DNA from: Helcobacillus massiliensis
GTDB lineage: Bacteria; Actinomycetota; Actinomycetes; Actinomycetales; Dermabacteraceae
Assembly: GCF_014191425.1 (NCBI RefSeq)
Contig: NZ_JACHWP010000007.1
Coordinates: forward strand, 1 to 64,000
Length of the DNA stretch: 64,000 nucleotides
Direction of reading: 5' to 3'
Shown: positions 1 through 64,000 of the stretch, piece after piece
Layout: each line of letters starts with the position of its first letter
Numbering within the stretch: position 1 is the first letter of the stretch
The notes under the pieces: generated by a model
The model's input: the letters and a program-made list of their open reading frames with translations, nothing else
Told to the model about the DNA's origin: nothing
Databases searched by the model: none
Program-made: the position numbers and the translations under genes

Positions 1-5
1 TAGGC

Positions 6-278
6 TCAGCCTTCGGCGTCGAGGTCCTTCTCGAGCAGCTCGGCGAGGGCGTTGACCGATTCCTCGGCGCCGTCGCCCTCAGCGCGGAGGGTCACCTCGT
101 CGCCGTGGCCGGCGCCGAGGGTCATGAGCATGAGGATCGAGGAGGCGTCGATGGCGGAGCCGCCGGCCTTCTCAATGGTGACCTTGGCGGGCTGCTCGCC
201 GGCGGCCTTCGAGAAGATCGCTGCCGGGCGCGCATGCAGGCCCGACGCGGACGCGACTTTCACGGTACGTTCTGCCAT
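6..278 (-). CDS. ptsH: HPr phosphocarrier protein of the PTS
   Basis: This 90-residue protein has the size and sequence of HPr, the cytoplasmic carrier that takes phosphate from Enzyme I and passes it to EIIA domains. The active-site histidine is His15 in GLHARPA. The regulatory serine region is around Ser46 (DASSILML), although the usual K-S-I-M-G context is altered. A GGGAG-like site lies just upstream of the ATG. It is the last gene of a minus-strand group after mtlA and mtlD, so it probably serves the mannitol EII and possibly other PTS permeases. Identity is very secure; whether it is the only HPr of the cell cannot be told here. Confidence 0.95.
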   Translation of the reverse strand: MAERTVKVASASGLHARPAAIFSKAAGEQPAKVTIEKAGGSAIDASSILMLMTLGAGHGDEVTLRAEGDGAEESVNALAELLEKDLDAEG

Positions 279-364
279 GGGAGTTCTCCCTCTTTCCTGT
301 GTTGAAGATCAGTGCCCTGATTCTATCGGGCAACGGTCTGGGGACGCTGAGCGCGAACCTCGAT

Positions 365-1519
365 TCAGGCGCGGCGGTCCTGCTCCTCCGCCACGATCCG
401 CTCCAGCGACGCGAACAGCGGGTGCCCCGGCTCAACCCCGGTGATCTCCTGGACGAGATCACCGGCTTCCCGGCCGCTGTTCAGCAGATCCTGCAGCTGC
501 TGCACCTCTGCGTCACCCGAATCGGGGGTGAAGCGCAGCGCTGCACGGAATGCGTCCAGCAGGCTGCCGTGGTCGAAGCCGCGCTCCGCGAGCTCCGCCG
601 CCGGGCCGATGATGCGGTCGTGGCGGCTGAGCTTGCGCATCGGGGAGCGGCCGACGCGCTCCGAGGAGTCCTCCAGGTGCGGGTTCGCAAAGCGGTCCAG
701 GATCTTCTCGATGTACGCCTGCTGCGTTTCGATCGCGAAGCCGTGCTTGGCGACCAGCAGCGCCGCGGTCTCGTTCAGCACGGACAGCACGTGGGCGCTG
801 ACGGCGCGGTCGGCGATGGCGTCGGAGATGACGCTGTAGCCTTCGCTCCAGCCGTACCACGCGGTGCAGGCATGGCCCGTGTTGACGGTGAACAGCTTGC
901 GCTCGATGTACGGTTCGAGGTCGTCCACCCAGGTGATGCCGGGGATGTCGGGGACGTCGCCGCCGAACGGGCCGCGCTCCACCGCCCATTCGTGGAACAC
1001 CTCGACCGTGACGTCGAGGCCGGAGCCCTCCGGCTGGTTCGGGACGATGCGGTCCACGGCGGTGTTGGCGAAGAAGGCGCGTTCGTCGAGGTCGTCGCCC
1101 GCGTAGTTCTTCCGGACCTCCGTCTCGAGGATGTCGGTGGCGTTGATGGCGTTCTCACAGGCCATGACGGCGACGCGGGGGGAGCCGGCGGGCCGGGCGG
1201 CGATGCCGGCGGCGATCGCGGGCGCGACGAACTTCAGGATCGGGGCGCCGACCGCGGTGGTGATGATCTCGGCGCCGGCGATCTCCTCGGTGAGCTTCTC
1301 GGGGTCCTTCGCGGAGTTGACGGCGCTGTAGCCGTCGACCGTGAACTCGCCGGAGCCGGTGCCGACGGTGCGGACGGTGTAGCTGGGGTGTTCGTTGAGG
1401 GAGTCGATGAGGGCGTCGGCGACGTCGGCGAAGACGACGTGGTACCCGGCCTGGTGCAGCAGCAGCCCCACGAATCCGCGGCCGATGTTGCCCGCTCCGA
1501 AGTGGACGGTTCTCTTCAT
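365..1519 (-). CDS. mtlD: Mannitol-1-phosphate 5-dehydrogenase
   Basis: The 384-residue product should oxidise mannitol 1-phosphate to fructose 6-phosphate with NAD+ in the cytoplasm, the step after PTS uptake. The N-terminus has the nucleotide-binding loop FGAGNIGRG. The C-terminal half carries the long-chain mannitol dehydrogenase fold with the K-x-x-x-x-N-x-x-H type catalytic region (KLFTVNTGHA). I chose the ATG at 1519 because a GAGGC site lies just upstream and the protein then begins MKRTVHFG, as in known MtlD. A further in-frame ATG lies 66 bases upstream but would add an unrelated basic tail. It sits between mtlA and ptsH on the same strand. Confidence 0.95.
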   Translation of the reverse strand: MKRTVHFGAGNIGRGFVGLLLHQAGYHVVFADVADALIDSLNEHPSYTVRTVGTGSGEFTVDGYSAVNSAKDPEKLTEEIAGAEIITTAVGAPILKFVAPAIAAGIAARPAGSPRVAVMACENAINATDILETEVRKNYAGDDLDERAFFANTAVDRIVPNQPEGSGLDVTVEVFHEWAVERGPFGGDVPDIPGITWVDDLEPYIERKLFTVNTGHACTAWYGWSEGYSVISDAIADRAVSAHVLSVLNETAALLVAKHGFAIETQQAYIEKILDRFANPHLEDSSERVGRSPMRKLSRHDRIIGPAAELAERGFDHGSLLDAFRAALRFTPDSGDAEVQQLQDLLNSGREAGDLVQEITGVEPGHPLFASLERIVAEEQDRRA

Positions 1520-1600
1520 GTCTGCCTCAATCCCGCCCCGTCGCGGGGCGCGTCGTCTCTCGCGCGGCGGCCCTACGGGCGCCACGTCCAGTGTATGGGG

Positions 1601-1650
1601 GATGGGCGGGCGCCGACTCAGGCTCAGGTCCCGGTCCGCGCCCGCCCATC
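1601..1650 (-). terminator. Hairpin between mtlA and mtlD
   Basis: Thirteen bases at 1601-1613 are perfectly complementary to 1638-1650. The hairpin lies between the mtlA stop and the mtlD start. No U-run follows on the minus strand, so it may reduce rather than stop read-through, or stabilise the mtlA mRNA 3' end. The role is inferred from position and structure only. Confidence 0.4.
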
Positions 1651-1671
1651 GGTGCCGGCTGCGCCGACGGC

Positions 1672-3861
1672 TCAGTCGGTCCCGAAGATCGCGAGGATCT
1701 CCTCCTCGGTCTCGGCGGTGCGCAGGCGCTCCACCTGGGCCGGGTCGCTGAACACCATCGCCACGTTCTGCAACAGGGTCAGGTGCTCATCGCCTTGGCC
1801 GGCGATCGCGACCGCAAACTCGACCTCCTGGCCGTTCCAGTCGACGGGCTGGTCGTAGCGGATCAGGCTCATCGCGGAGCGGCGGATGGACTTCTTCGCC
1901 TCGTTGGTGCCGTGCGGGATCGCCAGGCCGTTGCCCATGAACGTGGACACGGACTTCTCCCGCTCGTGCATGGCGTCGACGTAGTCGGGGTCGACCGCGC
2001 CGGCCTCCACCAGCAGGCGGCCCGATTCGGTGATCGCCTCTTCGGCGGTGGTGGCGGTGCCGTGCAGGGTGATGGAGCGCGCCGCCATGATCGGCTCGCC
2101 GGCGCTCTCCTCGGTGCTGCCCGCGGCATCGGCGCTCTGGTCGACTTCGCCAACCGCTGTGGATCCGTCGGCCGGGGCGGCCTGCTCCGCGGCGGGCGCG
2201 GCAGATGCCTCTGCGGGTGCGGCGGCGGGCGCGTCGGCGGGTGCGGGGCCGACGGGTTCCGGGTCGGCCTCGCCGGCCTCCCGGCGCTTCAGCAGGTCCA
2301 CGATCTCTTCGTAGCGCGGGGAGTTCATGAAGTTGTCCACCGCCACGTGGATCGCGCCCGCGGTGGGAGCGTAGGCGCGCTGAGCGAGGTCGCGGTGCGT
2401 GACCACGAGGTCCCATTCGTCGGTCAGGTTCGAGATGGCGCGGTTGACCACCTCCACGTCCTTGAACCCGGCGGCGCGGACCTTCTTGCGCAGCACCGAC
2501 GCGCCCATGGCGGAGGAGCCCATGCCGGCGTCGCACGCGAACACGATGCGGCGGATGTCGTCCGGGTGGTCGGCGGCGATCGCACGCAGCTCCTGATCGG
2601 ACTCGGCGATGCCGCGACCGCCTGCAGCGCCGGCCCCGGCCGCGCCGGCGGCACCGGCGGCAGCGGTGGACCCGTCGGCCCCCGTGAGCGCACCGGCGAC
2701 CGACGACTTCTTCCCCTTCATCGACTCCATCTTCGCGGTCGCGCCGGCGAGGTCGTCATCGGTGCGGCGCGACAGCTTCAGCAGCAGCGACGCGATCGCG
2801 AACGACACCGCGGTCGCCACCAGGATCGACAGCAGGATCTTCACGTGGTCGCCGCGCGCGGACTGCGCCATGATCGCCAGCACCGACCCGGGCGCCGCCG
2901 GCGCCACCAGGCCCGTGCCGAGCATGACGTTCACCAGCACACCGGACATGCCGCCGGCGATGACCGCGAGGATCAGCTGCGGGCGCATCAGCACGTACGG
3001 GAAGTAGATCTCGTGCACACCGCCGAGGAAGTGGATCACGGCGGCGCCCGGTGCGGAGGCCTTCGCGGCGCGCGCCCCGAAGAACGTGAACGCCAGCAGG
3101 ATGCCGAGGCCCGGACCGGGGTTCGCCTCCAGCAGGAACAGGATCGACTTGCCGGTCTGCGACGACTCACCGGTGCCCAGCGGCGTCAGCACACCGTGGT
3201 TGATGGCGTTGTTGAGGAAGAAGATCTTCGCCGGTTCGATCAGGATCGACACCAGCGGCAGCAGGCCCGCATTGATCAGCCAGGCGACGCCGTCGGACAG
3301 CAGCGCCATCAGCCAGTTGACGATCGGGGCGAGGCCGAAGAAGCCCGCGAGGGCCAGCAGGAAGCCGACGATGCCGGCGCTGAACAGGTTCACCAGCATT
3401 TCGAAGCCCGCCGGGATCCGCTCCTCCCACAGGCGGTCCAGCTTCTTCATCACCCACGCCGCCAGCGGCGCCATCATCATCGCGCCGATGAACATGTGGA
3501 TCTGCCCGAGCGGCTCACCGCCCGGGTCGGCGGCGTTGATCTGGTCGATCAGGTAGTCGGAGCCGGTGATGACGCCCATGGTGGCGATGACGGCGACCAC
3601 GCCGCCGCGCTCGCCGTACACCATGCGGCCGCCGGTGTTCGCGATCATCAGCGGCAGCAGGTAGTGGATCATGGGGCCGATCAGGCCCGCGAGGCCCTCG
3701 TGCGGCAGGTATCCGGCCGGCATGAACAGCGCGGTGATGATGCCCCATGCGATCAGAGCCGGCAGGTTCGGCATCACCATGGTGGACAGGCTGGTGCCGA
3801 TCTTCTGGATCGCCACGCGTGGGGAGAAGGATGGGGACGTGGTCTCGTCAGTGGCAGTCAT
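1672..3861 (-). CDS. mtlA: PTS mannitol transporter, fused EIICBA
   Basis: This 729-residue membrane permease imports mannitol and phosphorylates it. The EIIC membrane domain spans roughly residues 15-360. The EIIB domain carries its phosphorylation cysteine at about Cys443 (CDAGMGSSAMG). The EIIA domain carries its histidine at about His650 (AIPHGTNEAKK). The EIIC-EIIB and EIIB-EIIA linkers are long Ala/Gly/Pro-rich stretches, and each contains copies of the CCGTCGGC octamer described under findings. An ACGGAG site precedes the ATG. The gene heads the mtlA-mtlD-ptsH group; no MtlR regulator is seen next to it. Identification is secure from the domain order and both active-site motifs. Confidence 0.96.
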   Translation of the reverse strand: MTATDETTSPSFSPRVAIQKIGTSLSTMVMPNLPALIAWGIITALFMPAGYLPHEGLAGLIGPMIHYLLPLMIANTGGRMVYGERGGVVAVIATMGVITGSDYLIDQINAADPGGEPLGQIHMFIGAMMMAPLAAWVMKKLDRLWEERIPAGFEMLVNLFSAGIVGFLLALAGFFGLAPIVNWLMALLSDGVAWLINAGLLPLVSILIEPAKIFFLNNAINHGVLTPLGTGESSQTGKSILFLLEANPGPGLGILLAFTFFGARAAKASAPGAAVIHFLGGVHEIYFPYVLMRPQLILAVIAGGMSGVLVNVMLGTGLVAPAAPGSVLAIMAQSARGDHVKILLSILVATAVSFAIASLLLKLSRRTDDDLAGATAKMESMKGKKSSVAGALTGADGSTAAAGAAGAAGAGAAGGRGIAESDQELRAIAADHPDDIRRIVFACDAGMGSSAMGASVLRKKVRAAGFKDVEVVNRAISNLTDEWDLVVTHRDLAQRAYAPTAGAIHVAVDNFMNSPRYEEIVDLLKRREAGEADPEPVGPAPADAPAAAPAEASAAPAAEQAAPADGSTAVGEVDQSADAAGSTEESAGEPIMAARSITLHGTATTAEEAITESGRLLVEAGAVDPDYVDAMHEREKSVSTFMGNGLAIPHGTNEAKKSIRRSAMSLIRYDQPVDWNGQEVEFAVAIAGQGDEHLTLLQNVAMVFSDPAQVERLRTAETEEEILAIFGTD

Positions 3862-3906
3862 GACGACTCCGTTTCTGTGGGGGTGCGGCTCAGTCTACGC
3901 GCCGGG

Positions 3907-3926
3907 CGGCCCCTCTCCGGGGGCCG
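3907..3926 (-). terminator. Short hairpin after the GtrA gene
   Basis: CGGCCCC at 3907-3913 pairs with GGGGCCG at 3920-3926 with a six-base loop. It lies between the stop of the GtrA-like gene and the start of mtlA, both on the minus strand. There is no clear U-run, so it is a weak candidate. Confidence 0.35.
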
Positions 3927-3945
3927 CGGGTCCCGCCGGAGCGGG

Positions 3946-4503
3946 TCAGCGCTTCGGGAACACGACCCGCCCGTACATGACGTACCGGAACGCCGTGGAG
4001 ACGATCTGCCCGATGAACGTGCCGGAGATGTTGTCCGCCAGTGCCGAATCCAGCCCCAGCACGTACCGGGAGAAGCCGAGGCACCCCAGCTGCAGACCGG
4101 ACGCCGCCACGTTGACCAGGGCGAACACCACGATGGAGCGCCAGGTGCGGGGCGCGGGCCGGTCGTTGAACGTCCACAGGCGGTTGCCGAGGTAGGTGAG
4201 GACCGAGGCGAACGCGATCGTCACGGTCTTCGCAACGAGCGGCACGTGGTTCAGGACGCCGCGCGATCCCGCGCCGAAGCCGTGCGCGGGATCCCAGAAC
4301 ACGAGGACGTTGTAGAGGGCGGCGTCGATGAAGAACACGAGCCCGCCCACGGTCAGGAACTTCAGCGCCTGCCGCAGTCGGGCAGCGCGGGTGGCCGCGG
4401 GCGCGGGCGCGGCGTCGGGGGAGGCCGACGGGTGCGCGCCCGGGTTGGGCGCCGGGGACTGCTGGCCGACGGGGGCGTCGGATCGTGGGGTTCTCGAGGG
4501 CAC
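3946..4503 (-). CDS. GtrA-like four-helix membrane protein
   Basis: The C-terminal about 130 residues match the GtrA family: four hydrophobic segments, with FFIDAALYN near the start of the domain, NRLWTF in the middle and a basic end (FPKR). Family members are thought to help move lipid-linked sugars across the membrane for cell-wall or glycan decoration. The N-terminal about 50 residues are Ala/Pro-rich and look disordered. No ATG precedes the domain; a GTG at 4501-4503 gives a 185-residue protein, but no ribosome site is visible, so the start is uncertain and the message could be leaderless. It is divergent from the osmoprotectant operon and unrelated in function to it. Confidence 0.75.
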   Translation of the reverse strand: MPSRTPRSDAPVGQQSPAPNPGAHPSASPDAAPAPAATRAARLRQALKFLTVGGLVFFIDAALYNVLVFWDPAHGFGAGSRGVLNHVPLVAKTVTIAFASVLTYLGNRLWTFNDRPAPRTWRSIVVFALVNVAASGLQLGCLGFSRYVLGLDSALADNISGTFIGQIVSTAFRYVMYGRVVFPKR

Positions 4504-4590
4504 GCAAGGAGGGTAGTCGATGAAGAAGAACCTGCGGACAGCCGCGAGTCGGGCCGCGTAGCCTGGTGGGCACCCGCTGTGAGGAGAGGC

Positions 4591-5403
4591 ATGATCTCGT
4601 TCGACAACGTCACCAAGGAGTACCCCGACGGCACTGTCGCCGTCAGGGAGTTCTCCCACCGGATCGACTCCCGCACAGCGTGCGCGTTCGTCGGCACCTC
4701 CGGGTCCGGCAAGACCACCCTGCTGCGCATGGTGAACCGCATGGTCGATCCGACCAGCGGGAGCGTCCTCGTGGACGGCGAGGACGTCGCCGCCATGGAC
4801 CCGGTGAAGCTGCGCCGCCGCATCGGCTACGTCATGCAGGCCTCCGGCCTGCTGCCGCACCGCACCGTGCAGCACAACATCGCCACGGTCCTCCTGCTCA
4901 ACGGCATGGACCGCCGCCAGGCGCGCTCGCGGGCACTGGAGATGATGGAACTGGTGGGGCTGGATACGTCGCTGGCGGAGCGCTACCCGGCGCAGCTGTC
5001 CGGCGGGCAGCAGCAGCGTGTGGGTGTGGCCCGGGCGCTCGCCCCGGACCCGAACATCCTGCTGATGGATGAGCCGTTCGGTGCGGTGGACCCGATCGTG
5101 CGGCGCGAACTGCAGCACGAGATGACCCGCATCCAGTCGGAGCTGGCGAAGACGATCATCTTCGTCACCCACGACATCGACGAAGCGATGCTGATCGGCG
5201 ACTCCGTGGTGCTGCTGCGCACCGGGGGCCAGATCGCGCAGGCGGGACCGCCGGAGGAGCTGCTGACGAACCCGGCGGACGCGTTCACCGCGGACTTCGT
5301 GGGCGGCGGCTCCCACGAACGCGAACTGACCGCGAAGACCGTCAACGGCCGCACCCTCCTGTTCGATGCGGACGGCAAACCGGCTGGGGTGCTGCGCGGA
5401 TGA
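4591..5403 (+). CDS. opuCA: Osmoprotectant ABC transporter ATP-binding protein
   Basis: This 270-residue ATPase drives import of glycine betaine, choline or related osmolytes. Walker A is GTSGSGKTT at residues 35-43, the signature is LSGGQQQRVG, and Walker B is ILLMDEPFGAVD followed by the switch histidine in FVTHD. The protein ends soon after the ATPase core, so the tandem CBS domains found at the C-terminus of many OpuCA/ProV proteins are absent; regulation by ionic strength through CBS is therefore not expected. GAGGAGAGG precedes the ATG. Its stop overlaps the next start (ATGA), and it is the first gene of a four-gene operon. Confidence 0.9.
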   Translation: MISFDNVTKEYPDGTVAVREFSHRIDSRTACAFVGTSGSGKTTLLRMVNRMVDPTSGSVLVDGEDVAAMDPVKLRRRIGYVMQASGLLPHRTVQHNIATVLLLNGMDRRQARSRALEMMELVGLDTSLAERYPAQLSGGQQQRVGVARALAPDPNILLMDEPFGAVDPIVRRELQHEMTRIQSELAKTIIFVTHDIDEAMLIGDSVVLLRTGGQIAQAGPPEELLTNPADAFTADFVGGGSHERELTAKTVNGRTLLFDADGKPAGVLRG

Positions 5404-6047
5404 GCTGGATCAGCGCCAACGCCTCCACGATCATGGAGCGGTTCGTCGACCACCTGGTGCTGTCGCTGCCGCCGATCCTGCTGGCGTTCCTGCTGGCGCT
5501 GCCGCTGGCGCGCCTGGCCGTGCGGTTCCGGCCGCTGCGCACCCCGATCACGCTGGGGTCCGCGCTGCTGTACGCGATCCCGTCCCTGCCGCTGTTCATC
5601 ATCATGCCGCTGATCACCGGCATCGAACTGCGCAGCGCCACCAACGTCATCATCGCCCTCACCCTGTACGGCCTGGCGCTCATGGTGCCGGTGGCGGCCG
5701 ACGCGTTCACCGCCGTGGACCGGGACGTGCTGCAGTCCGCAACGGCGCAGGGCTTCGCCCCGATGCACCGATTCCTCGCCGTGGAGCTGCCCCTGGCCGG
5801 GCCGGCGCTGGTGGCGGGCCTGCGGGTGGTGGCGGTGTCCACGGTGTCGCTGGCGACCGTCGGCGCTGTGCTCGGTGTTCCCAGTCTCGGATCACTGTTC
5901 ACGCAGGGCTTCGAGCGGAACATCATGCCGTCGATCGTGGCGGGCATCGTGATCACGGCTCTGCTGGCGGTGCTGCTGGACCAGCTGATCGTGCTGATCG
6001 GCCGCGTGCTGATGCCGTGGACCCGCGGGGCGGGGGTGCGCGCATGA
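5400..6047 (+). CDS. opuCB: Osmoprotectant ABC transporter permease 1
   Basis: The 215-residue integral membrane protein has about five or six hydrophobic segments and the short BPD-transport permease fold typical of the OpuC/YehW group. The cytoplasmic coupling region is near DVLQSATAQGFAP. It would pair with the following permease to form the channel. Its ATG overlaps the stop of the ATPase gene by four bases and its stop overlaps the start of the next permease, so the three genes are translationally coupled. Confidence 0.88.
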   Translation: MSWISANASTIMERFVDHLVLSLPPILLAFLLALPLARLAVRFRPLRTPITLGSALLYAIPSLPLFIIMPLITGIELRSATNVIIALTLYGLALMVPVAADAFTAVDRDVLQSATAQGFAPMHRFLAVELPLAGPALVAGLRVVAVSTVSLATVGAVLGVPSLGSLFTQGFERNIMPSIVAGIVITALLAVLLDQLIVLIGRVLMPWTRGAGVRA

Positions 6048-6706
6048 TCACCGAGACCCTCACGTGGCTCACCGACCCGATCAACGTCACGGGACCGACG
6101 GGCTGGCTGCAGCTCATCGGGCAGCACCTGATGTACACAATCATCACCCTCGCGATCGCGGCGGCGATCGCCCTGCCGATCGGCCTCTACGTGGGGCACA
6201 CGGGGCGCCTGAGGTCCGCGGCGGTGCTCGCCACGGGCCTCACCCGCGCGCTGCCCACCCTCGGCCTGCTCACCCTGTTCGCGCTGCTGGCCGGCATCGG
6301 CCTGGTGGCGCCGGTGATCGCACTGGTGGTGCTGGCAGTGCCGTCGATCCTCGCCGGCGCCTACTCCGGTCTCGAATCCGTGCCGCGCTCCACGATCGAT
6401 GGGGCCCGCGCACAGGGGATGACGGAGATGCAGATCCTCACCCAGGTGGAGGTCCCCCTCGGCATCGAACTGATCATCGGCGGTCTGCGCTCCGCGTTCA
6501 TGCAGGTGCTCGCCACCGCAATGCTCGCCGCGTATGTGGGCAACGGAGGCCTGGGGAAGCTGATCTTCCTCGGCATGAAGACCGAGGACTACCCGGTCAT
6601 GCTCGCCGGAAGCCTGCTGGTGATCGTGCTGGCGATCCTGTGCGATGTCATCCTCGCGCTGGTCCAGCGCGCCGCCCGACCCAAGGGCATCGCCCGCACC
6701 GCCTGA
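6044..6706 (+). CDS. opuCD: Osmoprotectant ABC transporter permease 2
   Basis: A 220-residue permease similar in length to its neighbour, with the coupling region DGARAQGMTEMQILTQVEVP that contacts the ATPase. The ATG at 6044 overlaps the previous stop (ATGA). A hydrophobic segment near residues 30-50 and four more downstream agree with the OpuC permease fold. The octamer CCGTCGGC occurs at 6721-6728, 14 bases after the stop. Confidence 0.88.
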   Translation: MITETLTWLTDPINVTGPTGWLQLIGQHLMYTIITLAIAAAIALPIGLYVGHTGRLRSAAVLATGLTRALPTLGLLTLFALLAGIGLVAPVIALVVLAVPSILAGAYSGLESVPRSTIDGARAQGMTEMQILTQVEVPLGIELIIGGLRSAFMQVLATAMLAAYVGNGGLGKLIFLGMKTEDYPVMLAGSLLVIVLAILCDVILALVQRAARPKGIARTA

Positions 6707-6789
6707 CGCCGCCGCTGAACCCGTCGGCTCCTGTCCACCCGCCCGTCACTGTCTCCACCACCCGTCCCCCCTCGAAAGGACCCCTGATC

Positions 6790-7734
6790 ATGGAACCTCG
6801 CTTCACCCGCCGCGGCCTCGGCGCCGCCGCCCTCGCAGGAACCGCTGCTGCTGCCCTCGCCGCCTGTGGCGCCGGCAGCGACCCCCTGAAGGACAAGGAC
6901 TCCTCCGGTGACTCCGGCGGCGGTGATCAGAAGGTCGGCAAGGCTGTGCGCATCGGCAGCCAGGACTACTACTCCAACGAGGTGATCGCCGAACTGTTCG
7001 CCCTCGTGATCGAGAAGTCGGGCGGCACCGTGGACCGCCAGTACCGGATCGGTCAGCGCGAGGTGTACATGTCCGAGATCGAGGCGGGGAAGATCGACCT
7101 GTTCCCGGAGTACCTCGGCAACACCCTGCAGTACTTCCAGAAGGACGCGACCGCGAAAACGGCGGAGGAGATCCACAAGGCACTCGGTGAGTCCATGCCG
7201 AAGGGCTGGGAGGCGCTGGCGTTCGCGGAGGCCGCCGATCAGGACTCCATCAACACGACCGCTGAGTTCGCGAAGGAGCATTCGCTCAAGCAGCTGGGCG
7301 ACCTCGCCGGCATCAAGGATCTGAAGGTCGCCGCGAACAGTGAGTTCGAGGCGCGCCCGTACGGGCCGAAGGGTCTGAAGAAGGTGTACGGCGTGGACGT
7401 GTCCGTGGTGGGCGTGGAGGACTCCGGCGGCCCCCTCACCGTGAAGGCACTGCTGGACGGCGATGTGCAGCTCGCCGACATCTACTCCGCGGACCCGGCG
7501 ATCAAGAAGAACGGCTTCGTGACGCTGGAGGACCCGAAGAGCCTGATCCTGCCGCAGAACGTGGTGCCGCTGGCGAAGAGCGCCCTGGAGGACGCGCACA
7601 AGAAGGCGGTGGAGGGCGTGATCGCGAAGCTCACCACCGATGAGCTGATCGCCCTGAACACGGACAGCGTGGATTCGGGGGCGAAGGCGTCGGTCGTGGC
7701 GGAGAAGTGGCTGAAGAAGCAGGGGCTGCTCTGA
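6790..7734 (+). CDS. opuCC: Osmoprotectant-binding lipoprotein
   Basis: The 314-residue extracellular binding protein delivers its ligand to the preceding permeases. The leader has RR at residues 7-8 and a lipobox LAAC with Cys26 as the lipidated residue. The mature part matches the OpuAC/ProX-type binding fold (RIGSQDYYSNEVIAEL, KIDLFPEYLGNTLQYF). In this family quaternary amines are held by an aromatic cage; several Tyr and Trp residues are present, but I cannot assign the cage. AAAGGACC precedes the ATG at 6790. It is the last gene of the operon and is followed by a hairpin at 7757-7802. Confidence 0.9.
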   Translation: MEPRFTRRGLGAAALAGTAAAALAACGAGSDPLKDKDSSGDSGGGDQKVGKAVRIGSQDYYSNEVIAELFALVIEKSGGTVDRQYRIGQREVYMSEIEAGKIDLFPEYLGNTLQYFQKDATAKTAEEIHKALGESMPKGWEALAFAEAADQDSINTTAEFAKEHSLKQLGDLAGIKDLKVAANSEFEARPYGPKGLKKVYGVDVSVVGVEDSGGPLTVKALLDGDVQLADIYSADPAIKKNGFVTLEDPKSLILPQNVVPLAKSALEDAHKKAVEGVIAKLTTDELIALNTDSVDSGAKASVVAEKWLKKQGLL

Positions 7735-7756
7735 GCCTCACCTGTTGCTGAGCGGG

Positions 7757-7802
7757 CCCGTCGGCCGGCGCCGGGGCTGAGTGGCCCAGCCGGGCCGACG
7801 GG
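7757..7802. terminator. Bidirectional hairpin built from two octamer copies
   Basis: CCCGTCGGCC at 7757-7766 is the exact reverse complement of GGCCGACGGG at 7793-7802. It lies in the short gap between the convergent opuCC and FGGY kinase genes, where a bidirectional terminator is expected. The arms are the window-wide recurrent octamer. No U-run is seen. Confidence 0.55.
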
Positions 7803-7829
7803 TGCCGCCCGTCCGACGGGTGCTGCCCG

Positions 7830-9377
7830 TCAGCGGTCGCTGAGCGCCTGCAGCGCGGCGAGGCTGTGCTGGATGACCTCGGTGGAGCGGTGCAGTTCGA
7901 GGTACAGCTCGTACATCTGCGAATAGTGCCGGTGCGCCCCGGGGTTCGGTTCCTCGATGCGGGCCGGCGGGTTCCAGTCCTCGATCCTCGGCGGCGCCAC
8001 CGGGGCGTGAGGGGAGTCGGCGAGCATCTGCACGGCGAGGAACGCCGCGCCGTAGGACGCGCCGATCGTGGTGGTGGGGATGACCTGGGTGAGGCCGGTG
8101 ACGTCGGAGACGATCTGGGTCCACAGGCCGCCCTGTGTGCCGCCGCCCGCCGCCACGACCCGCGTCACCTCGATCCCGGCCTCCCGCAGCGCCTCCAGGT
8201 TGTGCCGGACCGCGAACGCGGTGGCTTCGAGGACAGCGCGGTACACGTCGCCGCGGGTGTGGGAAACGGTCAGCCCGGCGAGCACGCCGCGCGCCTCCGG
8301 GTCCTGGATGGGGGTGCGCTCGCCAGCGAAGTACGGCAGCAGCAGGAGGCCGTGGGCACCGGGCGGTGACGCTTCGGCTTCGGCGATCAGCTGCGCCCAG
8401 TCGGCCCGGTCCTCGCCGGTGCTGACGAGGTCGCGCAGCCAGTTCGTGATGGCCCCGGAGGTGGCCATACCGCCCGCGAGGTTCCACGTGTCGCAGAACG
8501 CCCCGGCGGTGCCCCACATCGTCTCCGACCGCATCGGACGGTCGGCAGTGGCGATGAGGAAGAACGTGGTGCCGTACATGAGGAAGAGGTCGCCCGGGTG
8601 GTGCCCGCCCACGCTGACGGCTTCGGTCCAGGCGTCGATGCTGCCGGCGATCACAGGAGTGCCCTCCCACAGTCCCGGAACCTGCTCGGCTGCTGCTGCC
8701 GTGACCTCACCGGCCCTCTCCCCGGCCCACAGCAGGCGCGGTTGCTCGATGCCGGGCGCGACCTGGTCCCAGTGCTCCCTGCTCCACTGCTGCTGATCGG
8801 CGCGGTACAGCGGTGTTGCCTGGCTGGCGCTGTGGTGGTCCAGGACGTACGCGCCGGTCAGGCGGTGCGCGAGGAAGGAGGCGGCCATGAACAGTCGGGT
8901 GGAGCGTTCGAACACGTCGGGTTCGTTGTCCCGCACCCACTGGATCTTCGGGCCGGCGGCCTGGGTGGAGAGGCGGCTGCCGCCGAGGCGGAGGATCTCG
9001 TCGCTGCCGAACCGGTCGTTCAGCGCGGCGATCTGGTCGGTGGAGCGGGTGTCCACGCCGTAGAGGATCGCGGGGCGGGTCGGGGTGCCGTCGGCGTCCG
9101 CGAGAACAGTGCAGGGCCCCATGCCGGAGACTCCGACGGCGAGCACGTCATGCGCCTGGGGGTCGATGAGTTCGGCGGCGATGTCCCGCAGCTCCTGCCA
9201 CCAGGTCTCCGCGTCCATCTCGACATGCCCGGGGGCGGGCCGCTGCACCTCGTGCTCGCGGACGGCCTGGGCGATGATCTCACCGGTCGGGGTGACGAGG
9301 ACGCCCTTGGTGCTGCTGGTGCCGATGTCGATGCCGAACACCACCGGGGCTGTGGGGGAGGCGGGGGAGCGCGTCAT
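7830..9377 (-). CDS. FGGY-family carbohydrate kinase (xylulokinase/gluconokinase-like)
   Basis: The 515-residue protein has the FGGY two-lobe sugar kinase pattern: GIDIGTSSTKGVLV at residues 15-28, GVSGMGP as the substrate-side loop, YGTTFFLIA for the phosphate loop, and AAGGGTQGGLWTQIVSD near the C-terminal lobe. Such kinases phosphorylate xylulose, gluconate, ribulose or similar sugars with ATP. It differs from the xylulokinase at 53625-54992, which has the typical GGQQHG motif; here the equivalent is GVSGMGP, so the substrate is left open. AAAGGTGA precedes the ATG. It stands alone on the minus strand, convergent with opuCC, with no transporter beside it. Confidence 0.8.
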   Translation of the reverse strand: MTRSPASPTAPVVFGIDIGTSSTKGVLVTPTGEIIAQAVREHEVQRPAPGHVEMDAETWWQELRDIAAELIDPQAHDVLAVGVSGMGPCTVLADADGTPTRPAILYGVDTRSTDQIAALNDRFGSDEILRLGGSRLSTQAAGPKIQWVRDNEPDVFERSTRLFMAASFLAHRLTGAYVLDHHSASQATPLYRADQQQWSREHWDQVAPGIEQPRLLWAGERAGEVTAAAAEQVPGLWEGTPVIAGSIDAWTEAVSVGGHHPGDLFLMYGTTFFLIATADRPMRSETMWGTAGAFCDTWNLAGGMATSGAITNWLRDLVSTGEDRADWAQLIAEAEASPPGAHGLLLLPYFAGERTPIQDPEARGVLAGLTVSHTRGDVYRAVLEATAFAVRHNLEALREAGIEVTRVVAAGGGTQGGLWTQIVSDVTGLTQVIPTTTIGASYGAAFLAVQMLADSPHAPVAPPRIEDWNPPARIEEPNPGAHRHYSQMYELYLELHRSTEVIQHSLAALQALSDR

Positions 9378-9467
9378 CGGGTCACCTTTCGTCGGGGGGC
9401 GGGAAGGAGTGCCGTGGGCCGGTGGGTGCCCAGTCTGGTGCAGGTCGCGGCCGCGCCGCCAGTGCGG

Positions 9468-10841
9468 TCAGCGGCGGCCGCGACCCCAGTCGATGATGCC
9501 GCAGCCGGCGATGCCGATGATCGGCAGCGCCGCCCACCACCAGGCGAGGGCGCCGAGGCCGTGCCCGGTGGTGGTGACCATGCCGACGGATGCCAGCACG
9601 GCCAGGCCTGCCACCGTCAGCACTGCTGCCAGGATCGGCTGCCACACCGGTGGTGATGGCCGCTCGTCCGCGGGGACAGTCTCGAACCTGCCCATCACGG
9701 CGACGAACAGCAGTGTCACACCGATCAGGGTGAGGCACCAGAGGGGACGGCTCGCCCACCAGGGGCCGCTGAGCGGCTCGGGCAGCAGCACCCGCAGTGC
9801 CGGGAAGCGGCCAGCGAGGGCGAGCAGGAGGTGGGCGGTGCCGACCATCGCCGTCAGGTGCCACAGGAACCACGACATGATCCGCATGTTCACCACCACG
9901 GCGGCCATCCACAGCCGCGGCCGCGTCATCAGCTGCGCGAGCGGCTTCTCGAGCAGGAGCACGAGCCCCGCCTGCAGCAGGCCGAGGAACGCCATGGTGA
10001 CGCGGGTGGGGTTGGAGTTGGAGATCGCGTCCCCGCCCGCGGTGATCATCGAGACCGGGTAGGGGCCGAGGCCCACGAGCACCGCGAGACCGGCGGCGCC
10101 GATGGCTGCGAGCAGGACCCGTCGGCCCGCACCGGTGAGGTGGCCGTCCAGCCAGGCGAAGCCGATCTGGTGGAACGCCGCCCACACCAGCAGGTAGTTC
10201 GCGAAGCCCACCACCGGGACGTGCAGGGCGATGGAGGCGAAGTCGACCGCACCGGCGAGGGCGATGCCGATGAGCACGGACCACCAGCCGATGCGCTCCC
10301 ACACCACCAGCAGCGGCGGCGCCACCATGATCACCAGCAGGTAGGAGGCGAGGAACCAGGTGGGGATCAGCGCCATCTGCGAGGCGAGGCGCACCGTTTC
10401 CGCATCGGCGCCGGCGGCGAGCGCGACCGCGCAGATCACCAGCCACGTGATGAGGACGGGGACGAGGGGGATGCCGAGCCGCCGCAGACGGGCCCGCAGC
10501 CAGGAGGCGTAGGTGGTGCCCTTGCGCCGCGCGGAGCGCCACGACAGGGCGTTGGAGTAGCCGCCCACGAGGAAGAAGATCGGCATCACCTGGAACACCC
10601 AGGTCAGCGGGTGGGTCCAGCGGGCACCGTCGAGCACCCCGTGGGGCTGGAGACCGCCGTCGGCATCCACCGCGATGATCGTCCAGTGCCCCAGCACCAC
10701 CACCGTGATCGCGAGGGCGCGCAGCAGGTCCACCACGCGGTTGCGGTTCGCGGGGGTGGCGGCGTCGATCTTCTCGGCGCGGGTCAGGCGCGCGGGTGCG
10801 GGCTCGGAGGCGGACGCGGGGGAGGGGGTCGGCGGGGTCAT
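9468..10841 (-). CDS. Acyltransferase family 3 membrane protein
   Basis: A 457-residue polytopic membrane protein of the acyltransferase-3 family, whose members acylate cell-wall sugars, lipids or exported glycans. The family start is visible as VVDLLRALAITVVVLGHW with the conserved histidine near the first helix. Another characteristic segment is VMPIFFLVGGYSNALSW, and about ten hydrophobic segments follow. The arginine pair in the first loop and the histidine agree with catalytic members. The ATG at 10841 has only a weak ribosome site. The substrate cannot be inferred from the neighbours. Confidence 0.8.
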   Translation of the reverse strand: MTPPTPSPASASEPAPARLTRAEKIDAATPANRNRVVDLLRALAITVVVLGHWTIIAVDADGGLQPHGVLDGARWTHPLTWVFQVMPIFFLVGGYSNALSWRSARRKGTTYASWLRARLRRLGIPLVPVLITWLVICAVALAAGADAETVRLASQMALIPTWFLASYLLVIMVAPPLLVVWERIGWWSVLIGIALAGAVDFASIALHVPVVGFANYLLVWAAFHQIGFAWLDGHLTGAGRRVLLAAIGAAGLAVLVGLGPYPVSMITAGGDAISNSNPTRVTMAFLGLLQAGLVLLLEKPLAQLMTRPRLWMAAVVVNMRIMSWFLWHLTAMVGTAHLLLALAGRFPALRVLLPEPLSGPWWASRPLWCLTLIGVTLLFVAVMGRFETVPADERPSPPVWQPILAAVLTVAGLAVLASVGMVTTTGHGLGALAWWWAALPIIGIAGCGIIDWGRGRR

Positions 10842-10866
10842 GGATCCACTCTAGGAGCCGAGCGGG

Positions 10867-10888
10867 GCCGACGGGGCCGACGGGGCCG
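10867..10888. repeat. Short 9-base tandem repeat
   Basis: The unit GCCGACGGG occurs twice in direct tandem (10867-10875, 10876-10884), followed by a partial third copy. It is in the 165-base gap between the acyltransferase and the endonuclease-family gene; nothing else is recognised in that gap. The unit contains the octamer that recurs through the window. Confidence 0.7.
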
Positions 10889-11006
10889 GATGTGGGCGAG
10901 TGCGGGTGGGCAGAAGCGGTCCGTTCCACCCGCCCGCACCCGATGTGCACGCTGCGAGCGCTTGCGCATGCGCCCGAGGAGCGCTCGGGCGCGGGTGCCG
11001 CGAGGG

Positions 11007-11957
11007 TCAGGCGCGCGGCAGCTCCACGAGGGCCTGCACCGGCACGTGGTCCGACGGCCAGCGGCCGTCCTTCGCACGGCTCGTGTTGATGGCGGCCGCG
11101 CGCACAGTGATGTCGGGTGTGGCGAGGACCCAGTCGATGCGGGGGCCGCCGTCCACGGGTTCCTTGTAGTTCGGGAAGGTGCCGTAGGCGGGGGTGAGCT
11201 GCTGCTGGGCGGTGAGCCAGGTGTCCTCGGTGGGGCCGTCGGTGACGAGGGTGGTGTAGGCACCGGAGTCCTCAGCGTGGGAGTTGAAGTCGCCGGTGAC
11301 GAGGGTCGGCAGGCCGTCGAGCTGGCCGCCCTGGAACAGGTCGATCATCGCCTGGGCGCTCTTGATGCGCGCCGGTTCGCTCTCGTGGTCGAAGTGCGTG
11401 TTGATCATGGCGAACTCCGTGCCGGTGGCGAGATCGCGCAAGCGGGCGTGCACCACAATGCGGGTGACGGTGTTGCCCCAGGTGGCGGAGCCGATCACGG
11501 TCGGGGTGTCGGACAGCCAGAACTGGTCCCAGGCGAGCACCTCAAGGCGGGAGGAGTCGTAGAAGATCGCCGAGTACTCGTCCTTGGAGCCGCCCTTGCG
11601 GCCGTAGCCGATCATGCGGTGCCGCGGCAGCGCCTCCTCCACGGCGGACAGCTGACCGTACTTCGCCTCCTGCACACCGAGGATGGTTGGCTGTTCGCGC
11701 TTCAGCAGTTCGATCAGGGTGGTGCGGCGGTCCGGCCAGTGGTCGGCCTCGCCCGGCTTCGTGTCATTCGCGCGCTCCAGGCGGATGTTGAACGTCATCA
11801 CATGCAGCTGGTGCTTCTTCGCGCGGCCGATGAGGGCGCGGCCGCGTGCCGGTGCGGGTGCGGCGAGGGCGCCCGTCGTGGCGGCGGCACCGAGGGCGGT
11901 GGCGGCAGCGGTGGTGACGCCGACGATCATGGAGCGTCGGGCGAGAGGCTGGGACAT
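11007..11957 (-). CDS. Exported endonuclease/exonuclease/phosphatase-family protein
   Basis: The 316-residue protein begins with a signal sequence containing RR at about residues 8-9 and a hydrophobic core ending near ALAAPA, so it is probably exported, perhaps by Tat. The mature part has the EEP fold: MTFNIRLE with the metal-site Asn, GVQEAKY with the catalytic Glu, NTHFDHES, VTGDFNSHAED, and SDHVPVQALVE at the end. Members hydrolyse phosphodiester bonds in nucleic acids, sphingomyelin or inositol phosphates. An AAGGAG site sits before the ATG at 11957; a longer reading to 12047 lacks a signal peptide at its start. Substrate unknown. Confidence 0.85.
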   Translation of the reverse strand: MSQPLARRSMIVGVTTAAATALGAAATTGALAAPAPARGRALIGRAKKHQLHVMTFNIRLERANDTKPGEADHWPDRRTTLIELLKREQPTILGVQEAKYGQLSAVEEALPRHRMIGYGRKGGSKDEYSAIFYDSSRLEVLAWDQFWLSDTPTVIGSATWGNTVTRIVVHARLRDLATGTEFAMINTHFDHESEPARIKSAQAMIDLFQGGQLDGLPTLVTGDFNSHAEDSGAYTTLVTDGPTEDTWLTAQQQLTPAYGTFPNYKEPVDGGPRIDWVLATPDITVRAAAINTSRAKDGRWPSDHVPVQALVELPRA

Positions 11958-12162
11958 GAGGGGACTCCTTCGGAGCTCGGGGGAGGGGCCCATCCACTCT
12001 CCAGCACCCGTCGGCCCTATCTGGGGCTGTGTCAGCAGGTGTTCCACCAGTCGTCACCCGCTGGTGGGACGCTCGCAAACTCGTGCCGGATACGCCCACA
12101 TCGGTATGTGATCAGGGCTGCTGCCACCGATGGAAGGTACGTCTCTTATTGTGTCCATCATG

Positions 12163-12204
12163 AGGTGGGCGCCACCCCAGGAGTTCCCGGGATGGCGCCC
12201 ACCT
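12163..12204 (-). terminator. Terminator hairpin after the stress protein gene
   Basis: AGGTGGGCGCCA at 12163-12174 pairs perfectly with TGGCGCCCACCT at 12193-12204. Inner CCC/GGG bases can extend the stem. It lies 23 bases beyond the stop of the minus-strand universal stress protein. No U-run is present, common in high-GC actinobacteria. Confidence 0.6.
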
Positions 12205-12226
12205 GGCCCCAGCAGGGGCGCGATTG

Positions 12227-12745
12227 TCAGTATCCGGCGACTCGCGGCGGCATGGAAACCACAGGGCACTTCGCGCTCAGCAGCAACGATTGGCGGAAGC
12301 TTGGGTCAGCGGAAACGCGGCGCTGCGGAGGGGAATCGATCACCAGAAGTGCGGCATTGCGCGAGGAGTCCACGAGCACCTGGCGGCGATCGCCTTCGAC
12401 GACTCGGTACACAACCTTGTGGCCAGCTTCGTCGCCGATGGACTCGACCACATGCTTGATCAGCGCAGCGTTCGTTTCCTCCGCGATTCGCTGCGGCGTT
12501 CGCTTCAGGAGACTGCGCGTGCCCATAAAGGCGCTGGATGCAGCCCCGGGGCGGCGATAAGCCCGGACAGCGACAAGAGGAACGTTGAGCCGCTGCGCAA
12601 GATCCCACGCCCACGCAACTGCAACGGGGGAGCCGGACCGGTTCGACACGCCGACCACGACAGCTCCGTCGGCGGAATAATCAGACGCGGTCCGGATGTC
12701 AAACTCACGTAGGTCAAGCCTGGCAATGCTGCTACTGACGCTCAT
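12227..12745 (-). CDS. Universal stress protein family
   Basis: The 172-residue protein resembles single-domain UspA proteins: VVVGVSNRSGSPVAVAWAWDLA near the N-terminus and SLLLSAKCPVVSMP at the C-terminus, the usual place of the last beta strand. The ATP-binding pattern G-x2-G-x9-G-S/T is not intact, since the C-terminal region reads RRVSADPSFRQSL, so nucleotide binding is doubtful. AAAGGACA precedes the ATG at 12745; a longer frame to 12862 adds an unlikely start. It is divergent from the tautomerase gene, and both have a TGTC-type operator copy upstream, which places it at the edge of the inositol regulon. Confidence 0.75.
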   Translation of the reverse strand: MSVSSSIARLDLREFDIRTASDYSADGAVVVGVSNRSGSPVAVAWAWDLAQRLNVPLVAVRAYRRPGAASSAFMGTRSLLKRTPQRIAEETNAALIKHVVESIGDEAGHKVVYRVVEGDRRQVLVDSSRNAALLVIDSPPQRRVSADPSFRQSLLLSAKCPVVSMPPRVAGY

Positions 12746-12785
12746 GGGGTGTCCTTTCGGGTCGAGCTGAGACACAGCACCATTA

Positions 12786-12795
12786 TGACTGGACA
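12786..12795. promoter_or_regulatory. Candidate IolR-like operator upstream of the stress protein
   Basis: TGACTGGACA lies about 40 bases upstream of the stress protein start and overlaps a possible minus-strand -10 element (CATAAT). It agrees with the KGWCHTRACA-like pattern I recall for the GntR-type IolR of Corynebacterium except at one position. Function is inferred from repetition of this motif in the locus. Confidence 0.45.
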
Positions 12796-12882
12796 AACTG
12801 TGCGATGGTAGGAGTTTGGTGAAACTCACCCCTGAGGATGAGGGGTCCTCCTGGGTGCACACAACCTCTTGCGCACGTAATA

Positions 12883-12892
12883 TGTCTAGACA
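12883..12892. promoter_or_regulatory. Perfect palindromic operator upstream of the tautomerase
   Basis: TGTCTAGACA is a 10-base perfect palindrome immediately after a -10-like TAATAT at 12878-12883, where a repressor would cover the transcription start. It is the most symmetric copy of the operator type found across the inositol genes. Confidence 0.55.
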
Positions 12893-12960
12893 AAGGAGTG
12901 AACTCGTGACAGAGTTCAGGTGTGGTTCTTTCCCACGACGTGATTGATGAAGGAGATGCC

Positions 12961-13353
12961 ATGCCTCTGGTCAACATTGATGTGCTGCGCGGTCGCAGCG
13001 AAGATCAGCTGAAAACCATCATTCAGGCGGCTCATGACGCCATGGTCGAGGCCTTCGACGTCCCCGACCGTGATCGGTACGTTGTCCTCACTCAGCATGA
13101 GCCCTTCGAGCTCAGCATTCAGGACACCGGTCTCGGCATCGAGCGCACGGATGATGTGGTCGTGTTCCGTTACACGAGCCGTCAGCGGTCGCAGGCTGGC
13201 AAGGTTCGACTCTATGAGCTGCTGACGGCCAACCTGAAAGAACGCGCGGGTATCGAGCCGAGCGATGTTGTGGTGTCGATCGTGGAGAACGGTGATGCGG
13301 ACTGGTCCTTCGGGAACGGCGAAGCACAGTTTCTCACCGGCGCACTGGACTGA
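12961..13353 (+). CDS. Tautomerase family protein
   Basis: The 130-residue protein belongs to the tautomerase superfamily, where the N-terminal proline, freed by removal of Met, is the catalytic base; here the protein begins MPLVNIDVLRGRS, so Pro1 is present. The length is about twice that of 4-oxalocrotonate tautomerase and fits the Tautomerase_2 type with two beta-alpha-beta units (second unit around VRLYELLTANLKERAGIEPSDV). AAGGAG precedes the ATG at 12961. It has its own promoter and palindromic operator and ends at a terminator shared with the convergent SDR gene. A role in keto-enol rearrangement of inositol-derived intermediates is a guess from context. Confidence 0.8.
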   Translation: MPLVNIDVLRGRSEDQLKTIIQAAHDAMVEAFDVPDRDRYVVLTQHEPFELSIQDTGLGIERTDDVVVFRYTSRQRSQAGKVRLYELLTANLKERAGIEPSDVVVSIVENGDADWSFGNGEAQFLTGALD

Positions 13354-13370
13354 TCTGGCATTTCCGAAGA

Positions 13371-13402
13371 CAAGGGCCTCTCCTGGTACGGGGAGGCCCT
13401 TG
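13371..13402. terminator. Bidirectional terminator
   Basis: CAAGGGCCTC at 13371-13380 pairs with GAGGCCCTTG at 13393-13402, extended by three inner pairs to a 13-base stem with a six-base loop. It lies between the convergent tautomerase and SDR genes. Confidence 0.8.
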
Positions 13403-13428
13403 TGCTGTGTGCAGAAGAGGGAGTCGCC

Positions 13429-14217
13429 TCAGGCGTCTTCGCAGCCCCACACCGTCTGATCCCAGTCGATGATCGATCCCGTGACGACCCCGCTGCGCTC
13501 CGACAGGAGGAACACAACGAAGTCCGCGATCTCATTGGGCTGCCCTAGCTTGCCCATCGGCTGCGATGCATAGGCCTGTTCCCGCCAGGTGTCATCGGCG
13601 TCATGGAACCGGCGCTGAATCGCATCCTCACCCGGTGTGTCGGTCCACCCGATATTGATCCCGTTGATGCGAATGCGATCCCAGCGATGGGCGTGGGCCG
13701 CGTTCTTCGTGGCCGCTGCGAGCGCCGCCTTGGAGATGGCGTACGGCGCGAGGATGGGTGTCCCACCCTTGGAGCTGGTGGTGATGATCGAGACGATCGA
13801 GCCGGAGGCTCCGCGTTCCTTCAGATGCTTGATGGCCTCCTGCATGATGAAGAACGGGGCGCGGACGTTGATGGCCATGTGCCGATCGAACAGGTCCTGG
13901 TCTGTATTCAGAACCGATCCGCGAGTCGTGATGCCGGCGGCGTTGACGACATGGTCGAGGGTGCCGAACTCTTCAATAGCGCGACTCACCGATGCGCGGG
14001 CGGAGTCGACATTCTCGAGGTCCGTTTCGATGAAGACGGCGCGAGCGCCGAGCTCTTCCAGCTCGCTGACCACGGTGCCTCCGCGCTCGCTGTTGCGGCC
14101 GGTGATCGTGATCCTGTCCGCTCCCTGACGCGCCGCGGCCAGGGCGATGGCCCGTCCGACTCCTTGGGTTGCGCCGCTGACGAGGATCGAGTGACCAGAA
14201 AGAAGGTGGGAGAACAC
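13429..14217 (-). CDS. Short-chain dehydrogenase/reductase
   Basis: The 262-residue protein is a classical SDR that oxidises or reduces an alcohol/ketone with NAD(P). Visible motifs are the cofactor loop SGATQGVGRAI, NAAG in the middle, a Ser region (SIVSIITTSS), the active-site YAISK, and a C-terminal GSIIDWDQTVWG end. No ATG precedes the cofactor loop. I take the GTG at 14215-14217, which has GAAAGG upstream and gives an N-terminus of normal length (VFSHLLSGHSILVSG). It follows the IolT-type transporter on the same strand but is separated from it by a strong terminator, so it is probably weakly read through or has its own promoter. Inositol-related substrate is only suggested by position. 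Confidence 0.82.
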   Translation of the reverse strand: MFSHLLSGHSILVSGATQGVGRAIALAAARQGADRITITGRNSERGGTVVSELEELGARAVFIETDLENVDSARASVSRAIEEFGTLDHVVNAAGITTRGSVLNTDQDLFDRHMAINVRAPFFIMQEAIKHLKERGASGSIVSIITTSSKGGTPILAPYAISKAALAAATKNAAHAHRWDRIRINGINIGWTDTPGEDAIQRRFHDADDTWREQAYASQPMGKLGQPNEIADFVVFLLSERSGVVTGSIIDWDQTVWGCEDA

Positions 14218-14249
14218 GGTGGGCCTTTCTCGTGTGCGATGAGTGAAAA

Positions 14250-14282
14250 GCACCGGCTGCGGAGATGACTCGCAGCCGGTGC
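14250..14282 (-). terminator. Rho-independent terminator of the transporter gene
   Basis: GCACCGGCTGCG at 14250-14261 pairs with CGCAGCCGGTGC at 14271-14282. Read on the minus strand, the stem is followed by CTTTTC, a U-run. It lies about 40 bases past the stop of the transporter gene. Confidence 0.85.
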
Positions 14283-14323
14283 ACGGTGGGCCGATGAGGC
14301 TCGATCTGATCAGGAGGTCAGTG

Positions 14324-15787
14324 TCAGGACTGTGCCGACGCTGCGACAGCCCCCTTGCCCGGATAGATGGTGCCGTCGATGACGGCTTCCTCCACCTGTT
14401 CCAAGGTCCGGCCATGCGTATCAGGCAGGAACTTGGTCATGACCACGACAGCAACGAGGTTGACTGCTGCGAAGCCGATGAACAGCCCTGTGAGACCGAG
14501 CCCCGCGAGGAGTGAAGGGAAGGCGAACGACAGGGCGGCGTTCGACAGCCACATGCACAAGACCGAGAATCCCATGCCGAAGGCGCGGACTTTCAGGGGG
14601 AAGATCTCTGACAGCCACACCCAGGTGGCAACGTTGAGGAAGGTCTGCATGGAACCCACGAAGATGACGATGAGCGTCAGCATGACGAAGGGGCGGATCG
14701 GGTTCTCCGGCGCGATGACGTTGGAGAAGATCGCGATCAAAATGTGGGAAATGGCGACCAAGGTGTAGCCGGTGATGATCGTGATGCGTCGGTTGACCTT
14801 GTCCATCATCCACAGAGCGATGACAGCGCCAACGACGGCGATGATGCCAGGCGCGATGTTGCCGATCAGTGCAGCCTGACGCCCGAAGCCGGATTCGGTC
14901 AGCAGGATCTGGCCGTAGTACATGACTGAATTGATGCCCGTCAGCTGCTGGAAGACTGCAACGGCGATTCCGATCAGGAGGATCTTGACGAACCAACCCT
15001 GCTTGAGGGCGGCGCTAGGAGTCAGCTTGGCGGCCGCGCTTTCTTCATAGCGGAGTGTGCTGGCGATCTCGGCGTGCTCGGCGTCAGCGCGTTCCTTGGA
15101 GCGCAGGGTGGCGAGGATGGCGAGTGCCTCATCGTGGCGTCCCTTTGAGAGGAGCCAGCGCGGAGATTCGGGGACTCGAAGCATGCCGATGAAGAGGGCC
15201 ATCGCCGGAATCGCTGCAACAGCCAGCATGATTCGCCAGACGTGATCGAGGTGGCCGAGCGTGTTGCCCAGGATTGCGTTCACGACAAATGCTGCGAGCT
15301 GACCCGTCACGATCATGAATTCGTTGCGGCCGGCGAGAGCACCGCGGATCTCATAGGGGGCGAGTTCTGCAAGGAAGACGGGGACGACCGTGGATGCGCC
15401 GCCCACGCCGAGACCCAGCATGATGCGGCCGATCAGCAGAATGGTGAGGCCTGGCGTGATGGCGCAGAGAACGGCACCGATGAAGAAGAGGACGGACAGC
15501 CCGATGATGGTGGGGCGTCGGCCGATGGCATCCGAAATGCGTCCGCCGAGGATCGCTCCGGCTGCGGCGCCGAAGAGGAGCGACGATGTCACAGCGCCTT
15601 CGGTGAAGGGAGTCAGGCCGAGCTCCTCGGTCATCGGCAACAGCGCGCCGTTGATGACACCCGTGTCGTAGCCGAAGAGAAGGCCGCCCAAAGTGGCGAT
15701 GATGGCTACCTGACCCAGACGGCGGGAGTGTGGGCCTGGGGTCAGCGGTGGGAGCTTATGCGCCGGCTCTGCTGTCGTGCTTGACAT
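14324..15787 (-). CDS. iolT: Sugar:proton symporter of the MFS, probable inositol transporter
   Basis: A 487-residue, 12-helix permease of the MFS sugar porter group. Family marks are GGLLFGYDTGVINGALL in helix 1, GGRISDAIGRRPTI in the loop after helix 2, PVFLAELAP with EIRGAL, and the motif QQLTGINSVMYYG in helix 7 that binds the sugar. This pattern matches bacterial IolT/XylE-type carriers, and its place inside the inositol cluster makes inositol the likely substrate. The ATG at 15787 is preceded by AAAGGAG. It has its own promoter (TTGACA, 18 bases, GACTAT) and its own terminator, so it is a single-gene unit. Confidence 0.88.
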   Translation of the reverse strand: MSSTTAEPAHKLPPLTPGPHSRRLGQVAIIATLGGLLFGYDTGVINGALLPMTEELGLTPFTEGAVTSSLLFGAAAGAILGGRISDAIGRRPTIIGLSVLFFIGAVLCAITPGLTILLIGRIMLGLGVGGASTVVPVFLAELAPYEIRGALAGRNEFMIVTGQLAAFVVNAILGNTLGHLDHVWRIMLAVAAIPAMALFIGMLRVPESPRWLLSKGRHDEALAILATLRSKERADAEHAEIASTLRYEESAAAKLTPSAALKQGWFVKILLIGIAVAVFQQLTGINSVMYYGQILLTESGFGRQAALIGNIAPGIIAVVGAVIALWMMDKVNRRITIITGYTLVAISHILIAIFSNVIAPENPIRPFVMLTLIVIFVGSMQTFLNVATWVWLSEIFPLKVRAFGMGFSVLCMWLSNAALSFAFPSLLAGLGLTGLFIGFAAVNLVAVVVMTKFLPDTHGRTLEQVEEAVIDGTIYPGKGAVAASAQS

Positions 15788-15828
15788 GCTGGCTCCTTTG
15801 TCAGTACCTAGCAAGCGATTGTGTGAAC

Positions 15829-15858
15829 ATAGTCTGTCATTGATGGCGACTGTGTCAA
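15829..15858 (-). promoter_or_regulatory. Promoter of the inositol transporter gene
   Basis: On the minus strand TTGACA (15853-15858) is separated by 18 bases from GACTAT (15829-15834), upstream of the iolT ATG at 15787. TGACAGACTA overlaps the -10 region and is a weak relative of the operator found elsewhere in the locus. Confidence 0.6.
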
Positions 15859-16123
15859 GGGTCTCGGTGGAGATCGGTCACACCGCTTGTGGGAGGGGAT
15901 GAGTTCTGGGTGAGGGAGGCGGTGGAACCGGGACCTTCATCCCCGGCCGCGATCAGTCGCGGAGCGGGGAACGCCGGTCGTGGCCCGGATGCGGAGTGTT
16001 GTTGGCGTAGCGTTCGCCGCGAAGCTTTGTGATCGCCGCTCAGAGTCGCGATGGCGCACTCAACCGGCGTGACAGCAAGCTGGGTGGCGAATGCCGTGCT
16101 TGATGGGCGCTGCCGCAACAGAA
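15859..16123. other. Intergenic stretch without recognised gene
   Basis: Together with the promoter and terminator on either side this makes a gap of about 390 bases. A 98-codon minus-strand reading frame covers it, but it has no ribosome site, no recognisable domain and an arginine/alanine-rich composition, so I do not call it. Confidence 0.5.
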
Positions 16124-16157
16124 CACGGAGTGGCAGGCAATGACCTGCCACTCCGTG
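16124..16157 (-). terminator. Strong hairpin terminator
   Basis: CACGGAGTGGCAGG at 16124-16137 is fully complementary to CCTGCCACTCCGTG at 16144-16157 with a six-base loop. It lies 18 bases beyond the stop of the minus-strand isomerase gene and is followed on that strand by TTCTGTT. Confidence 0.85.
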
Positions 16158-16175
16158 GATTGAGCTGTTCCGGTC

Positions 16176-17093
16176 TCACCTCAGTGTGATGGCCACGCCC
16201 TGATCCTTGATGTACTGCAGAGTTGCTGCAGCGATCGGCTTCGGGATGTCGAGCGACGGGAGCGGGAACAGGTCCTGCTCCACGATCGCGAAGATGTCCG
16301 GGGTGGTCTTCGCCGCTTCGGCGACGATCGGACCGAACTCGGGGATGCCCTCACCGGCGTTGCACATGATCCCGTCGGCGACGGCCTGCTCGAAGGAGAT
16401 GTCGTTCTTCAGCACATCGGCGAGCAGGTTCGGTTCCACCTGTTTGATGTGGAGGTAGCCGATGCGCTCAGGATGGGCCTGGATCAGGGAGAGGCTGTCG
16501 CCGAGGTAATAGGCGAAGTGCCCCGTGTCCAGGCACAGGTTGGTGAAGCGCGGATCGGTGTTCTCCAGCAGACGGGTCACCTCACCCCACGAGCCGATCT
16601 GTGATTCCGCATGGGAATGGAAGACCTGCTTGACTCCGTATTCCTCGAGGAGGCGCCGTCCCAGTTCGTCGTGGTTCTTCGTGAAGCGAGCCCAGCCGTC
16701 AGCGGAGAAGGCGCGCTCCCCCTGGACGTGGCCCTTGTCGTCGCGCTGCCACATCTCGGGCAGTACGATGAGGTGCTCAGCGCCGACTTCGCGGATTGCC
16801 GATGCGATCTCGGAGACCTCGTCCCAGCATTCGGCAACGGCGTCCTCGGAGCGGTGGAGTGCGGTGAAGACCGTTCCCCCGGAGCAGAGGAGGTTGTGCG
16901 CGTCGAAGTCGTCCTTCAGCTTCTTGGGGTCTGTGCCGAGGAACCCCCACGGTCCGATTTCAGTCCAGCGGTAGCCCACTTCCTGAACCTCGCGCAGGTA
17001 CTGCTCGGCGCTGGGCTGAGAGGGGTGGTCCGCGTGCCAGACACCCCATGAGTCAGGGGCGATGCCGATTCGAGGTGCGGTGTATTCTGTCAT
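16176..17093 (-). CDS. Sugar phosphate isomerase/epimerase (IolE-like TIM barrel)
   Basis: The 305-residue protein belongs to the xylose-isomerase-like/AP endonuclease 2 TIM-barrel family that includes inosose dehydratase (IolE) and inosose isomerase (IolI). Visible pieces are the N-terminal IGIAPDSWGVW, similar to IolE, and the metal-site region with HSHAESQIG, CLDTGHFAY, GYLHIKQVE and the C-terminal IVEQDLFP (Glu ligand). It is downstream of iolE on the same strand, so both may act on inosose isomers. AAGGAG precedes the ATG at 17093. Whether it is a second dehydratase, an epimerase or IolI cannot be decided by sight. Confidence 0.82.
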   Translation of the reverse strand: MTEYTAPRIGIAPDSWGVWHADHPSQPSAEQYLREVQEVGYRWTEIGPWGFLGTDPKKLKDDFDAHNLLCSGGTVFTALHRSEDAVAECWDEVSEIASAIREVGAEHLIVLPEMWQRDDKGHVQGERAFSADGWARFTKNHDELGRRLLEEYGVKQVFHSHAESQIGSWGEVTRLLENTDPRFTNLCLDTGHFAYYLGDSLSLIQAHPERIGYLHIKQVEPNLLADVLKNDISFEQAVADGIMCNAGEGIPEFGPIVAEAAKTTPDIFAIVEQDLFPLPSLDIPKPIAAATLQYIKDQGVAITLR

Positions 17094-17199
17094 GATGCTC
17101 CTTGGCGGTTGTCATGGGAACGGGCGGCTCTGCCCGGTGGTGTTCGATTCGGCAGGCCGACGGATGCCGGCAGACAGGCCCTCGTGCGTCGTGGTGGGG

Positions 17200-18066
17200 T
17201 CAGATTGAACGGACGAACGCGGTCGAGTCCTGGACGTCGCGGACTGCCTGTTCGATCTGGCTGTCGTCGAGGATGCGATAGTCCTGCTCCATGACGTACC
17301 AGCCGTCGTATCCCGCTTCGCGCAGGGTGCGGATGATGGCCCCGATCTGGGCGTCGCCCGTGCCGAGGGGGCGGTACATGCCGTCGGCCACGGCGTCGGA
17401 GTAGGCGATGTCCCCGTTCAGGACCTTCGTCGCCTGAGCGGAGTCGACGTCCTTCAGATGCACGTGGCCCACGCGGTCGGCGTGTTCGCCGACGAACGCG
17501 AGCGGGTCGTTGCCGCCGGCCAACATGTGCCCGGTGTCCAGGCAGAGTTCGATCTCGGTGTCGTTGATCAGGCGCTCAACGGCGACAGGGGATTCGCACA
17601 GTGTGCCCACGTGCTGGTGGACCACGGCGCGCACACCGTAGGAGGCCGCGAGCTCGTGCGCTTCATTCAGGCGGCGGGCGGTCAGCGCCCATTCCTCGTC
17701 GGTGAGTTCGCGTTTGTCGTCGTACGACGATGTCCCGTTGTCCAGCGAGAGGACGAGGATCTCGGCTCCGGCGGCTCGGTAGGCTTCGAGCTCCTCCCTC
17801 AGGGCGGGGAGGGGATCGTGGTCGTCACGATGCATCACTGCGGGGTAGAAGCCGCCGATGGCGGTCATGCCGCGCTCCGAGAGGAACTCGGCCCGTTCGA
17901 TGGCGTCCTCCGGGAGGAAGCCGGCAGGTCCGAATTCGGTGTGGGTGATCCCGAGATCTTTCATGTCGGTGAGGACGCGTTCGGGGTCCAGCTGCTTCCC
18001 CCAGCCGGGTGTTTCGCAGACGCCCCACGAAATCGGGGCTGCAGCCAGCTTGAGTTCGTTGGTCAT
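17200..18066 (-). CDS. iolE: Myo-inosose-2 dehydratase
   Basis: The 288-residue TIM-barrel protein should dehydrate 2-keto-myo-inositol to the trihydroxycyclohexanedione, step two of inositol breakdown. It starts LAAAPISWGVCETPGWG, the typical IolE opening, and has the expected metal ligands in CLDTGHMLAG, GHVHLKDVD and WYVMEQDY. AAAGGGA precedes the ATG at 18066; a longer frame to 18096 is disfavoured. A good promoter with an operator copy on its -35 lies at 18144-18176. Of the four TIM-barrel genes here this is the best iolE candidate. Confidence 0.85.
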   Translation of the reverse strand: MTNELKLAAAPISWGVCETPGWGKQLDPERVLTDMKDLGITHTEFGPAGFLPEDAIERAEFLSERGMTAIGGFYPAVMHRDDHDPLPALREELEAYRAAGAEILVLSLDNGTSSYDDKRELTDEEWALTARRLNEAHELAASYGVRAVVHQHVGTLCESPVAVERLINDTEIELCLDTGHMLAGGNDPLAFVGEHADRVGHVHLKDVDSAQATKVLNGDIAYSDAVADGMYRPLGTGDAQIGAIIRTLREAGYDGWYVMEQDYRILDDSQIEQAVRDVQDSTAFVRSI

Positions 18067-18143
18067 GGTGTCCCTTTCCAGGCGGCTCGGCTTCATCGCG
18101 GACCGGATCTCGGCACGTCACCTCAACCGATCCATGTCACCAC

Positions 18144-18176
18144 ATTCTATCGACAACAGCGACTCATGTCAGGACA
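18144..18176 (-). promoter_or_regulatory. iolE promoter with overlapping operator
   Basis: On the minus strand CTGACA (18167-18172) and TAGAAT (18144-18149) are 17 bases apart, a near-consensus promoter. The operator TGTCCTGACA (18167-18176, read on this strand) covers the -35, so a bound repressor would block RNA polymerase. Confidence 0.65.
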
Positions 18177-18211
18177 AAAGACCTGGTGTGGGCCGCTGGT
18201 TCCACGATCCG

Positions 18212-19211
18212 TCAGTCGAGCTGCGCAGCCGCAGCCAACAGGGTCTGAGCGGATATGCTCAGCCCTTCGAGCCGGCCGAACTGAGCATCCTCATGCTCGA
18301 TGTTCACTGCCATGGTCGGGTCGACTTCGCGCAGGGCTCGGAGCACATCCACCCAGTAGTCGACGTCGTGCCCCTGGCCGACTGCCACGAAGCGCCAGGC
18401 GTAGTCCTCGGGCCATGCATTGCACCATGTGCCGAACCCGGTGGGGGTGCGGCCCTCGGCGTCGGCGGGCACCCGGGTGAAGTCAACGTCCAGCACGCCG
18501 TTGAGCTTCAGGCCCCGGTCTCCCATGGTGATGTCCTTCGCGGCGGCATGCACAACATGGGAGCCGAGGGTGCGGATGACTTCGACGACGTCCATGCCCT
18601 GCCACATCAGGTGGGAGGTGTCCATTTCCACGCCGATGTTCGTGGCGCCCGTCAGTTCGATCAGCTTGAGGAAGGTTGAGGTGTTGAACACCAGGTTCTG
18701 CGGATGCAGTTCGATCGCGATCGTCACGCCCCACTTCTGGGTGAGGGCATCGATCTCCTTCCAAAAGGGGACCGCCACTGACCACTGGTAGTCCAGCACG
18801 TCGAAGTCGATGCCGTTCCAGGCATTCACCACCCACGCGGGATACTTCGCAGTCGGGTCGGTACCGGGGAGGCCGCTCATGGCGACGACTCGGTTCACCC
18901 CCCAGTCGACCGGCTAGTTCGACTGCTCGGCGCAGATCATCGGCGTGCTTCGGGCCCACCTGCGGCATGGGGGACAGGGGATTGCCGTTGACGTTGAGTC
19001 CGGTGAGCTCGATGCCGTAGGACGCAATGAGGTCGAGGTACTCGGTGCGCGCCTGCTGGGATGCGAGCAGCAGGTCGACATGACAGTGCGGTGACGGGAT
19101 GAAGCCGCCGGCATTGACCTCAATGGAGGTCAGGCCGAGATCGCGAAGATTCGTCAGAGCATCGGCGAGCGGTCGGTCATGCAGGCAGGCGGTGTAGGCG
19201 CCGTACTTCAT
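18212..19211 (-). pseudogene. Frameshifted TIM-barrel sugar isomerase/epimerase gene
   Basis: Two overlapping frames together encode one AP-endonuclease-2/xylose-isomerase-like protein. The first part starts MKYGAYTACLHDRPLADAL at 19211 and is intact to about 18905 (DDLRRAVELAGRL). The second continues from there in another frame (VNRVVAMSGLPG to the stop at 18212) and holds the metal-site region (ELHPQN, GVEMDTSHLMW, NIEHED). The break falls in a run of six C on the plus strand at 18898-18903; removing one base joins both parts into about 332 residues without a gap. It could be a real inactivating mutation, phase variation at a homopolymer, or a sequencing error. It follows the 19305-20537 oxidoreductase as its operon partner. 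Confidence 0.8.
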
Positions 19212-19304
19212 GGTGGAGTCCTTTCCGTGAGCGTGGGTGGGGGAGGGTCGACGGGGCCTGAGGTGGATAGCTCAGGCGTGTCTCGGCGGGGTGGTTCGCA
19301 GAAA

Positions 19305-20537
19305 TCAGTTCTGCTCAACCTCGACGGTCGTTCCGCCTGCGGCTGCAGACCGCGCGACGGCATCGAGGACGAGCATGGTGTGCACGCCGTCGGCGAAGGT
19401 CGGGCACGTCGGCAGAGCGTTCGGGAAGGGCTCTCCGGTTCGCTGAGCGACGATCTGCTCAAGGAACGCCCGGTTCTGGAAGATGAACTGATCAACCTGG
19501 CTGAAGCCGACTCCCTCGAAGTCCATGGCGGAGCCCGCTGTCACGTACCGGTGCTTCGGGCCGACCAGGATGTTCCTCGGCCCGTTGGTGCCGTATTCGG
19601 GCTGGGGGTCATGCATCCAGAATGCGGCGGGCTGCGCCATGTCGAAGCCTGCGCGCCCGCTGGGTCCGGCCACGGAGATCTTCAGACCATTGGCCAGGCC
19701 GAACGCAACACGGGACGTGGAGATCATGCCGCGTGCGCCCGAGGCGAAGTCGGCGGTGAAGACAGCGGTGTCCTCGTTCTCCACCGGCTCCTTCGGAGCG
19801 TCATCGCTGCCGGTGACGCCACGGCCACCGGCGACATTGGCAGTCGCAACCGGGCGCTCAGTGACGGTGTTGGCGAACGATGCGCCTCCCACCCGGATGA
19901 TCCTGCCGGCGATCTGCTCCAGGGTGTCCAGCAGGTGCACGCCGAGGTCACCCAGGGCGCCGGAGCCCTGAGGCCCCTGGTAGCGCCACGACATCGGTAC
20001 GAGAGGGTCGGCCCCGTAGTCGCAGAGGTATTCGGCGGTGATCTGAGCAACCTTCCCGATGCGGCCGTGCTGAACGGTGTCGATCAGAGCGGCGATTCCG
20101 GGGTTGCGGCGGTAGCAGTAGCCCACGGCGGTGACGAGGTCGGTGGTCTTCTCCAGCTCGGCCATCGCACGCGCATCGGCGATCGTGTCGGAGAGCGGCT
20201 TTTCGCAGAGGACGTGCTTGCCGGCGGCCAGCGCAGCCTCGGCGATCGGGCGGTGCAGGGCATTGCCGACCACGATCGAGACCGCGTCGATCTCCGGGTC
20301 ATCGATGACCTGACGCCAATCGGCAGTGGCGTTCTCGTATCCGTAGCGCTTCGCCGCATCCTCAGCGGCTGGGAGGTGGATATCGGCAATGGTGTGCAGG
20401 CGGATCGGGGGGAGGTCGAGACCGAACACCGTCGAGGCCTGGCAATAGGCGTTGGCGTGCGTTCGGCCGGCCATCCCGGCTCCGATGACGGCCACCGAGA
20501 TGGGCTGCTGTCCTGAGGTGGTCTGCTTGGTGTTCAT
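19305..20537 (-). CDS. Gfo/Idh/MocA-family oxidoreductase
   Basis: The 410-residue NAD(P)-dependent dehydrogenase has the N-terminal Rossmann motif VAVIGAGMAGRTHANAY, the family motif CEKPLSDT with the catalytic Lys, and the C-terminal alpha/beta domain with GDLGVHLLD. Members include inositol 2-dehydrogenase and scyllo-inositol dehydrogenase. Its promoter carries both an IolR-type operator and, downstream of the -10, a perfect LacI-type palindrome, so two regulators probably act here. The frameshifted TIM-barrel gene follows in the same transcription unit. Substrate is probably an inositol isomer or a related sugar; not provable by sight. Confidence 0.85.
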   Translation of the reverse strand: MNTKQTTSGQQPISVAVIGAGMAGRTHANAYCQASTVFGLDLPPIRLHTIADIHLPAAEDAAKRYGYENATADWRQVIDDPEIDAVSIVVGNALHRPIAEAALAAGKHVLCEKPLSDTIADARAMAELEKTTDLVTAVGYCYRRNPGIAALIDTVQHGRIGKVAQITAEYLCDYGADPLVPMSWRYQGPQGSGALGDLGVHLLDTLEQIAGRIIRVGGASFANTVTERPVATANVAGGRGVTGSDDAPKEPVENEDTAVFTADFASGARGMISTSRVAFGLANGLKISVAGPSGRAGFDMAQPAAFWMHDPQPEYGTNGPRNILVGPKHRYVTAGSAMDFEGVGFSQVDQFIFQNRAFLEQIVAQRTGEPFPNALPTCPTFADGVHTMLVLDAVARSAAAGGTTVEVEQN

Positions 20538-20597
20538 GGGACCTCGTCTCGTCGGGGCACGGCGGCGTGCCGTGGTGGTGACATGATCGCGGCAATT

Positions 20598-20613
20598 TTT
20601 AGCGCGCGCTAAA
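20598..20613. promoter_or_regulatory. LacI-type operator palindrome
   Basis: TTTAGCGCGCGCTAAA is a perfect 16-base palindrome with the central CG step typical of LacI-family sites. It lies just downstream of the -10 element at 20625-20630 on the minus strand and about 60 bases upstream of the oxidoreductase start. The LacI gene at 20694-21689 is the natural candidate to bind it. Confidence 0.75.
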
Positions 20614-20624
20614 CATGTGCTTTC

Positions 20625-20653
20625 AGCATAGAGGTGAAGGTTTGTCTAGGCAA
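20625..20653 (-). promoter_or_regulatory. Promoter with IolR-like operator
   Basis: On the minus strand TTGCCT (20648-20653) and TATGCT (20625-20630) are separated by 17 bases. The operator-like TGCCTAGACA (20643-20652 read on this strand) overlaps the -35, the same arrangement as at iolE. Confidence 0.6.
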
Positions 20654-20693
20654 TAGGGCGGCAATATCCGGATGCGCGCCACGTCAGAAGAGG

Positions 20694-21689
20694 TCAGGTT
20701 CGGCCGGTTCGCAGACTCGGTGCGACTGTTCGGTGCTGCGCCGGGCGTCCCAGGCTGAGGCCGTCGATCGCCTCTATCGCACCCGTGGCGAGGACATCGC
20801 TGCGCTGATCGATGCTGGTCAGAGCGATGGACGGGAATGCGGTGAGCGGAGTTGCGTCGTACCCGACCAGTCCGCGGAGCGCGTCGGCCGCTGGGGTGGT
20901 GAGCACAGCGAGGGCCAACTGGTCGTTGTGGACGGCTGCTCCGTCCACGCCCGACCGCACGAGTGCTGCCATGCGCTCGGCCAGCTCTTCGGGGTCGGCG
21001 GCGATCGGTACGTCCTGCCGGCGCACCGGGACCCGGGCCCGCCGGGCGGTCGAGGTGAACCCGTCGGCTCGGTGGACTGCGACCTCTTCGGCGTCAGGGC
21101 TGAGCGGCGCCAGGTAGGCGAGTGAGGACGCACCCCGGGAAATGAGGTGCTCTGCAGCAAGTGCTCCGCCTCTGACCGGGTCGGACTGCACCGAGCTGAC
21201 GCGGTCGGACTGAAGATGCCGACCGATGACACACACTGGAGCGGTGCTGCCGAGGGACTCGAGCTCCTCGTGGGGGAGACGTGGGCTGATGAGGATCAGT
21301 GCATCGGCTCGGCCCGAGAGCATCTCGCGGGCACGCTCAGCCTCGTCCTCACGAGGAGATCTGGCGTTCGTAGCCCCGGCTGTGCCCGCGGAGAACACCA
21401 CATGCAACCCCGCCCCCTCAGCTGCGGTCTGCAGCGAGGTGATCATCATGCCGAACCAGGGGTTGACCAGATTGGGGACGAGCACACCTATCGTCTGGGT
21501 GCGTTTGCCGGCGAGGTGGGCCGCGGCACCGTGCGGGCGATAGCCGAGGCGGTCGATCGCCTCCTGCACCGCGGCGCGCTTATCCGGCCGCACATGAGGC
21601 TCGCCTCTGACCACCAGTGAGACCAGCGCCCGGGAGACACCGGCCTCGCGGGCGACGTCGGACTGGGTCGGGCGGATCGGTGCGGTCAT
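20694..21689 (-). CDS. LacI-family transcriptional regulator
   Basis: The 331-residue repressor has the N-terminal helix-turn-helix of the LacI family (TQSDVAREAGVSRALVSLVV) with the hinge region HLAGKRTQTIGVLVP and a periplasmic-binding-protein-like effector domain (NLVNPWFGMMITSLQ). The ATG at 21689 starts MTAPIRPTQSDV; a longer frame to 21797 adds sequence unlike the family. It lies directly upstream of the oxidoreductase whose promoter contains a perfect LacI palindrome, so local control is likely, with a sugar or inositol derivative as inducer. It is the second regulator of the locus next to the GntR protein at 32876-33637. Confidence 0.9.
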   Translation of the reverse strand: MTAPIRPTQSDVAREAGVSRALVSLVVRGEPHVRPDKRAAVQEAIDRLGYRPHGAAAHLAGKRTQTIGVLVPNLVNPWFGMMITSLQTAAEGAGLHVVFSAGTAGATNARSPREDEAERAREMLSGRADALILISPRLPHEELESLGSTAPVCVIGRHLQSDRVSSVQSDPVRGGALAAEHLISRGASSLAYLAPLSPDAEEVAVHRADGFTSTARRARVPVRRQDVPIAADPEELAERMAALVRSGVDGAAVHNDQLALAVLTTPAADALRGLVGYDATPLTAFPSIALTSIDQRSDVLATGAIEAIDGLSLGRPAQHRTVAPSLRTGRT

Positions 21690-21818
21690 ATTGCCGATTC
21701 TATGGGTGAGGAGCCCGAAGAGACGGCGCGCCCCCGTCGGCTGACAGAGCCGGGGCTCTGGACCGCTCGGGGGCGCTTGGAGACGGACGCCGAACAACAG
21801 CTTCCGTGCTCAACCGCG

Positions 21819-22988
21819 TCAGTCGACCACGGGCACGTCTTCCCAACGACCCGACGCTGCGGAGCGGACCATAGCCTCAACCACCGTTGCAGCGCGGAAA
21901 CCGTCGCGAGCTGAGGGGGCTTCTGTGGTGCCGAGCACCGCATCGGACAGGAACTGCTTTGCCTCGATCGTCTTGAGGTCATCGAAGCTCATCGGGATGC
22001 CGGGGCCCGGCTGGAAGCGCTCGTAGTCGCCGTGCCCGCCAGATGCCAGGACCGTCGTGTAGCCGTGCTCGAGTCCGCCATCGCCGATCTGGACTTCGAA
22101 CTCGTTCATGCGGAAGAAGCTCCACCGGGCCGAGCCTTCGGTGCCGAAGACTTCGATGGCGTAATCGGACCGGTCGCCGCGGGCTACGCGAGAGGACTCC
22201 AGAGTGGCCACGGCGCCGCCGTCGAGACGTGCGAGGGCGGCGACGTAGTCCTGGTTCTCCACCGCACCGACCTCGTCGCCGATCTCGTACCCTCCGTGGC
22301 CCACACCCATCTTCGTCGGGATGGGGCGTTCAGGAATGAAGATCTCAGTCATGGCTGTGACCGAGGAGAATTGCTGACCGGTCACGTACGACACCAGATC
22401 AATCCCGTGAGAGAGCAGATCGCCAAGCACGCCCGCGCCGGCTCGCTCGGTCGAGTACCGCCAGGTCAGGGGGCCGTCCTCCGAGGAGGCGTAGTCGGCG
22501 ATGAGCCAGTTGCGGACGTTGGTGATGCGTCCGAGGCGGCCAGAGGCGACCAGAGCCTTCAGATGCTCCACTGCGGGGGCGTGCCGATAGTTGAAGCCCA
22601 CCGCAGTGGCGATGCCCGCCTCGCTCGCCGCGCGGTAGATCTCTACGGACTCCTCGTCGCTGACACCCATCGGTTTCTCAATCCAGAACGGCTTGCCGGC
22701 GGCTGCTGCTTTGAGGGCGAAGTCGCGATGCAGGAAATTCGGGGAGCAGATCGAGACGACCTCGACGTCCGGATCGGCGAGGACCTCGTCGATCGAACTC
22801 ACGGCTTTTTCGAATCCGTACTGTTCCACCGCGGCCTGCTGATTTTCGATTAGCGGGTCAGCAGCGACGACGAGCCTGGGCTTGATCGCCAGCTCGGGGA
22901 AGCGAGTCGCCAGGCGTTGGTAGGAGCTGGTGTGCAGGCGCCCCATCCATCCGAGGCTGACCACTCCGATGCCGACTTCACGTGCCAT
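21819..22988 (-). CDS. Gfo/Idh/MocA-family oxidoreductase
   Basis: A 389-residue dehydrogenase with the family layout: GIGVVSLGWMGRLHTSSY (nucleotide-binding loop), IEKPMGVS with the catalytic Lys, GDLLSHGIDL, and the C-terminal beta-sheet domain. The ATG at 22988 has GGGAG upstream; the frame to 23102 is an artefact. It lies 29 bases after the TIM-barrel gene at 23018-23887, so the two are co-transcribed, a pairing often seen for sugar or inositol isomer oxidation and isomerisation. It is clearly different in sequence from the paralogues at 19305 and 31736. Confidence 0.86.
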   Translation of the reverse strand: MAREVGIGVVSLGWMGRLHTSSYQRLATRFPELAIKPRLVVAADPLIENQQAAVEQYGFEKAVSSIDEVLADPDVEVVSICSPNFLHRDFALKAAAAGKPFWIEKPMGVSDEESVEIYRAASEAGIATAVGFNYRHAPAVEHLKALVASGRLGRITNVRNWLIADYASSEDGPLTWRYSTERAGAGVLGDLLSHGIDLVSYVTGQQFSSVTAMTEIFIPERPIPTKMGVGHGGYEIGDEVGAVENQDYVAALARLDGGAVATLESSRVARGDRSDYAIEVFGTEGSARWSFFRMNEFEVQIGDGGLEHGYTTVLASGGHGDYERFQPGPGIPMSFDDLKTIEAKQFLSDAVLGTTEAPSARDGFRAATVVEAMVRSAASGRWEDVPVVD

Positions 22989-23017
22989 TCGGGTTTCTCC
23001 CTGTCTTGTCGGTCGGC

Positions 23018-23887
23018 TCAGTTCGAGCCGAGTTCCTTCGCGATGCGCTCGCGCATGCGGACGTTGGCCGCATCCGCGTCCTCTTCCCAACCGAAGACGC
23101 ACACGCTGATCGCCTTGTCGTAGCTGATCGAACGAAGATGCTCGAATGAGGTGTCCCAGTCGATGTCTCCGTTGCCGATCTCGTTGTGCTGGTGCACTCG
23201 GGCGTCAGCACCGGGCGGGTTCACGATGTAGCGATTGCCGACGTTCGCCAGGTGGTTGAAGACGTCGGCCAGGTGGATATGGCCCAGGGTGTCGCCGGCG
23301 TAGTCGAGCATGCCGGGGACATCTCCCGCGCCCTCGGACAGGTGGAAAGCGTGCGGGAAGCAGAACTGGTAGGTGCACCAGTCGCGGTCCACTCCGCGTA
23401 CGATGTCGACACCGCGGGAGTTCGTCTCATAGAAGTCATAGGGGTGCGGCTCGATCGCACACTCGAGGCCGTACTTCTCGAAGGTGGGGATCAGTTCCTC
23501 CATCGACTTGTAGAACTGGCCTTCGGACGCCACGGGCTGGTTCGGGTCCCCGGACAGCTCGGTGGCGATGAGAGGCACCTCAAGGGCATCCGCAATCTCC
23601 AGCAGTCGCTTCCAATTTCGGACCTGGTGCTGACGCTGCAGTTCGTCGGGGTGGGCCCAGTTGAAGACAGGGTTGAGCGAGTGGATGCGCACCCCGGTCT
23701 CTTTCTGTGCCCGATTGACCTCATCGATCCAGGCGCGGTTGACCTTGGGGTAGTGGTGCCATTCGTGGACGTCGGCGCGCGGCGACAGTTCGATGTACTG
23801 GAAGCCGAGGTCGGCTGCCTTGCGCAGCTCGTCCGGGACGGAGAGATGTGGGTGATACATCGACGGGTCGAGAAGGATCTTCACCAT
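23018..23887 (-). CDS. TIM-barrel sugar isomerase/epimerase
   Basis: The 289-residue protein belongs to the AP endonuclease 2-like TIM-barrel family. Visible features are an N-terminal VKILLDPSMYH, YIELSPRAD, CAIEPHPYDFYET (metal Glu), FHLSEGAGD, GHIHLADVFNH and a final IGNGDIDWDTSFEHL, the IolH/IolI-type ending. GAGGA precedes the ATG at 23887. It heads a two-gene unit with the oxidoreductase at 21819-22988. Role in interconverting inosose isomers is inferred; IolH is another possible name. Confidence 0.82.
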   Translation of the reverse strand: MVKILLDPSMYHPHLSVPDELRKAADLGFQYIELSPRADVHEWHHYPKVNRAWIDEVNRAQKETGVRIHSLNPVFNWAHPDELQRQHQVRNWKRLLEIADALEVPLIATELSGDPNQPVASEGQFYKSMEELIPTFEKYGLECAIEPHPYDFYETNSRGVDIVRGVDRDWCTYQFCFPHAFHLSEGAGDVPGMLDYAGDTLGHIHLADVFNHLANVGNRYIVNPPGADARVHQHNEIGNGDIDWDTSFEHLRSISYDKAISVCVFGWEEDADAANVRMRERIAKELGSN

Positions 23888-23990
23888 GGGGATTCCTCAG
23901 TGGATGAATTGGGCGAGCATATGGGCGTCCGGTCGTATGGGGACGAACGACACCGCGCTGGTGCGGGAAATGAGAGACGCGGGAAAGGGG

Positions 23991-24037
23991 GAGGAGGCCG
24001 ACGGATGCTCACTGACGTGGAATCCCTCGGCCTCCTC
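23991..24037 (-). terminator. Terminator of the iolD-iolA transcript
   Basis: GAGGAGGCCGA at 23991-24001 pairs with TCGGCCTCCTC at 24027-24037. Read on the minus strand, the stem is followed by a pyrimidine run (CCCCCTTTCCC). It lies about 45 bases beyond the iolA stop. One arm overlaps a copy of the recurrent octamer. Confidence 0.65.
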
Positions 24038-24080
24038 GTAGTTCAGCCGGCTGATCAGCGGATCGGGCCCGGCGGGCGGA

Positions 24081-25580
24081 TCAGTCGTGCGTCGGGAAGC
24101 TCATGGACGCCTCGACAGCCTCGTCCTGATGCGGCCAGCGCTCGGTGATCGCTTTCATGCGGGTGTAGAAGCGGACTGCCTCGGGGCCATGAGCGTGGTA
24201 CTCGCCGAAGATGGAGTTCTTCCAACCGCCGAAGGAGTAATAGCCCACCGGGGTCGGAATCGGAACGTTGATGCCGATCATGCCGACCTGGACCTCCTCC
24301 TGGTAGCGGCGTGCATAGTGACCGGATGCGGTGAAGATGGCGGTTCCGTTGCCGAACTCAGAGGAGTTGACGAGCTCGAGGGCCTCATCGAAGTTGTTGA
24401 CCTTGACGACCACGAGCATCGGTCCGAACACCTCGTCGCAGTACGCCTTCTGGTCCAGCGGAACGTCGGTGAGGAGCGTGGGGCCCACCCAGAATCCGTT
24501 CTCGCAGCCCTCGACAGTGAAGTCGCGGCCGTCGACGACCACGGTGGCGCCGGCCTTCTCAGCCTCGGTGGTCCAGTCCTCCACGCGCTTCCTCGCGTCA
24601 GCGGTGATGACCGGGCCCATACCGGTCTCCGGGTCCGTGCCGATGCCGACCTTGATCTTCTCGGCTTCGGTCTTCAGTGCGGCGATCAGAGGTTCAGCGG
24701 AGTCACCGACTGCAACGGCGACCGGCACCGCCATGCAGCGCTCGCCCGCAGCACCGAAGGCGCCGGAGGCGATCTGAGCGGCGGCGAACTCGATGTTCGC
24801 GTCCGGCATCACAACCGCGTGGTTGTTGGCACCGCCCAGCGCCTGGACTCGCTTGCCATGCGCGGACGCGAGGTCGTGGACATGCTTCGCGATCGGGGTC
24901 GAACCCACGAAGGACACGGCCGAGACGTCGGGGTGGGTGCAGAGGGACTCCACCGTCTCCTTACCTCCGTGCACAACCTGAAAGACGCCGTCCGGCAGTC
25001 CGGCCTCTTTGTAGAGACGGGCGAAGAAGTTGGACGCGGAGGGGTCGCGCTCCGACGGCTTCAGGATGAAGGCGTTGCCGGTGGCGATCGCGATCGGGTG
25101 CATCCAGAACGGGACCATCGCCGGGAAGTTGAACGGGGTGATACCCGCGACGACGCCCAGCGGCTGACGGATCGTGTGGATGTCGACACCGGTGGAGACG
25201 TTGTTGGAGAAGTCGCCTCGGGTCTCCTGGGTAATGGAGGTAGCGAACTCCAGGGTCTCCAGGCCGCGAGCGATCTCGCCCTTGGCATCGTCCACGGTCT
25301 TGCCGTGCTCAGCGGAGATGATCTGGGCGATCTCGTCGGTGTGCTTGATGACGAGGTCGCGCATGGAGTACATCAGCTGGGTGCGCTTGGCCAGCGACAC
25401 CTTTGCCCACTCCTTCTGCGCCTTCACGGCGATCTTGACAGCCGTGTCGACGGTCTCGGCGTTGCCGAGGGCAAGGGTGCCGATCTCCTCGCCGGTCGCC
25501 GGGTTGACGATCGGCTGGGTATCGGTGGTGTTCGCGGTGGTCTCCTCACCGGCGATCACGTGCTTGACGGTTGCAGTCAT
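24081..25580 (-). CDS. iolA: CoA-acylating (methyl)malonate-semialdehyde dehydrogenase
   Basis: The 499-residue aldehyde dehydrogenase converts malonate semialdehyde to acetyl-CoA and CO2, the last inositol step, and may also act on methylmalonate semialdehyde from valine. Marks of this subgroup are VAGITPFNFPAMVPFWM, the region QALGGANNHAVVMPDA, where the usual general-base Glu is absent as expected of CoA-dependent members, and the nucleophile in AAGERCMA. AAGGAG precedes the ATG at 25580; the longer frame to 25700 overlaps iolD and is rejected. It follows iolD by about 20 bases and ends at a terminator. Confidence 0.93.
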   Translation of the reverse strand: MTATVKHVIAGEETTANTTDTQPIVNPATGEEIGTLALGNAETVDTAVKIAVKAQKEWAKVSLAKRTQLMYSMRDLVIKHTDEIAQIISAEHGKTVDDAKGEIARGLETLEFATSITQETRGDFSNNVSTGVDIHTIRQPLGVVAGITPFNFPAMVPFWMHPIAIATGNAFILKPSERDPSASNFFARLYKEAGLPDGVFQVVHGGKETVESLCTHPDVSAVSFVGSTPIAKHVHDLASAHGKRVQALGGANNHAVVMPDANIEFAAAQIASGAFGAAGERCMAVPVAVAVGDSAEPLIAALKTEAEKIKVGIGTDPETGMGPVITADARKRVEDWTTEAEKAGATVVVDGRDFTVEGCENGFWVGPTLLTDVPLDQKAYCDEVFGPMLVVVKVNNFDEALELVNSSEFGNGTAIFTASGHYARRYQEEVQVGMIGINVPIPTPVGYYSFGGWKNSIFGEYHAHGPEAVRFYTRMKAITERWPHQDEAVEASMSFPTHD

Positions 25581-25600
25581 GATTCGATCTCCTTCGCAGC

Positions 25601-27511
25601 TCACAGGTAGTGGCGCTGCTTGCTCGACTTCTCGGTGTAGGTCTCGTAGGCGTGTGCGGTGGATTCCAGCTCGGACACCTGGCTGACGGGCACGTCCCAC
25701 CAGCCGATGCCCGGAGGGTTCGGTCCGTACAGGTTCGTGTTCACCACGATGGCGTTCAGATGCTCATTCTCCTCAGCTCGGCGGTACGCCTCACGGAAGT
25801 CGGCGGCGGAGCTGACTTCCTGCACGTCGATGCCGTAGGAGGCGAGGTTCTGCGCAATGTCCATCGGCAGCAGGCCGCCATCGAGCTGCCCGGTCTTCTC
25901 ATCGCGCATGCGGTACTTGGTGCCGAAGCGCTGGGAACCGTGCGATTCGGAGAGGGAGCCGATGGAGGACCACCCGTGGTTCTGGAGAATCACGAGGATG
26001 ACCTTGCAGTCCTCCTGCACCATGGTGGCGATCTCCTGCGGCGCCATCTGGTAGGTGCCGTCGCCGACGATGGCGACGACTTCGGAATCCGGGCGGGCCA
26101 GCTTGGATCCGAAGGCTGCGGGGATTTCGTATCCCATGCAGGAGTAGCCGTACTCCAGGTGGTACTGGATGGGGGTGCGGGCGCGCCAGAGGGCCTGCAG
26201 ATCGCCCGGCATGGAGCCGGCTGCGTTGATGACGATGTCCTCGTCCCCCATCATGTCGTTGAGGGCGCCGAAGATCTCTGTTTGAGCGGGCAGGTCCTGG
26301 TCGGGGTGCTCATCGAAGCAGGGCTGGACGAGCTCCTCCCACTCCTTCCACAGCTGGGCCGCACGATCTCGGTAGTCGTCCGTGGTGCGGTAGCTGCCGG
26401 TGAGCCGATCCCATTGCTCGGTGAGCATCTCCAGACCGGTGCGGGCGTCGGCAACGACCATGTCGGCGGCGTGCTTCGCCGCATCGAACGCCTTCACGTT
26501 GATGTTGACAAAGCGGAGGTCCTCGTTCTGGAAGACAGTGCGGGAACCGGTCGTGAAGTCCGTGTAGCGGGTTCCCACACCGATCACGACATCGGCCTCT
26601 GCCGCGAGGGTGTTCGCGGCATTGTTGCCGGTGGCGCCGACTCCGCCGATGGACAGGGGGTGATCGAACGAGATCGCCCCCTTGCCGGCCTGGGTGTCCA
26701 GCACGGGGATACCGGTCTTCTCCGCGAACGCCACGAGGGCATCGGTCGCTTCGGAGTAGATGACACCGCCGCCGGCGATGATCACTGGCTTCTCAGCGGA
26801 AGCGATGGTGGCCGCTGCACGCTCCAGGGCGCTCTGCTCAGGAACCGGACGGGCCGAGTACCAGGTGCGGGGCTCGAAGAACTCCACGGGGAAGTCGTAG
26901 GCCTCCGCCTGGACGTCCTGGGGCAGGCTCACGGTGACCGCGCCGGTCTCGGCGGGGTCGGTGAGCACGCGCATGGCGCTGAGCATCGAGCTCATCACCT
27001 GCTCGGGGCGGTTGATGCGGTCGAAGAAGCGGGAGACGGGGCGGAACGCATCGTTCACGCTCAGGTCCAGGCTGCGCTCGTCCTCCAGCTGCTGCAGGAC
27101 GGGGTCCACTCGGCGGGTGGAGAAGATGTCCGACGGGAACAGCAGGACCGGGATGCGGTCGATGGTGGCCAGAGCGGCTCCGGTCACCATGTTGGTCGAA
27201 CCCGGACCGATCGACGCCGTCACGGCATGGGCCTGCAGCCGGTTCTTGGTGCGTGCGTAGGCGACGGCTGCGTGCACCATGTTCTGCTCATTGCGACCCT
27301 GGTAGTACACCAGCGGCTCCTCGCCCTCGGCGGGTTCGAGCTGGTTCTGCAGGATCGCCTGGCCGAGTCCGGCGACGTTCCCATGTCCGAAGATGCCGTG
27401 AATGGCCGGAATGAGGCGCTGGCGCTGTCCATCGCGCTCCGAGTACTGCACGGAGAGGAACCGGATGATCGCCTGCGCTACTGTCAGGCGCACGGTTCGG
27501 GGCTGTGCCAT
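25601..27511 (-). CDS. iolD: 3D-(3,5/4)-trihydroxycyclohexane-1,2-dione hydrolase
   Basis: The 636-residue thiamine-diphosphate enzyme opens the inositol-derived ring to give 5-deoxyglucuronic acid. The N-terminal domain shows HGIFGHGNVAGLG, and the ThDP motif runs from GDGTYQMAPQEI to LQNHGWSS. The catalytic Glu is in the YYQGRNEQNMVHAA segment. AAAGGACT precedes the ATG. It lies 57 bases downstream of the transaldolase gene and 20 bases upstream of iolA, forming one unit from the divergent promoter region near 28.7 kb. Confidence 0.95.
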   Translation of the reverse strand: MAQPRTVRLTVAQAIIRFLSVQYSERDGQRQRLIPAIHGIFGHGNVAGLGQAILQNQLEPAEGEEPLVYYQGRNEQNMVHAAVAYARTKNRLQAHAVTASIGPGSTNMVTGAALATIDRIPVLLFPSDIFSTRRVDPVLQQLEDERSLDLSVNDAFRPVSRFFDRINRPEQVMSSMLSAMRVLTDPAETGAVTVSLPQDVQAEAYDFPVEFFEPRTWYSARPVPEQSALERAAATIASAEKPVIIAGGGVIYSEATDALVAFAEKTGIPVLDTQAGKGAISFDHPLSIGGVGATGNNAANTLAAEADVVIGVGTRYTDFTTGSRTVFQNEDLRFVNINVKAFDAAKHAADMVVADARTGLEMLTEQWDRLTGSYRTTDDYRDRAAQLWKEWEELVQPCFDEHPDQDLPAQTEIFGALNDMMGDEDIVINAAGSMPGDLQALWRARTPIQYHLEYGYSCMGYEIPAAFGSKLARPDSEVVAIVGDGTYQMAPQEIATMVQEDCKVILVILQNHGWSSIGSLSESHGSQRFGTKYRMRDEKTGQLDGGLLPMDIAQNLASYGIDVQEVSSAADFREAYRRAEENEHLNAIVVNTNLYGPNPPGIGWWDVPVSQVSELESTAHAYETYTEKSSKQRHYL

Positions 27512-27568
27512 CGGGAGTCCTTTCTGGCTGAGTCGCTTGTCAGCTGTGTGGGTCGGTGACTCGGGCGG

Positions 27569-28642
27569 TCACGGAGCGGGGATGAGGATGTCGCGCACCA
27601 AGGTGTCGAGATCCTCATCAGCCTTGTAGAACTGACGGAGGGTCTTGCGGGTGGCGCCGAAGGTGTCGAACTCCTCCACGGTCATCCCATCCTCCTCATA
27701 GGCGCGGTTGAACTCGCTGAGAGTCCGCAGGGTCTCCATGATGCGCTCGTCCACGGGCTCTGCGATGCGGGACACCGCTTCGATGTCCGACTTCGCGAAC
27801 TGGGCCTGAAACTTGAACGGAGGGGAGACCACCAGGTCGCCGCCGATGAGTTCGGACCACTGCATGTGATTGCGGAAGGCGGCGGACAGCAGGCGCGAAC
27901 GCAGACCGCGCTCCTTCATCAGGTGGTAGGCGCGCTTCATGGCGGCAACGCCTGCCCATTCGAGGACGCCCGGGTCCAGCACGATGTCGTTGGCCTTGAC
28001 CCAGTCCTTGAGCCAGTCGTCGAGACGGCCGCCCATGAGTGTGACCACGGGGTGCATGCCCTCGATGGACAGGCCCTCTTCTTCACGGCGCTTCAGGCCG
28101 CGCTCAATGGCTTCGGCTGCGGCCATCACCTGCGGGACGGTGAAGGACACGGTCACGTTCATGACGACACCGCGGTAGGTCGCCTCCTCGATGGCCGGGA
28201 TGCCCACGGAGGTGGCCGGAACCTTCACGATGATGTTCTCCGCCAGCTTGCTGAACTCCACGGCCTGCTCGACCAGCGCGTCCGTGCTGCGGGAAAGGCG
28301 GGGATCGGTCTGGACGGAGAGGCGACCGTTGCGTCCCTTGGACTCGCGGAACGCGGGTTCGAGGAGCTTCGCCGCCTCGACGGACATCTCCTTGACGACC
28401 TGCCAGCCGATCTCGGATTCGCTCCAGGCCTTGTGCTCATTCGCGATCTCCTGGATACGCGGGCCCCACTTGGCGATGTTCTTCTTGATGCCGGTGTAGG
28501 CGATCACAGGGTTACAGGTTGCTCCGACGCCACCCCAGGAGATCGAGGTGCTGAGCTCCTCGGGGTCGGCTGAGTCGTTCCACAGAACAGTGTCGAAGTT
28601 CGAGGTCATGACAGTCAGGGGGCCGCCGGTGAGCGCGTTCAT
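27569..28642 (-). CDS. Transaldolase-family protein
   Basis: The 357-residue protein has the transaldolase TIM-barrel pattern: TSNFDTVLWNDS and GVGATCNPVI near the N-terminus, the Schiff-base lysine in NIIVKVPAT, and MNVTVSFTVPQVMAAAEAI downstream. TAGGAG precedes the ATG at 28642; the frame to 28798 would run into the promoter. It is the first gene before iolD and iolA, so it is expressed with the inositol enzymes. Its substrate need not be the pentose-phosphate one; an aldol step on an inositol-derived keto sugar phosphate is possible but not shown. Confidence 0.85.
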   Translation of the reverse strand: MNALTGGPLTVMTSNFDTVLWNDSADPEELSTSISWGGVGATCNPVIAYTGIKKNIAKWGPRIQEIANEHKAWSESEIGWQVVKEMSVEAAKLLEPAFRESKGRNGRLSVQTDPRLSRSTDALVEQAVEFSKLAENIIVKVPATSVGIPAIEEATYRGVVMNVTVSFTVPQVMAAAEAIERGLKRREEEGLSIEGMHPVVTLMGGRLDDWLKDWVKANDIVLDPGVLEWAGVAAMKRAYHLMKERGLRSRLLSAAFRNHMQWSELIGGDLVVSPPFKFQAQFAKSDIEAVSRIAEPVDERIMETLRTLSEFNRAYEEDGMTVEEFDTFGATRKTLRQFYKADEDLDTLVRDILIPAP

Positions 28643-28688
28643 GTCTTCTCCTAAGAGGTCGTGGGGCTGCGATGCTCCGCTGTCTTCG

Positions 28689-28717
28689 AGTATTCCGATC
28701 AGACCGGACAATGTCAA
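28689..28717 (-). promoter_or_regulatory. Promoter of the transaldolase-iolD-iolA unit
   Basis: On the minus strand TTGACA (28712-28717) and AATACT (28689-28694) are 17 bases apart. Two operator copies lie directly upstream. Confidence 0.7.
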
Positions 28718-28722
28718 GCAAA

Positions 28723-28751
28723 TGTCAGGACATTGATCTTGTGTCAGGACC
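28723..28751. promoter_or_regulatory. Tandem operators in the divergent inositol promoter region
   Basis: TGTCAGGACA at 28723-28732 and TGTCAGGACC at 28742-28751 are two near-identical copies 19 bases apart, about two helical turns, between the divergent promoters of the transaldolase and iolC units. The first is identical to the copy at 18167-18176. Confidence 0.65.
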
Positions 28752-28797
28752 ACTTTCCCACTACGCTCGAGAAAAGATCGGGACGAATGTCCATACA
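28739..28797 (+). promoter_or_regulatory. iolC promoter and downstream operator
   Basis: A plausible plus-strand promoter is TTGTGT (28739-28744) with TACGCT (28762-28767), spacer 17. A further operator copy TGTCCATACA lies at 28788-28797, downstream of the -10 and before the iolC start at 28853. It matches the KGWCHTRACA-type consensus I recall at every position. Confidence 0.55.
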
Positions 28798-28852
28798 AAG
28801 TAGCGCGGTCTGACTAGGATGGCCGTGTCAACGGCGAACAGGAGAGCACCCG

Positions 28853-29887
28853 GTGTCCAATCAGAAGAGCGAGCACTACGACGTCCTCACCATCGGACGC
28901 AGCGGAGTCGACATCTATCCCCTTCAGATCGGCAAAGGCCTCGAGGATGTGACCAGCTTTGGCAAGTTCCTCGGGGGCAGTCCCACCAACGTCGCAGTGG
29001 CGGCGGCTCGCCATGGCCACAGCGCTGCCGCTGTGACGGCTGTCGGCAAGGATCCCTTCGGGCGGTTCGTCCGCAATGAGATGAGAGCACTGGGAGTCAG
29101 CGACGAGTTCGTGCAGGTCAACGACACCCTCGCTACGCCTGTCACTTTCTGTGAAATCTTCCCGCCGGACGACTTCCCCCTCTACTTCTACCGGGAACCA
29201 GCGGCGCCGGATCTGAAGCTGGATCAGGACCAGATCGACCTGAGCGCTGTGAGGGACGCGAAGGTCTTCTGGATCTCCGGGACGGGTCTCAGCGAGGATC
29301 CCAGCAGGTCGGTCCACTTCCAGGCACTCAAGGCTCGTCGTGATCTCGGAGCCGGTCAGCACACGGTCTTCGATCTCGACTACCGCCCGATGTTCTGGGA
29401 GACGATTGAGCAGGCGCGGACCTACTTCCAGCTCGCCCTGACCGACTGCACCGTGGCCGTCGGCAACAGGGAGGAGTGCGAAGTCGCGGTGGACGAGACC
29501 GATCCCCACCGCGCGGCAGACGCGCTCCTCGACCTCGGCGTGGAACTCGCCATCGTCAAGCAGGGCCCCAAGGGCGTTCTGGGCAAGACTAAACACGAAT
29601 CGGTTGAAGTCCCGCCCAACGTGATCGACGTGGTGAACGGCCTCGGCGCCGGAGACTCGTTCGGCGGATCGCTCTGCGATGGGCTCGTCCGCGACCTGGG
29701 AGTTGAAGAGATCCTCACCCGGTCGAATGCGGCAGGAGCGATCGTCTCGACGCGACTGGAATGCTCAACCGCGATGCCGACCCCGGAGGAGATCGACACG
29801 ATGATCGCCGGCGGCGATGTCAACCAGGGCAAGGACGCTGCCGGCATGCTCGCCGATGTCCGCAGGAAGGTGGGGCTGGACGCATGA
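28853..29887 (+). CDS. iolC: 5-dehydro-2-deoxygluconokinase (PfkB family)
   Basis: The 344-residue PfkB kinase phosphorylates 2-deoxy-5-keto-gluconate. Its N-terminus reads VLTIGRSGVDIYPLQ, the glycine-rich sugar loop is GGSPTNVAVAAARHG, and the ATP/anion-hole motif with the catalytic Asp is NGLGAGDSFGGSL. The start is a GTG at 28853 preceded by ACAGGAG. Its stop overlaps the next start (ATGA), so it is coupled to the aldolase. First gene of the plus-strand arm iolC-aldolase-iolB-iolG. Confidence 0.92.
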   Translation: MSNQKSEHYDVLTIGRSGVDIYPLQIGKGLEDVTSFGKFLGGSPTNVAVAAARHGHSAAAVTAVGKDPFGRFVRNEMRALGVSDEFVQVNDTLATPVTFCEIFPPDDFPLYFYREPAAPDLKLDQDQIDLSAVRDAKVFWISGTGLSEDPSRSVHFQALKARRDLGAGQHTVFDLDYRPMFWETIEQARTYFQLALTDCTVAVGNREECEVAVDETDPHRAADALLDLGVELAIVKQGPKGVLGKTKHESVEVPPNVIDVVNGLGAGDSFGGSLCDGLVRDLGVEEILTRSNAAGAIVSTRLECSTAMPTPEEIDTMIAGGDVNQGKDAAGMLADVRRKVGLDA

Positions 29888-30771
29888 GCAGCGCTTTCTG
29901 TGCAGACTACGCCGAGCTCTCCGAGGTGCGGGTGAGCGATCCGGGTCGCATTGCCCGGCTCGCCGCCGCGCGCAAGCGGCGCACGGTCCGTGAGGTCGAC
30001 GGCAAGATGCTGATCGTCGCGGCCGACCATCCCGCGCGCGGCGCCTTGGGAGCCAGCGGCGACCCCTATGCGATGAACAGCCGCCTGGATCTTCTGGACC
30101 GCCTGCGCACATCGTTGAGCAACCCGGCTGTCCACGGTGTGCTCGGCACCCCGGATGTGCTTGAGGACCTGCTGCTGCTCGGGGCGCTGGAGGACAAGGT
30201 CGTCTTTGCGTCCATGAACCGGGGAGGGCTCCAGGGTGGATCATGGGAGATCGAGGACCGCATGACGGCCTACGATGCCGCCTCCATCGAAGGATTCGGC
30301 TTCGACGGCGGCAAGATGCTCACCCGCATCGCCCTGGAAGATGACCGAACATCCAGCACTCTGAAGATCTGCGCCGATGCCGTCAGCGACCTAGCTGACA
30401 GGGAGCTGATCGCCATGGTGGAGCCCTTCATGTCGGAGCGGCGGGGCGGCAAGATCGTCAACGACCTCAGCCCGGACGCGGTCATCAAGTCGATCCATAT
30501 TGCGCAGGGGCTCGGACGGACCTCCGCGTACACGTGGCTGAAGCTGCCCGCGGTTGACGAGATGGAGCGCGTCATGGAGGCGACCACGCTTCCCGCGCTC
30601 ATTCTCGGCGGGGACCCCGTCGGCCAGGACCGCGATGAGGTGTACTCGTCCTGGCAGCGTGCTCTCGCGATCCCGCACGTGCGGGGCCTCGTTGTGGGGC
30701 GTTCGCTGCTCTATCCGCCCGATGGTGACGTCGCCGGGGCGGTCGCCACGGCCGCGTCGATGATGTCCTGA
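29884..30771 (+). CDS. Aldolase of the Cgl0158 type, coupled to IolC
   Basis: The 295-residue protein looks like the (beta/alpha)8 aldolase-type protein found next to iolC in Corynebacterium (Cgl0158 type). It has LIVAADHPARGALG near the N-terminus, DRMTAYDAASIEGFGFDGGK in the middle and RGLVVGRSLLYPPDGD at the C-terminus, where class I aldolases carry the phosphate-binding GRS motif. It probably cleaves 2-deoxy-5-keto-gluconate 6-phosphate into dihydroxyacetone phosphate and malonate semialdehyde, the IolJ step, since no IolJ homologue is seen. Start and stop are set by a four-base overlap with iolC. Confidence 0.82.
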   Translation: MSSAFCADYAELSEVRVSDPGRIARLAAARKRRTVREVDGKMLIVAADHPARGALGASGDPYAMNSRLDLLDRLRTSLSNPAVHGVLGTPDVLEDLLLLGALEDKVVFASMNRGGLQGGSWEIEDRMTAYDAASIEGFGFDGGKMLTRIALEDDRTSSTLKICADAVSDLADRELIAMVEPFMSERRGGKIVNDLSPDAVIKSIHIAQGLGRTSAYTWLKLPAVDEMERVMEATTLPALILGGDPVGQDRDEVYSSWQRALAIPHVRGLVVGRSLLYPPDGDVAGAVATAASMMS

Positions 30772-30816
30772 CCACCGCTGATCCACTGTCCACAGTCTTT
30801 GAGGAGATGACCCCAC

Positions 30817-31701
30817 ATGACCGACAGCTCCAACCTTGTTATCCGCCGCAACGACACCCGTCAGGGTCGATTCGAAACCGTGATCGACCCGCGCAGCCGC
30901 AGCGATTGGCACCACACCGGCTTGCATGTCCTCGAGCTGGACGCTGGGGCCGCTGAGGAGTTCTCCGCTGACCGCCTCGAGGTGATGGTGGTTCCCCTCA
31001 ACGGCAGCGCTTCGGTCCGGATCGGCGAGGACACCTACGATCTGCGCGGTCGGCGAGATGTCTTCGAAGGGGCGGCCGATGTGCTGTATGCCCCCGTCGG
31101 CAGCCTGCTGACCATCACCAGTGACGACGGGGCTCGGCTGGCCCTGGCGACCGCGCCGGTCGATCCGGACAAGTCCGCGGGGCACCCAATTGCAGTGATC
31201 CGCAAGGAGGACATCCCCCTGGAGGTCCGCGGGGCCGGTTCGATGACTCGTCAGGTGCGCAACTTCGGTGCCGTCGGCAGCTTCGACGCCATGGACAAGC
31301 TGATCGTGGTCGAAGTGGTGACCCCGGGCGGCAACTGGTCGTCCTACCCGGCCCACAAGCATGACGAGGAGACGGAAACGGAGAGCGAACTCGAGGAGAT
31401 CTACTACTTCGAAATCGCTGATTCCCCTGAGGGTCGGCCCGGTTTCGGGCTGCACCACACCACCAGCGCCCGTGAGGATGAGGAGCTGACCATCGGGGAG
31501 CAGGTCTACCGCGGTGACACGGTGCTCGTTCCCCATGGCTGGCACGGCCCCTGCGCCGCTGCCCCCGGTTACGACATGTTCTACCTCAATGTGATGGCCG
31601 GCCCGGGCGAGCGGGCGTGGAACATCACGGACCATCCGGATCAGGCATGGGTGCGGGGCACTTGGGACGATCTCGAAGCGGATCCTCGCCTCGCCGGCTG
31701 A
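30817..31701 (+). CDS. iolB: 5-deoxy-glucuronate isomerase
   Basis: The 294-residue protein is an IolB cupin: it isomerises 5-deoxy-glucuronate to 2-deoxy-5-keto-gluconate. The C-terminal cupin shows WSSYPAHKHD and LEEIYYFEIA, the His/Glu metal ligands, then DTVLVPHGWHGPCAA with further histidines and YDMFYLNVMAGP near the end, the family signature. TGAGGAGA precedes the ATG. It lies 45 bases after the aldolase and 34 bases before iolG. Confidence 0.94.
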   Translation: MTDSSNLVIRRNDTRQGRFETVIDPRSRSDWHHTGLHVLELDAGAAEEFSADRLEVMVVPLNGSASVRIGEDTYDLRGRRDVFEGAADVLYAPVGSLLTITSDDGARLALATAPVDPDKSAGHPIAVIRKEDIPLEVRGAGSMTRQVRNFGAVGSFDAMDKLIVVEVVTPGGNWSSYPAHKHDEETETESELEEIYYFEIADSPEGRPGFGLHHTTSAREDEELTIGEQVYRGDTVLVPHGWHGPCAAAPGYDMFYLNVMAGPGERAWNITDHPDQAWVRGTWDDLEADPRLAG

Positions 31702-31735
31702 AACCTCGACACAGCTCTCTCGAAGGAGAATCGCA

Positions 31736-32761
31736 ATGACAACAGACAAGTTCACGGACGTCCGGGTCGGCGTGATCGGTGTTGGTGTGATGGGCCATGA
31801 CCACGTCACTCGCATCACCGAGCGCATCAAAGGAGCCCGCGTCACGGCGGTGTACGACTTCATGGCGGACACAGCCGAAAAGGTCGCAGCTGAGGCCGGG
31901 GCAGAAGTCTTTCCGAGTTGGGAAGAGGTCGTGGTCTCAGATCAGGTGGATGCTGTCCTGATTGCCTCCCCGGGTAAGTTCCACGCAGAGCAGACCATCG
32001 CCTGCATCGAAGCCGGCAAGCCGGTGCTGTGCGAAAAGCCTCTGGCGATGAACCCCGACGATGCCTACAGGGTGGTCGAGGCTGAGAAGGCTTCGGGCAG
32101 CCGGTACGTTTCTCTTGGGTTCATGCGCCGATTCGACCGCGAGTATGCGGAGCTGCACGATGCCCTGCGTAACAGGGAGCTCGGTGACCTGCTGGTGCTG
32201 AACATGAAGCATCGCAATGCTGACCCGCACCCGAGCTTCACGGACTCGATGATGGTCTATGACTCGGCTGTTCATGAGATTGACGCCCTTCATTACTTCC
32301 TGGACGAAAAAGTCGTCGAAGTGCAGTCGATCATGCCGCGCTCCACGCGGAACGCTCCGCAGGGCCTGCACGATCCGATGATCCTGCTGTTCCGCACGGA
32401 GTCCGGAATCATCGTGACCGATGAGCTGTATGTGACGACTAAGGGCGGGTACGAGGTCCGCACCGAGGCGGTGGGAAGCGAAGGTACCTCCACCATCGGT
32501 ATGGAGATCGGACGGGTCACCACTCAGAAGCATGATGGTTCCTGGGGCGGTAGCGTCCATCCAGACTTCCGACCGCGATTCCTCGATGCATACGACGCTG
32601 AGGTTCGGGAATGGATCGCAGCGGTGAAGAATGGCCGGAATGTGGCAGAGCGTTCCGCCACTGCATGGGATGGCTATCTGACCGCAGCCACGTGCGAAGC
32701 GGCGGAGAAGGCACTGTCGGCCGACGGGTTCGTGCCGGTGACGGTTCGCGATCACCCGTGA
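31736..32761 (+). CDS. iolG: Inositol 2-dehydrogenase
   Basis: The 341-residue Gfo/Idh/MocA dehydrogenase oxidises myo-inositol to 2-keto-myo-inositol with NAD+. It has VGVIGVGVMGHDHVTRI at the N-terminus, CEKPLAMNPDDAY with the catalytic Lys, and YDSAVHEIDALHYFL carrying the Asp/His pair of IolG. AAGGAGAAT precedes the ATG. Of the three family members in this locus this one is best placed (iolC-iolB-iolG arm) and is closest in length to characterised IolG. A perfect terminator follows. Confidence 0.9.
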   Translation: MTTDKFTDVRVGVIGVGVMGHDHVTRITERIKGARVTAVYDFMADTAEKVAAEAGAEVFPSWEEVVVSDQVDAVLIASPGKFHAEQTIACIEAGKPVLCEKPLAMNPDDAYRVVEAEKASGSRYVSLGFMRRFDREYAELHDALRNRELGDLLVLNMKHRNADPHPSFTDSMMVYDSAVHEIDALHYFLDEKVVEVQSIMPRSTRNAPQGLHDPMILLFRTESGIIVTDELYVTTKGGYEVRTEAVGSEGTSTIGMEIGRVTTQKHDGSWGGSVHPDFRPRFLDAYDAEVREWIAAVKNGRNVAERSATAWDGYLTAATCEAAEKALSADGFVPVTVRDHP

Positions 32762-32771
32762 ACTGAATCGG

Positions 32772-32810
32772 CGACGGGAGTGGGGCCTGGCTCTCACTCC
32801 CGTCGTTTGT
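32772..32810 (+). terminator. Terminator of the iolC-iolG arm
   Basis: CGACGGGAGTG at 32772-32782 pairs with CACTCCCGTCG at 32795-32805, followed by TTTGT. It lies 10 bases after the iolG stop. Confidence 0.85.
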
Positions 32811-32875
32811 CATGTCCGCAACCGATAGATTGGTTCGTCGATGCCAACGGATGTCCAGTCATGAGCAGGAATGTG

Positions 32876-33637
32876 ATGCCGATGAGCGATTCGCCCTTCG
32901 TCCCGGTGGAAGTACCCATCGAAATCGATAAGAGCTCACCGATCCCGCTGTATCTGCAGCTCGCCCAGTCGATCCAAGGGGCCATTGATCGGGGCGAGCT
33001 CGCCCCCGGCGACCGGATCGAGAACGAAGTCTCCCTCTCGCGCAGGCTCGGTGTTGCACGCCCGACGGTTCGGCAGGGGATTCAGGAGCTCGTGGACAAG
33101 GGCATGCTCGTTCGCAAGCGCGGGGTGGGCACCCAGGTGGTGGAGAGCCACGTGAATCGTCCCATGGCCCTCACTTCGCTGTATGACGATCTGCGTGAGT
33201 CCGGTAAGAATCCGACCACGGACGTTCTCGAGTATCGAATCGCTCCCGCGGATCGACAGACGGCTTCCCGGCTTCTGCTGGAGGAGGGCGCTCATGTTCT
33301 GGAGCTGACGCGTCTGCGCAGAATCGACGGTCGGCCGTTGGCATTGATGCGCAATGTGTTGCCCGTGGAGTATGCACCGTCGCATGCGGAGCTCAGCACG
33401 ACCGGCCTGTATGACGCGCTCCGTGAGAAGGGCGCGAAGACAGCAGTGGCCCACGAACGCATTGGTGCAGTCGCTGCTACTGCTGAGGAGGCGGAGGTTC
33501 TCGGTGAGGAAGATGGCGCGCCGCTGCTGTTCATGGAGCGTAAGAGCTTCATGGACAACGGGCACGCACTGGAATACGGGTATCACCTGTACCGCCCCAG
33601 CCTGTACGCCTTCGAGGTCACCCTCGTCAATCGCTGA
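32876..33637 (+). CDS. iolR: GntR-family regulator (HutC type), probable inositol repressor
   Basis: The protein has an N-terminal winged helix (PLYLQLAQSIQGAIDRG, then SRRLGVARPTVRQGIQELV) and a C-terminal UTRA effector domain (FMERKSFMDNGHALEYGYHLYRP). I chose the ATG at 32876, which has AGGA four bases before its spacer and gives 253 residues; ATGs at 32861 and 32882 are alternatives. In Corynebacterium the inositol repressor IolR is also of GntR type and recognises a TGWC-to-ACA motif as I recall, which agrees with the repeated operator here. It has a weak motif-like TGTCATGTCC upstream, so self-control is possible. It lies beyond a terminator and is thus a separate unit. Confidence 0.8.
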   Translation: MPMSDSPFVPVEVPIEIDKSSPIPLYLQLAQSIQGAIDRGELAPGDRIENEVSLSRRLGVARPTVRQGIQELVDKGMLVRKRGVGTQVVESHVNRPMALTSLYDDLRESGKNPTTDVLEYRIAPADRQTASRLLLEEGAHVLELTRLRRIDGRPLALMRNVLPVEYAPSHAELSTTGLYDALREKGAKTAVAHERIGAVAATAEEAEVLGEEDGAPLLFMERKSFMDNGHALEYGYHLYRPSLYAFEVTLVNR

Positions 33638-33679
33638 CGCTCCGGGGGCGGGTTGGATGCGCAGCCCCAGGGTGGGAAT

Positions 33680-35098
33680 CTATCGAGATTCTGAATGGTC
33701 CTCCTCGGTGAGGATCTCCCGCAGCACGGCGTGTTCGGCGAGGTAGTCGTCCAGCAGCTGCCGTCCCAGCTGCGGGGACTCGATCAGCGGGTGTTCGCTG
33801 AACCCGAGCCACGCTTCGCGTTTCGAGCCGGTCAGTGCTGCTCGCATGATGCGGCGCTCTGCGGCGCGTTGCCGCGCCATCAGCCCGAGCTGGTCCAGCG
33901 CCACGGGGGAGCGCAGCGGTTCCGGGTGCACACCTGAGCCGTCCACCACGCACGGCACTTCCAGCACCAGATCGTGCGGCAGCTGGGGGACGAGGCGCTC
34001 GCCGGAACCTGTGGGCGCATTGCCCACATCGAGGATCATCCGCTCTGGCCGGTTCCGTGCGATCGCCGTCATCAGCCGCAGCGCCACTTCCTGGTAGCCG
34101 CCGCCGGCCACGTCCTCCTCGCGGCGCTCCTCACCCTCGTCACGGGCCTCAGCCATATAGGTCGCCTCTCGCTCCCGCAGGGCAGACGCCCACACCTCCG
34201 CGGCGCGCTCCGCCCCCGCATGGCCGCTGTTTCCGGCCTGCGCCGCGGCCTCCGCTGTGCGGTAGAACTCGCCCTGCTGTTCCAGGAGGAACTCTCCGCG
34301 CGTCGCCGGGGCCTCCGTGATCGACCGGACCGCGTCCTCATGGAACAGGTAGTAGAACAGGTACTCGTTCGGCAGAACCTGATGCGCGCGTACCCAGTCG
34401 AAGCCGACCGTGCGGGCCTCCTCGATCTCATCGAGCAGGTCATCGCGCTCCAGAATCGCGGGCAGAACATCGCGGCCGCCCACCTCGAGGCCCCGCAGCC
34501 AGCCCAGATGGTTCAGCCCCACATAGTCGATCGCGCCGACGCTCTCCCCGGCACCCGTCGGCCCGCCGAGACCGGCGGCCTCGGCCACGCGCTGCACCCG
34601 TCGGACCAGGCCGATCGGGGTGTCGCAGATGCCCACCACACGGTCCCCCAGCACCGCCCGCATCGCCTCTGTCACGATGCCGGCGGGGTTCGTGAAGTTG
34701 ATCGTCCACGCCTGAGGGGCGAGCGCCGCGATGCGCTGCGCCACATGCGTCATCACGGAGATGGTGCGCAGTGCGTAGGAGAGGCCGCCCGCGCCGATCG
34801 TCTCCTGCCCCAACAGGCCGAGGTTCAGCGCCACGCGCTCATCGACGATGCGGCCCGCCGCACCGCCCACGCGGATGGCGGCGAACACGAAGTCTGCACC
34901 GGTGAGCGCCTCATCGAGATCCGTGGTCGCCGTGAACGGCAGGGCAAGGTCGAGGCCGCGCAGCACGGAATCGATCACGCCGAGGCGATCGGGGGAGGAG
35001 TCGAAGAGGACGAGCTCGGTGATGAGGTCGTCGGCCGCGAGGGCCTGGTACACCAGCGGGACGCGGAAACCGCCGCCGCCGAGGATCGTGAGCTTCAT
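33680..35098 (-). CDS. Glycoside hydrolase family 4 (6-phospho-beta-glucosidase type)
   Basis: The 472-residue GH4 enzyme uses NAD+ and a divalent metal to hydrolyse glycosides by an oxidation-elimination route. The dinucleotide loop is LTILGGGGFRVPLVYQAL, and metal ligands are expected in GICDTPIGL (Cys) and VGLNHLGWLRGL (His). The NFTNPAG segment is a GH4 hallmark. Most members act on 6-phosphorylated sugars imported by a PTS, but here the divergent operon encodes an ABC importer, so the natural substrate may be unphosphorylated or phosphorylated inside the cell. Its start overlaps the stop of the DeoR gene (ATGA). Confidence 0.88.
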   Translation of the reverse strand: MKLTILGGGGFRVPLVYQALAADDLITELVLFDSSPDRLGVIDSVLRGLDLALPFTATTDLDEALTGADFVFAAIRVGGAAGRIVDERVALNLGLLGQETIGAGGLSYALRTISVMTHVAQRIAALAPQAWTINFTNPAGIVTEAMRAVLGDRVVGICDTPIGLVRRVQRVAEAAGLGGPTGAGESVGAIDYVGLNHLGWLRGLEVGGRDVLPAILERDDLLDEIEEARTVGFDWVRAHQVLPNEYLFYYLFHEDAVRSITEAPATRGEFLLEQQGEFYRTAEAAAQAGNSGHAGAERAAEVWASALREREATYMAEARDEGEERREEDVAGGGYQEVALRLMTAIARNRPERMILDVGNAPTGSGERLVPQLPHDLVLEVPCVVDGSGVHPEPLRSPVALDQLGLMARQRAAERRIMRAALTGSKREAWLGFSEHPLIESPQLGRQLLDDYLAEHAVLREILTEEDHSESR

Positions 35099-35880
35099 GG
35101 GGCGATGACCTCCGGTGTCAGATTGTCGGCTAACGAGGAGAAGTAGTTGGATAGGTGATGAGGAGTCTGATCGGTGACTAAGGCACGGAAACGCGACAGT
35201 GGCGCGACCTCCATAACACCCTCCCCGGGCATCTTTTTTGCATCAGCCAGCAGGAATGCCTGCTGAGCGTTTTCTAGCATCAGCCGCTTGATAGGCACTT
35301 CGCTCGGCGTAGTGTCGAGGACGGCACCACTGCTTTCGATGCCGGAGCAGCCTATGAAGGCGGTTCCCGCGCGCAGCTGAGAGAGTGCATGTTCGGTCAG
35401 AGGGCCCACCATCGAGCTGTAGGTGGGGCGATGGTGGCCTCCGAGGATGATTAAGTCGATGCTGGGGCAGTCTGCTAGCTCCTGGATGACGGCGAGACTT
35501 GCGGTGATTACTGTGATTCGGCGCTCGCGCAGAAGCGGGCACATGGCGGCGACAGTGGTGCCTATGTCAAGGATGATTACATCTCCATCGATCACTCGGC
35601 CTGCTGCCAGTTGTGCGATGGTGCGCTTCTGGGCGGTTTCCGCGGTGCTCGAGAGAGAGAACGGAGTGTGATCGACTTCGGGGCGACCATGCCGGCGCGG
35701 AGCTACCGCGCCCCCACGGACGCGCTCGATGAGCCCTAGCTGGTCTAAGCGCTCGAGATCGCGGCGCACAGTAGCTTCGGAGACCCCCAAGGTGCGACAA
35801 AGGTCGAAGGTGCGCGCGACCCCCTCGTCCTTCACGGCCGCGAGGATGAGCTGGTGACGTTCTTCTGTGAGCACGAGCAC
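35095..35880 (-). CDS. DeoR-family transcriptional regulator
   Basis: The 261-residue repressor has the DeoR helix-turn-helix (EERHQLILAAVKDEG, TLGVSEATVRRDLERLDQLGLIERVRGGAV) and the sugar-phosphate-sensing domain (DGDVIILDIGTTVAAMC, ILGGHHRPTYSSMVGPL). The frame starts with GTG at 35878-35880; a second GTG two codons on (giving MLTEERHQ) is equally possible. No ribosome site is seen. It is co-transcribed with the GH4 gene and divergent from the ABC operon, with an inverted repeat between them. Its third codon positions are less GC-rich than those of the adjacent GH4 and ABC genes. Confidence 0.88.
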   Translation of the reverse strand: MLVLTEERHQLILAAVKDEGVARTFDLCRTLGVSEATVRRDLERLDQLGLIERVRGGAVAPRRHGRPEVDHTPFSLSSTAETAQKRTIAQLAAGRVIDGDVIILDIGTTVAAMCPLLRERRITVITASLAVIQELADCPSIDLIILGGHHRPTYSSMVGPLTEHALSQLRAGTAFIGCSGIESSGAVLDTTPSEVPIKRLMLENAQQAFLLADAKKMPGEGVMEVAPLSRFRALVTDQTPHHLSNYFSSLADNLTPEVIAP

Positions 35881-35933
35881 AAGAGTAGCACCAAGCGATC
35901 AATCTCGGTCAGTAGCCTGCAATCGCGAGCAAT

Positions 35934-35954
35934 TTGTGACGAGAAGTGTCACAA
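35934..35954. promoter_or_regulatory. Inverted-repeat operator between DeoR and the ABC operon
   Basis: TTGTGAC (35934-35940) and GTCACAA (35948-35954) form an inverted repeat with a seven-base centre, in the 140-base divergent gap and 67 bases upstream of the binding-protein start. The DeoR protein is the natural candidate ligand. Confidence 0.5.
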
Positions 35955-36020
35955 TGCATTCACCCCAGCACTCTGCGGCCACGCGGACGCGCCGCCGCAG
36001 ACCCAGGCAAAGGAGCCGTC

Positions 36021-37418
36021 ATGACCCCCACCCGAACCACCCGCCCCGTCACCTCCCGCCACGGCCTGAGCCGCCGCGCCCTCATCGGCAGCGCGGCCGC
36101 CGTCGGCGCCACCGGGATCCTCGCCGCCTGCGCCCCTGGCTCCAGCGACCAGCCCGAGAAGAAGAAGGCCGAGGACATCTCCACCGATGTCGCCTCCCTC
36201 GGCGACATCACCCTCGTGGTGTGGGACCAGGAGGTCCGCGGCGGCCAGAAGGCCCAGATCGAAGCGCTGAATGAGGCGTTTCAGAAGAAGTACCCGAACG
36301 TCACGATCAAGCGGAACGCCCAGTCGTTCGACGATCTGCAGAAGACCACCTCCCTCGCCCTCTCCGGTAACGACGTCCCCGATGTTGTCCAGGTCAACAA
36401 CGCCCGCTCCGCCATGGGCGAATTCGTGAAGGCCGGCCAGCTCATCAACCTCGACCCGTACGCCGAGAAGTACGGCTGGAAGGACCGCTACCCCGAATCG
36501 GTCCTCGCGAAGTCCTCCTACTCCGAGGACGGCAAGGAGTTCGGCTCCGGCGGCCTGTACGGCCTCGCCCAGGTCGGAGAGATCGTGGGCATCTTCTACT
36601 CGAAGAAGGCGCTCGAGAAGCACAGCGTTAAGCCGCCCACCACCTGGGATGAGTTCATCGCCGCCGTGAAGACGATCGGCGACGCGGGCGACCAGCCGAT
36701 GATCCTCGGCAACATCGAGAAATGGCCCGGCCTGCACGTGTTCGGCCCCCTCCAGGCGTCCTCCGTGAAGGCCGACGACATCGTGAAGCTCGGCATGGGC
36801 AACGCCGGCGCCGACTGGGCCACCGACGACAACCTGAAGGCCCTCACCACCCTCGCCGACTGGGGCAAGCAGAAGGCGTTCGGTCCCTCACCGAACGGTC
36901 TTGACTACGACGCCGCCTGGAAGTCCTTCACCGAGGGCGGCGCCGCCTTCCTGCCCGGCGGCTCCTGGCTCGCCGCCGACATGATCGAACCCATGGGCGA
37001 TGACCTCGGCTTCCTCGCACCGTTCCCCGGTGTGGACGGCGCCCCCGCCACCACCGGCGGCACCGGCATCCCCTTCGCCTTGCCCGCGAAGGCGAAGCAG
37101 CCGGACGCGGCCGCCGCCTACATCGACTTCATCACCAGCGACGACGCGATGAAGGTCCTCGCCGAGCACGACAACATGCCGGTCCTGAACACCGCCGACC
37201 TCGCCCCCGAATCCGGTGTCAACAAGGACATCTTCGAAGCGTTCGGTGCAGTCTCCGAGAAAGGGACCCTCCTGCCGTACCTCGACTACGCCACCCCCAG
37301 CTTCGGCGACACCGCCGGCAACGCCGTCCAGGGCGTCATCGGCGGCCAGCAGAGCCCGGAGCAGGCCGCCGAAGCGATGCAGGCGGACTACGAGAAGTTC
37401 ACCACCGGAGCGAAATGA
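36021..37418 (+). CDS. Sugar ABC transporter substrate-binding lipoprotein
   Basis: The 465-residue protein is a family 1 extracellular solute-binding protein for an oligosaccharide or glycoside. The leader has RR (SRRALIGS) and the lipobox LAAC, and the mature part shows ITLVVWDQEVRGGQKAQIEA and VPDVVQVNNARSAMGEF, with aromatic residues suited to sugar stacking. AAAGGAG precedes the ATG at 36021; the frame can be read from a GTG at 35946 but the leader then would not be at the N-terminus. First gene of the unit binding protein, permease, permease, deacetylase, kinase. Confidence 0.9.
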   Translation: MTPTRTTRPVTSRHGLSRRALIGSAAAVGATGILAACAPGSSDQPEKKKAEDISTDVASLGDITLVVWDQEVRGGQKAQIEALNEAFQKKYPNVTIKRNAQSFDDLQKTTSLALSGNDVPDVVQVNNARSAMGEFVKAGQLINLDPYAEKYGWKDRYPESVLAKSSYSEDGKEFGSGGLYGLAQVGEIVGIFYSKKALEKHSVKPPTTWDEFIAAVKTIGDAGDQPMILGNIEKWPGLHVFGPLQASSVKADDIVKLGMGNAGADWATDDNLKALTTLADWGKQKAFGPSPNGLDYDAAWKSFTEGGAAFLPGGSWLAADMIEPMGDDLGFLAPFPGVDGAPATTGGTGIPFALPAKAKQPDAAAAYIDFITSDDAMKVLAEHDNMPVLNTADLAPESGVNKDIFEAFGAVSEKGTLLPYLDYATPSFGDTAGNAVQGVIGGQQSPEQAAEAMQADYEKFTTGAK

Positions 37419-38332
37419 GCACCGCCGTCGGAACGAAGGGCAGGCAGGGCGGCCGACGGATGCCGTCCGCGGTGGCGCGGTCCGCGTGGACGCCCTACCT
37501 GTTCCTGCTGCCCGCGCTGGCGGTGTACGGGGCGTTCGCCCTGTTCCCGCTGGTGCGCTCCGCCCAGTACTCCCTGTACGACTGGTCCGGGCTCGGCCCC
37601 TCCGAATTCGTGGGCCTCGGCAACTACGCCGATCTCGCCGCCGATCCCGTGTTCCGCACCGCCATCGGCAACGCGCTGGTGCTGATCGTCTTCTACGCGA
37701 TCATCCCGCTGCTGATCGGCCTGGTGCTCGCGGCGATCCTGCGGCGAGGGCAGGTGAAGGGCCTCGGCTTCTTCCGCACCGTCATCTTCCTGCCGCAGGT
37801 CATCGCACTCGTGGTGGTGGCCGTGGCCTGGCGCGCGTTCTACGCCCCGGACGGCACCCTCAACACCGTGCTGCGCGGCGTCGGCCTCGACTCGCTCACC
37901 CGCGGCTGGCTCGGCGAACCCGGCACCGCCCTCGTGGCGATCGGATTCATCGGCACCTGGCTGGAGATCGGCCTGGTGATGCTGCTGCTCCTCGCCGGCA
38001 TGGCCCGCATCCCCAACGAACAGTACGAGGCGGCCCGCCTCGATGGCGCCGGCCCCATCCGGGAGTTCTTCGCCGTCACCCTGCCGGCGGTGCGCGCGGA
38101 GATCGCCACCGCGCTCGTCCTCACCGTGATCGCGGCGCTGAAGACGTTCGACCTCATCTACATGACCACCTCCGGCGGCCCCGGTGACACCACCACGGTG
38201 CCGAGCTACGAGGTGTACCGCCGCGCGTTCGAACTCAAGGACGTGGGCTCCGCCTGCGCCGTCGCGATCGTGCTGACGGTCATCGTGTTCGCCATCAACG
38301 TGGTGATCTCCCGGATCGGGGAGAAGCACTGA
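37415..38332 (+). CDS. Sugar ABC transporter permease 1
   Basis: A 305-residue MalF/UgpA-type permease with six hydrophobic segments and the coupling motif EAARLDGAGPIREFFAVTLP that docks on the ATPase. Its ATG overlaps the previous stop by four bases (ATGA). No ATPase gene is in the operon, so a shared MsiK-like ATPase elsewhere is probably used, as is common in actinobacteria. Confidence 0.9.
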   Translation: MSTAVGTKGRQGGRRMPSAVARSAWTPYLFLLPALAVYGAFALFPLVRSAQYSLYDWSGLGPSEFVGLGNYADLAADPVFRTAIGNALVLIVFYAIIPLLIGLVLAAILRRGQVKGLGFFRTVIFLPQVIALVVVAVAWRAFYAPDGTLNTVLRGVGLDSLTRGWLGEPGTALVAIGFIGTWLEIGLVMLLLLAGMARIPNEQYEAARLDGAGPIREFFAVTLPAVRAEIATALVLTVIAALKTFDLIYMTTSGGPGDTTTVPSYEVYRRAFELKDVGSACAVAIVLTVIVFAINVVISRIGEKH

Positions 38333-39168
38333 TGCGGGTCTCGAAAGCGGAGGTCACCCTCAACTACGTCATCCTCACGGTGTTCGCCGTCATCGCGCTC
38401 ACCCCGATCCTCACCGTGCTGGCCACCGTGTTCCAGCACCGCACCGGCGGCGGCAGCGCCTCGAAGGGGGCAGCCGACGGGGGCGTCCTCGCCACCGGCG
38501 CCGGGAACCTCGCCGAAGCGTGGAGTTCGGGCGGGTTCGGCCGCTACCTGCTGACCTCGCTGCTCGTGGCGGTGGTGGTGCTGGGTGTGTCGCTGGTGCT
38601 GTCCATCATGACGGGGTACGCGTTCGGCACGATGCGCTTCCGCGGCTCCACCGCCCTGTTCTACCTCTTCCTGCTGGGCCTGATGATCCCCGCCGAAGCG
38701 ATCGTCATCCCTCTGTTCTTCGACCTGCGCACCCTCGGCCTCACCGACACCCTCCTGGCCGTGGCCGGCCCGCAGATCGCGCAGTCGGTCGCGTTCGGCA
38801 CGTTCTGGATGCGCGCCCAGTTCCGCGCCATGCCACCGGAGCTGATCGACGCGGCCGCCATGGACGGTGCCACCTCCTGGCGCACCCTCACCGGGGTGCT
38901 CGTGCCGGCCTCGAAGCAGGGCATTGCCACCCTCAGCGTGCTGGTGTTCATGTGGACATGGAACGAATTCCTCATCCCCCTGGTCATGTCGCCGACGGGG
39001 GCGTTCCGCACCGCACCGCTCGCCCTGTCCATCTTCAAGGGCCAGTACACGGCGGAGACGCAGCTGCTGGCCGCTGCCGCTGTCATCATCGCGCTGCCCG
39101 TGGTGATCGTGTTCATCATCCTGCAGCGCTACTTCATCAAGGGGATGCTGGAAGGAGGCGTGAAGTAG
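38332..39168 (+). CDS. Sugar ABC transporter permease 2
   Basis: A 278-residue MalG/UgpE-type permease with six hydrophobic segments and the coupling motif DAAAMDGATSWRTLTGVLVP. Its start overlaps the stop of permease 1 by one base (TGATG). The octamer CCGTCGGC at 39173-39180 begins four bases after its stop. The gap to the next gene is 107 bases. Confidence 0.9.
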   Translation: MRVSKAEVTLNYVILTVFAVIALTPILTVLATVFQHRTGGGSASKGAADGGVLATGAGNLAEAWSSGGFGRYLLTSLLVAVVVLGVSLVLSIMTGYAFGTMRFRGSTALFYLFLLGLMIPAEAIVIPLFFDLRTLGLTDTLLAVAGPQIAQSVAFGTFWMRAQFRAMPPELIDAAAMDGATSWRTLTGVLVPASKQGIATLSVLVFMWTWNEFLIPLVMSPTGAFRTAPLALSIFKGQYTAETQLLAAAAVIIALPVVIVFIILQRYFIKGMLEGGVK

Positions 39169-39275
39169 GAACCCGTCGGCCGTCAGCCTGGCGGCCGCCA
39201 CCTGATCCACACTCCATACCGTTCCGTGTGTGGAGAACCGCGCCCGGATTCCGCGACGCTGACGAAGGAGTCACC

Positions 39276-42080
39276 ATGTCCGAATACGTCCACAACGCTT
39301 CCGCCCCGTTCGCCACTGAACCGCAACCTGCCTCGGACCTCCCCGGAATTTCTCGCCGTGGGCTCCTGCGCGGAGGCGGCCTCCTTTCACTCGCGGCTGC
39401 CGGTGTTGCTCTTGACCCGGGTCTTCTGACTCCGGCCGAAGCTGCCCTCACCCCAGCTGGGGATACCGCAGTTGACCTCGACATTCTCTATATCGGGGCC
39501 CACCCAGATGATGAAGCATGGACTCTCCCCGCCTTCGGTCAATGGAACGAATACCACCGACAGGAGGCCGGAGTCATCACCATTACCCGCGGTGAAGGCG
39601 GCGGAAATGCCGTCGGACTCGAAGAAGGGCCCTCCCTGGGGCTGCGGCGCGAACTCGAAGAGAGGAGGGCAGTCGGCCGCTCGGGGATCAAGCACGTGTT
39701 CAACCTCGACGCCGTCGACTTCTTCTACACGATGAGCGCGCCGTTGTCGTATGACGTATGGGGTGGTGAAGCCGTTCTGAACCGAATCGTCCGCGTCATC
39801 CGAGCCACTCGCCCAGACATCATCATCACCATGAACCCCTCGGCAGTGGAGGGAAATCACGGCAACCACCAACGTGCCGCCATGTACGCCGTCGAGGCCT
39901 ATCTGATGGCGGGCCGTGATGACGTATTCCCCGAACACTTCGATGAAGGATTCCGTCCCTGGGCGCCGAAGCGGATTCTCCGGTCAGGCTCCACGGGCAA
40001 GGGCGACACAGGGCCTGACGCTATCGCCGAAGGGTTTGACCCCGCCGTGGCCTCCGATGTCGTCTACGGCGCTTGGAACGGTACTGAATCGAAGAAGCAC
40101 GGCAAACGTTGGAGCGAGCTGGGCGACCTGTCGATCTGGGACTATCAGACTCAAGGCTGGGCCGCGATTCCTGCCACCCCCACGGAACCGGCGAAGATTC
40201 CCACCGCTTGGTTCACCCTCATCGACTCCCGCACCCCACTCGCGGACCCCCGCTCCGGCAGTGACGCTCTGCTGCGAGGAGCCACGCTCCCCATTGACGG
40301 CGGTCTCGATGCCGGAACCATTCTGGAATGCACGGCCAGCAGCTTCTACGCCGTCCCCGGTGAGGACATCACCGTGGACATCACGCTGTCCGCTCCCAAG
40401 CGCGCCGTACCACACGCCCGCGCTGCGATCGATCTGCCCGACGGCTGGACCTCCAGCGGTCCCGCGCAATTCCCGACGATCGCGAAGGGCCGCACAGCCA
40501 CCGCCAGTGTCACCGTCACTCCCAGCAAGGACGCGACTCCCGGTGATGCTGTCGCTCTCAGGGTGAACGTCACCACCAAGAACCGCGGCACCGCGTGGAA
40601 CACCGTCCCTCTGCGCGTAGCAGGCGCCGTCGAAGCGATCCTCGAACCGCGTCCTGAGATCGCCGAGTTCCTCGACTGGACCAAGACCCTGCACATGCAG
40701 CAGCTCGATGCGCTCGTCCCCACTCGTCGAGCCCTCGGCTCGGGCCTCTCCAAGGAGACAGGGCTGCGCATCACCAACCGGTCCGCCACCGTCCAGGACG
40801 CCCAGGTGGCGCTCACCCTCCCCGACGGCGTCGCTGCCGAACCCGCCCAACATGAGGTCCGCGCGCTCGCCGCCGGTGAATCCACCACCGCGACGCTTAC
40901 ACTCACCAACACCAACCCGGATCTGCCGACCGCGAACCGCGCCCCCGACGGCGGTGTCTACCCGGTGACCATCACAACCAGCACTGCCTCTACAACCGCG
41001 GCACTGGAGAACGGCCTCTACCTCGTGCCGCACCTGACCGCAGTGCGCACCGGCGGGGTCACCGTTGACGGCAAGCGCAGCAAAGGTGAATACCCGGGCG
41101 ATCCGATCGACATCGGCACGCTGTGGGAAGGCGAAGAGGTGACGAAGGCGGACGCATCAGGAAGCACCTGGGTGTCGTTCGACGACGAGGCCCTCCACAT
41201 TCACGTCGACGTCACTGACGACAAGCAGGGCGCTCTTCTCGTCGCCGAAGACGACAAGCAGCGCTTCCGCACCGACTCCATCGAGATCATGATCGACCCG
41301 CAGGGAACAGCTCAGCACACCGGCTCAACCTTTATTCTTGCCGTGGTTCCTCAGCTCGATGATCCGGAGAACGGCAACCCGCTCGGGGCCGGCCGCGACC
41401 GCGACGCTCACCAGGGCCCATTGAAGGAGACTGCGCCCGGGGTGGAAGTCGCAGCCAGAGTGAAGGAGCCGTATACCGGGTACGAGATCGAAGTGACGGT
41501 TCCGTTCACGGTTCTGCCGGACGCGATTCGTGCAGACTCCATGGGCTTCAACGTGGTCGTGTACGACTCCGATACCACTGACCGCACGGGCCAATCGCGG
41601 ATCGGCTGGTCCACCTTCCCCGGTGTTCAGGCCGACCCTTACCGTTGGGGCGTTCTCACTCTGCCGGGCCTGCCCAATGGCGAATCGAACCCTGTTGAAC
41701 CGATCATTCCGCGCACTGCTGCGCAGTCGACACTCTCGCCGACATCGATCATCCAGTCTGCGACCGACGGAGTCCCCCTCGCGGGCCGGCCACCCCTGCC
41801 CGCCGGGACCATCGCGCTTACGAACCTGACCGGTGCTGGAAGGGACCGTGCAACCGTGGAACTCACTGTTAGTGAAGCAGGTGCTGGTGGCGAGCTGCGC
41901 CTATTCCTCTGGGACCCAGAGAAGCGCCGCACCCTGGGCACCGCCCTCATCCACGGTCTCGGCGCCGGCAAGCAGACGGTCTCCGTGCGCCTGGATGACA
42001 CGGTGCAGACTCTGGTGGCTGCAGCGTCGTTGGTGAAGGACGAAGCCGTCGCTGCCGCGGCAACGGAAGGAGCTTTCTGA
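39276..42080 (+). CDS. Exported PIG-L-type deacetylase with CBM9-like module
   Basis: The 934-residue protein starts with a twin-arginine leader (ISRRGLLRGG, RR at 27-28) and so is likely exported folded. Residues about 65-330 form a PIG-L/LmbE deacetylase: AHPDDE at 75-80 is the zinc motif, with MNPSAVEGNHGNHQRAAMYA the second metal-histidine region. Members remove acetyl groups from N-acetylglucosamine-type sugars. About 350-590 are Ig-like beta repeats (DGWTSSGPAQFPTIAKGRT, then LPDGVAAEPAQ). About 598-800 resemble a family 9 carbohydrate-binding/DOMON-like module (GEYPGDPIDIG, EIEVTVPF). AAGGAG precedes the ATG. Codon use is less GC-rich than in the flanking genes. Size and module order are unusual for the family. 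Confidence 0.8.
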   Translation: MSEYVHNASAPFATEPQPASDLPGISRRGLLRGGGLLSLAAAGVALDPGLLTPAEAALTPAGDTAVDLDILYIGAHPDDEAWTLPAFGQWNEYHRQEAGVITITRGEGGGNAVGLEEGPSLGLRRELEERRAVGRSGIKHVFNLDAVDFFYTMSAPLSYDVWGGEAVLNRIVRVIRATRPDIIITMNPSAVEGNHGNHQRAAMYAVEAYLMAGRDDVFPEHFDEGFRPWAPKRILRSGSTGKGDTGPDAIAEGFDPAVASDVVYGAWNGTESKKHGKRWSELGDLSIWDYQTQGWAAIPATPTEPAKIPTAWFTLIDSRTPLADPRSGSDALLRGATLPIDGGLDAGTILECTASSFYAVPGEDITVDITLSAPKRAVPHARAAIDLPDGWTSSGPAQFPTIAKGRTATASVTVTPSKDATPGDAVALRVNVTTKNRGTAWNTVPLRVAGAVEAILEPRPEIAEFLDWTKTLHMQQLDALVPTRRALGSGLSKETGLRITNRSATVQDAQVALTLPDGVAAEPAQHEVRALAAGESTTATLTLTNTNPDLPTANRAPDGGVYPVTITTSTASTTAALENGLYLVPHLTAVRTGGVTVDGKRSKGEYPGDPIDIGTLWEGEEVTKADASGSTWVSFDDEALHIHVDVTDDKQGALLVAEDDKQRFRTDSIEIMIDPQGTAQHTGSTFILAVVPQLDDPENGNPLGAGRDRDAHQGPLKETAPGVEVAARVKEPYTGYEIEVTVPFTVLPDAIRADSMGFNVVVYDSDTTDRTGQSRIGWSTFPGVQADPYRWGVLTLPGLPNGESNPVEPIIPRTAAQSTLSPTSIIQSATDGVPLAGRPPLPAGTIALTNLTGAGRDRATVELTVSEAGAGGELRLFLWDPEKRRTLGTALIHGLGAGKQTVSVRLDDTVQTLVAAASLVKDEAVAAAATEGAF

Positions 42081-42081
42081 C

Positions 42082-43338
42082 ATGACCGAGCCGTCAACTG
42101 ACCCGTCTGGCGGGGCGGAACCGGGGGATGAGCAGGGCCCGTCGGCGGCCTCATTCGCTGCCCCCGCCCCGTCAGCGGACGGCCGCTGCGACACCTGCTG
42201 GAACTGGGACCCCCTCGCGTCCACCCGCAGCGCGGACGACCGCCCCCTGGACGTGATCCTGTCCGGCACCGTGTTCTACGACCTCGTGTTCTCCGGGCTG
42301 TCCCGGATGCCGAACCCGGGGGAGGAGCTGTGGAGCGAAGGCCTCGGCTCCAGCCCCGGCGGCATCGCCAACCTCGCCACCGCCGCCGCCCGCCTCGGCC
42401 TGCGGACGGGCCTCGCCGCCGGCTTCGGCGACGACGCCATGGCCGACTGGATGTGGGACGTCCTCGCCGACCAGGAGGGCATCGACCTGTCCGCCTCGAA
42501 GCGGTTCGCGGACTTCCACAGCCCCATCACCGTCGCCATCTCCACCGATGACGACCGCGCCATGGTCACCCACGGCCACCACCTGCCCGAATCGCTCGAC
42601 ACCCAGATCCTCGCCGCCCCATCCGCCAAAGCCGCCCTCGTGGACCTCGCCGGGGAGCACCACTGGTGGGAGCAGCTCGCCGCGCGCGGCACCAAAGTGT
42701 GGGCGGACATCGGCTTCGACTCCACCGGCGCATGGGACGTGAAGGACCTCGACCCCCTGGAGCACTGCTACGCGTTCACCCCGAACTCCGTGGAGGCGAT
42801 GGCGTACACCCGGACCGAGTCCCCGTCGGCCGCGGCGCGGGCACTGTCCGAGAAGGTGGGGCTCGCCATCGTCACCGACGGCGCCCGCGGCGTCTACGCC
42901 ATCGACGGCCACACCGGGGAGGAGGCCTACTGCCCGGCCCTGTCCGTCCCGGCGGTGGACCCGACGGGCGCCGGCGACGTGTTCGCCGCCGCGAGCGTCC
43001 TCGGCGACCTCGCCGGCTGGCCGCTCATGCAGCGCCTCCGCTTCGCATCCCTCTGCTCCGCCATCGCCGTCCAGCAGCACGGCGGGGCGCTCGCGGCACC
43101 CGGCTGGGCGGACCTCACCGACTGGTGGCGCACCCTCGCCGAATCCTCCGCCGACGGGGACCTGGAAGCGGCCTATGTCGCCGAGAAGTTCGCGTTCCTC
43201 GACGGCCTCGTGCCGCGGCACGAGACGCGGGCGGTGCACCGCGCGGAGGCGACGTTCCGCACGCACCACCAGGTGTCGCCGTCGGGCGCGAACGAGGACT
43301 CCATGCCGACGGAGCGGATCCGCGTGGACCGCGACTGA
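42082..43338 (+). CDS. PfkB-family sugar kinase
   Basis: The 418-residue kinase has the ribokinase pattern: DVILSGTVFYDLVFSGL, GIANLATAAARLGLRTGLAA for the sugar side, and DPTGAGDVFAAASVLGD for the anion hole with catalytic Asp. It has an N-terminal extension of about 55 residues with a CxxC pair (CDTCW) and an extra C-terminal tail of about 60 residues, both atypical. It starts one base after the deacetylase stop, so it is co-transcribed. It may phosphorylate the sugar released by the GH4 enzyme or the imported glycoside; not determinable here. Confidence 0.85.
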   Translation: MTEPSTDPSGGAEPGDEQGPSAASFAAPAPSADGRCDTCWNWDPLASTRSADDRPLDVILSGTVFYDLVFSGLSRMPNPGEELWSEGLGSSPGGIANLATAAARLGLRTGLAAGFGDDAMADWMWDVLADQEGIDLSASKRFADFHSPITVAISTDDDRAMVTHGHHLPESLDTQILAAPSAKAALVDLAGEHHWWEQLAARGTKVWADIGFDSTGAWDVKDLDPLEHCYAFTPNSVEAMAYTRTESPSAAARALSEKVGLAIVTDGARGVYAIDGHTGEEAYCPALSVPAVDPTGAGDVFAAASVLGDLAGWPLMQRLRFASLCSAIAVQQHGGALAAPGWADLTDWWRTLAESSADGDLEAAYVAEKFAFLDGLVPRHETRAVHRAEATFRTHHQVSPSGANEDSMPTERIRVDRD

Positions 43339-43408
43339 CTCTCAGCCCGCCGCGGAATCCCGGCCCGACCGGGCCCCGAGCGGCGCCCGCACGGCTACGC
43401 TGGTGGGC

Positions 43409-44377
43409 ATGGGACGCGTGACATCGAACCGCCGCATGATGACGGTGCGGCTGCGGGACGGCCAGCTCTACCACTCGGAGAAGCCGGACACGGTCGCGGT
43501 GGAAGAGCCCCTGGACATCCGCCTCAACGGCCAGAAGCTGTCCCTGACCATGCGCACCCCCGGGCACGATGTCGAGCTCATCCACGGCTTCCTCCACGCC
43601 GAGGGGTACATCCAGCACCGCGAGGACATCCTGGAAGCCCGCTACTGCGACGGCGCCGTGGTGGAGGACGAATCCGGTTTCGAGCGCAACACGTACAACG
43701 TCATGGACTTCACCACCGCACCGGGCGTGATGACGCGGGGTGGGCACGGCCCCGTCGGCCACCCCGACACCACTGCGGCCGGTGGGGGAGCGGACTCCCC
43801 GATGGGGGCCGACGGGCGCACCATCCTCCCCGTGGTGCAGAAGACCTTCATCACCTCCAGCGCCTGCGGCGTCTGCGGCTCCATCAGCATCGACGACGTG
43901 GTCCACAGGACCCGCTACTCCATCACCGACGACTTCACCGTGAAGCCCGCGGACCTGCTGCGCGCCCAGGCGCAGCTCTCCGACGGGCAGAAGGTCTTCC
44001 AGCGCACCGGCGGTGTCCACGCCGCTGCCCTCATCACCCCCGACGGCACCGCCGAAGTCCTCCGCGAGGACGTGGGGCGCCACAACGCGGTCGACAAGGT
44101 CATCGGCTGGTCCCTGCTGAACTCGCAGATGCCGATCCGCAACCGGGTGCTGCTGGTGTCCTCTCGGGCGTCGTTCGAGATCGTGCAGAAGGCCGCGATG
44201 GCCGGGATCTCGTTCGTGGCGTGCGTGTCCGCACCGTCCTCCCTCGCGATCGACACGGCCGAACGGTTCGGCATGACCCTCGCCGGGTTCGTCCGCGCCG
44301 GCCGCGACGACGACAACGGCCGCTTCAACGTCTACACCGGTGCGCAGCGCATCGATCTGGAGGGGACCGCGAGCTGA
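43409..44377 (+). CDS. fdhD: Formate dehydrogenase accessory sulfurtransferase
   Basis: The 322-residue protein matches FdhD, which passes sulfur to the molybdenum cofactor of formate dehydrogenases. The sulfur-transfer cysteines lie in SACGVCG. VEEPLDIRLNG, GHDVELIHGFLHAEG, VGRHNAVDKVIG and SSRASFEIVQKAAMAGI are family segments. About 30 glycine/proline-rich residues are inserted before the CxxC loop, and this insert contains two inverted octamer copies (43751-43816). The ATG at 43409 has a weak GGTGGG site. No formate dehydrogenase gene is in the window. Confidence 0.92.
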   Translation: MGRVTSNRRMMTVRLRDGQLYHSEKPDTVAVEEPLDIRLNGQKLSLTMRTPGHDVELIHGFLHAEGYIQHREDILEARYCDGAVVEDESGFERNTYNVMDFTTAPGVMTRGGHGPVGHPDTTAAGGGADSPMGADGRTILPVVQKTFITSSACGVCGSISIDDVVHRTRYSITDDFTVKPADLLRAQAQLSDGQKVFQRTGGVHAAALITPDGTAEVLREDVGRHNAVDKVIGWSLLNSQMPIRNRVLLVSSRASFEIVQKAAMAGISFVACVSAPSSLAIDTAERFGMTLAGFVRAGRDDDNGRFNVYTGAQRIDLEGTAS

Positions 44378-44385
44378 CGAAGAAT

Positions 44386-44423
44386 GGGGACGGGGCACAG
44401 GTCCGCGCCTGTGCCCCGTCCCC
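44386..44423. terminator. Sixteen-base-pair bidirectional terminator
   Basis: GGGGACGGGGCACAGG at 44386-44401 pairs perfectly with CCTGTGCCCCGTCCCC at 44408-44423, loop six bases. It lies between the convergent fdhD and RpiB-like genes. Confidence 0.85.
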
Positions 44424-44437
44424 AATGTCAGGTGAGA

Positions 44438-44896
44438 TCAGGAGTTCTCATACTGGGTGATGGCGTCCACCTTCTCCGCCGACGCCGACGTCTCATCAAA
44501 CGTGAGCTCGAGCCACTGGTTGACGAGTTCGCGAGCGAGCTCCAGGCCGATCACGCGCTGGCCCATCGTGAGCACCTGTGCATTGTTGGACAGGACAGAG
44601 CGCTGCACCGAGTAGACGTCATGAGCCGTCACGGCGCGCACTCCCTTCACCTTGTTCGCAGCGATCGCGACCCCCAGCCCGGTGCCGCAGAAGAGGAGCG
44701 CGCGATCCGCTTCTCCCGCAGCGACCTTCTCCGCAGCGGCAGTCGCAATGTTCGGGTAGAACGTGCCGTCGTCCGCAGAGTCCACGCCCACATCAATCAC
44801 GCGGGCTACACGCGGATCCTTCTCCAGCTGGGCTTTGAGTGCGCTCTTGTAGTCAACCCCGGCGTTGTCTCCGCCGATGACGAGTGTCAGTGCCAT
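44438..44896 (-). CDS. RpiB/LacAB-family isomerase, probable D-erythrulose-4-phosphate isomerase
   Basis: The 152-residue protein is an RpiB-type sugar phosphate isomerase: VIGGDNAGVDYKSALK, PNIATAAAEKVAAGEADR, FCGTGLGVAIAANKVKGVRAV (active-site loop with Cys and the TG-G-x-IAANK motif), and NNAQVLTMGQRV. In tetritol pathways RpiB homologues (EryI/DerI) convert D-erythrulose 4-phosphate to D-erythrose 4-phosphate. The neighbouring tetrulose-type kinase supports that role over ribose phosphate. AAAGGAG precedes the ATG. Last gene of its arm. Confidence 0.82.
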   Translation of the reverse strand: MALTLVIGGDNAGVDYKSALKAQLEKDPRVARVIDVGVDSADDGTFYPNIATAAAEKVAAGEADRALLFCGTGLGVAIAANKVKGVRAVTAHDVYSVQRSVLSNNAQVLTMGQRVIGLELARELVNQWLELTFDETSASAEKVDAITQYENS

Positions 44897-44966
44897 GGTG
44901 GTCTCCTTTTCCTCGCGCCTGATACGCGAAATCGTTGATTGTGGGCTGCTGGTCCGAAGCCAGCTG

Positions 44967-46679
44967 TCAGTTCGAGCTGAGGAGGCTGCCGAGCAGAGCA
45001 GCCATCATCGAAAACGAAACGGCGCCCGGATCCGGGGTGCCGATCGACCGCTCGTTGAGGAAGCGGGCACGTCCCAGAGACGCCGTGATCGATGCCGTGG
45101 CCTCGGCCGCGGAGGCGGCGTCCTCCGCAGCCGCCGTGATGGCAGCCCCCGCCGGGGTCGGCTTCGCCTCGAGGGCCGATGCGAACGGCACCATGGCGTC
45201 CACCATCGTCTTGTCGCCGGGCTCAGCGCCGCCGAGCTCCCGCACCGCGGTCACACCAGCGAGAAGAGCCGGTGCGATCAACTCGTCCGTGATCGGTTCG
45301 GTGTCGGAGAACCGGCGCCCCGCAGCAGTGAGGAAAGCTCCCCACAAGGCGCCGGATGTGCCTCCACCATCAGCCGACCACCGAGCTCCTGCCTGCACGA
45401 GAACGGTTCGCGCGCCGGCACCCTGTTCCCGCGCTCGCCGAGCACCGGCTGCTGCGGCTCGAATGCCGATCACCATGCCGCTGCCGTGGTCGCCGTCGCC
45501 GGCGATCGCATCCATGCGGCCGAGCTCCTCCTCCTTGTCCTCCAGCAGGTCCTGGAGCGCGTCGAGCACGTCGACGACACGGCCAGCGCTCGCCCGGGAG
45601 TCCTCCGATGCCTCAGGGATCACTTGCTCTCCGACCTGGAAGACCTCCTCACGCGCTTCGCCCAGGGGGCCCTCGACTGCGCCGCCGCGACGGAGAGCCG
45701 GAGTGTCGACGGGATCCAGCCACAGCTGCTCCAGCTCGTCGTCCAGATGCATCAGGGTGAGGGAGAGCCCGGCCATGTCCAGGCTGGTGACATGCTCGCC
45801 GACCTCCGGGCGAACCACATCGAAGCCCCGCTCGGCCAGCAGTTCGCTGACGAAGCGCCACAGAACGAACAGTTCCTCGTACTTCACTCGGCCGAGGCCG
45901 TTCAGCAGAACCGCGACGCGCTTTCGGCCGTCGCACCCCTCAGGCATTTCCTTGGTCGCTCCGTCGACGAGGATGCGGGCAAGGGTCTTCGCATCGGGGC
46001 GTTCGATCTCGTCGATGCCCGGTTCTCCGTGGATGCCGAGACCGATCGCCATGCGTCCCTCTGGAACATGGAACAGTGCATCGGCCGCGCCGGGAAGGGT
46101 GCATCCATCGAATGCAACGCCCAGGGAGCGTGTTGCGTCGTTCGCCTTGGTGGCGATCCGCTCCGCTTCGTCGATATCGGCGCCGCGCTGGATCGCTGCG
46201 CCGACCGCCTTGAACACCACCAGGTCACCGGCGATGCCCCGCCGGTCACGATGATTCTCCGGCGAGTTGGAGGCAATGTCATCCGACACCTTCACAATGC
46301 GGACGTCGATGCCTTCGGCGCGCAGCTGCTCCGCAGCCACACCGAAGTGGAGGACGTCGCCCGCGTAGTTGCCGAAACCGAGGATGACTCCTCCGCCGTT
46401 CTCAGCATTCTTCGCGACTGAGAACACCTGCTCGCTGGAAGGCGAGGCAAAGATGTTGCCGCACGGCGCACCGTGGCCGAGGCCCGGCCCCACCCAGCCT
46501 GCAAACGCCGGATAGTGGCCGCTTCCACCACCGATCACCAGGGCCGGCTGGCCCTTCGGGGTCTGATGGCGGCGGACGACACCGCCATGGACCTGGAGAA
46601 GTTCGGCGGGATGGGCAGCGACCAGACCGGTCACTGCGTCCAGGGGAAACTCTTTGGGTTCTTGAACGACGTAGGTCAA
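44967..46679 (-). CDS. Dihydroxyacetone/tetrulose kinase, fused DhaK-DhaL
   Basis: The 570-residue ATP-dependent kinase joins a DhaK domain (residues about 1-335; GGGSGHYPAFAGWVGPGL, NYAGDVLHF, and GLGIHGEPGIDE with the substrate-binding His) to a DhaL domain (about 365-570; AIAGDGDHGSGM with the Mg-binding Asp residues, DGGGTSGALWGAFL). Fused enzymes of this type include L- and D-erythrulose kinases (LerK/DerK). Its place between the RpiB-like isomerase and the polyol carrier and dehydrogenase points to erythrulose rather than dihydroxyacetone. The ATG is preceded by a GGAGGCC site. Confidence 0.85.
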   Translation of the reverse strand: MTYVVQEPKEFPLDAVTGLVAAHPAELLQVHGGVVRRHQTPKGQPALVIGGGSGHYPAFAGWVGPGLGHGAPCGNIFASPSSEQVFSVAKNAENGGGVILGFGNYAGDVLHFGVAAEQLRAEGIDVRIVKVSDDIASNSPENHRDRRGIAGDLVVFKAVGAAIQRGADIDEAERIATKANDATRSLGVAFDGCTLPGAADALFHVPEGRMAIGLGIHGEPGIDEIERPDAKTLARILVDGATKEMPEGCDGRKRVAVLLNGLGRVKYEELFVLWRFVSELLAERGFDVVRPEVGEHVTSLDMAGLSLTLMHLDDELEQLWLDPVDTPALRRGGAVEGPLGEAREEVFQVGEQVIPEASEDSRASAGRVVDVLDALQDLLEDKEEELGRMDAIAGDGDHGSGMVIGIRAAAAGARRAREQGAGARTVLVQAGARWSADGGGTSGALWGAFLTAAGRRFSDTEPITDELIAPALLAGVTAVRELGGAEPGDKTMVDAMVPFASALEAKPTPAGAAITAAAEDAASAAEATASITASLGRARFLNERSIGTPDPGAVSFSMMAALLGSLLSSN

Positions 46680-46718
46680 CGGATGGCCTCCTTGAAGGCG
46701 AGCAGATGGAAGAACGAA

Positions 46719-48089
46719 TCAGGAGAGTTGCTGGCGGGCCGCGATCGGATCCTCACCGGCCGCCTCAGCCTCCGCTTCAGCAGCGAACTCGGCATCGCGG
46801 CGGGCGATGGCGGCTTCCTGATCAACACCGAGGAAGTACGTCATGACGAACGATGCGCAATACAGCAGGACGAACGCCCACACAACTCCGACATTGCCTC
46901 CGAAGGGGAGGACTACGGCGACAACGGCAGCGCCGAGGAACGTGGCTCCGCCCGCAGCAGTGGTGTACAGCGCCATCGCCGCACCGGTGTGCTCCGGTGC
47001 CTGAGCCGGCATGATGGCGCCGAGCGGCACGAAGCCGGCGAGCATGATGCCGAAAAGGCAGCTGGCCAGGACCGAGAGGACGTAGCCGCTGGTGGTACCG
47101 GGCTCCACCATGTGCGGGACGTACCACCAGGCCAGCAGGCCGATCGCCGAGCCGAGCACACCGAACCAACGGACGGTCTTCACCCAGCCGAAACGGTCGC
47201 CCACCCAGCCGAAGAAGGCGTTGAACAGAACGTTGGACCCGAACGCGATGGAGGTCATGAGCAGCCAGCGGGACTGCCCCCATCCGAGCTGGTCGGCGAT
47301 CACGTTCGGCAGGATGATCAGCATGCCGAACTGCGGGGCGGTGTTGATGATCCGGACCCAGAAGGACAGGAACACCGGGCGGTCATGGAACGCGAGGGAG
47401 ATCCCGGAGAACAGAACCTTGGCCGCGCCTGTGCCCTCCGGAGCCAGACGCATGTCTCCATGCGGTTCGCGCACGCCCCAATAGGCGAGCGCAAAGCCTG
47501 CCAGCACGACGAAGGTGGAGGCGAACATGGTCCAGGTCTCGCCGGCGTAGCCGCCGCCGAACGACGGGATCATCAGGATCGCCACCAGCGAACCGATCGT
47601 GGGCATGCCGCCGGTGAACATCACGTAGAACCACCCCACAGCGGCGCCGTTGCGGCGCTTGTCCACCACCGCGTTGATCCACACGAGGAACGCGAATGCG
47701 AAGAGGGGGAAGCCGAACCCGCGGAAGAAGTAGGTCAGGAACGTCAGCGCCCCAGATGCGAGGTGCAGACTGCCCAGGAACCCGAGTTCGAACACCACCC
47801 AGATCACGGTGCCGAGCAGCATGACCCGGCGAGGCCCCCACAGATCCGCGAGAACACCCGCCAGGTAGGAGCCGACCAGGGTGGCCAGGCTGTACGAAGT
47901 GACGATGGCGGCGGCCAGCTCGATGTGGCTGCGATTGCCGAATGCTTCAGCGATATGAGGGGAGACGAAGCTGGTCTCGATGCCGTTGCCGGTCATGAAG
48001 ATCAGGACGCCCAGGAAGCCGAGGGCGAGGACGCGGGGGATCCCCACTCGGTCCAGGAAGGTCTCCTGGTGGACTGGTGTTGCGGTCAT
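46719..48089 (-). CDS. MFS polyol permease
   Basis: A 456-residue, 12-helix transporter resembling the RbtT/DalT polyol permeases: MTGNGIETSFVSPHIAEAFG at helix 1, GVLADLWGPRRVMLLGT in the loop between helices 2 and 3, and FLVWINAVVDKRRNGAAVGWF in the middle. It lies between the kinase and the zinc alcohol dehydrogenase, so erythritol, threitol or a pentitol is the probable substrate. The C-terminal about 40 residues are Ala/Glu-rich and cytoplasmic. Confidence 0.85.
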   Translation of the reverse strand: MTATPVHQETFLDRVGIPRVLALGFLGVLIFMTGNGIETSFVSPHIAEAFGNRSHIELAAAIVTSYSLATLVGSYLAGVLADLWGPRRVMLLGTVIWVVFELGFLGSLHLASGALTFLTYFFRGFGFPLFAFAFLVWINAVVDKRRNGAAVGWFYVMFTGGMPTIGSLVAILMIPSFGGGYAGETWTMFASTFVVLAGFALAYWGVREPHGDMRLAPEGTGAAKVLFSGISLAFHDRPVFLSFWVRIINTAPQFGMLIILPNVIADQLGWGQSRWLLMTSIAFGSNVLFNAFFGWVGDRFGWVKTVRWFGVLGSAIGLLAWWYVPHMVEPGTTSGYVLSVLASCLFGIMLAGFVPLGAIMPAQAPEHTGAAMALYTTAAGGATFLGAAVVAVVLPFGGNVGVVWAFVLLYCASFVMTYFLGVDQEAAIARRDAEFAAEAEAEAAGEDPIAARQQLS

Positions 48090-48133
48090 GAGGGAGCTTT
48101 CTGTCGACGTGTCAGAAGGGAGGAAGCGGCTCG

Positions 48134-49219
48134 TCAGAGCCCGGGGACGATCGAGACCTTGATCGAGGCACCGGCGGAGTCCGCCACCTGATCGAGGGCC
48201 GTCTGCACGTCGTCGAGGCCGTACTGGTGGGTGCAGATCTCATCAAGCGGCAGCACGCCGGATTCGATGATCTTGATCGCCTGCGGCCAGCAGTTCGGGC
48301 CGAGATGGGCACCGAGGACGTCGAGTTCCTTGTCGTCGGAGATGATCGACCAGTCCACCGACACGTCTTCGCCGAAGACCGAGTACTCCACGTAGGTACC
48401 GAGCTTGCGCAGCAGGTTGAGCCCCTGCCCCACAGCCGACGGGTGGCCCGTGCACTCGATGTAGACATCGGCGCCGTAGCCGCCGGTGAGCTCCTTGATC
48501 TTTGCCACCACATCGACCTCGCCCGGGTTGAGGGTGAGGTCCGCCCCGCACTTCTTCGCCAGTTCGAGCTTGGCGTTGTCGAAGTCGAGTGCGATGACCT
48601 GCTTGGGACTCTTGTGGGCAGCGCCGATGATCGCTCCGAGGCCGATCGGTCCGGCACCGGCGATGACCACGACGTCGTCGAAGGTCAGGTTCGCCCGCTC
48701 CACCGCGTGCAGGGAGCAGGACAGCGGCTCGGCGAAAGCAGCGTGGTGAGGGGGGATGGAGGAGTCGATGACGTGAGGGCGTGCGTTGGGAGGCACGATC
48801 ATGTATTCGGCCATGCCGCCGTTATGGGCGCGAAAGCCCAGCATGTCGTGGGGACCGCACATCCAGTACCAGCCGCGCTGGCAGTACATGCACTCCTCGC
48901 AGGGGACGATCTGCTCGATCACGATTCGGTCGCCGACCTTCACCTGGTGGTGGCTCAGCGCTTCGTCCGATCCTTCGATCACGGTGCCGGCGATCTCATG
49001 GCCGGGAGTCACACCGTTGCTCACCCAACGGTCGCGGTTCTCATCGCCCCAGAACTTCGCTGCTCCGTGGTAGCACTTCAGGTCCGATGCGCAGACGCCG
49101 GTGGCCTCCACCTTGATCAGAAGCTCATCGGTTGCCGGCGTGGGGACCGCGATCTCCTCGAGGCGGTAGTCCTCGGGGCCGTGCATGACGACGGCCTTCA
49201 TCGTTTCCGGTGTGGTCAT
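48134..49219 (-). CDS. Zinc alcohol dehydrogenase, probable erythritol/L-threitol dehydrogenase
   Basis: The 361-residue medium-chain dehydrogenase has the catalytic zinc residues in TGVCASDLKCYHG and TPGHEIAG, the structural zinc cysteines in CEECMYCQRGWYWMC, and the NAD loop GAGPIGLGAIIG. Polyol dehydrogenases of this fold (EltD/LthD type) oxidise erythritol or L-threitol to L-erythrulose, consistent with the following carrier and tetrulose kinase genes. It is the first gene of the minus-strand arm; a likely -10 (TACTAT, 49291-49296 read on the minus strand) lies upstream. AAAGGAG precedes the ATG at 49219. Confidence 0.82.
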   Translation of the reverse strand: MTTPETMKAVVMHGPEDYRLEEIAVPTPATDELLIKVEATGVCASDLKCYHGAAKFWGDENRDRWVSNGVTPGHEIAGTVIEGSDEALSHHQVKVGDRIVIEQIVPCEECMYCQRGWYWMCGPHDMLGFRAHNGGMAEYMIVPPNARPHVIDSSIPPHHAAFAEPLSCSLHAVERANLTFDDVVVIAGAGPIGLGAIIGAAHKSPKQVIALDFDNAKLELAKKCGADLTLNPGEVDVVAKIKELTGGYGADVYIECTGHPSAVGQGLNLLRKLGTYVEYSVFGEDVSVDWSIISDDKELDVLGAHLGPNCWPQAIKIIESGVLPLDEICTHQYGLDDVQTALDQVADSAGASIKVSIVPGL

Positions 49220-49316
49220 CTCGTGGATCTCCTTTGATGTCAGATGCCAGCCGCAGTCCCGGCTGCGGTGGAACGTCGGTGTCCGGATTCATAGTAGCGG
49301 GCAGGTGACACTTGTC

Positions 49317-49332
49317 CGTAACAAATGTTACG
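49317..49332. promoter_or_regulatory. Inverted repeat in the divergent polyol promoter region
   Basis: CGTAAC (49317-49322) and GTTACG (49327-49332) form a perfect inverted repeat with AAAT centre. It lies between the zinc dehydrogenase and TPI-like genes and is a candidate site for the SorC-type regulator at 52550-53497. Confidence 0.5.
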
Positions 49333-49402
49333 ACTACGCGCTCGGGCTGTGGTTGACTTCTGAGCAGAGAGTTCCGCTACTCGCCGACGAAGGGAGAGCC
49401 GG

Positions 49403-50245
49403 GTGCTGATCGGCACGAGTTGGAAGATGAACAAGACCATCGCCGACGCCCGGACCTGGGCGATGACGCTCGCTGCGGGCCTGCGCAATGCGGACTTCTC
49501 AGGTCTCACGCCGTTCGTGATCCCACCGGTGACAGCGCTGCACGCCGTCCGAGAGGAACTCACCGACTCACCGGTCGTCCTCGGCGTTCAGAACGCTCAC
49601 TGGGAGGACTGCGGGGCATTCACCGGCGAGATCTCCCCACTGCAAGCCGCAGACGCCGGAGCCTCCATCGTCGAAATCGGACACTCCGAACGGCGCGCCC
49701 TCGGCGAGACCGACGAACAGATCCGCCTCAAAACCGCTGCTGCACTTCGCCACCGGCTGATACCGCTCGTGTGCATCGGAGAAGACTCTGCTGCCCAGCG
49801 CTCGGGCCGTTCCGGAGTGGTCATCACCGATCAAGCGGAATCTGCTCTTGCCGGACTCAGTCCGAAACAGCAGTCACGCGTTGTGATCGCCTATGAGCCG
49901 ATCTGGGCGATCGGTGAGCAGGGCCGCGAACCCTCGGTTGACGAGCTCACCGATCAGATCAGCGAGCTCCGCAGTGCGCTAGGAGAGCGCGTTGCTGCCG
50001 TCATCTACGGCGGCTCTGTCAACACGTCCAACGCTCGTGACCTGCTCGGCATCCCCGGCATTGATGGGCTGTTCATCGGCCGCAGTGCTCTCGATGCCTC
50101 CGCATTCCTCGAGGTTCTGGCTATCGCGCAGGAATCCGTCGGCCGCCGACGAACACCCACCCTGGACCCCACAGATGTTCCCATGCCCTCACCGGGTGCG
50201 AACGACCCGAGCACACCCTCTCTCGAAAAAGGATGTCAACGATGA
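49403..50245 (+). CDS. Triosephosphate-isomerase-family protein, probable L-erythrulose-1-phosphate isomerase
   Basis: The 280-residue protein has the TPI barrel with all three catalytic residues in place: Lys in GTSWKMNK, His in GHSERR and Glu in AYEPIWAIG, plus the phosphate loop YGGSVN. The N-terminal motif is GTSWKMN rather than the GNWKMN of housekeeping TPI, a change I recall from EryH/LerI-type tetrulose phosphate isomerases. A tail of about 30 residues after the barrel is extra. GTG start at 49403 with AAGGGAG upstream. The next gene starts inside its stop (ATGA). Context favours L-erythrulose 1-phosphate over glycolysis. Confidence 0.8.
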   Translation: MLIGTSWKMNKTIADARTWAMTLAAGLRNADFSGLTPFVIPPVTALHAVREELTDSPVVLGVQNAHWEDCGAFTGEISPLQAADAGASIVEIGHSERRALGETDEQIRLKTAAALRHRLIPLVCIGEDSAAQRSGRSGVVITDQAESALAGLSPKQQSRVVIAYEPIWAIGEQGREPSVDELTDQISELRSALGERVAAVIYGGSVNTSNARDLLGIPGIDGLFIGRSALDASAFLEVLAIAQESVGRRRTPTLDPTDVPMPSPGANDPSTPSLEKGCQR

Positions 50246-51774
50246 GACTGTGTACTGAGAATCTGCCGGAGATCGTCACTGAGGGAACCGCCGTGACCCC
50301 GTCGCGCACGATCACGGTTCCCGGCTATGACCGCTTAGGGCTGATAGCTGGAATCGTCCACTTCGGAGTCGGCGGATTCCATCGAGCCCATCAGGCCGTG
50401 TACCTCGATGACCTGCTCAAGCGCGGCGAAGCTCGGGACTTCGCGATCTGCGGTATGGGTGTGATGCCCGGAGATCGTCGAATGCGCGATGTTCTGCGCG
50501 ACCAGGACTACCTTTACACCCTGCTGACCCGCCACCCGGACGGCACCGAAGACGTTCGCATCATCGGCTCAATCATCGACTACATCTGGGTGCCGGAGGA
50601 CCTCCGCGCAGCCCTTGGCAAGCTCGCCGATCCATCCACTCGAATCGTCTCCCTCACCGTCACCGAGGGCGGTTACAACTTCAATCAGGTCACTGGCGAA
50701 TATGACTTGGCGCAGCCCGCGGTTGCGGCCGATATTGAGAATCCGCACGAGCCATCGACCGTGTTCGGTCTGATTGTCGAAGCGCTGCGAATGCGTCGTG
50801 CAGCCGGCGTCGACCCGTTCACGGTGATGAGTTGTGACAACATTCAGGGCAACGGCGATCTGGCAAAGGCGATGTTCACCGCCCACGCAACTGCTGTGGA
50901 CGAGGAGCTCGGGGCATGGATCAGTGCGAACGTCGCCTTCCCCAACTCCATGGTCGACCGCATTACCCCGGCCACTACCGAAGACGACGTCGCCTACGTG
51001 AGGGATCGGTTCGGGTACGACGACCAGTGGCCCGTCGTCACCGAGCATTTTCTCCAATGGGTTCTCGAGGACTGTTTCACCGGCCCCCGCCCGGCCTACG
51101 AGCACGTGGGAGTTCAGGTGGTGGATGACGTCACCCCATACGAGAAGCTCAAACTTCGTATGCTCAACGCCTCCCATCAGGGGCTCTGCTACTTCGGCCA
51201 CCTCGCTGGCTACCACCTGGTGGATCAGGCCGTCTCGGATCCGCTGATCGCCGACTTCCTGCTGCGGTACATGCGTGAGGAGGCCATGCCCACCCTCGAT
51301 GCACTGCCGGACACCGATGTGGAGGTCTACGCCCAGGAGCTTCTGCGTCGCTTCACCAATGCATCCGTCAAAGACACAGTGCCGCGGCTCTGTGCGGAAT
51401 CTTCTGATCGGATCCCCAAGTGGCTTGTTCCCGTCATCCTGGACAACCTGCGCGGCGGCGGGCAGGTGAAACTGTCGGCTGCCATCGTCGCGAGCTGGGC
51501 GCGATACGCCGAGGGCACCGACGAGAACGGACAGCCCATCAGGATCATCGACAACGCCGAGTCACGGGTTCGTGCGAATGCGCAGGCGCAGCTGGGCGCT
51601 GATGAACTCGCGTTCCTGCGGGAGCCGGACTTCTTCGCCGGCCTGGCCGACGAGCCGCGCTTCACCGAGCCCTATCTCGAGACCCTACGCTCCCTGCACC
51701 AGATCGGTGCATCTCGAACCCTGCGCGCGATCCTTGCGCGGGACAAAGCCAAGGAGGACCCGAAGAATGACTGA
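50242..51774 (+). CDS. Mannitol dehydrogenase-family polyol dehydrogenase (D-arabinitol type possible)
   Basis: The 510-residue long-chain dehydrogenase oxidises a polyol with NAD+: IVHFGVGGFHRAHQAVYLDD is the N-terminal cofactor loop, TVTEGGYN the middle motif, and KLKLRMLNASH the catalytic K-x-x-x-x-N-x-x-H region. Family members act on mannitol, D-arabinitol or uronates. The xylulokinase in the same locus suggests D-arabinitol to D-xylulose. I chose the ATG at 50242, with AAAGGA eight bases upstream and an ATGA overlap with the TPI-like gene, over the ATG at 50233. It overlaps the next gene by eight bases. Confidence 0.85.
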   Translation: MRLCTENLPEIVTEGTAVTPSRTITVPGYDRLGLIAGIVHFGVGGFHRAHQAVYLDDLLKRGEARDFAICGMGVMPGDRRMRDVLRDQDYLYTLLTRHPDGTEDVRIIGSIIDYIWVPEDLRAALGKLADPSTRIVSLTVTEGGYNFNQVTGEYDLAQPAVAADIENPHEPSTVFGLIVEALRMRRAAGVDPFTVMSCDNIQGNGDLAKAMFTAHATAVDEELGAWISANVAFPNSMVDRITPATTEDDVAYVRDRFGYDDQWPVVTEHFLQWVLEDCFTGPRPAYEHVGVQVVDDVTPYEKLKLRMLNASHQGLCYFGHLAGYHLVDQAVSDPLIADFLLRYMREEAMPTLDALPDTDVEVYAQELLRRFTNASVKDTVPRLCAESSDRIPKWLVPVILDNLRGGGQVKLSAAIVASWARYAEGTDENGQPIRIIDNAESRVRANAQAQLGADELAFLREPDFFAGLADEPRFTEPYLETLRSLHQIGASRTLRAILARDKAKEDPKND

Positions 51775-52513
51775 CCACACCTTCGCCGACCAGATCGTCA
51801 TCGTCACCGGTGGTGCCAGTGGTATCGGCCTCGCGATCGCGGAGCATTTCGCAGCTCGCGGCGCACGTCTCGCGCTGATCGACCTCGCCTCCACCGTGGA
51901 GGAAGCGGCGAATTCCCTGCCTGGAGCCGGACACACCGGAATCCAGAAGGACCTCTCCGATCCGGCAGCCGCGACCGAGGTCGTCGACCGAGTCGTCTCC
52001 GAAATGGGCACACCGCATGTCCTCGTGAATTCCGCTGGTGTGGCGATCCTGGACCGCGCTCTCGACGTCACCCCTGACAGGTGGGCCACGACCATGCGCG
52101 TGAACCTAGACGCTTCGTTCTATATGGCCCAGGCCGCGGGGCGCGTGATGACCGAAGCAGGCTACGGACGCGTCATCTGCATGGCGAGCCAGGCCGCCGT
52201 GATCGCGCTGGACTCCCACGCCGCATACGCAGCCTCCAAGGGGGCGATCGTGAGCCTTGTGAAGGTGCTGGCCGCCGAGTGGGCACGCAGCGGCGTCACC
52301 GTCAATGCCGTCTCTCCGACCGTGATCGAGACACCGCTGGGAAAGAAGGCGTGGGCCGGGGAGAAGGGCGAACGAGCCCGGGCCGCGATCCCCGTGGGCC
52401 GATTCGGACAGCCCGAGGAAGTGGCGGCGATGGTCGCCTACCTTGCCGGGAAGGACGCTGCGATGGTGACCGGCACCAATATGCTGCTCGACGGCGGCAA
52501 CACCATCGTGTGA
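51767..52513 (+). CDS. Short-chain dehydrogenase, D-threitol dehydrogenase-like
   Basis: The 248-residue classical SDR has VIVTGGASGIGLAIAEHF, NSAGVAI, ICMASQAA, YAASKGA and GTNMLLDGGNTIV, all expected positions. In the mycobacterial tetritol system the D-threitol dehydrogenase DthD is an SDR, so that role fits; pentitol dehydrogenase is an alternative. Start at 51767 lies inside the previous gene, with AAGGAGG upstream. Last gene before the convergent regulator. Confidence 0.85.
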   Translation: MTDHTFADQIVIVTGGASGIGLAIAEHFAARGARLALIDLASTVEEAANSLPGAGHTGIQKDLSDPAAATEVVDRVVSEMGTPHVLVNSAGVAILDRALDVTPDRWATTMRVNLDASFYMAQAAGRVMTEAGYGRVICMASQAAVIALDSHAAYAASKGAIVSLVKVLAAEWARSGVTVNAVSPTVIETPLGKKAWAGEKGERARAAIPVGRFGQPEEVAAMVAYLAGKDAAMVTGTNMLLDGGNTIV

Positions 52514-52549
52514 GGAACGTGCTCAGCTCGACTCGATTCCGCCGTGCGG

Positions 52550-53497
52550 TCAGGCGTCGTCGCCCGCCACATCGATCACCGCTCGAGCGGTCCGGGCATC
52601 GGTGATCAGACAGTTGATCAGTCCGTTGCGCGCCGCGGCAAGGATCGAGGTCGCCTTGATCTCACCTCGAGCGATGCCGATGCGCTTCGGGACGCGGCGA
52701 AGCGTGTCGGCTCCGGTATGGACGAGATGGTCACTGCCTGGGAACTCGAGGATGCGGCCCTCATGATCGAAGAAGTTCAAGCTCACATCACCGACAGCGT
52801 GATCGAACATGGGGTTCTCCACAGGGATCACGCTGGTGACCGAATCACGAGCGCGCAGCGGCGCGCCGATGGCGAGGAGCGCCGCATCTGCCCGGCCCCA
52901 CAGGGCCTGCACCTCCTGGAAGTCCGGTTCCTTGAGAAGAGTGCGCATGAGGGAACGGCTCGGCATCGCCGGAGCGTAGATCGGCACCGCGGTGGCGCCG
53001 GTCCGGCGCGCCATCATGCCGACGATCTCATTGGTCTGGAACCAGGGCTCCATCTCCCGCTGTCCGCCGACCGAGGGAACGAGCGTCACTCCGGGCAGCT
53101 TTGGGAACAGATCAGTCAGCACCACGGAGTACATGGTCTGCCCACTGGACAGCAGCACAACCGATTTTGGGGGCAGAGCCAGTTCGCGCAGCTCGGCGGC
53201 GAGCTCAGCAGCGAGCCCCCGCATCTCCAGATCGCTGTCCTCACCCATGAAGATGCGGACGTGCGCGAGGCCGAGGACGGTCGCGAGCTTCAGTTCAAGC
53301 GGTGCCTTGTCTCTGGCGAATGGGTCCACGATCTCGATGCGGACCAGGCCGATGCGCCGCGCCTCAGCGAGGTACTTCGAGATCAGGGGACGGGAGACTC
53401 CCATGTCCTTCGCGATGTCCGCTTGGGTGAGGGAGTGCTCGTAGTAGAGCGTTGCGGCTCGCAGCAGAGCCCGCAGGTCGTACCGCGTTTCGAGCAC
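52550..53497 (-). CDS. SorC-family transcriptional regulator
   Basis: The 315-residue protein has an N-terminal helix-turn-helix (YYEHSLTQADIAKDMGVSRP) and the SorC/DeoR-C sugar-binding domain (VVLLSSGQTMYSVVLTDLF, IPVENPMFDHAVGDVSLNFF, IGIARGEIKATSILAAARNG). EryD, the erythritol regulator, is also of this family. No ATG sits at the right place; the GTG at 53495-53497 has GGAAGGGGAAC upstream and gives an N-terminus of normal length, whereas a frame to 54046 is not real. It is convergent with the SDR and divergent from the xylulokinase. Confidence 0.86.
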   Translation of the reverse strand: MLETRYDLRALLRAATLYYEHSLTQADIAKDMGVSRPLISKYLAEARRIGLVRIEIVDPFARDKAPLELKLATVLGLAHVRIFMGEDSDLEMRGLAAELAAELRELALPPKSVVLLSSGQTMYSVVLTDLFPKLPGVTLVPSVGGQREMEPWFQTNEIVGMMARRTGATAVPIYAPAMPSRSLMRTLLKEPDFQEVQALWGRADAALLAIGAPLRARDSVTSVIPVENPMFDHAVGDVSLNFFDHEGRILEFPGSDHLVHTGADTLRRVPKRIGIARGEIKATSILAAARNGLINCLITDARTARAVIDVAGDDA

Positions 53498-53624
53498 TGT
53501 TCCCCTTCCACCATGCCGCAGAGCGGCCCCCTGCCGTCGCCTCAGTGTAGGCGGATCCACGGCAACCGCAAGGTCACCTCCACCCGATCGATACTGTGGA
53601 GTCGCAGTCTCAGAAAGGCCCGTC

Positions 53625-54992
53625 ATGGCACTCGTTCTCGGCATTGATTCATCGACCCAGTCCACCAAGGCACTCCTGGTGGACGCGGACAGCGGCCACG
53701 TCATCGAGGAGCGCCGTGCAGCCCATCCGGATTCCACGGAGGTCGATCCTCGGGTCTGGTCGGCTGTCATGGACGAAGTCATCGGACCGCTGATGCCCAG
53801 GGCAGATGCTGTCGCCGTCGGCGGCCAGCAGCATGGAATGGTCGCGCTGAACGCACAGGGGCTGCCAGTGCGCGACGCGCTGCTGTGGAACGACACCCGC
53901 AGCGCCGGAGCAGCCGACGACCTCATCTCTGAACTGGGTGGGCCCGCTGCTGCAGTCCGAGCAACTGGGTCGGTGCACGTCGCCTCGATCACGAGTACCA
54001 AGCTTCGGTGGGTGCGCGACAACGAGCCGGAAAACGCCTCCCGCATCGCCCGCGTGGTACTGCCTCATGACTGGCTGAATCACCATTTGGACGCAGCCGG
54101 AGGCTGGTTCACTGATCGTGGTGACGCGTCAGGGACGGGATACTTCTCGCCCGAACAGGACGACTGGGATCCGGAGCTGGCCGTGCATGCACTCGGGCGC
54201 GACTTCGCCCGCCCAACGATCGCGCACCACCCCAATGCGGTCGTGGGGGAGACGTCGACCGGGGCTGTGATCGCCCCCGGCACCGGCGACAACATGGCGG
54301 CAGCACTGGGCCTTGGGCTCGCTGAGGGCGACATGTCGGTCTCCGTCGGGACGTCGGGGGTGGCGGCGATGCGCGCCGATAGTGTTGCACGGGACGAAAC
54401 CGGTGCGGTCAACGGCTTCGCAGATGCGACTGGACGGTGGCTGCCGCTCGCCTGCACGCTGAACGCCTCCCGGATTCTCGACTTCGGATGCATGATGCTC
54501 GGAGTCGATTACGACCAGCTGTCCGAGCTTGCACTGCGGTCCGTCCCTGGTGCACGCGGGGCGGTCTTCGTGCCTTATCTGGACGGTGAACGTGCACCGA
54601 ACCGCCCGACGGCGACGGGCACTCTGCACGGACTGACCCGTCAGCATCGCCGTGAGGACATTGCCCGCGCCGTTGTGGAGGGGCTGCTGTGCTCCCTTGC
54701 GGATGCCGTCTCCTTCGTTGAAGCAGCGGCGGGACGCAGTGCCGATCGTCTGCTTCTGATCGGCGGCGGGTCGAAGTCTGCCGCTGTTCGGGAACTGGCT
54801 CCGATGGTCTTCGGATTGCCGATTCACGTGCCGGCGACCGCAGAGTACGTTGCGCTGGGCGCAGCGCGGCAGGCGGCCTGGGCGCTGTCCGGCGCCCAGG
54901 AGCCGCCCGTGTGGCAAGGGCCGGCACTCGCTCTGATGGAAGCTGACCATGCGCCAGAAGTCCTCGAACACTACCGAAAAGTGCGAGGATGA
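53625..54992 (+). CDS. xylB: Xylulokinase
   Basis: The 455-residue FGGY kinase phosphorylates D-xylulose to xylulose 5-phosphate. It starts LVLGIDSSTQSTKALLVD, has the xylulokinase motif GGQQHGMV, LLWNDTRS, the phosphate loop SVSVGTSGVAAM, and LIGGGSKSAAVRELAPMVF. It is shorter than the FGGY protein at 7830-9377 and closer to XylB. AGAAAGGCCC precedes the ATG. With the polyol dehydrogenase it completes a D-arabinitol or xylitol route; a 32-base gap follows. Confidence 0.88.
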   Translation: MALVLGIDSSTQSTKALLVDADSGHVIEERRAAHPDSTEVDPRVWSAVMDEVIGPLMPRADAVAVGGQQHGMVALNAQGLPVRDALLWNDTRSAGAADDLISELGGPAAAVRATGSVHVASITSTKLRWVRDNEPENASRIARVVLPHDWLNHHLDAAGGWFTDRGDASGTGYFSPEQDDWDPELAVHALGRDFARPTIAHHPNAVVGETSTGAVIAPGTGDNMAAALGLGLAEGDMSVSVGTSGVAAMRADSVARDETGAVNGFADATGRWLPLACTLNASRILDFGCMMLGVDYDQLSELALRSVPGARGAVFVPYLDGERAPNRPTATGTLHGLTRQHRREDIARAVVEGLLCSLADAVSFVEAAAGRSADRLLLIGGGSKSAAVRELAPMVFGLPIHVPATAEYVALGAARQAAWALSGAQEPPVWQGPALALMEADHAPEVLEHYRKVRG

Positions 54993-55024
54993 GCTGAGAC
55001 TCTGCCCGCGCAAAGGAGCTCCTC

Positions 55025-55684
55025 ATGACCGCCCAGCCGCCGCCCACCCAGCCGAACCAGTAGCCTGCCGACCAGCCGTCGTCCGCGTTCGACTTCTCCG
55101 GCTACCGTCTCACCTTCCCCGTCCTGCCGCGCAGCCTGCGCGAATTCCTCCCCGAGCCGGGCTGGTTCGGGAAGCTCTTCGCCGTCCGCCACATGCCGAC
55201 GGAGGCCGCGATCAGCTACGTCACCAACCTGATCCTGCTGATCATCGGGCTCGTCATTGCCGCGCTGGTCATGCTGATCGGTGTGCCGGCTCTCCTCCTC
55301 GGCCTCCCGGCGATCGGTGCCGCTGGCCCTGCCGGCATCGGCTTTCTGCTGGTCGGCATTGTGATCATCGCGCTGGCCCTTCTGCTCAGCGTGGTCTCCG
55401 TGATCGCCCTGCTGAAGATCCGCGAACAGCAGAACTGGGCGCGCTGGCTGCTTCTCGCCACCACCCTGTTCAGCATCATCATGGACGCCACCCCCTCCTC
55501 GACGGAGACCGACCCGATCGTGGCCGGGGCGGCGACCGGCACCGGGGTCTTCACCACCCTGCTGACGCTCGTGCTGCTGGCCCTGCTGTTCCTGCCGCGC
55601 TCGAACGCGTGGTTCCAGGCCGCCGACGAGCAGAAGCGCGCCGACCGCGCCGGCCACCACGGGCCGACGGGACCCGCCCACTGA
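55025..55684 (+). pseudogene. Membrane protein gene with in-frame TAG at codon 13
   Basis: A strong AAAGGAG site precedes an ATG at 55025, from which the frame reads MTAQPPPTQPNQ, then TAG at 55061-55063, then continues to the stop at 55682-55684. The N-terminus is rich in Pro/Gln; later residues form three or four hydrophobic helices (ISYVTNLILLIIGLVIAALV, then IGFLLVGIVIIALALLLSVV), typical of small actinobacterial DUF4064-type membrane proteins. The TAG follows CCGAACCAG, so a CAG to TAG change is likely. Translation could restart at ATG 55193, but no ribosome site is there. It may be a true nonsense mutation or a sequence error. Confidence 0.65.
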
Positions 55685-55720
55685 CCCTGAGCCCGGCGGC
55701 GGGCCGGCACCCGTCGGCCC
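55661..55720 (+). terminator. Hairpin spanning the membrane-protein stop
   Basis: CGGGCCGACGGG at 55661-55672 is complementary to CCCGTCGGCCCG at 55709-55720. Both arms contain the recurrent octamer, and the hairpin spans the stop codon of the gene. Terminator or octamer-element copy. Confidence 0.5.
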
Positions 55721-55940
55721 GTCGCCGCGGTCCATCACCCACGCAGCCCGGTCCACTGTGCCCGGAGTCATGCCCGCCCTCGCACCGCCCCTGACCTGCG
55801 GACTTCCGGCATGTGAGACACATGGACGGGACGAAGCTCCCCACGAATGGCCCACGGCACAAGCGCGGCGGTCTTCACGATAGGGTCACATGCGTTCACG
55901 AGGGCCGAGACGGCCCGCTCCCCAATCGAGAGGAGACTTC

Positions 55941-57494
55941 GTGTCTGACCTCACGTTCAAACTCATCGCGGTGGGATTGTACTTCCTCGCGATGATCGGC
56001 ATCGGGTTCTACGCCTTCAGGAAGACCCGAAGCGGCGACGACTACATGCTCGGCGGCCGCAGCCTCAGCCCCTTCACCGCCGCGCTCTCCGCCGGCGCCT
56101 CCGACATGTCCGGCTGGCTGATGATGGGTCTGCCCGGTGCGCTGTACATGTCGGGCCTCGTCGAAGGGTGGATGGCGATCGGTCTGACCACCGGTGCCGC
56201 CCTCAACTGGATCTTCGTGGCCCCACGTCTGCGGCGCTTCACCGAAGTCGCCGGCGATTCCATCACCATCCCCAGCTACTTCGACAACCGCCTCGGCGAC
56301 ACGACCCGTCTCCTGCGCGTCGCCTCCGGCCTCGTCATCCTGGTGTTCTTCACCTTCTACGTGTCCTCCGGCATGGCAGCCGGCGGCAAGTTCTTCGTCT
56401 CCGCCTTCGGCGGCGAATACTGGATCGGCATGCTCCTCGTTGCCGGCATCACCCTGCTGTACACGATGTTCGGCGGCTTCCTCGGCGCCACCTACACTGA
56501 CATGGTGCAGGGCCTGATCATGCTCGCCGCCCTCCTCATCGTGCCGACCCTCGCCATCGGCGCAGTCGGCGGCCCCGGCGCGATGTTCGAATCGGTCGGT
56601 CAGGTGAACCCGGACTTCGGCTCCCTCGTCACCGGCGCCACCGTCATCGGCGTCATCTCCTCCGCGGCGTGGGGCCTCGGCTACTTCGGCCAGCCGCACA
56701 TCATCATCCGCTTCATGGCGCTGCGCTCCTCCAAGGACGCCCGCATGGGCACCGTCATCGGTGTCGGCTGGATGGTCCTGTGTGTGCTCGGCGTCATCGC
56801 CACCGCGATGGCCGGCATCGCCTACTTCCAGCAGAACCCGGACATGAGCCTCTCCGACCCGGAGAACGTGGTGCTGGACCTCGCCCAGATCATGATGCAC
56901 CCGCTGCTGGCCGGCATCGTCCTCGCCGCCGTCCTGGCAGCCATCATGTCCACCATCTCCTCGCAGCTCGTGGTCACCTCCTCCGCCCTGGTGGAGGACC
57001 TCGTGGGCACCGGCGTGAAGCTGTCGGCGAACGCGAAGCTGTGGCTCGGCCGCATCGGCGTGCTCGTGATCGCCATCATCGGCGCCTACATCGCCCGCGA
57101 CCCCGAGTCCACCATCCTCGGCCTCGTGGCGTTCGCCTGGGCCGGCTTCGGTGCCGCCTTCGGCCCGATCGTGCTGCTCTCCCTCTACTGGAAGCGACTG
57201 ACCAACATCGGTGCCCTCGCCGGCATGGTGACCGGCGCCGTGGTGTCCTTCGTGTGGGGCAAGAGCAGCCAGGCCATCGACGCGGAGCAGACCACCAACG
57301 GCATCGCCAACCTCTGGGGCGCACTGCCGGAGCCGCTGTACGAGATCGTGCCCGGCTTCCTGCTGTGCCTCATCGTTGCGGTCGTCGTGTCATTGCTGAC
57401 CAAGGCTCCGGGTCGCGAAGCCCTCGCCGGCTTCCGCCACATGGAGACCGCCACCACCGAGCGCGCCGCAGTGAAGGACTCCACCGCGGTGTGA
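55941..57494 (+). CDS. putP: Sodium/proline symporter (SSS family)
   Basis: The 517-residue permease has 13 predicted hydrophobic segments and the PutP pattern: GGRSLSPFTAALSAGASDMSGWLM contains the sodium-site residues, and the Ser/Thr sodium ligands are expected near SSQLVVTSSALVEDL. RKTRSGDDYMLGGRSL is the family loop. I take the GTG at 55941 (AGAGGAG upstream) rather than an upstream ATG at 55890. It is a single-gene unit, followed by a terminator, and may serve proline uptake as nutrient or osmolyte. Confidence 0.88.
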   Translation: MSDLTFKLIAVGLYFLAMIGIGFYAFRKTRSGDDYMLGGRSLSPFTAALSAGASDMSGWLMMGLPGALYMSGLVEGWMAIGLTTGAALNWIFVAPRLRRFTEVAGDSITIPSYFDNRLGDTTRLLRVASGLVILVFFTFYVSSGMAAGGKFFVSAFGGEYWIGMLLVAGITLLYTMFGGFLGATYTDMVQGLIMLAALLIVPTLAIGAVGGPGAMFESVGQVNPDFGSLVTGATVIGVISSAAWGLGYFGQPHIIIRFMALRSSKDARMGTVIGVGWMVLCVLGVIATAMAGIAYFQQNPDMSLSDPENVVLDLAQIMMHPLLAGIVLAAVLAAIMSTISSQLVVTSSALVEDLVGTGVKLSANAKLWLGRIGVLVIAIIGAYIARDPESTILGLVAFAWAGFGAAFGPIVLLSLYWKRLTNIGALAGMVTGAVVSFVWGKSSQAIDAEQTTNGIANLWGALPEPLYEIVPGFLLCLIVAVVVSLLTKAPGREALAGFRHMETATTERAAVKDSTAV

Positions 57495-57577
57495 CCGGTT
57501 GCAGCGCCACGGATCGGGCCCCGCGCGGGGCGCGGCCGTGAGTGCTGAGAACAGAGCGCTGCACCCTGAGCGCTGAG

Positions 57578-57620
57578 AAGCGGCCCGTCTGACGCTGAGT
57601 CAGGCGGGCCGCTTCGTTGT
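57578..57620 (+). terminator. Terminator downstream of putP
   Basis: Sixteen bases at 57578-57593 pair with 57599-57614, with one G-U pair and a five-base loop, followed by CGTTGTT. It lies between the convergent putP and transaldolase-like genes. Confidence 0.75.
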
Positions 57621-57651
57621 TCGTGGGGGCGGAGCGGCTCGGCGCCGTGGC

Positions 57652-58308
57652 TCAGCCGAGCGCGTCGTGCGCCCAGGCGTCCTCGAGGTGCTGATGCGAG
57701 GTCGCGATCGAATGCTCGTTGGCGAGCAGCTGGTGCGCGAACTCCGGCCCCAGCGTGGCCGCCGGGATCCCCGCCGCGAACAGCGCCGACATCTGGTCCA
57801 GGCTGCGGATCGACGCCGCCAGAACCTTCGTCTCCGATTCGCGCGCCGTCAGGATGCGGTGCAGTTCGATCGCGGCGGCGACACCGTCCACGCCGAGGTC
57901 GTTCAGCTTGCCGACGTACGGTGCGATCCAGCCGAGCCCGAGCTCATGCGCCAGCACGCCCTGCGCCGGGTGGTACACGGCCGTGAGAAGGATGCGCTCA
58001 CCGGCGCCCTGGAGGTCGTTGACGACCCGGAGCCCGTCGGGCGTGGCGGGGATCTTCACGCTCGCGTTCAGGCCGAGCTCCAGGATCTCCTCCGCGCTGG
58101 AGCGCAGCTCGCCGTGCGTGCCGCCCACTGCCTGCGCGAAGAACGTCTGCGCGCCGAGGCGGTTCGCGTGGTCGTAGAGGGCGGGGATGTCGCGCTGGGA
58201 CAGTCCGGCCGCGCGCAGCGCCTGCGGGTTCGTGGTGACGCCGTTGAACAGGCCGTACTGCATGAGGTCGTCGAGGTCACCGGGGCGAGCGGAGTTGATG
58301 AAGAGCAC
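57652..58308 (-). CDS. Small transaldolase / fructose-6-phosphate aldolase-like protein
   Basis: The 218-residue protein is of the short transaldolase class: MLFINSARPGDLDDLMQYG, GVTTNPQALRAAG, the Schiff-base lysine in ASVKIPATPDGLRVV, and VYHPAQGVLAHELGLGWIAPYVG. It can act as transaldolase or as an aldolase on dihydroxyacetone-type donors. The ATG at 58308 is preceded by AAGGAG. It is unrelated in sequence to the longer transaldolase at 27569-28642. No operon partner. Confidence 0.82.
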   Translation of the reverse strand: MLFINSARPGDLDDLMQYGLFNGVTTNPQALRAAGLSQRDIPALYDHANRLGAQTFFAQAVGGTHGELRSSAEEILELGLNASVKIPATPDGLRVVNDLQGAGERILLTAVYHPAQGVLAHELGLGWIAPYVGKLNDLGVDGVAAAIELHRILTARESETKVLAASIRSLDQMSALFAAGIPAATLGPEFAHQLLANEHSIATSHQHLEDAWAHDALG

Positions 58309-58540
58309 CTGGTCTCCTTGCGTGTGAGCAGGGTGGTTGGGTGTGCGCGGTCCTCGCCCGGGTGCGGGCGGCCGCGAGGGCGCTTCCCATGCTAGTCGGC
58401 GGGACCCGTCGGCACTGGGGAGTTCCGCAGGTGGGCGGCCGGGCGCGAGTGCGGGCCGACGGGGCCGGGGCGCGCGGGATGCGGGCCGACGGACTCCGGG
58501 CGGTGAGGGGCGGGGCAGGCGCGCTGGCTATCGTGGGGGC

Positions 58541-59038
58541 ATGAACGAGCTCCTGCCCGACCCGTACTTCTACCAGCAGCTGCCGTCCATCCACGCGTCC
58601 GGCTCCGTGATCCTCCGCGATGAGCACGGCCGGTTCGTGATCGAGAAGCCGAACTACCGCGACCACTGGCTGTTGCCCGGCGGCGGGGTCGACGGCGGTG
58701 AGGACGCCCGCATCGCCGCGGAGCGCGAAGTGCTGGAGGAGATCGGTCTGACGGTGACAGCGGGCCGCATGCTCGTGGCGAACTGGGTGCCGTCGCACAT
58801 CGCCCAGGGCTCCACCATGGGCGTCCATTTCATCTTCGACGCCGGCGTCATGCCCGCCGCGGAGCTCGAGGCGACGATCCGCCTGCAGGAATCCGAGCTC
58901 GATGACTGGCGCCTCATCGACCGCGAAGACGCGCATCTGCTGTCCGACTGGGGAGGCCGGCGAACCCTCTACGCCCTCGACGTCCTCGACGGGAAGGCGG
59001 AGCCCGCGCTCATCGGCCAGGACGGCCGCGGGTACTGA
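58541..59038 (+). CDS. NUDIX hydrolase
   Basis: The 165-residue protein has the NUDIX box: GGGVDGGE, then REVLEEIGL, with the metal-binding Glu residues of the REVLEE segment in place. NUDIX enzymes hydrolyse nucleoside-diphosphate-linked compounds; the substrate is not predictable. The ATG at 58541 has GGGGGC upstream. The 232-base gap on its left holds three octamer copies at 58406, 58455 and 58485. Confidence 0.88.
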   Translation: MNELLPDPYFYQQLPSIHASGSVILRDEHGRFVIEKPNYRDHWLLPGGGVDGGEDARIAAEREVLEEIGLTVTAGRMLVANWVPSHIAQGSTMGVHFIFDAGVMPAAELEATIRLQESELDDWRLIDREDAHLLSDWGGRRTLYALDVLDGKAEPALIGQDGRGY

Positions 59039-59095
59039 TCGGCGCGGCCGCCCGCGCGCCTGGCCCCGCGCCTGCCCGCGCTCGCGCCGAGAGCC

Positions 59096-60592
59096 TCACC
59101 CGTTGGCGTCGCTGTCCTCCGGGTCCGGCGCCTCCACCGTCAGGCCGGTGATCACCAGGCCCTTGCCCGGCGTGATCGTCAGTTCGATGTCCGCGGTGCC
59201 GGTGCCCATGTAGGCGTGGGGAGCGTCCGACGGGTCCTTCACCGTGCGGATGTCCACGGCATGGATGGTGATGACGGATCCGTCGAACGAGGTGACTTCG
59301 CTGCCGCGCATCTCCGCATAGTCCACCTGCGGGTCCTTCTCGATCGCGGCCTGGTAGTTCGGGCCGTCGGTCGAGCCCGCCGAACCGAGGAACTCGCCGT
59401 CCGCGGAGAACACGGAGATCGATCGCCAGTACCCGGTGCCGCCGGCGGTGCAGGACAGCTCGGCCAGGATGTACCCCTTGCCGTCCTTCTCCACGCGGTG
59501 CACCTTGTCCACGCTGACCATCGCCCCGCCCACGTGCTGGTCCGGGTCCGGGTTCTTCGCCTCGCCGTCCACGAACGTGAGTTCGTAGTACTTCTCGCCC
59601 CACGCTGTGCGCTCCGGCTTCGGAGCCTTGCCGTCCTGGTCAGCCTGGTAGTAGTAGCCGAATGAGCCGCACTCGGCGCCCACCGGCAGGGTGGCGTTGC
59701 GGACCTTGTCCTCAGTCCAGATGCCGTACGTCCCGGAGGGTGCATTCGGGGAGACGTCCTCGGCGCCTTCGAGCGCGAACTCGCCCTTCTCCAGGGTGTA
59801 GCTGACCTTCAGCTCATGGGCCTTGTCGCAGCGTTCCTCAGCTGACTCGCACATCTCGTAATCGGCGTAGCCGAACGCGTGCGGGATCGTGAATGAGAGG
59901 GTGCTGCCGTCGATGCTGATGTTCTCGGCGTAGGACAGCTCATGAACAGTGTCCTCGCCGGCGGCCCTGCGGACCGTGTCGTAGAACTCGGAGCTGAGTC
60001 GGTTCGCTTCGCCGATGTACGTCAGATCTGCGCTGTACACGGCGAGGGTGACAGCAGCGTCATGCCCGCTCGAGCGGCAGGACAGCTGTACGAGGACGGC
60101 GGGTTCCCCCTCGAACAGGATCGGCTGCACCACCTCGGGATCCACATAGACGGTACGGCCGGATGACATCGGCTTCGAGTACCCGTCAGTGAACGCCATC
60201 GACACCGGCTCGTTGCCCGCGAACTTCATGGACGCGGCACTGAGATCGCCCTCGGGCGCATTGGTCCAGGCAGCGCAGGCGCCCGGAACATCCAGCGTGC
60301 TGTTCATGATCGTCTCGGCCGACGGAACCTGCGCCTTCTGCTCGTCTGTCAGATCCATCGAACTCGCGGGGCGCGCAGGCTCGGCGGACGCCGGGGTTCC
60401 GTCGGCCCCTCCGCCATCAGAGCCGCCGCCGGACCCCGGGGAGGAGCCCGACGGGGGCGAGGCGGGTGCATCGGGGCTGCCGAAGGTGAGGTCATCGCAG
60501 CCGGCGAGGGCGACGGTGAGGAGGACTGCGAGCGCAACGGTGCGTGCGCGGCCAGTGAGTGTGGTGAGGCGGGCGGTGAGCGGTGCGGGCAT
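59096..60592 (-). CDS. Lipoprotein with two related modules
   Basis: I do not recognise this 498-residue protein. The leader ends in a lipobox LAGC (Cys32), so it is a surface lipoprotein, followed by a Ser/Gly-rich linker to about residue 75. The rest contains two copies of a similar module: copy 1 about 90-285 (PAVLVQLSCRSSGHDAAVTL) and copy 2 about 295-485 (GYILAELSCTAGGTGYWRSI), each with paired cysteines and a closing segment about ionic pH or charge-rich sequence. No catalytic motif is seen. It could be a binding or cell-wall associated protein. No RBS of note; the start ATG at 60592 is in a good leader context. Confidence 0.65.
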   Translation of the reverse strand: MPAPLTARLTTLTGRARTVALAVLLTVALAGCDDLTFGSPDAPASPPSGSSPGSGGGSDGGGADGTPASAEPARPASSMDLTDEQKAQVPSAETIMNSTLDVPGACAAWTNAPEGDLSAASMKFAGNEPVSMAFTDGYSKPMSSGRTVYVDPEVVQPILFEGEPAVLVQLSCRSSGHDAAVTLAVYSADLTYIGEANRLSSEFYDTVRRAAGEDTVHELSYAENISIDGSTLSFTIPHAFGYADYEMCESAEERCDKAHELKVSYTLEKGEFALEGAEDVSPNAPSGTYGIWTEDKVRNATLPVGAECGSFGYYYQADQDGKAPKPERTAWGEKYYELTFVDGEAKNPDPDQHVGGAMVSVDKVHRVEKDGKGYILAELSCTAGGTGYWRSISVFSADGEFLGSAGSTDGPNYQAAIEKDPQVDYAEMRGSEVTSFDGSVITIHAVDIRTVKDPSDAPHAYMGTGTADIELTITPGKGLVITGLTVEAPDPEDSDANG

Positions 60593-60779
60593 GGCGACTT
60601 CCGGGGAGCAGTGGCGCGCCCGGCCGCGAGCACGGATGCAGGACTGCTCAGCCGGTGTTCGATGCGGGCGCGGGGGATGTCCCTATGCTATGCCGCACGC
60701 GTCGATTGTGTGCGGGTATGCCCGTTTTCGATTGCCGCGTTGTGCGGTGACGATGGCCGCCGGGCGTTGGAGGCGTGCT

Positions 60780-62201
60780 TCACTGCCCCCGCAGCGCCGC
60801 TGACGCCTCCGCGCCGAGCAGCTCATCCAGCGCCTCGTCCCTGTCCGCGCCCTGGGGCCGGTCGGTGAGGGTGTAGATGAGAGCGCCGAGCAGCGCCCAA
60901 CCGGCGAGGATGATGTGCTCCACCGGCCACTGCAGTGTCAGGCCCGTGCCCGGGATCAGCGAGAACAGGATCACGAGCACTGCACCGACTGCACCGATCG
61001 CCGGCAGGAACGCGGGCCGCGCCCGGTACGTGTACTGCGCGTTCGGGAACCGCCTCGGCAGGCGGTACTTCGCGACCACCACCAGCAGCCACACGATCCC
61101 GAGGAACACGCCGCCCGCATCGAGGAACCAGATGATGGCGCCCGGCCCCAGCAGGCCCAGCACGATCGTGATGACCAGGACGAACAGCAGCGCATTGCGG
61201 GGAACACCGGAGCCGGCGTGCACCTCGGCGAGGGAGCCCGGCAGCATGCGGGCGCGGGCGAGTGCGAGCACCACGCGTGAGGAGGCGACGAACAGGCCGA
61301 TGAAGCTGGTGACCAGGCCCAGCACAGCGATGAGGAACGCGCCGAACCCGAGCAGCGGGAAGCCGGCCGTGGTGAACGCATCGATCGTGCCGAGGTCCAT
61401 CTGGGCGACCTCCTCCCACGGAATCACCGTTGCGGTCGCCAGCAGCACGGTGGTGTAGAACAGCGCCGCGATGCCGACGGTCAGCACCACGGCGCGGCCC
61501 ACGCGGCGCGGCGACAGGCTCGACTCCTCCGCCAGCACCGCCACGAGGGAGAACCCGACCACGTACGTGATGCCGGGGACCACCATCCGCGCAGTCGACG
61601 CCAGCGGCGCCTGGCCCGATGACCACGCCGGCCACAGGTTCGAGGGCGAACCGGCGAACACCGCGGTCACGGCGAGCGCCGCACCGATCAGCAGCATGAT
61701 CACGAACAGCGCCACCTGCAGCTGCGCACCCAGCCCCACCCCGAACCAGTTCAGGGCGAACACGATCAGCGCCAGCGCGATCCCCACCGCCAGCACCGGC
61801 AGGGTGACCGCCTCCCCGTTCACGGAGTACAGCGGCATCGACTCGAACACCGGCAGGTACTTGCTGAGCAGGGTGCCGAACGCGGTGACGTAGAAGGACA
61901 GGGACGCGATGTACGCGCCGATGTGGAACCAGCCGGTGGCGAAGCCCGCGCGGTACCCGAGGGCGGCGGTGGACCACACCACTTCGCCGCCGGCGCGGGG
62001 GATCACGCTGGTCAGCTCACCGTAGGCGAGGGCCACGCAGGCGGCGAGCGCGGCGCCGACCAGCAGGCCGAGGATCATGCCGCCGGCGCCGACGTCGGCG
62101 AAGAACGTGGAGGACGTGTAGATCCAGCTGGACCCGACCACGCCCGCCACGCCGAGCGCGATCAGGGACGGCAGGCCGAGGGTCTTCTTCATCGAGGACA
62201 C
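60780..62201 (-). CDS. APC-superfamily amino acid permease
   Basis: The 473-residue, 12-helix permease has the APC helix-1 motif GLPSLIALGVAGVVGSSWIY, LAYGELTSVIPRAGG in helix 3, and LGLVTSFIGLFVASSRVVLALAR later. Amino acid or polyamine uptake is likely; the exact substrate is unknown. I take the GTG at 62201 because AAGGAG is seven bases upstream, while the ATG at 62192 is too far from it. Confidence 0.82.
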   Translation of the reverse strand: MSSMKKTLGLPSLIALGVAGVVGSSWIYTSSTFFADVGAGGMILGLLVGAALAACVALAYGELTSVIPRAGGEVVWSTAALGYRAGFATGWFHIGAYIASLSFYVTAFGTLLSKYLPVFESMPLYSVNGEAVTLPVLAVGIALALIVFALNWFGVGLGAQLQVALFVIMLLIGAALAVTAVFAGSPSNLWPAWSSGQAPLASTARMVVPGITYVVGFSLVAVLAEESSLSPRRVGRAVVLTVGIAALFYTTVLLATATVIPWEEVAQMDLGTIDAFTTAGFPLLGFGAFLIAVLGLVTSFIGLFVASSRVVLALARARMLPGSLAEVHAGSGVPRNALLFVLVITIVLGLLGPGAIIWFLDAGGVFLGIVWLLVVVAKYRLPRRFPNAQYTYRARPAFLPAIGAVGAVLVILFSLIPGTGLTLQWPVEHIILAGWALLGALIYTLTDRPQGADRDEALDELLGAEASAALRGQ

Positions 62202-62385
62202 GGGGAGACTCCTTCGCGGGGCGGGGGGGGGAGGCCGACGAATGCTGTCGTCAGCCGGCGCAGCCACGCGGGAAGGAGACCCACGTCACTGCAGGGATGG
62301 GGCCCATTGTGCCAGCACACGGTCGTTCGGGGGTGCCGGTCTGACAGTGATGTCGGTTGCCGACGCGGTTGGAACCGGCCGCTCG

Positions 62386-64000
62386 TCAGACCGAGTCGTT
62401 GCCTCTGTCCGTGCGGTGCTTACGGAACACATCGTCCCGGAGCGATGAGGGCAGAGAAATCGCTCGTGAAGTCGTCGAAACGGCGGTGCGTGCTGCCTCT
62501 TCTGGGTCCTTGTGCCGCATGAATTCGGTGAGGAACACGGCGTTGAACGCATCCCCCGCGCCGACGGTGTCCACCGGACTGACTCTGGGAGCAGGAACCG
62601 ACGTGACGCGTCGCTGTCCTCTCGGCCCCGACTGAACCAACGCGCCCTGCTCTCCCATCTTCGTGATGACCATGGGGTGAGCGTCGGCGAAACGATCCAG
62701 GGCATCACGAGCCGTCGCCGCACCGGTGAGACCGAGGACTTCGGATTCATTGGGCAACAGGATGTCGAGGTGGGGGAAGACGTGTTCGAACAGGCCTACA
62801 CGATGCCTCTCCGACCATCCACCAGCCGGATGGCCCATGTCCAGCGCCGTAATGGCCCCGAGCTGCTGAGCTCGCTCGAGCAACGCAGCCAGCCGCTTCC
62901 CCTGGAGGTGAGGCAGGAGGAAATAGCCGCTGAGGAGAAGGCAACCGGCGCTGAGAGCCTGATCGTCGACGTCTTCAGGACCGAACTCCGCGAGGGCACC
63001 GAGCGACGAGATGAACGACCGATCCCGATGTGCTGCTTCGGCGGCAACAGTGATGGGGGTGCAGCCATTCACAGTGACGAGGTTGAGCTCCAGTCCCTCC
63101 TCCTGCGCCAAGCCACGAAGCAGATCAGCACCTGGATCAGAACCGACGGGAGCTGTGAGCGTTGTGGGCACGCCGAGCTGAGCTGAACGCAGCGCCGTGT
63201 TGGCGGCGGACCCGCCGATCCTCAGGTCGATCTCCGGGACGACCTCTTCCTCTCCGGGGGCCGGAAAATCAGCGCGACCATGAATCACCACGTCAGGGTT
63301 CAGATTGCCGATAACGCTGATCCGAGTCCGTGGAGCTCGTCCTCCGCGCTCGCGCGCAAGGGTCATCAAGTCGCATCGGGCATCATCAATGTGCTGGCGC
63401 CGATCCCCGAATGACTGCTGAATCTCCCGGCAACGCTGACGCACGCCGTTGATGGTCCGCTTCTGTGCGGCTTCGCCAGGGCTGCCGTCCTGGTCCCGGG
63501 CAAGGATCTTCTCTGGTTCATTGCCCGAGGACATCACAATGGATGCGAGCGTGCCGTCCGAGTCCTCAATGCTCGCGCTCCGCAGGGCGGCCTCCACTTG
63601 TTGAGAGTGCCAGGTCGCGGGTTCACCGGCGCGGAAGAGGGAGCCGACTACGTCATGGGCTGCTCGCCATGGGACACCGTGGACTGCAAGGGCTTCGGCC
63701 ACTGCCGTCGTCGTGGCGCCGGAGGAGACGATCTGTGCGCTGGACGGGAGTCGAAGCGGTCTGATCTCGCGGACGACACCGGCGAACAGGCGAAGGAACC
63801 TGACTGTCCGTTCCACTGATGCCCACAGGTGCTTCTGCACATCAGTGGTGGCGTTGTTCGAGTCTTCGTACCATCCCGCGGCGATGGCCGAATAGACACT
63901 CACCAGGTCGCCGTTCGCGGCGCCGGCCATCGACACCATGTGCTCCAGCACGACAGGATTCTGCTTCTGCGGCATGATCGAGGAGCCCTGACTGAAGCTC
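62386..64000 (-). CDS. Argininosuccinate-lyase-like domain fused to a PfkB kinase (5' end outside window)
   Basis: The frame is open through the right edge. The visible N-terminal part is the C-terminal half of a fumarase/aspartase-superfamily lyase: GSSIMPQKQNP at about 63960-63990 is the superfamily signature, and VPWRAAHDVVG plus the SPG segment near the end match argininosuccinate lyase. About residue 215 onward a PfkB kinase begins (ISVIGNLNPDVVIHG), with the sugar-side glycines in GGSAANTALRSAQLG and the anion hole with catalytic Asp in DTVGAGDAFNAVFLTEF. No stop or start lies between the halves except a weak internal ATG. The substrate pair is unknown. Codon use is less GC-rich than that of the APC gene. 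Confidence 0.78.
   Translation of the reverse strand, partial: SFSQGSSIMPQKQNPVVLEHMVSMAGAANGDLVSVYSAIAAGWYEDSNNATTDVQKHLWASVERTVRFLRLFAGVVREIRPLRLPSSAQIVSSGATTTAVAEALAVHGVPWRAAHDVVGSLFRAGEPATWHSQQVEAALRSASIEDSDGTLASIVMSSGNEPEKILARDQDGSPGEAAQKRTINGVRQRCREIQQSFGDRRQHIDDARCDLMTLARERGGRAPRTRISVIGNLNPDVVIHGRADFPAPGEEEVVPEIDLRIGGSAANTALRSAQLGVPTTLTAPVGSDPGADLLRGLAQEEGLELNLVTVNGCTPITVAAEAAHRDRSFISSLGALAEFGPEDVDDQALSAGCLLLSGYFLLPHLQGKRLAALLERAQQLGAITALDMGHPAGGWSERHRVGLFEHVFPHLDILLPNESEVLGLTGAATARDALDRFADAHPMVITKMGEQGALVQSGPRGQRRVTSVPAPRVSPVDTVGAGDAFNAVFLTEFMRHKDPEEAARTAVSTTSRAISLPSSLRDDVFRKHRTDRGNDSV

Follow-up and report, generated by a model that had tools for sequence, protein, structure and literature searches.

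A lyase-PfkB kinase fusion in Helcobacillus massiliensis and the putative amino-sugar conjugate cassette to which it belongs

The question raised by this locus is what kind of metabolism would place a lyase of the fumarase/aspartase superfamily and a sugar kinase in one polypeptide. The analysis was based on the Helcobacillus massiliensis assembly GCF_014191425.1 (2.6 Mb), in which the window, the whole 64,000-base stretch analysed, covers bases 1-64000 of the 75,989-base contig NZ_JACHWP010000007.1. A minus-strand frame with its stop codon at 62386-62388 stays open up to the right edge of the window (64000), and the part inside it (62386..64000) encodes lyase residues ~287-505 and the entire PfkB domain. 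Extension to the right, proposed when only the sequence had been read, yielded the lyase N-terminus: the complete gene occupies contig positions 62386-64857 (minus strand), begins with a GTG codon preceded by GAAAGG and encodes 823 amino acids with 0 internal stops. The protein is thus a fusion of an argininosuccinate-lyase-type domain (residues ~1-505) and a complete PfkB kinase (residues ~512-805), as that sequence-only reading had claimed, and the architecture recurs in nine other genomes.

The N-terminal part of the lyase, with the ARSRNDLD and GHTHRRPAQP motifs, lies beyond the window (contig 64001-64857, minus strand). The in-window part (63343..64000, minus strand) contains the SS-loop GSSIMPQKQNP (residues 291-301; GSSIMPQKQN, 291-300, at 63958..63987), a catalytic signature of the fumarase/aspartase superfamily, and D332 (63862..63864), which alignments place in the leaving-group pocket. 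The PfkB/ribokinase-type domain, delimited by Pfam and the structural model, is encoded at 62443..63324 on the same strand, with the GAGD motif (residues 766-769) at 62551..62562. Pfam searches placed Lyase_1 at residues 118-314 (90 bits; cut-off 27) and PfkB (PF00294) at residues 511-800 (134.7 bits; cut-off 25.8; profile positions 2-290 of 302), and ASL_C2 at 381-412 stayed below its cut-off (24.2 versus 27.3 bits). The first domain is assigned to Lyase_1 by its score and by an SS-loop with the catalytic Ser, Lys and Asn, and the second to PfkB by its score, its full length and the GAGD motif, which confirms the motifs and the full-length kinase described earlier. An AlphaFold2 model built from a 20-sequence alignment (mean pLDDT 84.7, pTM 0.61; loops 120-124, 215-219 and 243-246 at pLDDT <50) matched solved structures across both domains, and in this model a long helix (residues 462-505) connects the lyase domain to the kinase domain.

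A separate kinase product from an internal ATG, considered in the sequence-only reading, was not supported, because codon 498, the one ATG close to the junction of the domains, lacks a Shine-Dalgarno-like sequence upstream (by eye) and no start is conserved at this position across the aligned fused proteins. An assembly join was likewise rejected, since the fusion is present in nine other genomes, from other species, at 55-62% identity. The SS-loop and the GAGD motif were invariant in the nine aligned fused proteins, except for residue 299 (Q or K).

A scan of genome contigs returned 42 loci, 18 of which matched strongly over the lyase, comprising seven fused forms and 11 that were split or had no intact kinase frame. 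The fused forms were from Brachybacterium paraconglomeratum, B. massiliense, Ca. B. merdavium (gene cut by the contig end), Tessaracoccus, a Propionibacteriaceae MAG, Galactobacter and Actinotalea; together with H. massiliensis and two genomes of its family (G027 and G028), the fusion was found in 10 genomes. Within the family it was present in six of 47 genomes, that of H. massiliensis included. In Arthrobacter and Cryobacterium, which account for the 11 remaining loci, the lyase and the kinase are two adjacent genes, with the exception of L034, where an intact kinase frame was not found. Inspection of six split loci showed in each an overlap of 4 or 7 bases (e.g. ATGA) between the end of the lyase gene and the beginning of the kinase gene, and the origin of the fusion from a translationally coupled gene pair is therefore the simple history.

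The lyase alignment and tree comprised 51 rows: eight fused lyases (without G028 and the contig-cut L030), seven of the 11 split ones (without L034, L038, L039 and L042), 17 of 28 alphaproteobacterial lyases, five from Deinococcus, three other relatives and 11 ArgH proteins (10 of the 14 fetched from relatives plus that of H. massiliensis). The eight fused lyases formed one group (98/100) inside a fused-plus-split group (100/100). All cassette lyases grouped together and were separated from ArgH and the three other relatives by a branch with 97/92 support, at a point where long branches meet and the tree program warned of them. These three relatives, from Haladaptatus (L075), Geminicoccaceae (L072) and Agrobacterium vitis (L078), fell on the ArgH side of that branch, and no PIG-L, ROK or PfkB genes were found around them within the fetched stretch.

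The similarity in Pfam and NCBIfam and the argH names of many relatives would be explained if the lyase were a second argininosuccinate lyase. Eight of the 11 alphaproteobacterial cassette lyases in the class sample exceed the cut-off of the ArgH equivalog model TIGR00838 (279.6-314 bits; cut-off 279.5), and for this reason the annotated ones are mostly labelled argH or argininosuccinate lyase. The fusion lyase, however, scored only 188.8-190.7 bits (hmmscan and genome search), as compared to 571 bits for the ArgH of H. massiliensis itself and 552-600 bits for those of ten relatives. Furthermore, a separate ArgH at 566-610 bits was found in 19 of the 19 cassette genomes searched (18 distinct, as G033 and G103 gave the same places; Actinobacteria and Alphaproteobacteria, none from Deinococcus). 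After the SS-loop, the H. massiliensis ArgH carries the segment AYNRDLQEDK, which presumably binds the arginine side, and the fusion lyase has EDSNNATTDVQK instead, so that Y-N-R-D-L-Q is replaced. On the score, the replaced segment and the separate ArgH, a second argininosuccinate lyase was rejected as barely conceivable.

Comparison of the active sites showed where the cassette lyases depart from their relatives. Residues R126, N127, T172, S292, S293, K298 and N300 were kept in 37 of 37 cassette lyases, and all of them but S293 were shown to be the same in 11 of 11 ArgH proteins and to correspond to R112, N113, T158, S280, K286 and N288 of ethylenediaminedisuccinate (EDDS) lyase, whose numbering was counted by hand on the alignment and agrees with the named D290M/Y320M variant. 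According to excerpts of a study of EDDS lyase (PMC12363623), its substrate contacts are R112, N113, Q159, N288, D290 and Y320, of which Q159, D290 and Y320 are 4-6 Å from the substrate in the EDDS complex. This contact set is incomplete in the fusion, with R, N and N kept and Q159, D290 and Y320 changed to H173, V302 and D332, respectively. Positions 302/332 are V/D in 37/37 cassette lyases and D/Y in 11/11 ArgH; the three other relatives have G/A/S and D/E/H, and the one from Haladaptatus, which has no such cassette, also carries Asp at 332. In total, 11 columns (including Q290, V302, H306, D332 and N334) were alike at >=85% each in the actinobacterial, alphaproteobacterial and Deinococcus lyases and unlike ArgH, which has a gap in one of them. 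From this residue pattern, the dicarboxylate side of the lyase looks kept and the leaving-group side looks altered, in the same manner in three phyla, and the conserved residues lead us to infer fumarate as the predicted product.

Genomic context beyond the window revealed that the fusion is the last gene of an operon transcribed on the minus strand. In order of transcription, it is preceded by genes for a ROK-family protein, presumed to be the regulator (386 aa; contig 68893-70053), a solute-binding protein (355 aa; 67752-68819), an ABC ATPase (363 aa; 66620-67711) and a double ABC permease (565 aa; 64926-66623). Divergent from the operon, on the plus strand, is a PIG-L deacetylase gene with a CBM9-like part: a frame of 309 aa (contig 70210-71139) encodes the PIG-L domain, with a Tat-like N-terminus by eye, and the CBM9-like C-terminal part follows in a shifted frame (71082-73001). 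The frame is broken once, near contig 71079-71094, and the gene is a single frame of 914-1032 aa in seven fused relatives; the break may be a sequencing error or a real mutation. The PIG-L N-terminus was signal-like in the Actinobacteria seen, but not so in two Alphaproteobacteria (by eye). The solute-binding protein is of the iron/pyridoxal-phosphate type, and its nearest solved structures were a pyridoxal-5-phosphate binding protein, followed by 4r72, which we take to be AfuA. Excerpts of the work on AfuA describe a transporter of phosphorylated sugars (PMC4546632). The counterpart in Thalassospira is of the sugar type, and since the types differ, the binding protein gave no readout of the substrate.

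The cassette was then considered in other lineages, with 52 loci in total: that of H. massiliensis, 18 actinobacterial, 11 alphaproteobacterial (whole genomes) and 22 plasmid loci, the latter a hand-chosen subset of 306 plasmid records with a match. The loci of the three ArgH-side relatives were fetched and left out because they hold no cassette. Transporter type varies by lineage. Plasmid cassettes have a CUT1-type sugar transporter, with lyase and PfkB as separate genes, in Thalassospira, Agrobacterium, Aminobacter, Roseinatronobacter, Rhizobium, Neorhizobium, Qingshengfaniella, Parasedimentitalea and Pseudorhodobacter, and in three Deinococcus plasmids the cassette is rearranged and no ATPase gene was seen. 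Bosea and Shinella have the lyase, the transporter and a LacI-type regulator (scanned in Shinella) with neither PIG-L nor kinase, and Terrarubrum has lyase and transporter only. In the alphaproteobacterial sample, at least 11 of 385 genomes had a lyase match at E 1e-90 or better, a lower bound because at most four candidates were scored per genome; PIG-L was found at eight of these 11 loci and PfkB at two, several being short contigs. In Loktanella, the whole predicted route is present at one locus (NagB, PIG-L, ROK regulator, transporter, lyase and a ROK-family kinase). A ROK-family protein takes the place of PfkB there and in Paroceanicella, Roseomonas and G267. Paroceanicella also has a GH9 protein in the place of PIG-L. 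No PIG-L gene was found in the cassettes of Arthrobacter and Cryobacterium (10 loci), where the kinase is followed by an Amidohydro_2 protein. Among solved structures this protein is closest to decarboxylases and is therefore a poor fit to deacylation, which speaks against a uniform deacylation step.

The genes that accompany the lyase suggest, from their sequence families and positions, that the substrate contains an amino sugar. A glucosamine-6-phosphate deaminase gene was nearby in 11 of 52 cassette loci (nine NagB-I and two NagB-II) versus 0 of 24 control loci, PIG-L in 31 versus 0, and PfkB in 34 versus 12, where the controls (L045-L068; matched by the kinase half alone, and thus fetched by kinase similarity, and none holding a cassette) are a weak set because they are only 24 and come from other lineages, some of the reference proteins were taken from cassette loci, and contig ends cause some misses. 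No deaminase was found within the fetched DNA of the other 41 cassette loci, to which that of H. massiliensis belongs and some of which are cut by contig ends; a NagB over the cut-off is encoded elsewhere in the H. massiliensis genome (260.5 bits; NagB-I model TIGR00502, cut-off 236.9). The co-located deaminases belong to two families and occupy varying positions. NagB-I follows the kinase in seven Arthrobacter loci (L037, the sole one scored, has 209 bits and is under the cut-off) and lies behind the ROK-family gene in Paroceanicella (242 bits, over the cut-off) and beyond PIG-L in Loktanella (251 bits, over the cut-off). NagB-II, with a model cut-off of 430, lies behind the ROK-family kinase in Roseomonas (313 bits) and adjoins the binding protein in G329 (311 bits), in both cases under the cut-off. 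In G329, a relative of BadF-type N-acetylglucosamine kinase (247 bits; cut-off 370) is also nearby, beyond a murA gene. A muramic-acid etherase route was rejected on the score of the Roseomonas protein, 21.5 bits with the etherase model against 313 with NagB-II. In a search of four cassette genomes with the nagB model, which covers NagB-I only, Actinotalea (274 bits) and B. paraconglomeratum (265) passed, and A. koreensis (L037; 215 and 208) and Cryobacterium MLB-32 (L041; best 27) were below the cut-off, which speaks against a universal NagB-I step. The PIG-L domain of B. paraconglomeratum matched LnmX (5bmo) and, weakly, 3wl4 and 3we7 (PH0499), which are presumably diacetylchitobiose deacetylases. 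LmbE/PIG-L enzymes act on N-acetyl- or N-acylglucosamine cores, according to excerpts of the literature (PMC4101496). The earlier proposal that a dicarboxylate-linked sugar is cleaved and then phosphorylated fits this gene context and stands in that general form, with the amino sugar as an addition to it.

Taken together, the cassette has about an even chance of serving the uptake of a conjugate of an N-acyl-hexosamine and a C4 dicarboxylate, its deacylation, the elimination of fumarate and the formation of glucosamine-6-phosphate for glycolysis. The PIG-L deacylase would strip the N-acyl group from the conjugate, before or after import by the ABC system under ROK control. The lyase domain would then take a proton off the C4-dicarboxylate part and eliminate the amino sugar, so that fumarate and glucosamine are formed. 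Glucosamine would be converted to glucosamine-6-phosphate by the fused PfkB domain, and from this a NagB-type deaminase, encoded either within the cassette or at another genomic locus, would yield fructose-6-phosphate and ammonia. With lyase and kinase in one chain, the kinase would be positioned for direct capture of the free glucosamine. Several observations count against this reading: a deaminase was seen at only 11 of 52 loci, transporter type differs among lineages, no ATPase gene was seen in Deinococcus, three loci (L118-L120) combine lyase and PIG-L with neither kinase nor sugar ABC genes, and Asp at 332 also occurs in the Haladaptatus relative. No listed NCBIfam kinase model reached its cut-off with the fusion kinase, and we know of no PfkB protein that is a glucosamine kinase. 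As the single best guess, and a tentative one with the chances clearly below even, the substrate would be glucosaminyl-malate, the backbone of bacillithiol, because it accounts for the PIG-L protein, for the elimination of a C4 acid and for a binding protein near those of acidic ligands. The cassette could then perhaps, and again with some doubt, act in bacillithiol-backbone salvage, where PIG-L would free glucosaminyl-malate, the lyase would split its C-O bond and PfkB would be the glucosamine kinase. BshC was absent from 19 of 19 cassette genomes (18 distinct), which is consistent with scavenging and equally with any other substrate.

Other substrates and orders of reaction would use the same genes. 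The lyase might instead cleave a C-N bond, as the sequence-only reading had suggested. Its substrate would then be glucosamine bound to succinate through the nitrogen, which is the Heyns product formed from fructose and aspartate, and it would release fumarate together with glucosamine for the kinase and NagB. ArgH cuts a C-N bond, and excerpts of the work on EDDS lyase likewise describe C-N cleavage, so that this would be the chemistry of the nearest solved relatives; the Heyns compound explains the lyase chemistry better than glucosaminyl-malate does, and a glucosamine product suits the kinase and the deaminase equally well. Because the nitrogen of such a compound is already substituted, however, the PIG-L N-acyl hydrolase present in 31/52 loci would have no job, and we regard C-N cleavage as unlikely. 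By analogy with fructoselysine 6-kinase and its deglycase, the kinase might also modify the intact conjugate before the lyase acts, and the lyase would split the 6-phosphorylated product. The fusion permits either order, and the kinase has a match to the fructoselysine 6-kinase model, although a weak one (46 bits; cut-off 247). The two SIS proteins of Roseomonas and G329, on the other hand, score 313 and 311 bits with NagB-II but only 27 and 26 bits with the fructoselysine deglycase model, and on these scores a fructoselysine/fructose-asparagine deglycase route was rejected. The ROK-family proteins that occupy the position of the kinase in Roseomonas, Loktanella and G267 resemble hexose/hexosamine kinases, all below curated cut-offs, a likeness that points to a free sugar as the kinase substrate. 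Phosphorylation before cleavage is accordingly considered quite improbable.

Hardly more should be expected of two separate pathways joined by operon read-through, with the lyase acting on a conjugate of a non-amino-sugar amine or a hydroxy acid, even though three loci (L118-L120) have lyase and PIG-L without the kinase or the sugar ABC genes of other loci, and another two Deinococcus plasmids carry the lyase with just the binding protein and the permeases. Lyase and PfkB co-occur in three phyla with differing gene orders, and 10 genomes carry them as a fusion, whose two active-site motifs are conserved in the nine proteins aligned; this makes independent pathways improbable. The preferred reading remains elimination of fumarate from a deacylated amino-sugar conjugate, followed by phosphorylation.

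Known folds are thus found in a new order, in a catabolic cassette that was not found described. The sequence-only reading knew of no described enzyme with this domain order, and in the open-access literature no lyase-PfkB fusion enzyme was found among the matches listed and the combination of PIG-L, argininosuccinate lyase, ROK family and PfkB was not found. In the same open-access literature, no enzyme splitting glucosaminyl-malate and no PfkB glucosamine kinase were among the matches listed, and no malate-releasing bacillithiol route was found. The lyase group, spread over three phyla, is often misnamed argininosuccinate lyase in public records. The fusion, its split homologues and the co-located NagB lead to a testable prediction, an unrecorded removal of an amino sugar from a C4 acid. 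If the salvage reading were true, the fusion would be, to our knowledge, the first enzyme known to cleave the bond between sugar and malate in bacillithiol, and its kinase the first PfkB glucosamine kinase; with glucosaminyl-malate as the substrate, it would help to answer what becomes of bacillithiol from dead cells.

Among known systems, ArgH shares with the fusion lyase its fold (Z 32-38 and rmsd 2.8-3.7 over 421-438 residues between the model and ArgH/delta-crystallin chains), the SS-loop and the R-N and T-H motifs. The fusion lyase differs in scoring below the ArgH family cut-off, in being joined to a kinase in a genome with a separate ArgH, and in V302 for Asp, D332 for Tyr and N334 for Arg in the leaving-group pocket. 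EDDS lyase of Chelativorans sp. BNC1 was the top Foldseek match of the model (E 1.4e-21; Z 36-37, rmsd 3.0-3.1 over 450-454 residues) and the second-ranked PDB sequence match; the R112, N113 and N288 contacts are common to both, and the difference lies in Q159, D290 and Y320. For the kinase, the nearest solved PfkB protein was E. coli YdjH (3h49), similar over the full fold (Z 34.5, rmsd 2.6, 299 residues) but only 25% identical, and the GAGD motif is shared with PfkB sugar kinases in general. In bacillithiol metabolism (BshA/BshB/BshC, Bca), the known enzymes build or recycle glucosaminyl-malate, whereas the fusion is proposed to split it. Archaeal chitin catabolism proceeds through a glycosidase, a glucosamine kinase and a glucosamine-6-phosphate deaminase. 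According to excerpts of the literature, its deacylation step is carried out by a PIG-L diacetylchitobiose deacetylase, TkDAC (PMC4101496), and the PIG-L enzymes of bacillithiol metabolism act on GlcNAc-malate or bacillithiol conjugates (PMC4101496, PMC4360819). The cassette would resemble the archaeal route in combining deacylation by PIG-L with a kinase and a deaminase, with a lyase where that route has a glycosidase.

In the split loci of Arthrobacter and Cryobacterium, where the lyase and the PfkB kinase are encoded by separate genes, an Amidohydro_2 protein is encoded behind the kinase in 10 of the 11 loci (L035-L044; for example, at L037:12444-13487), and no PIG-L protein was found in these 10 loci. 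The exception was L034 (Arthrobacter sp. AQ5-06), in which an intact kinase frame behind the lyase was not found and the tblastn match extends to query residue 569. Relatives of the kinase half of the fusion were also detected in other families of the same order, where two PfkB proteins (G092:C193:8847-9704 and G050:C2:697346-698149) showed 38% identity, with no join to the lyase half within the match.

Just downstream of the fusion, and on the same strand, an amino-acid permease gene (AA_permease_2) is located at positions 60780-62267 of the window; a counterpart of this gene was not found in the six fused relatives with loci extending past the fusion. The PIG-L/CBM9 protein is encoded by a single frame in seven fused relatives, whereas in the genome of the window this frame is split by a frameshift at positions 71079-71094 of the contig, outside the window (L006:13080-13095). 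Two PIG-L proteins per cassette, one large and one small, were observed in two Deinococcus loci: in L074 (9506-11734 and 14814-15659), the large protein carries CBM9 and the small one is MshB-like, and the pair of L129 is located at 10353-12476 and 15633-16463.

Three other loci (L118, L119, and L120) revealed a cassette-type lyase together with a divergent PIG-L, and neither the sugar ABC genes nor the kinase of the other cassettes were found in them. In L118, the only one of these loci covered by the domain scan, an SBP_bac_5 binding protein adjoins the lyase, and L119 has a similar-looking neighbour. On a Terrarubrum plasmid (L077:11718-16101), the cassette lyase and transporter adjoin the genes of an NrtR-like regulator, nadA, L-aspartate oxidase, and nadC.

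Cassette lyases on alphaproteobacterial plasmids often carry the argH annotation, as at L069:11956-13467, L073:7950-9464, and L092:8989-10488. When the cassette lyases of the whole-genome alphaproteobacterial class sample were compared with the argininosuccinate lyase model TIGR00838, 8 of 11 passed its cut-off, and each genome encoded another ArgH.
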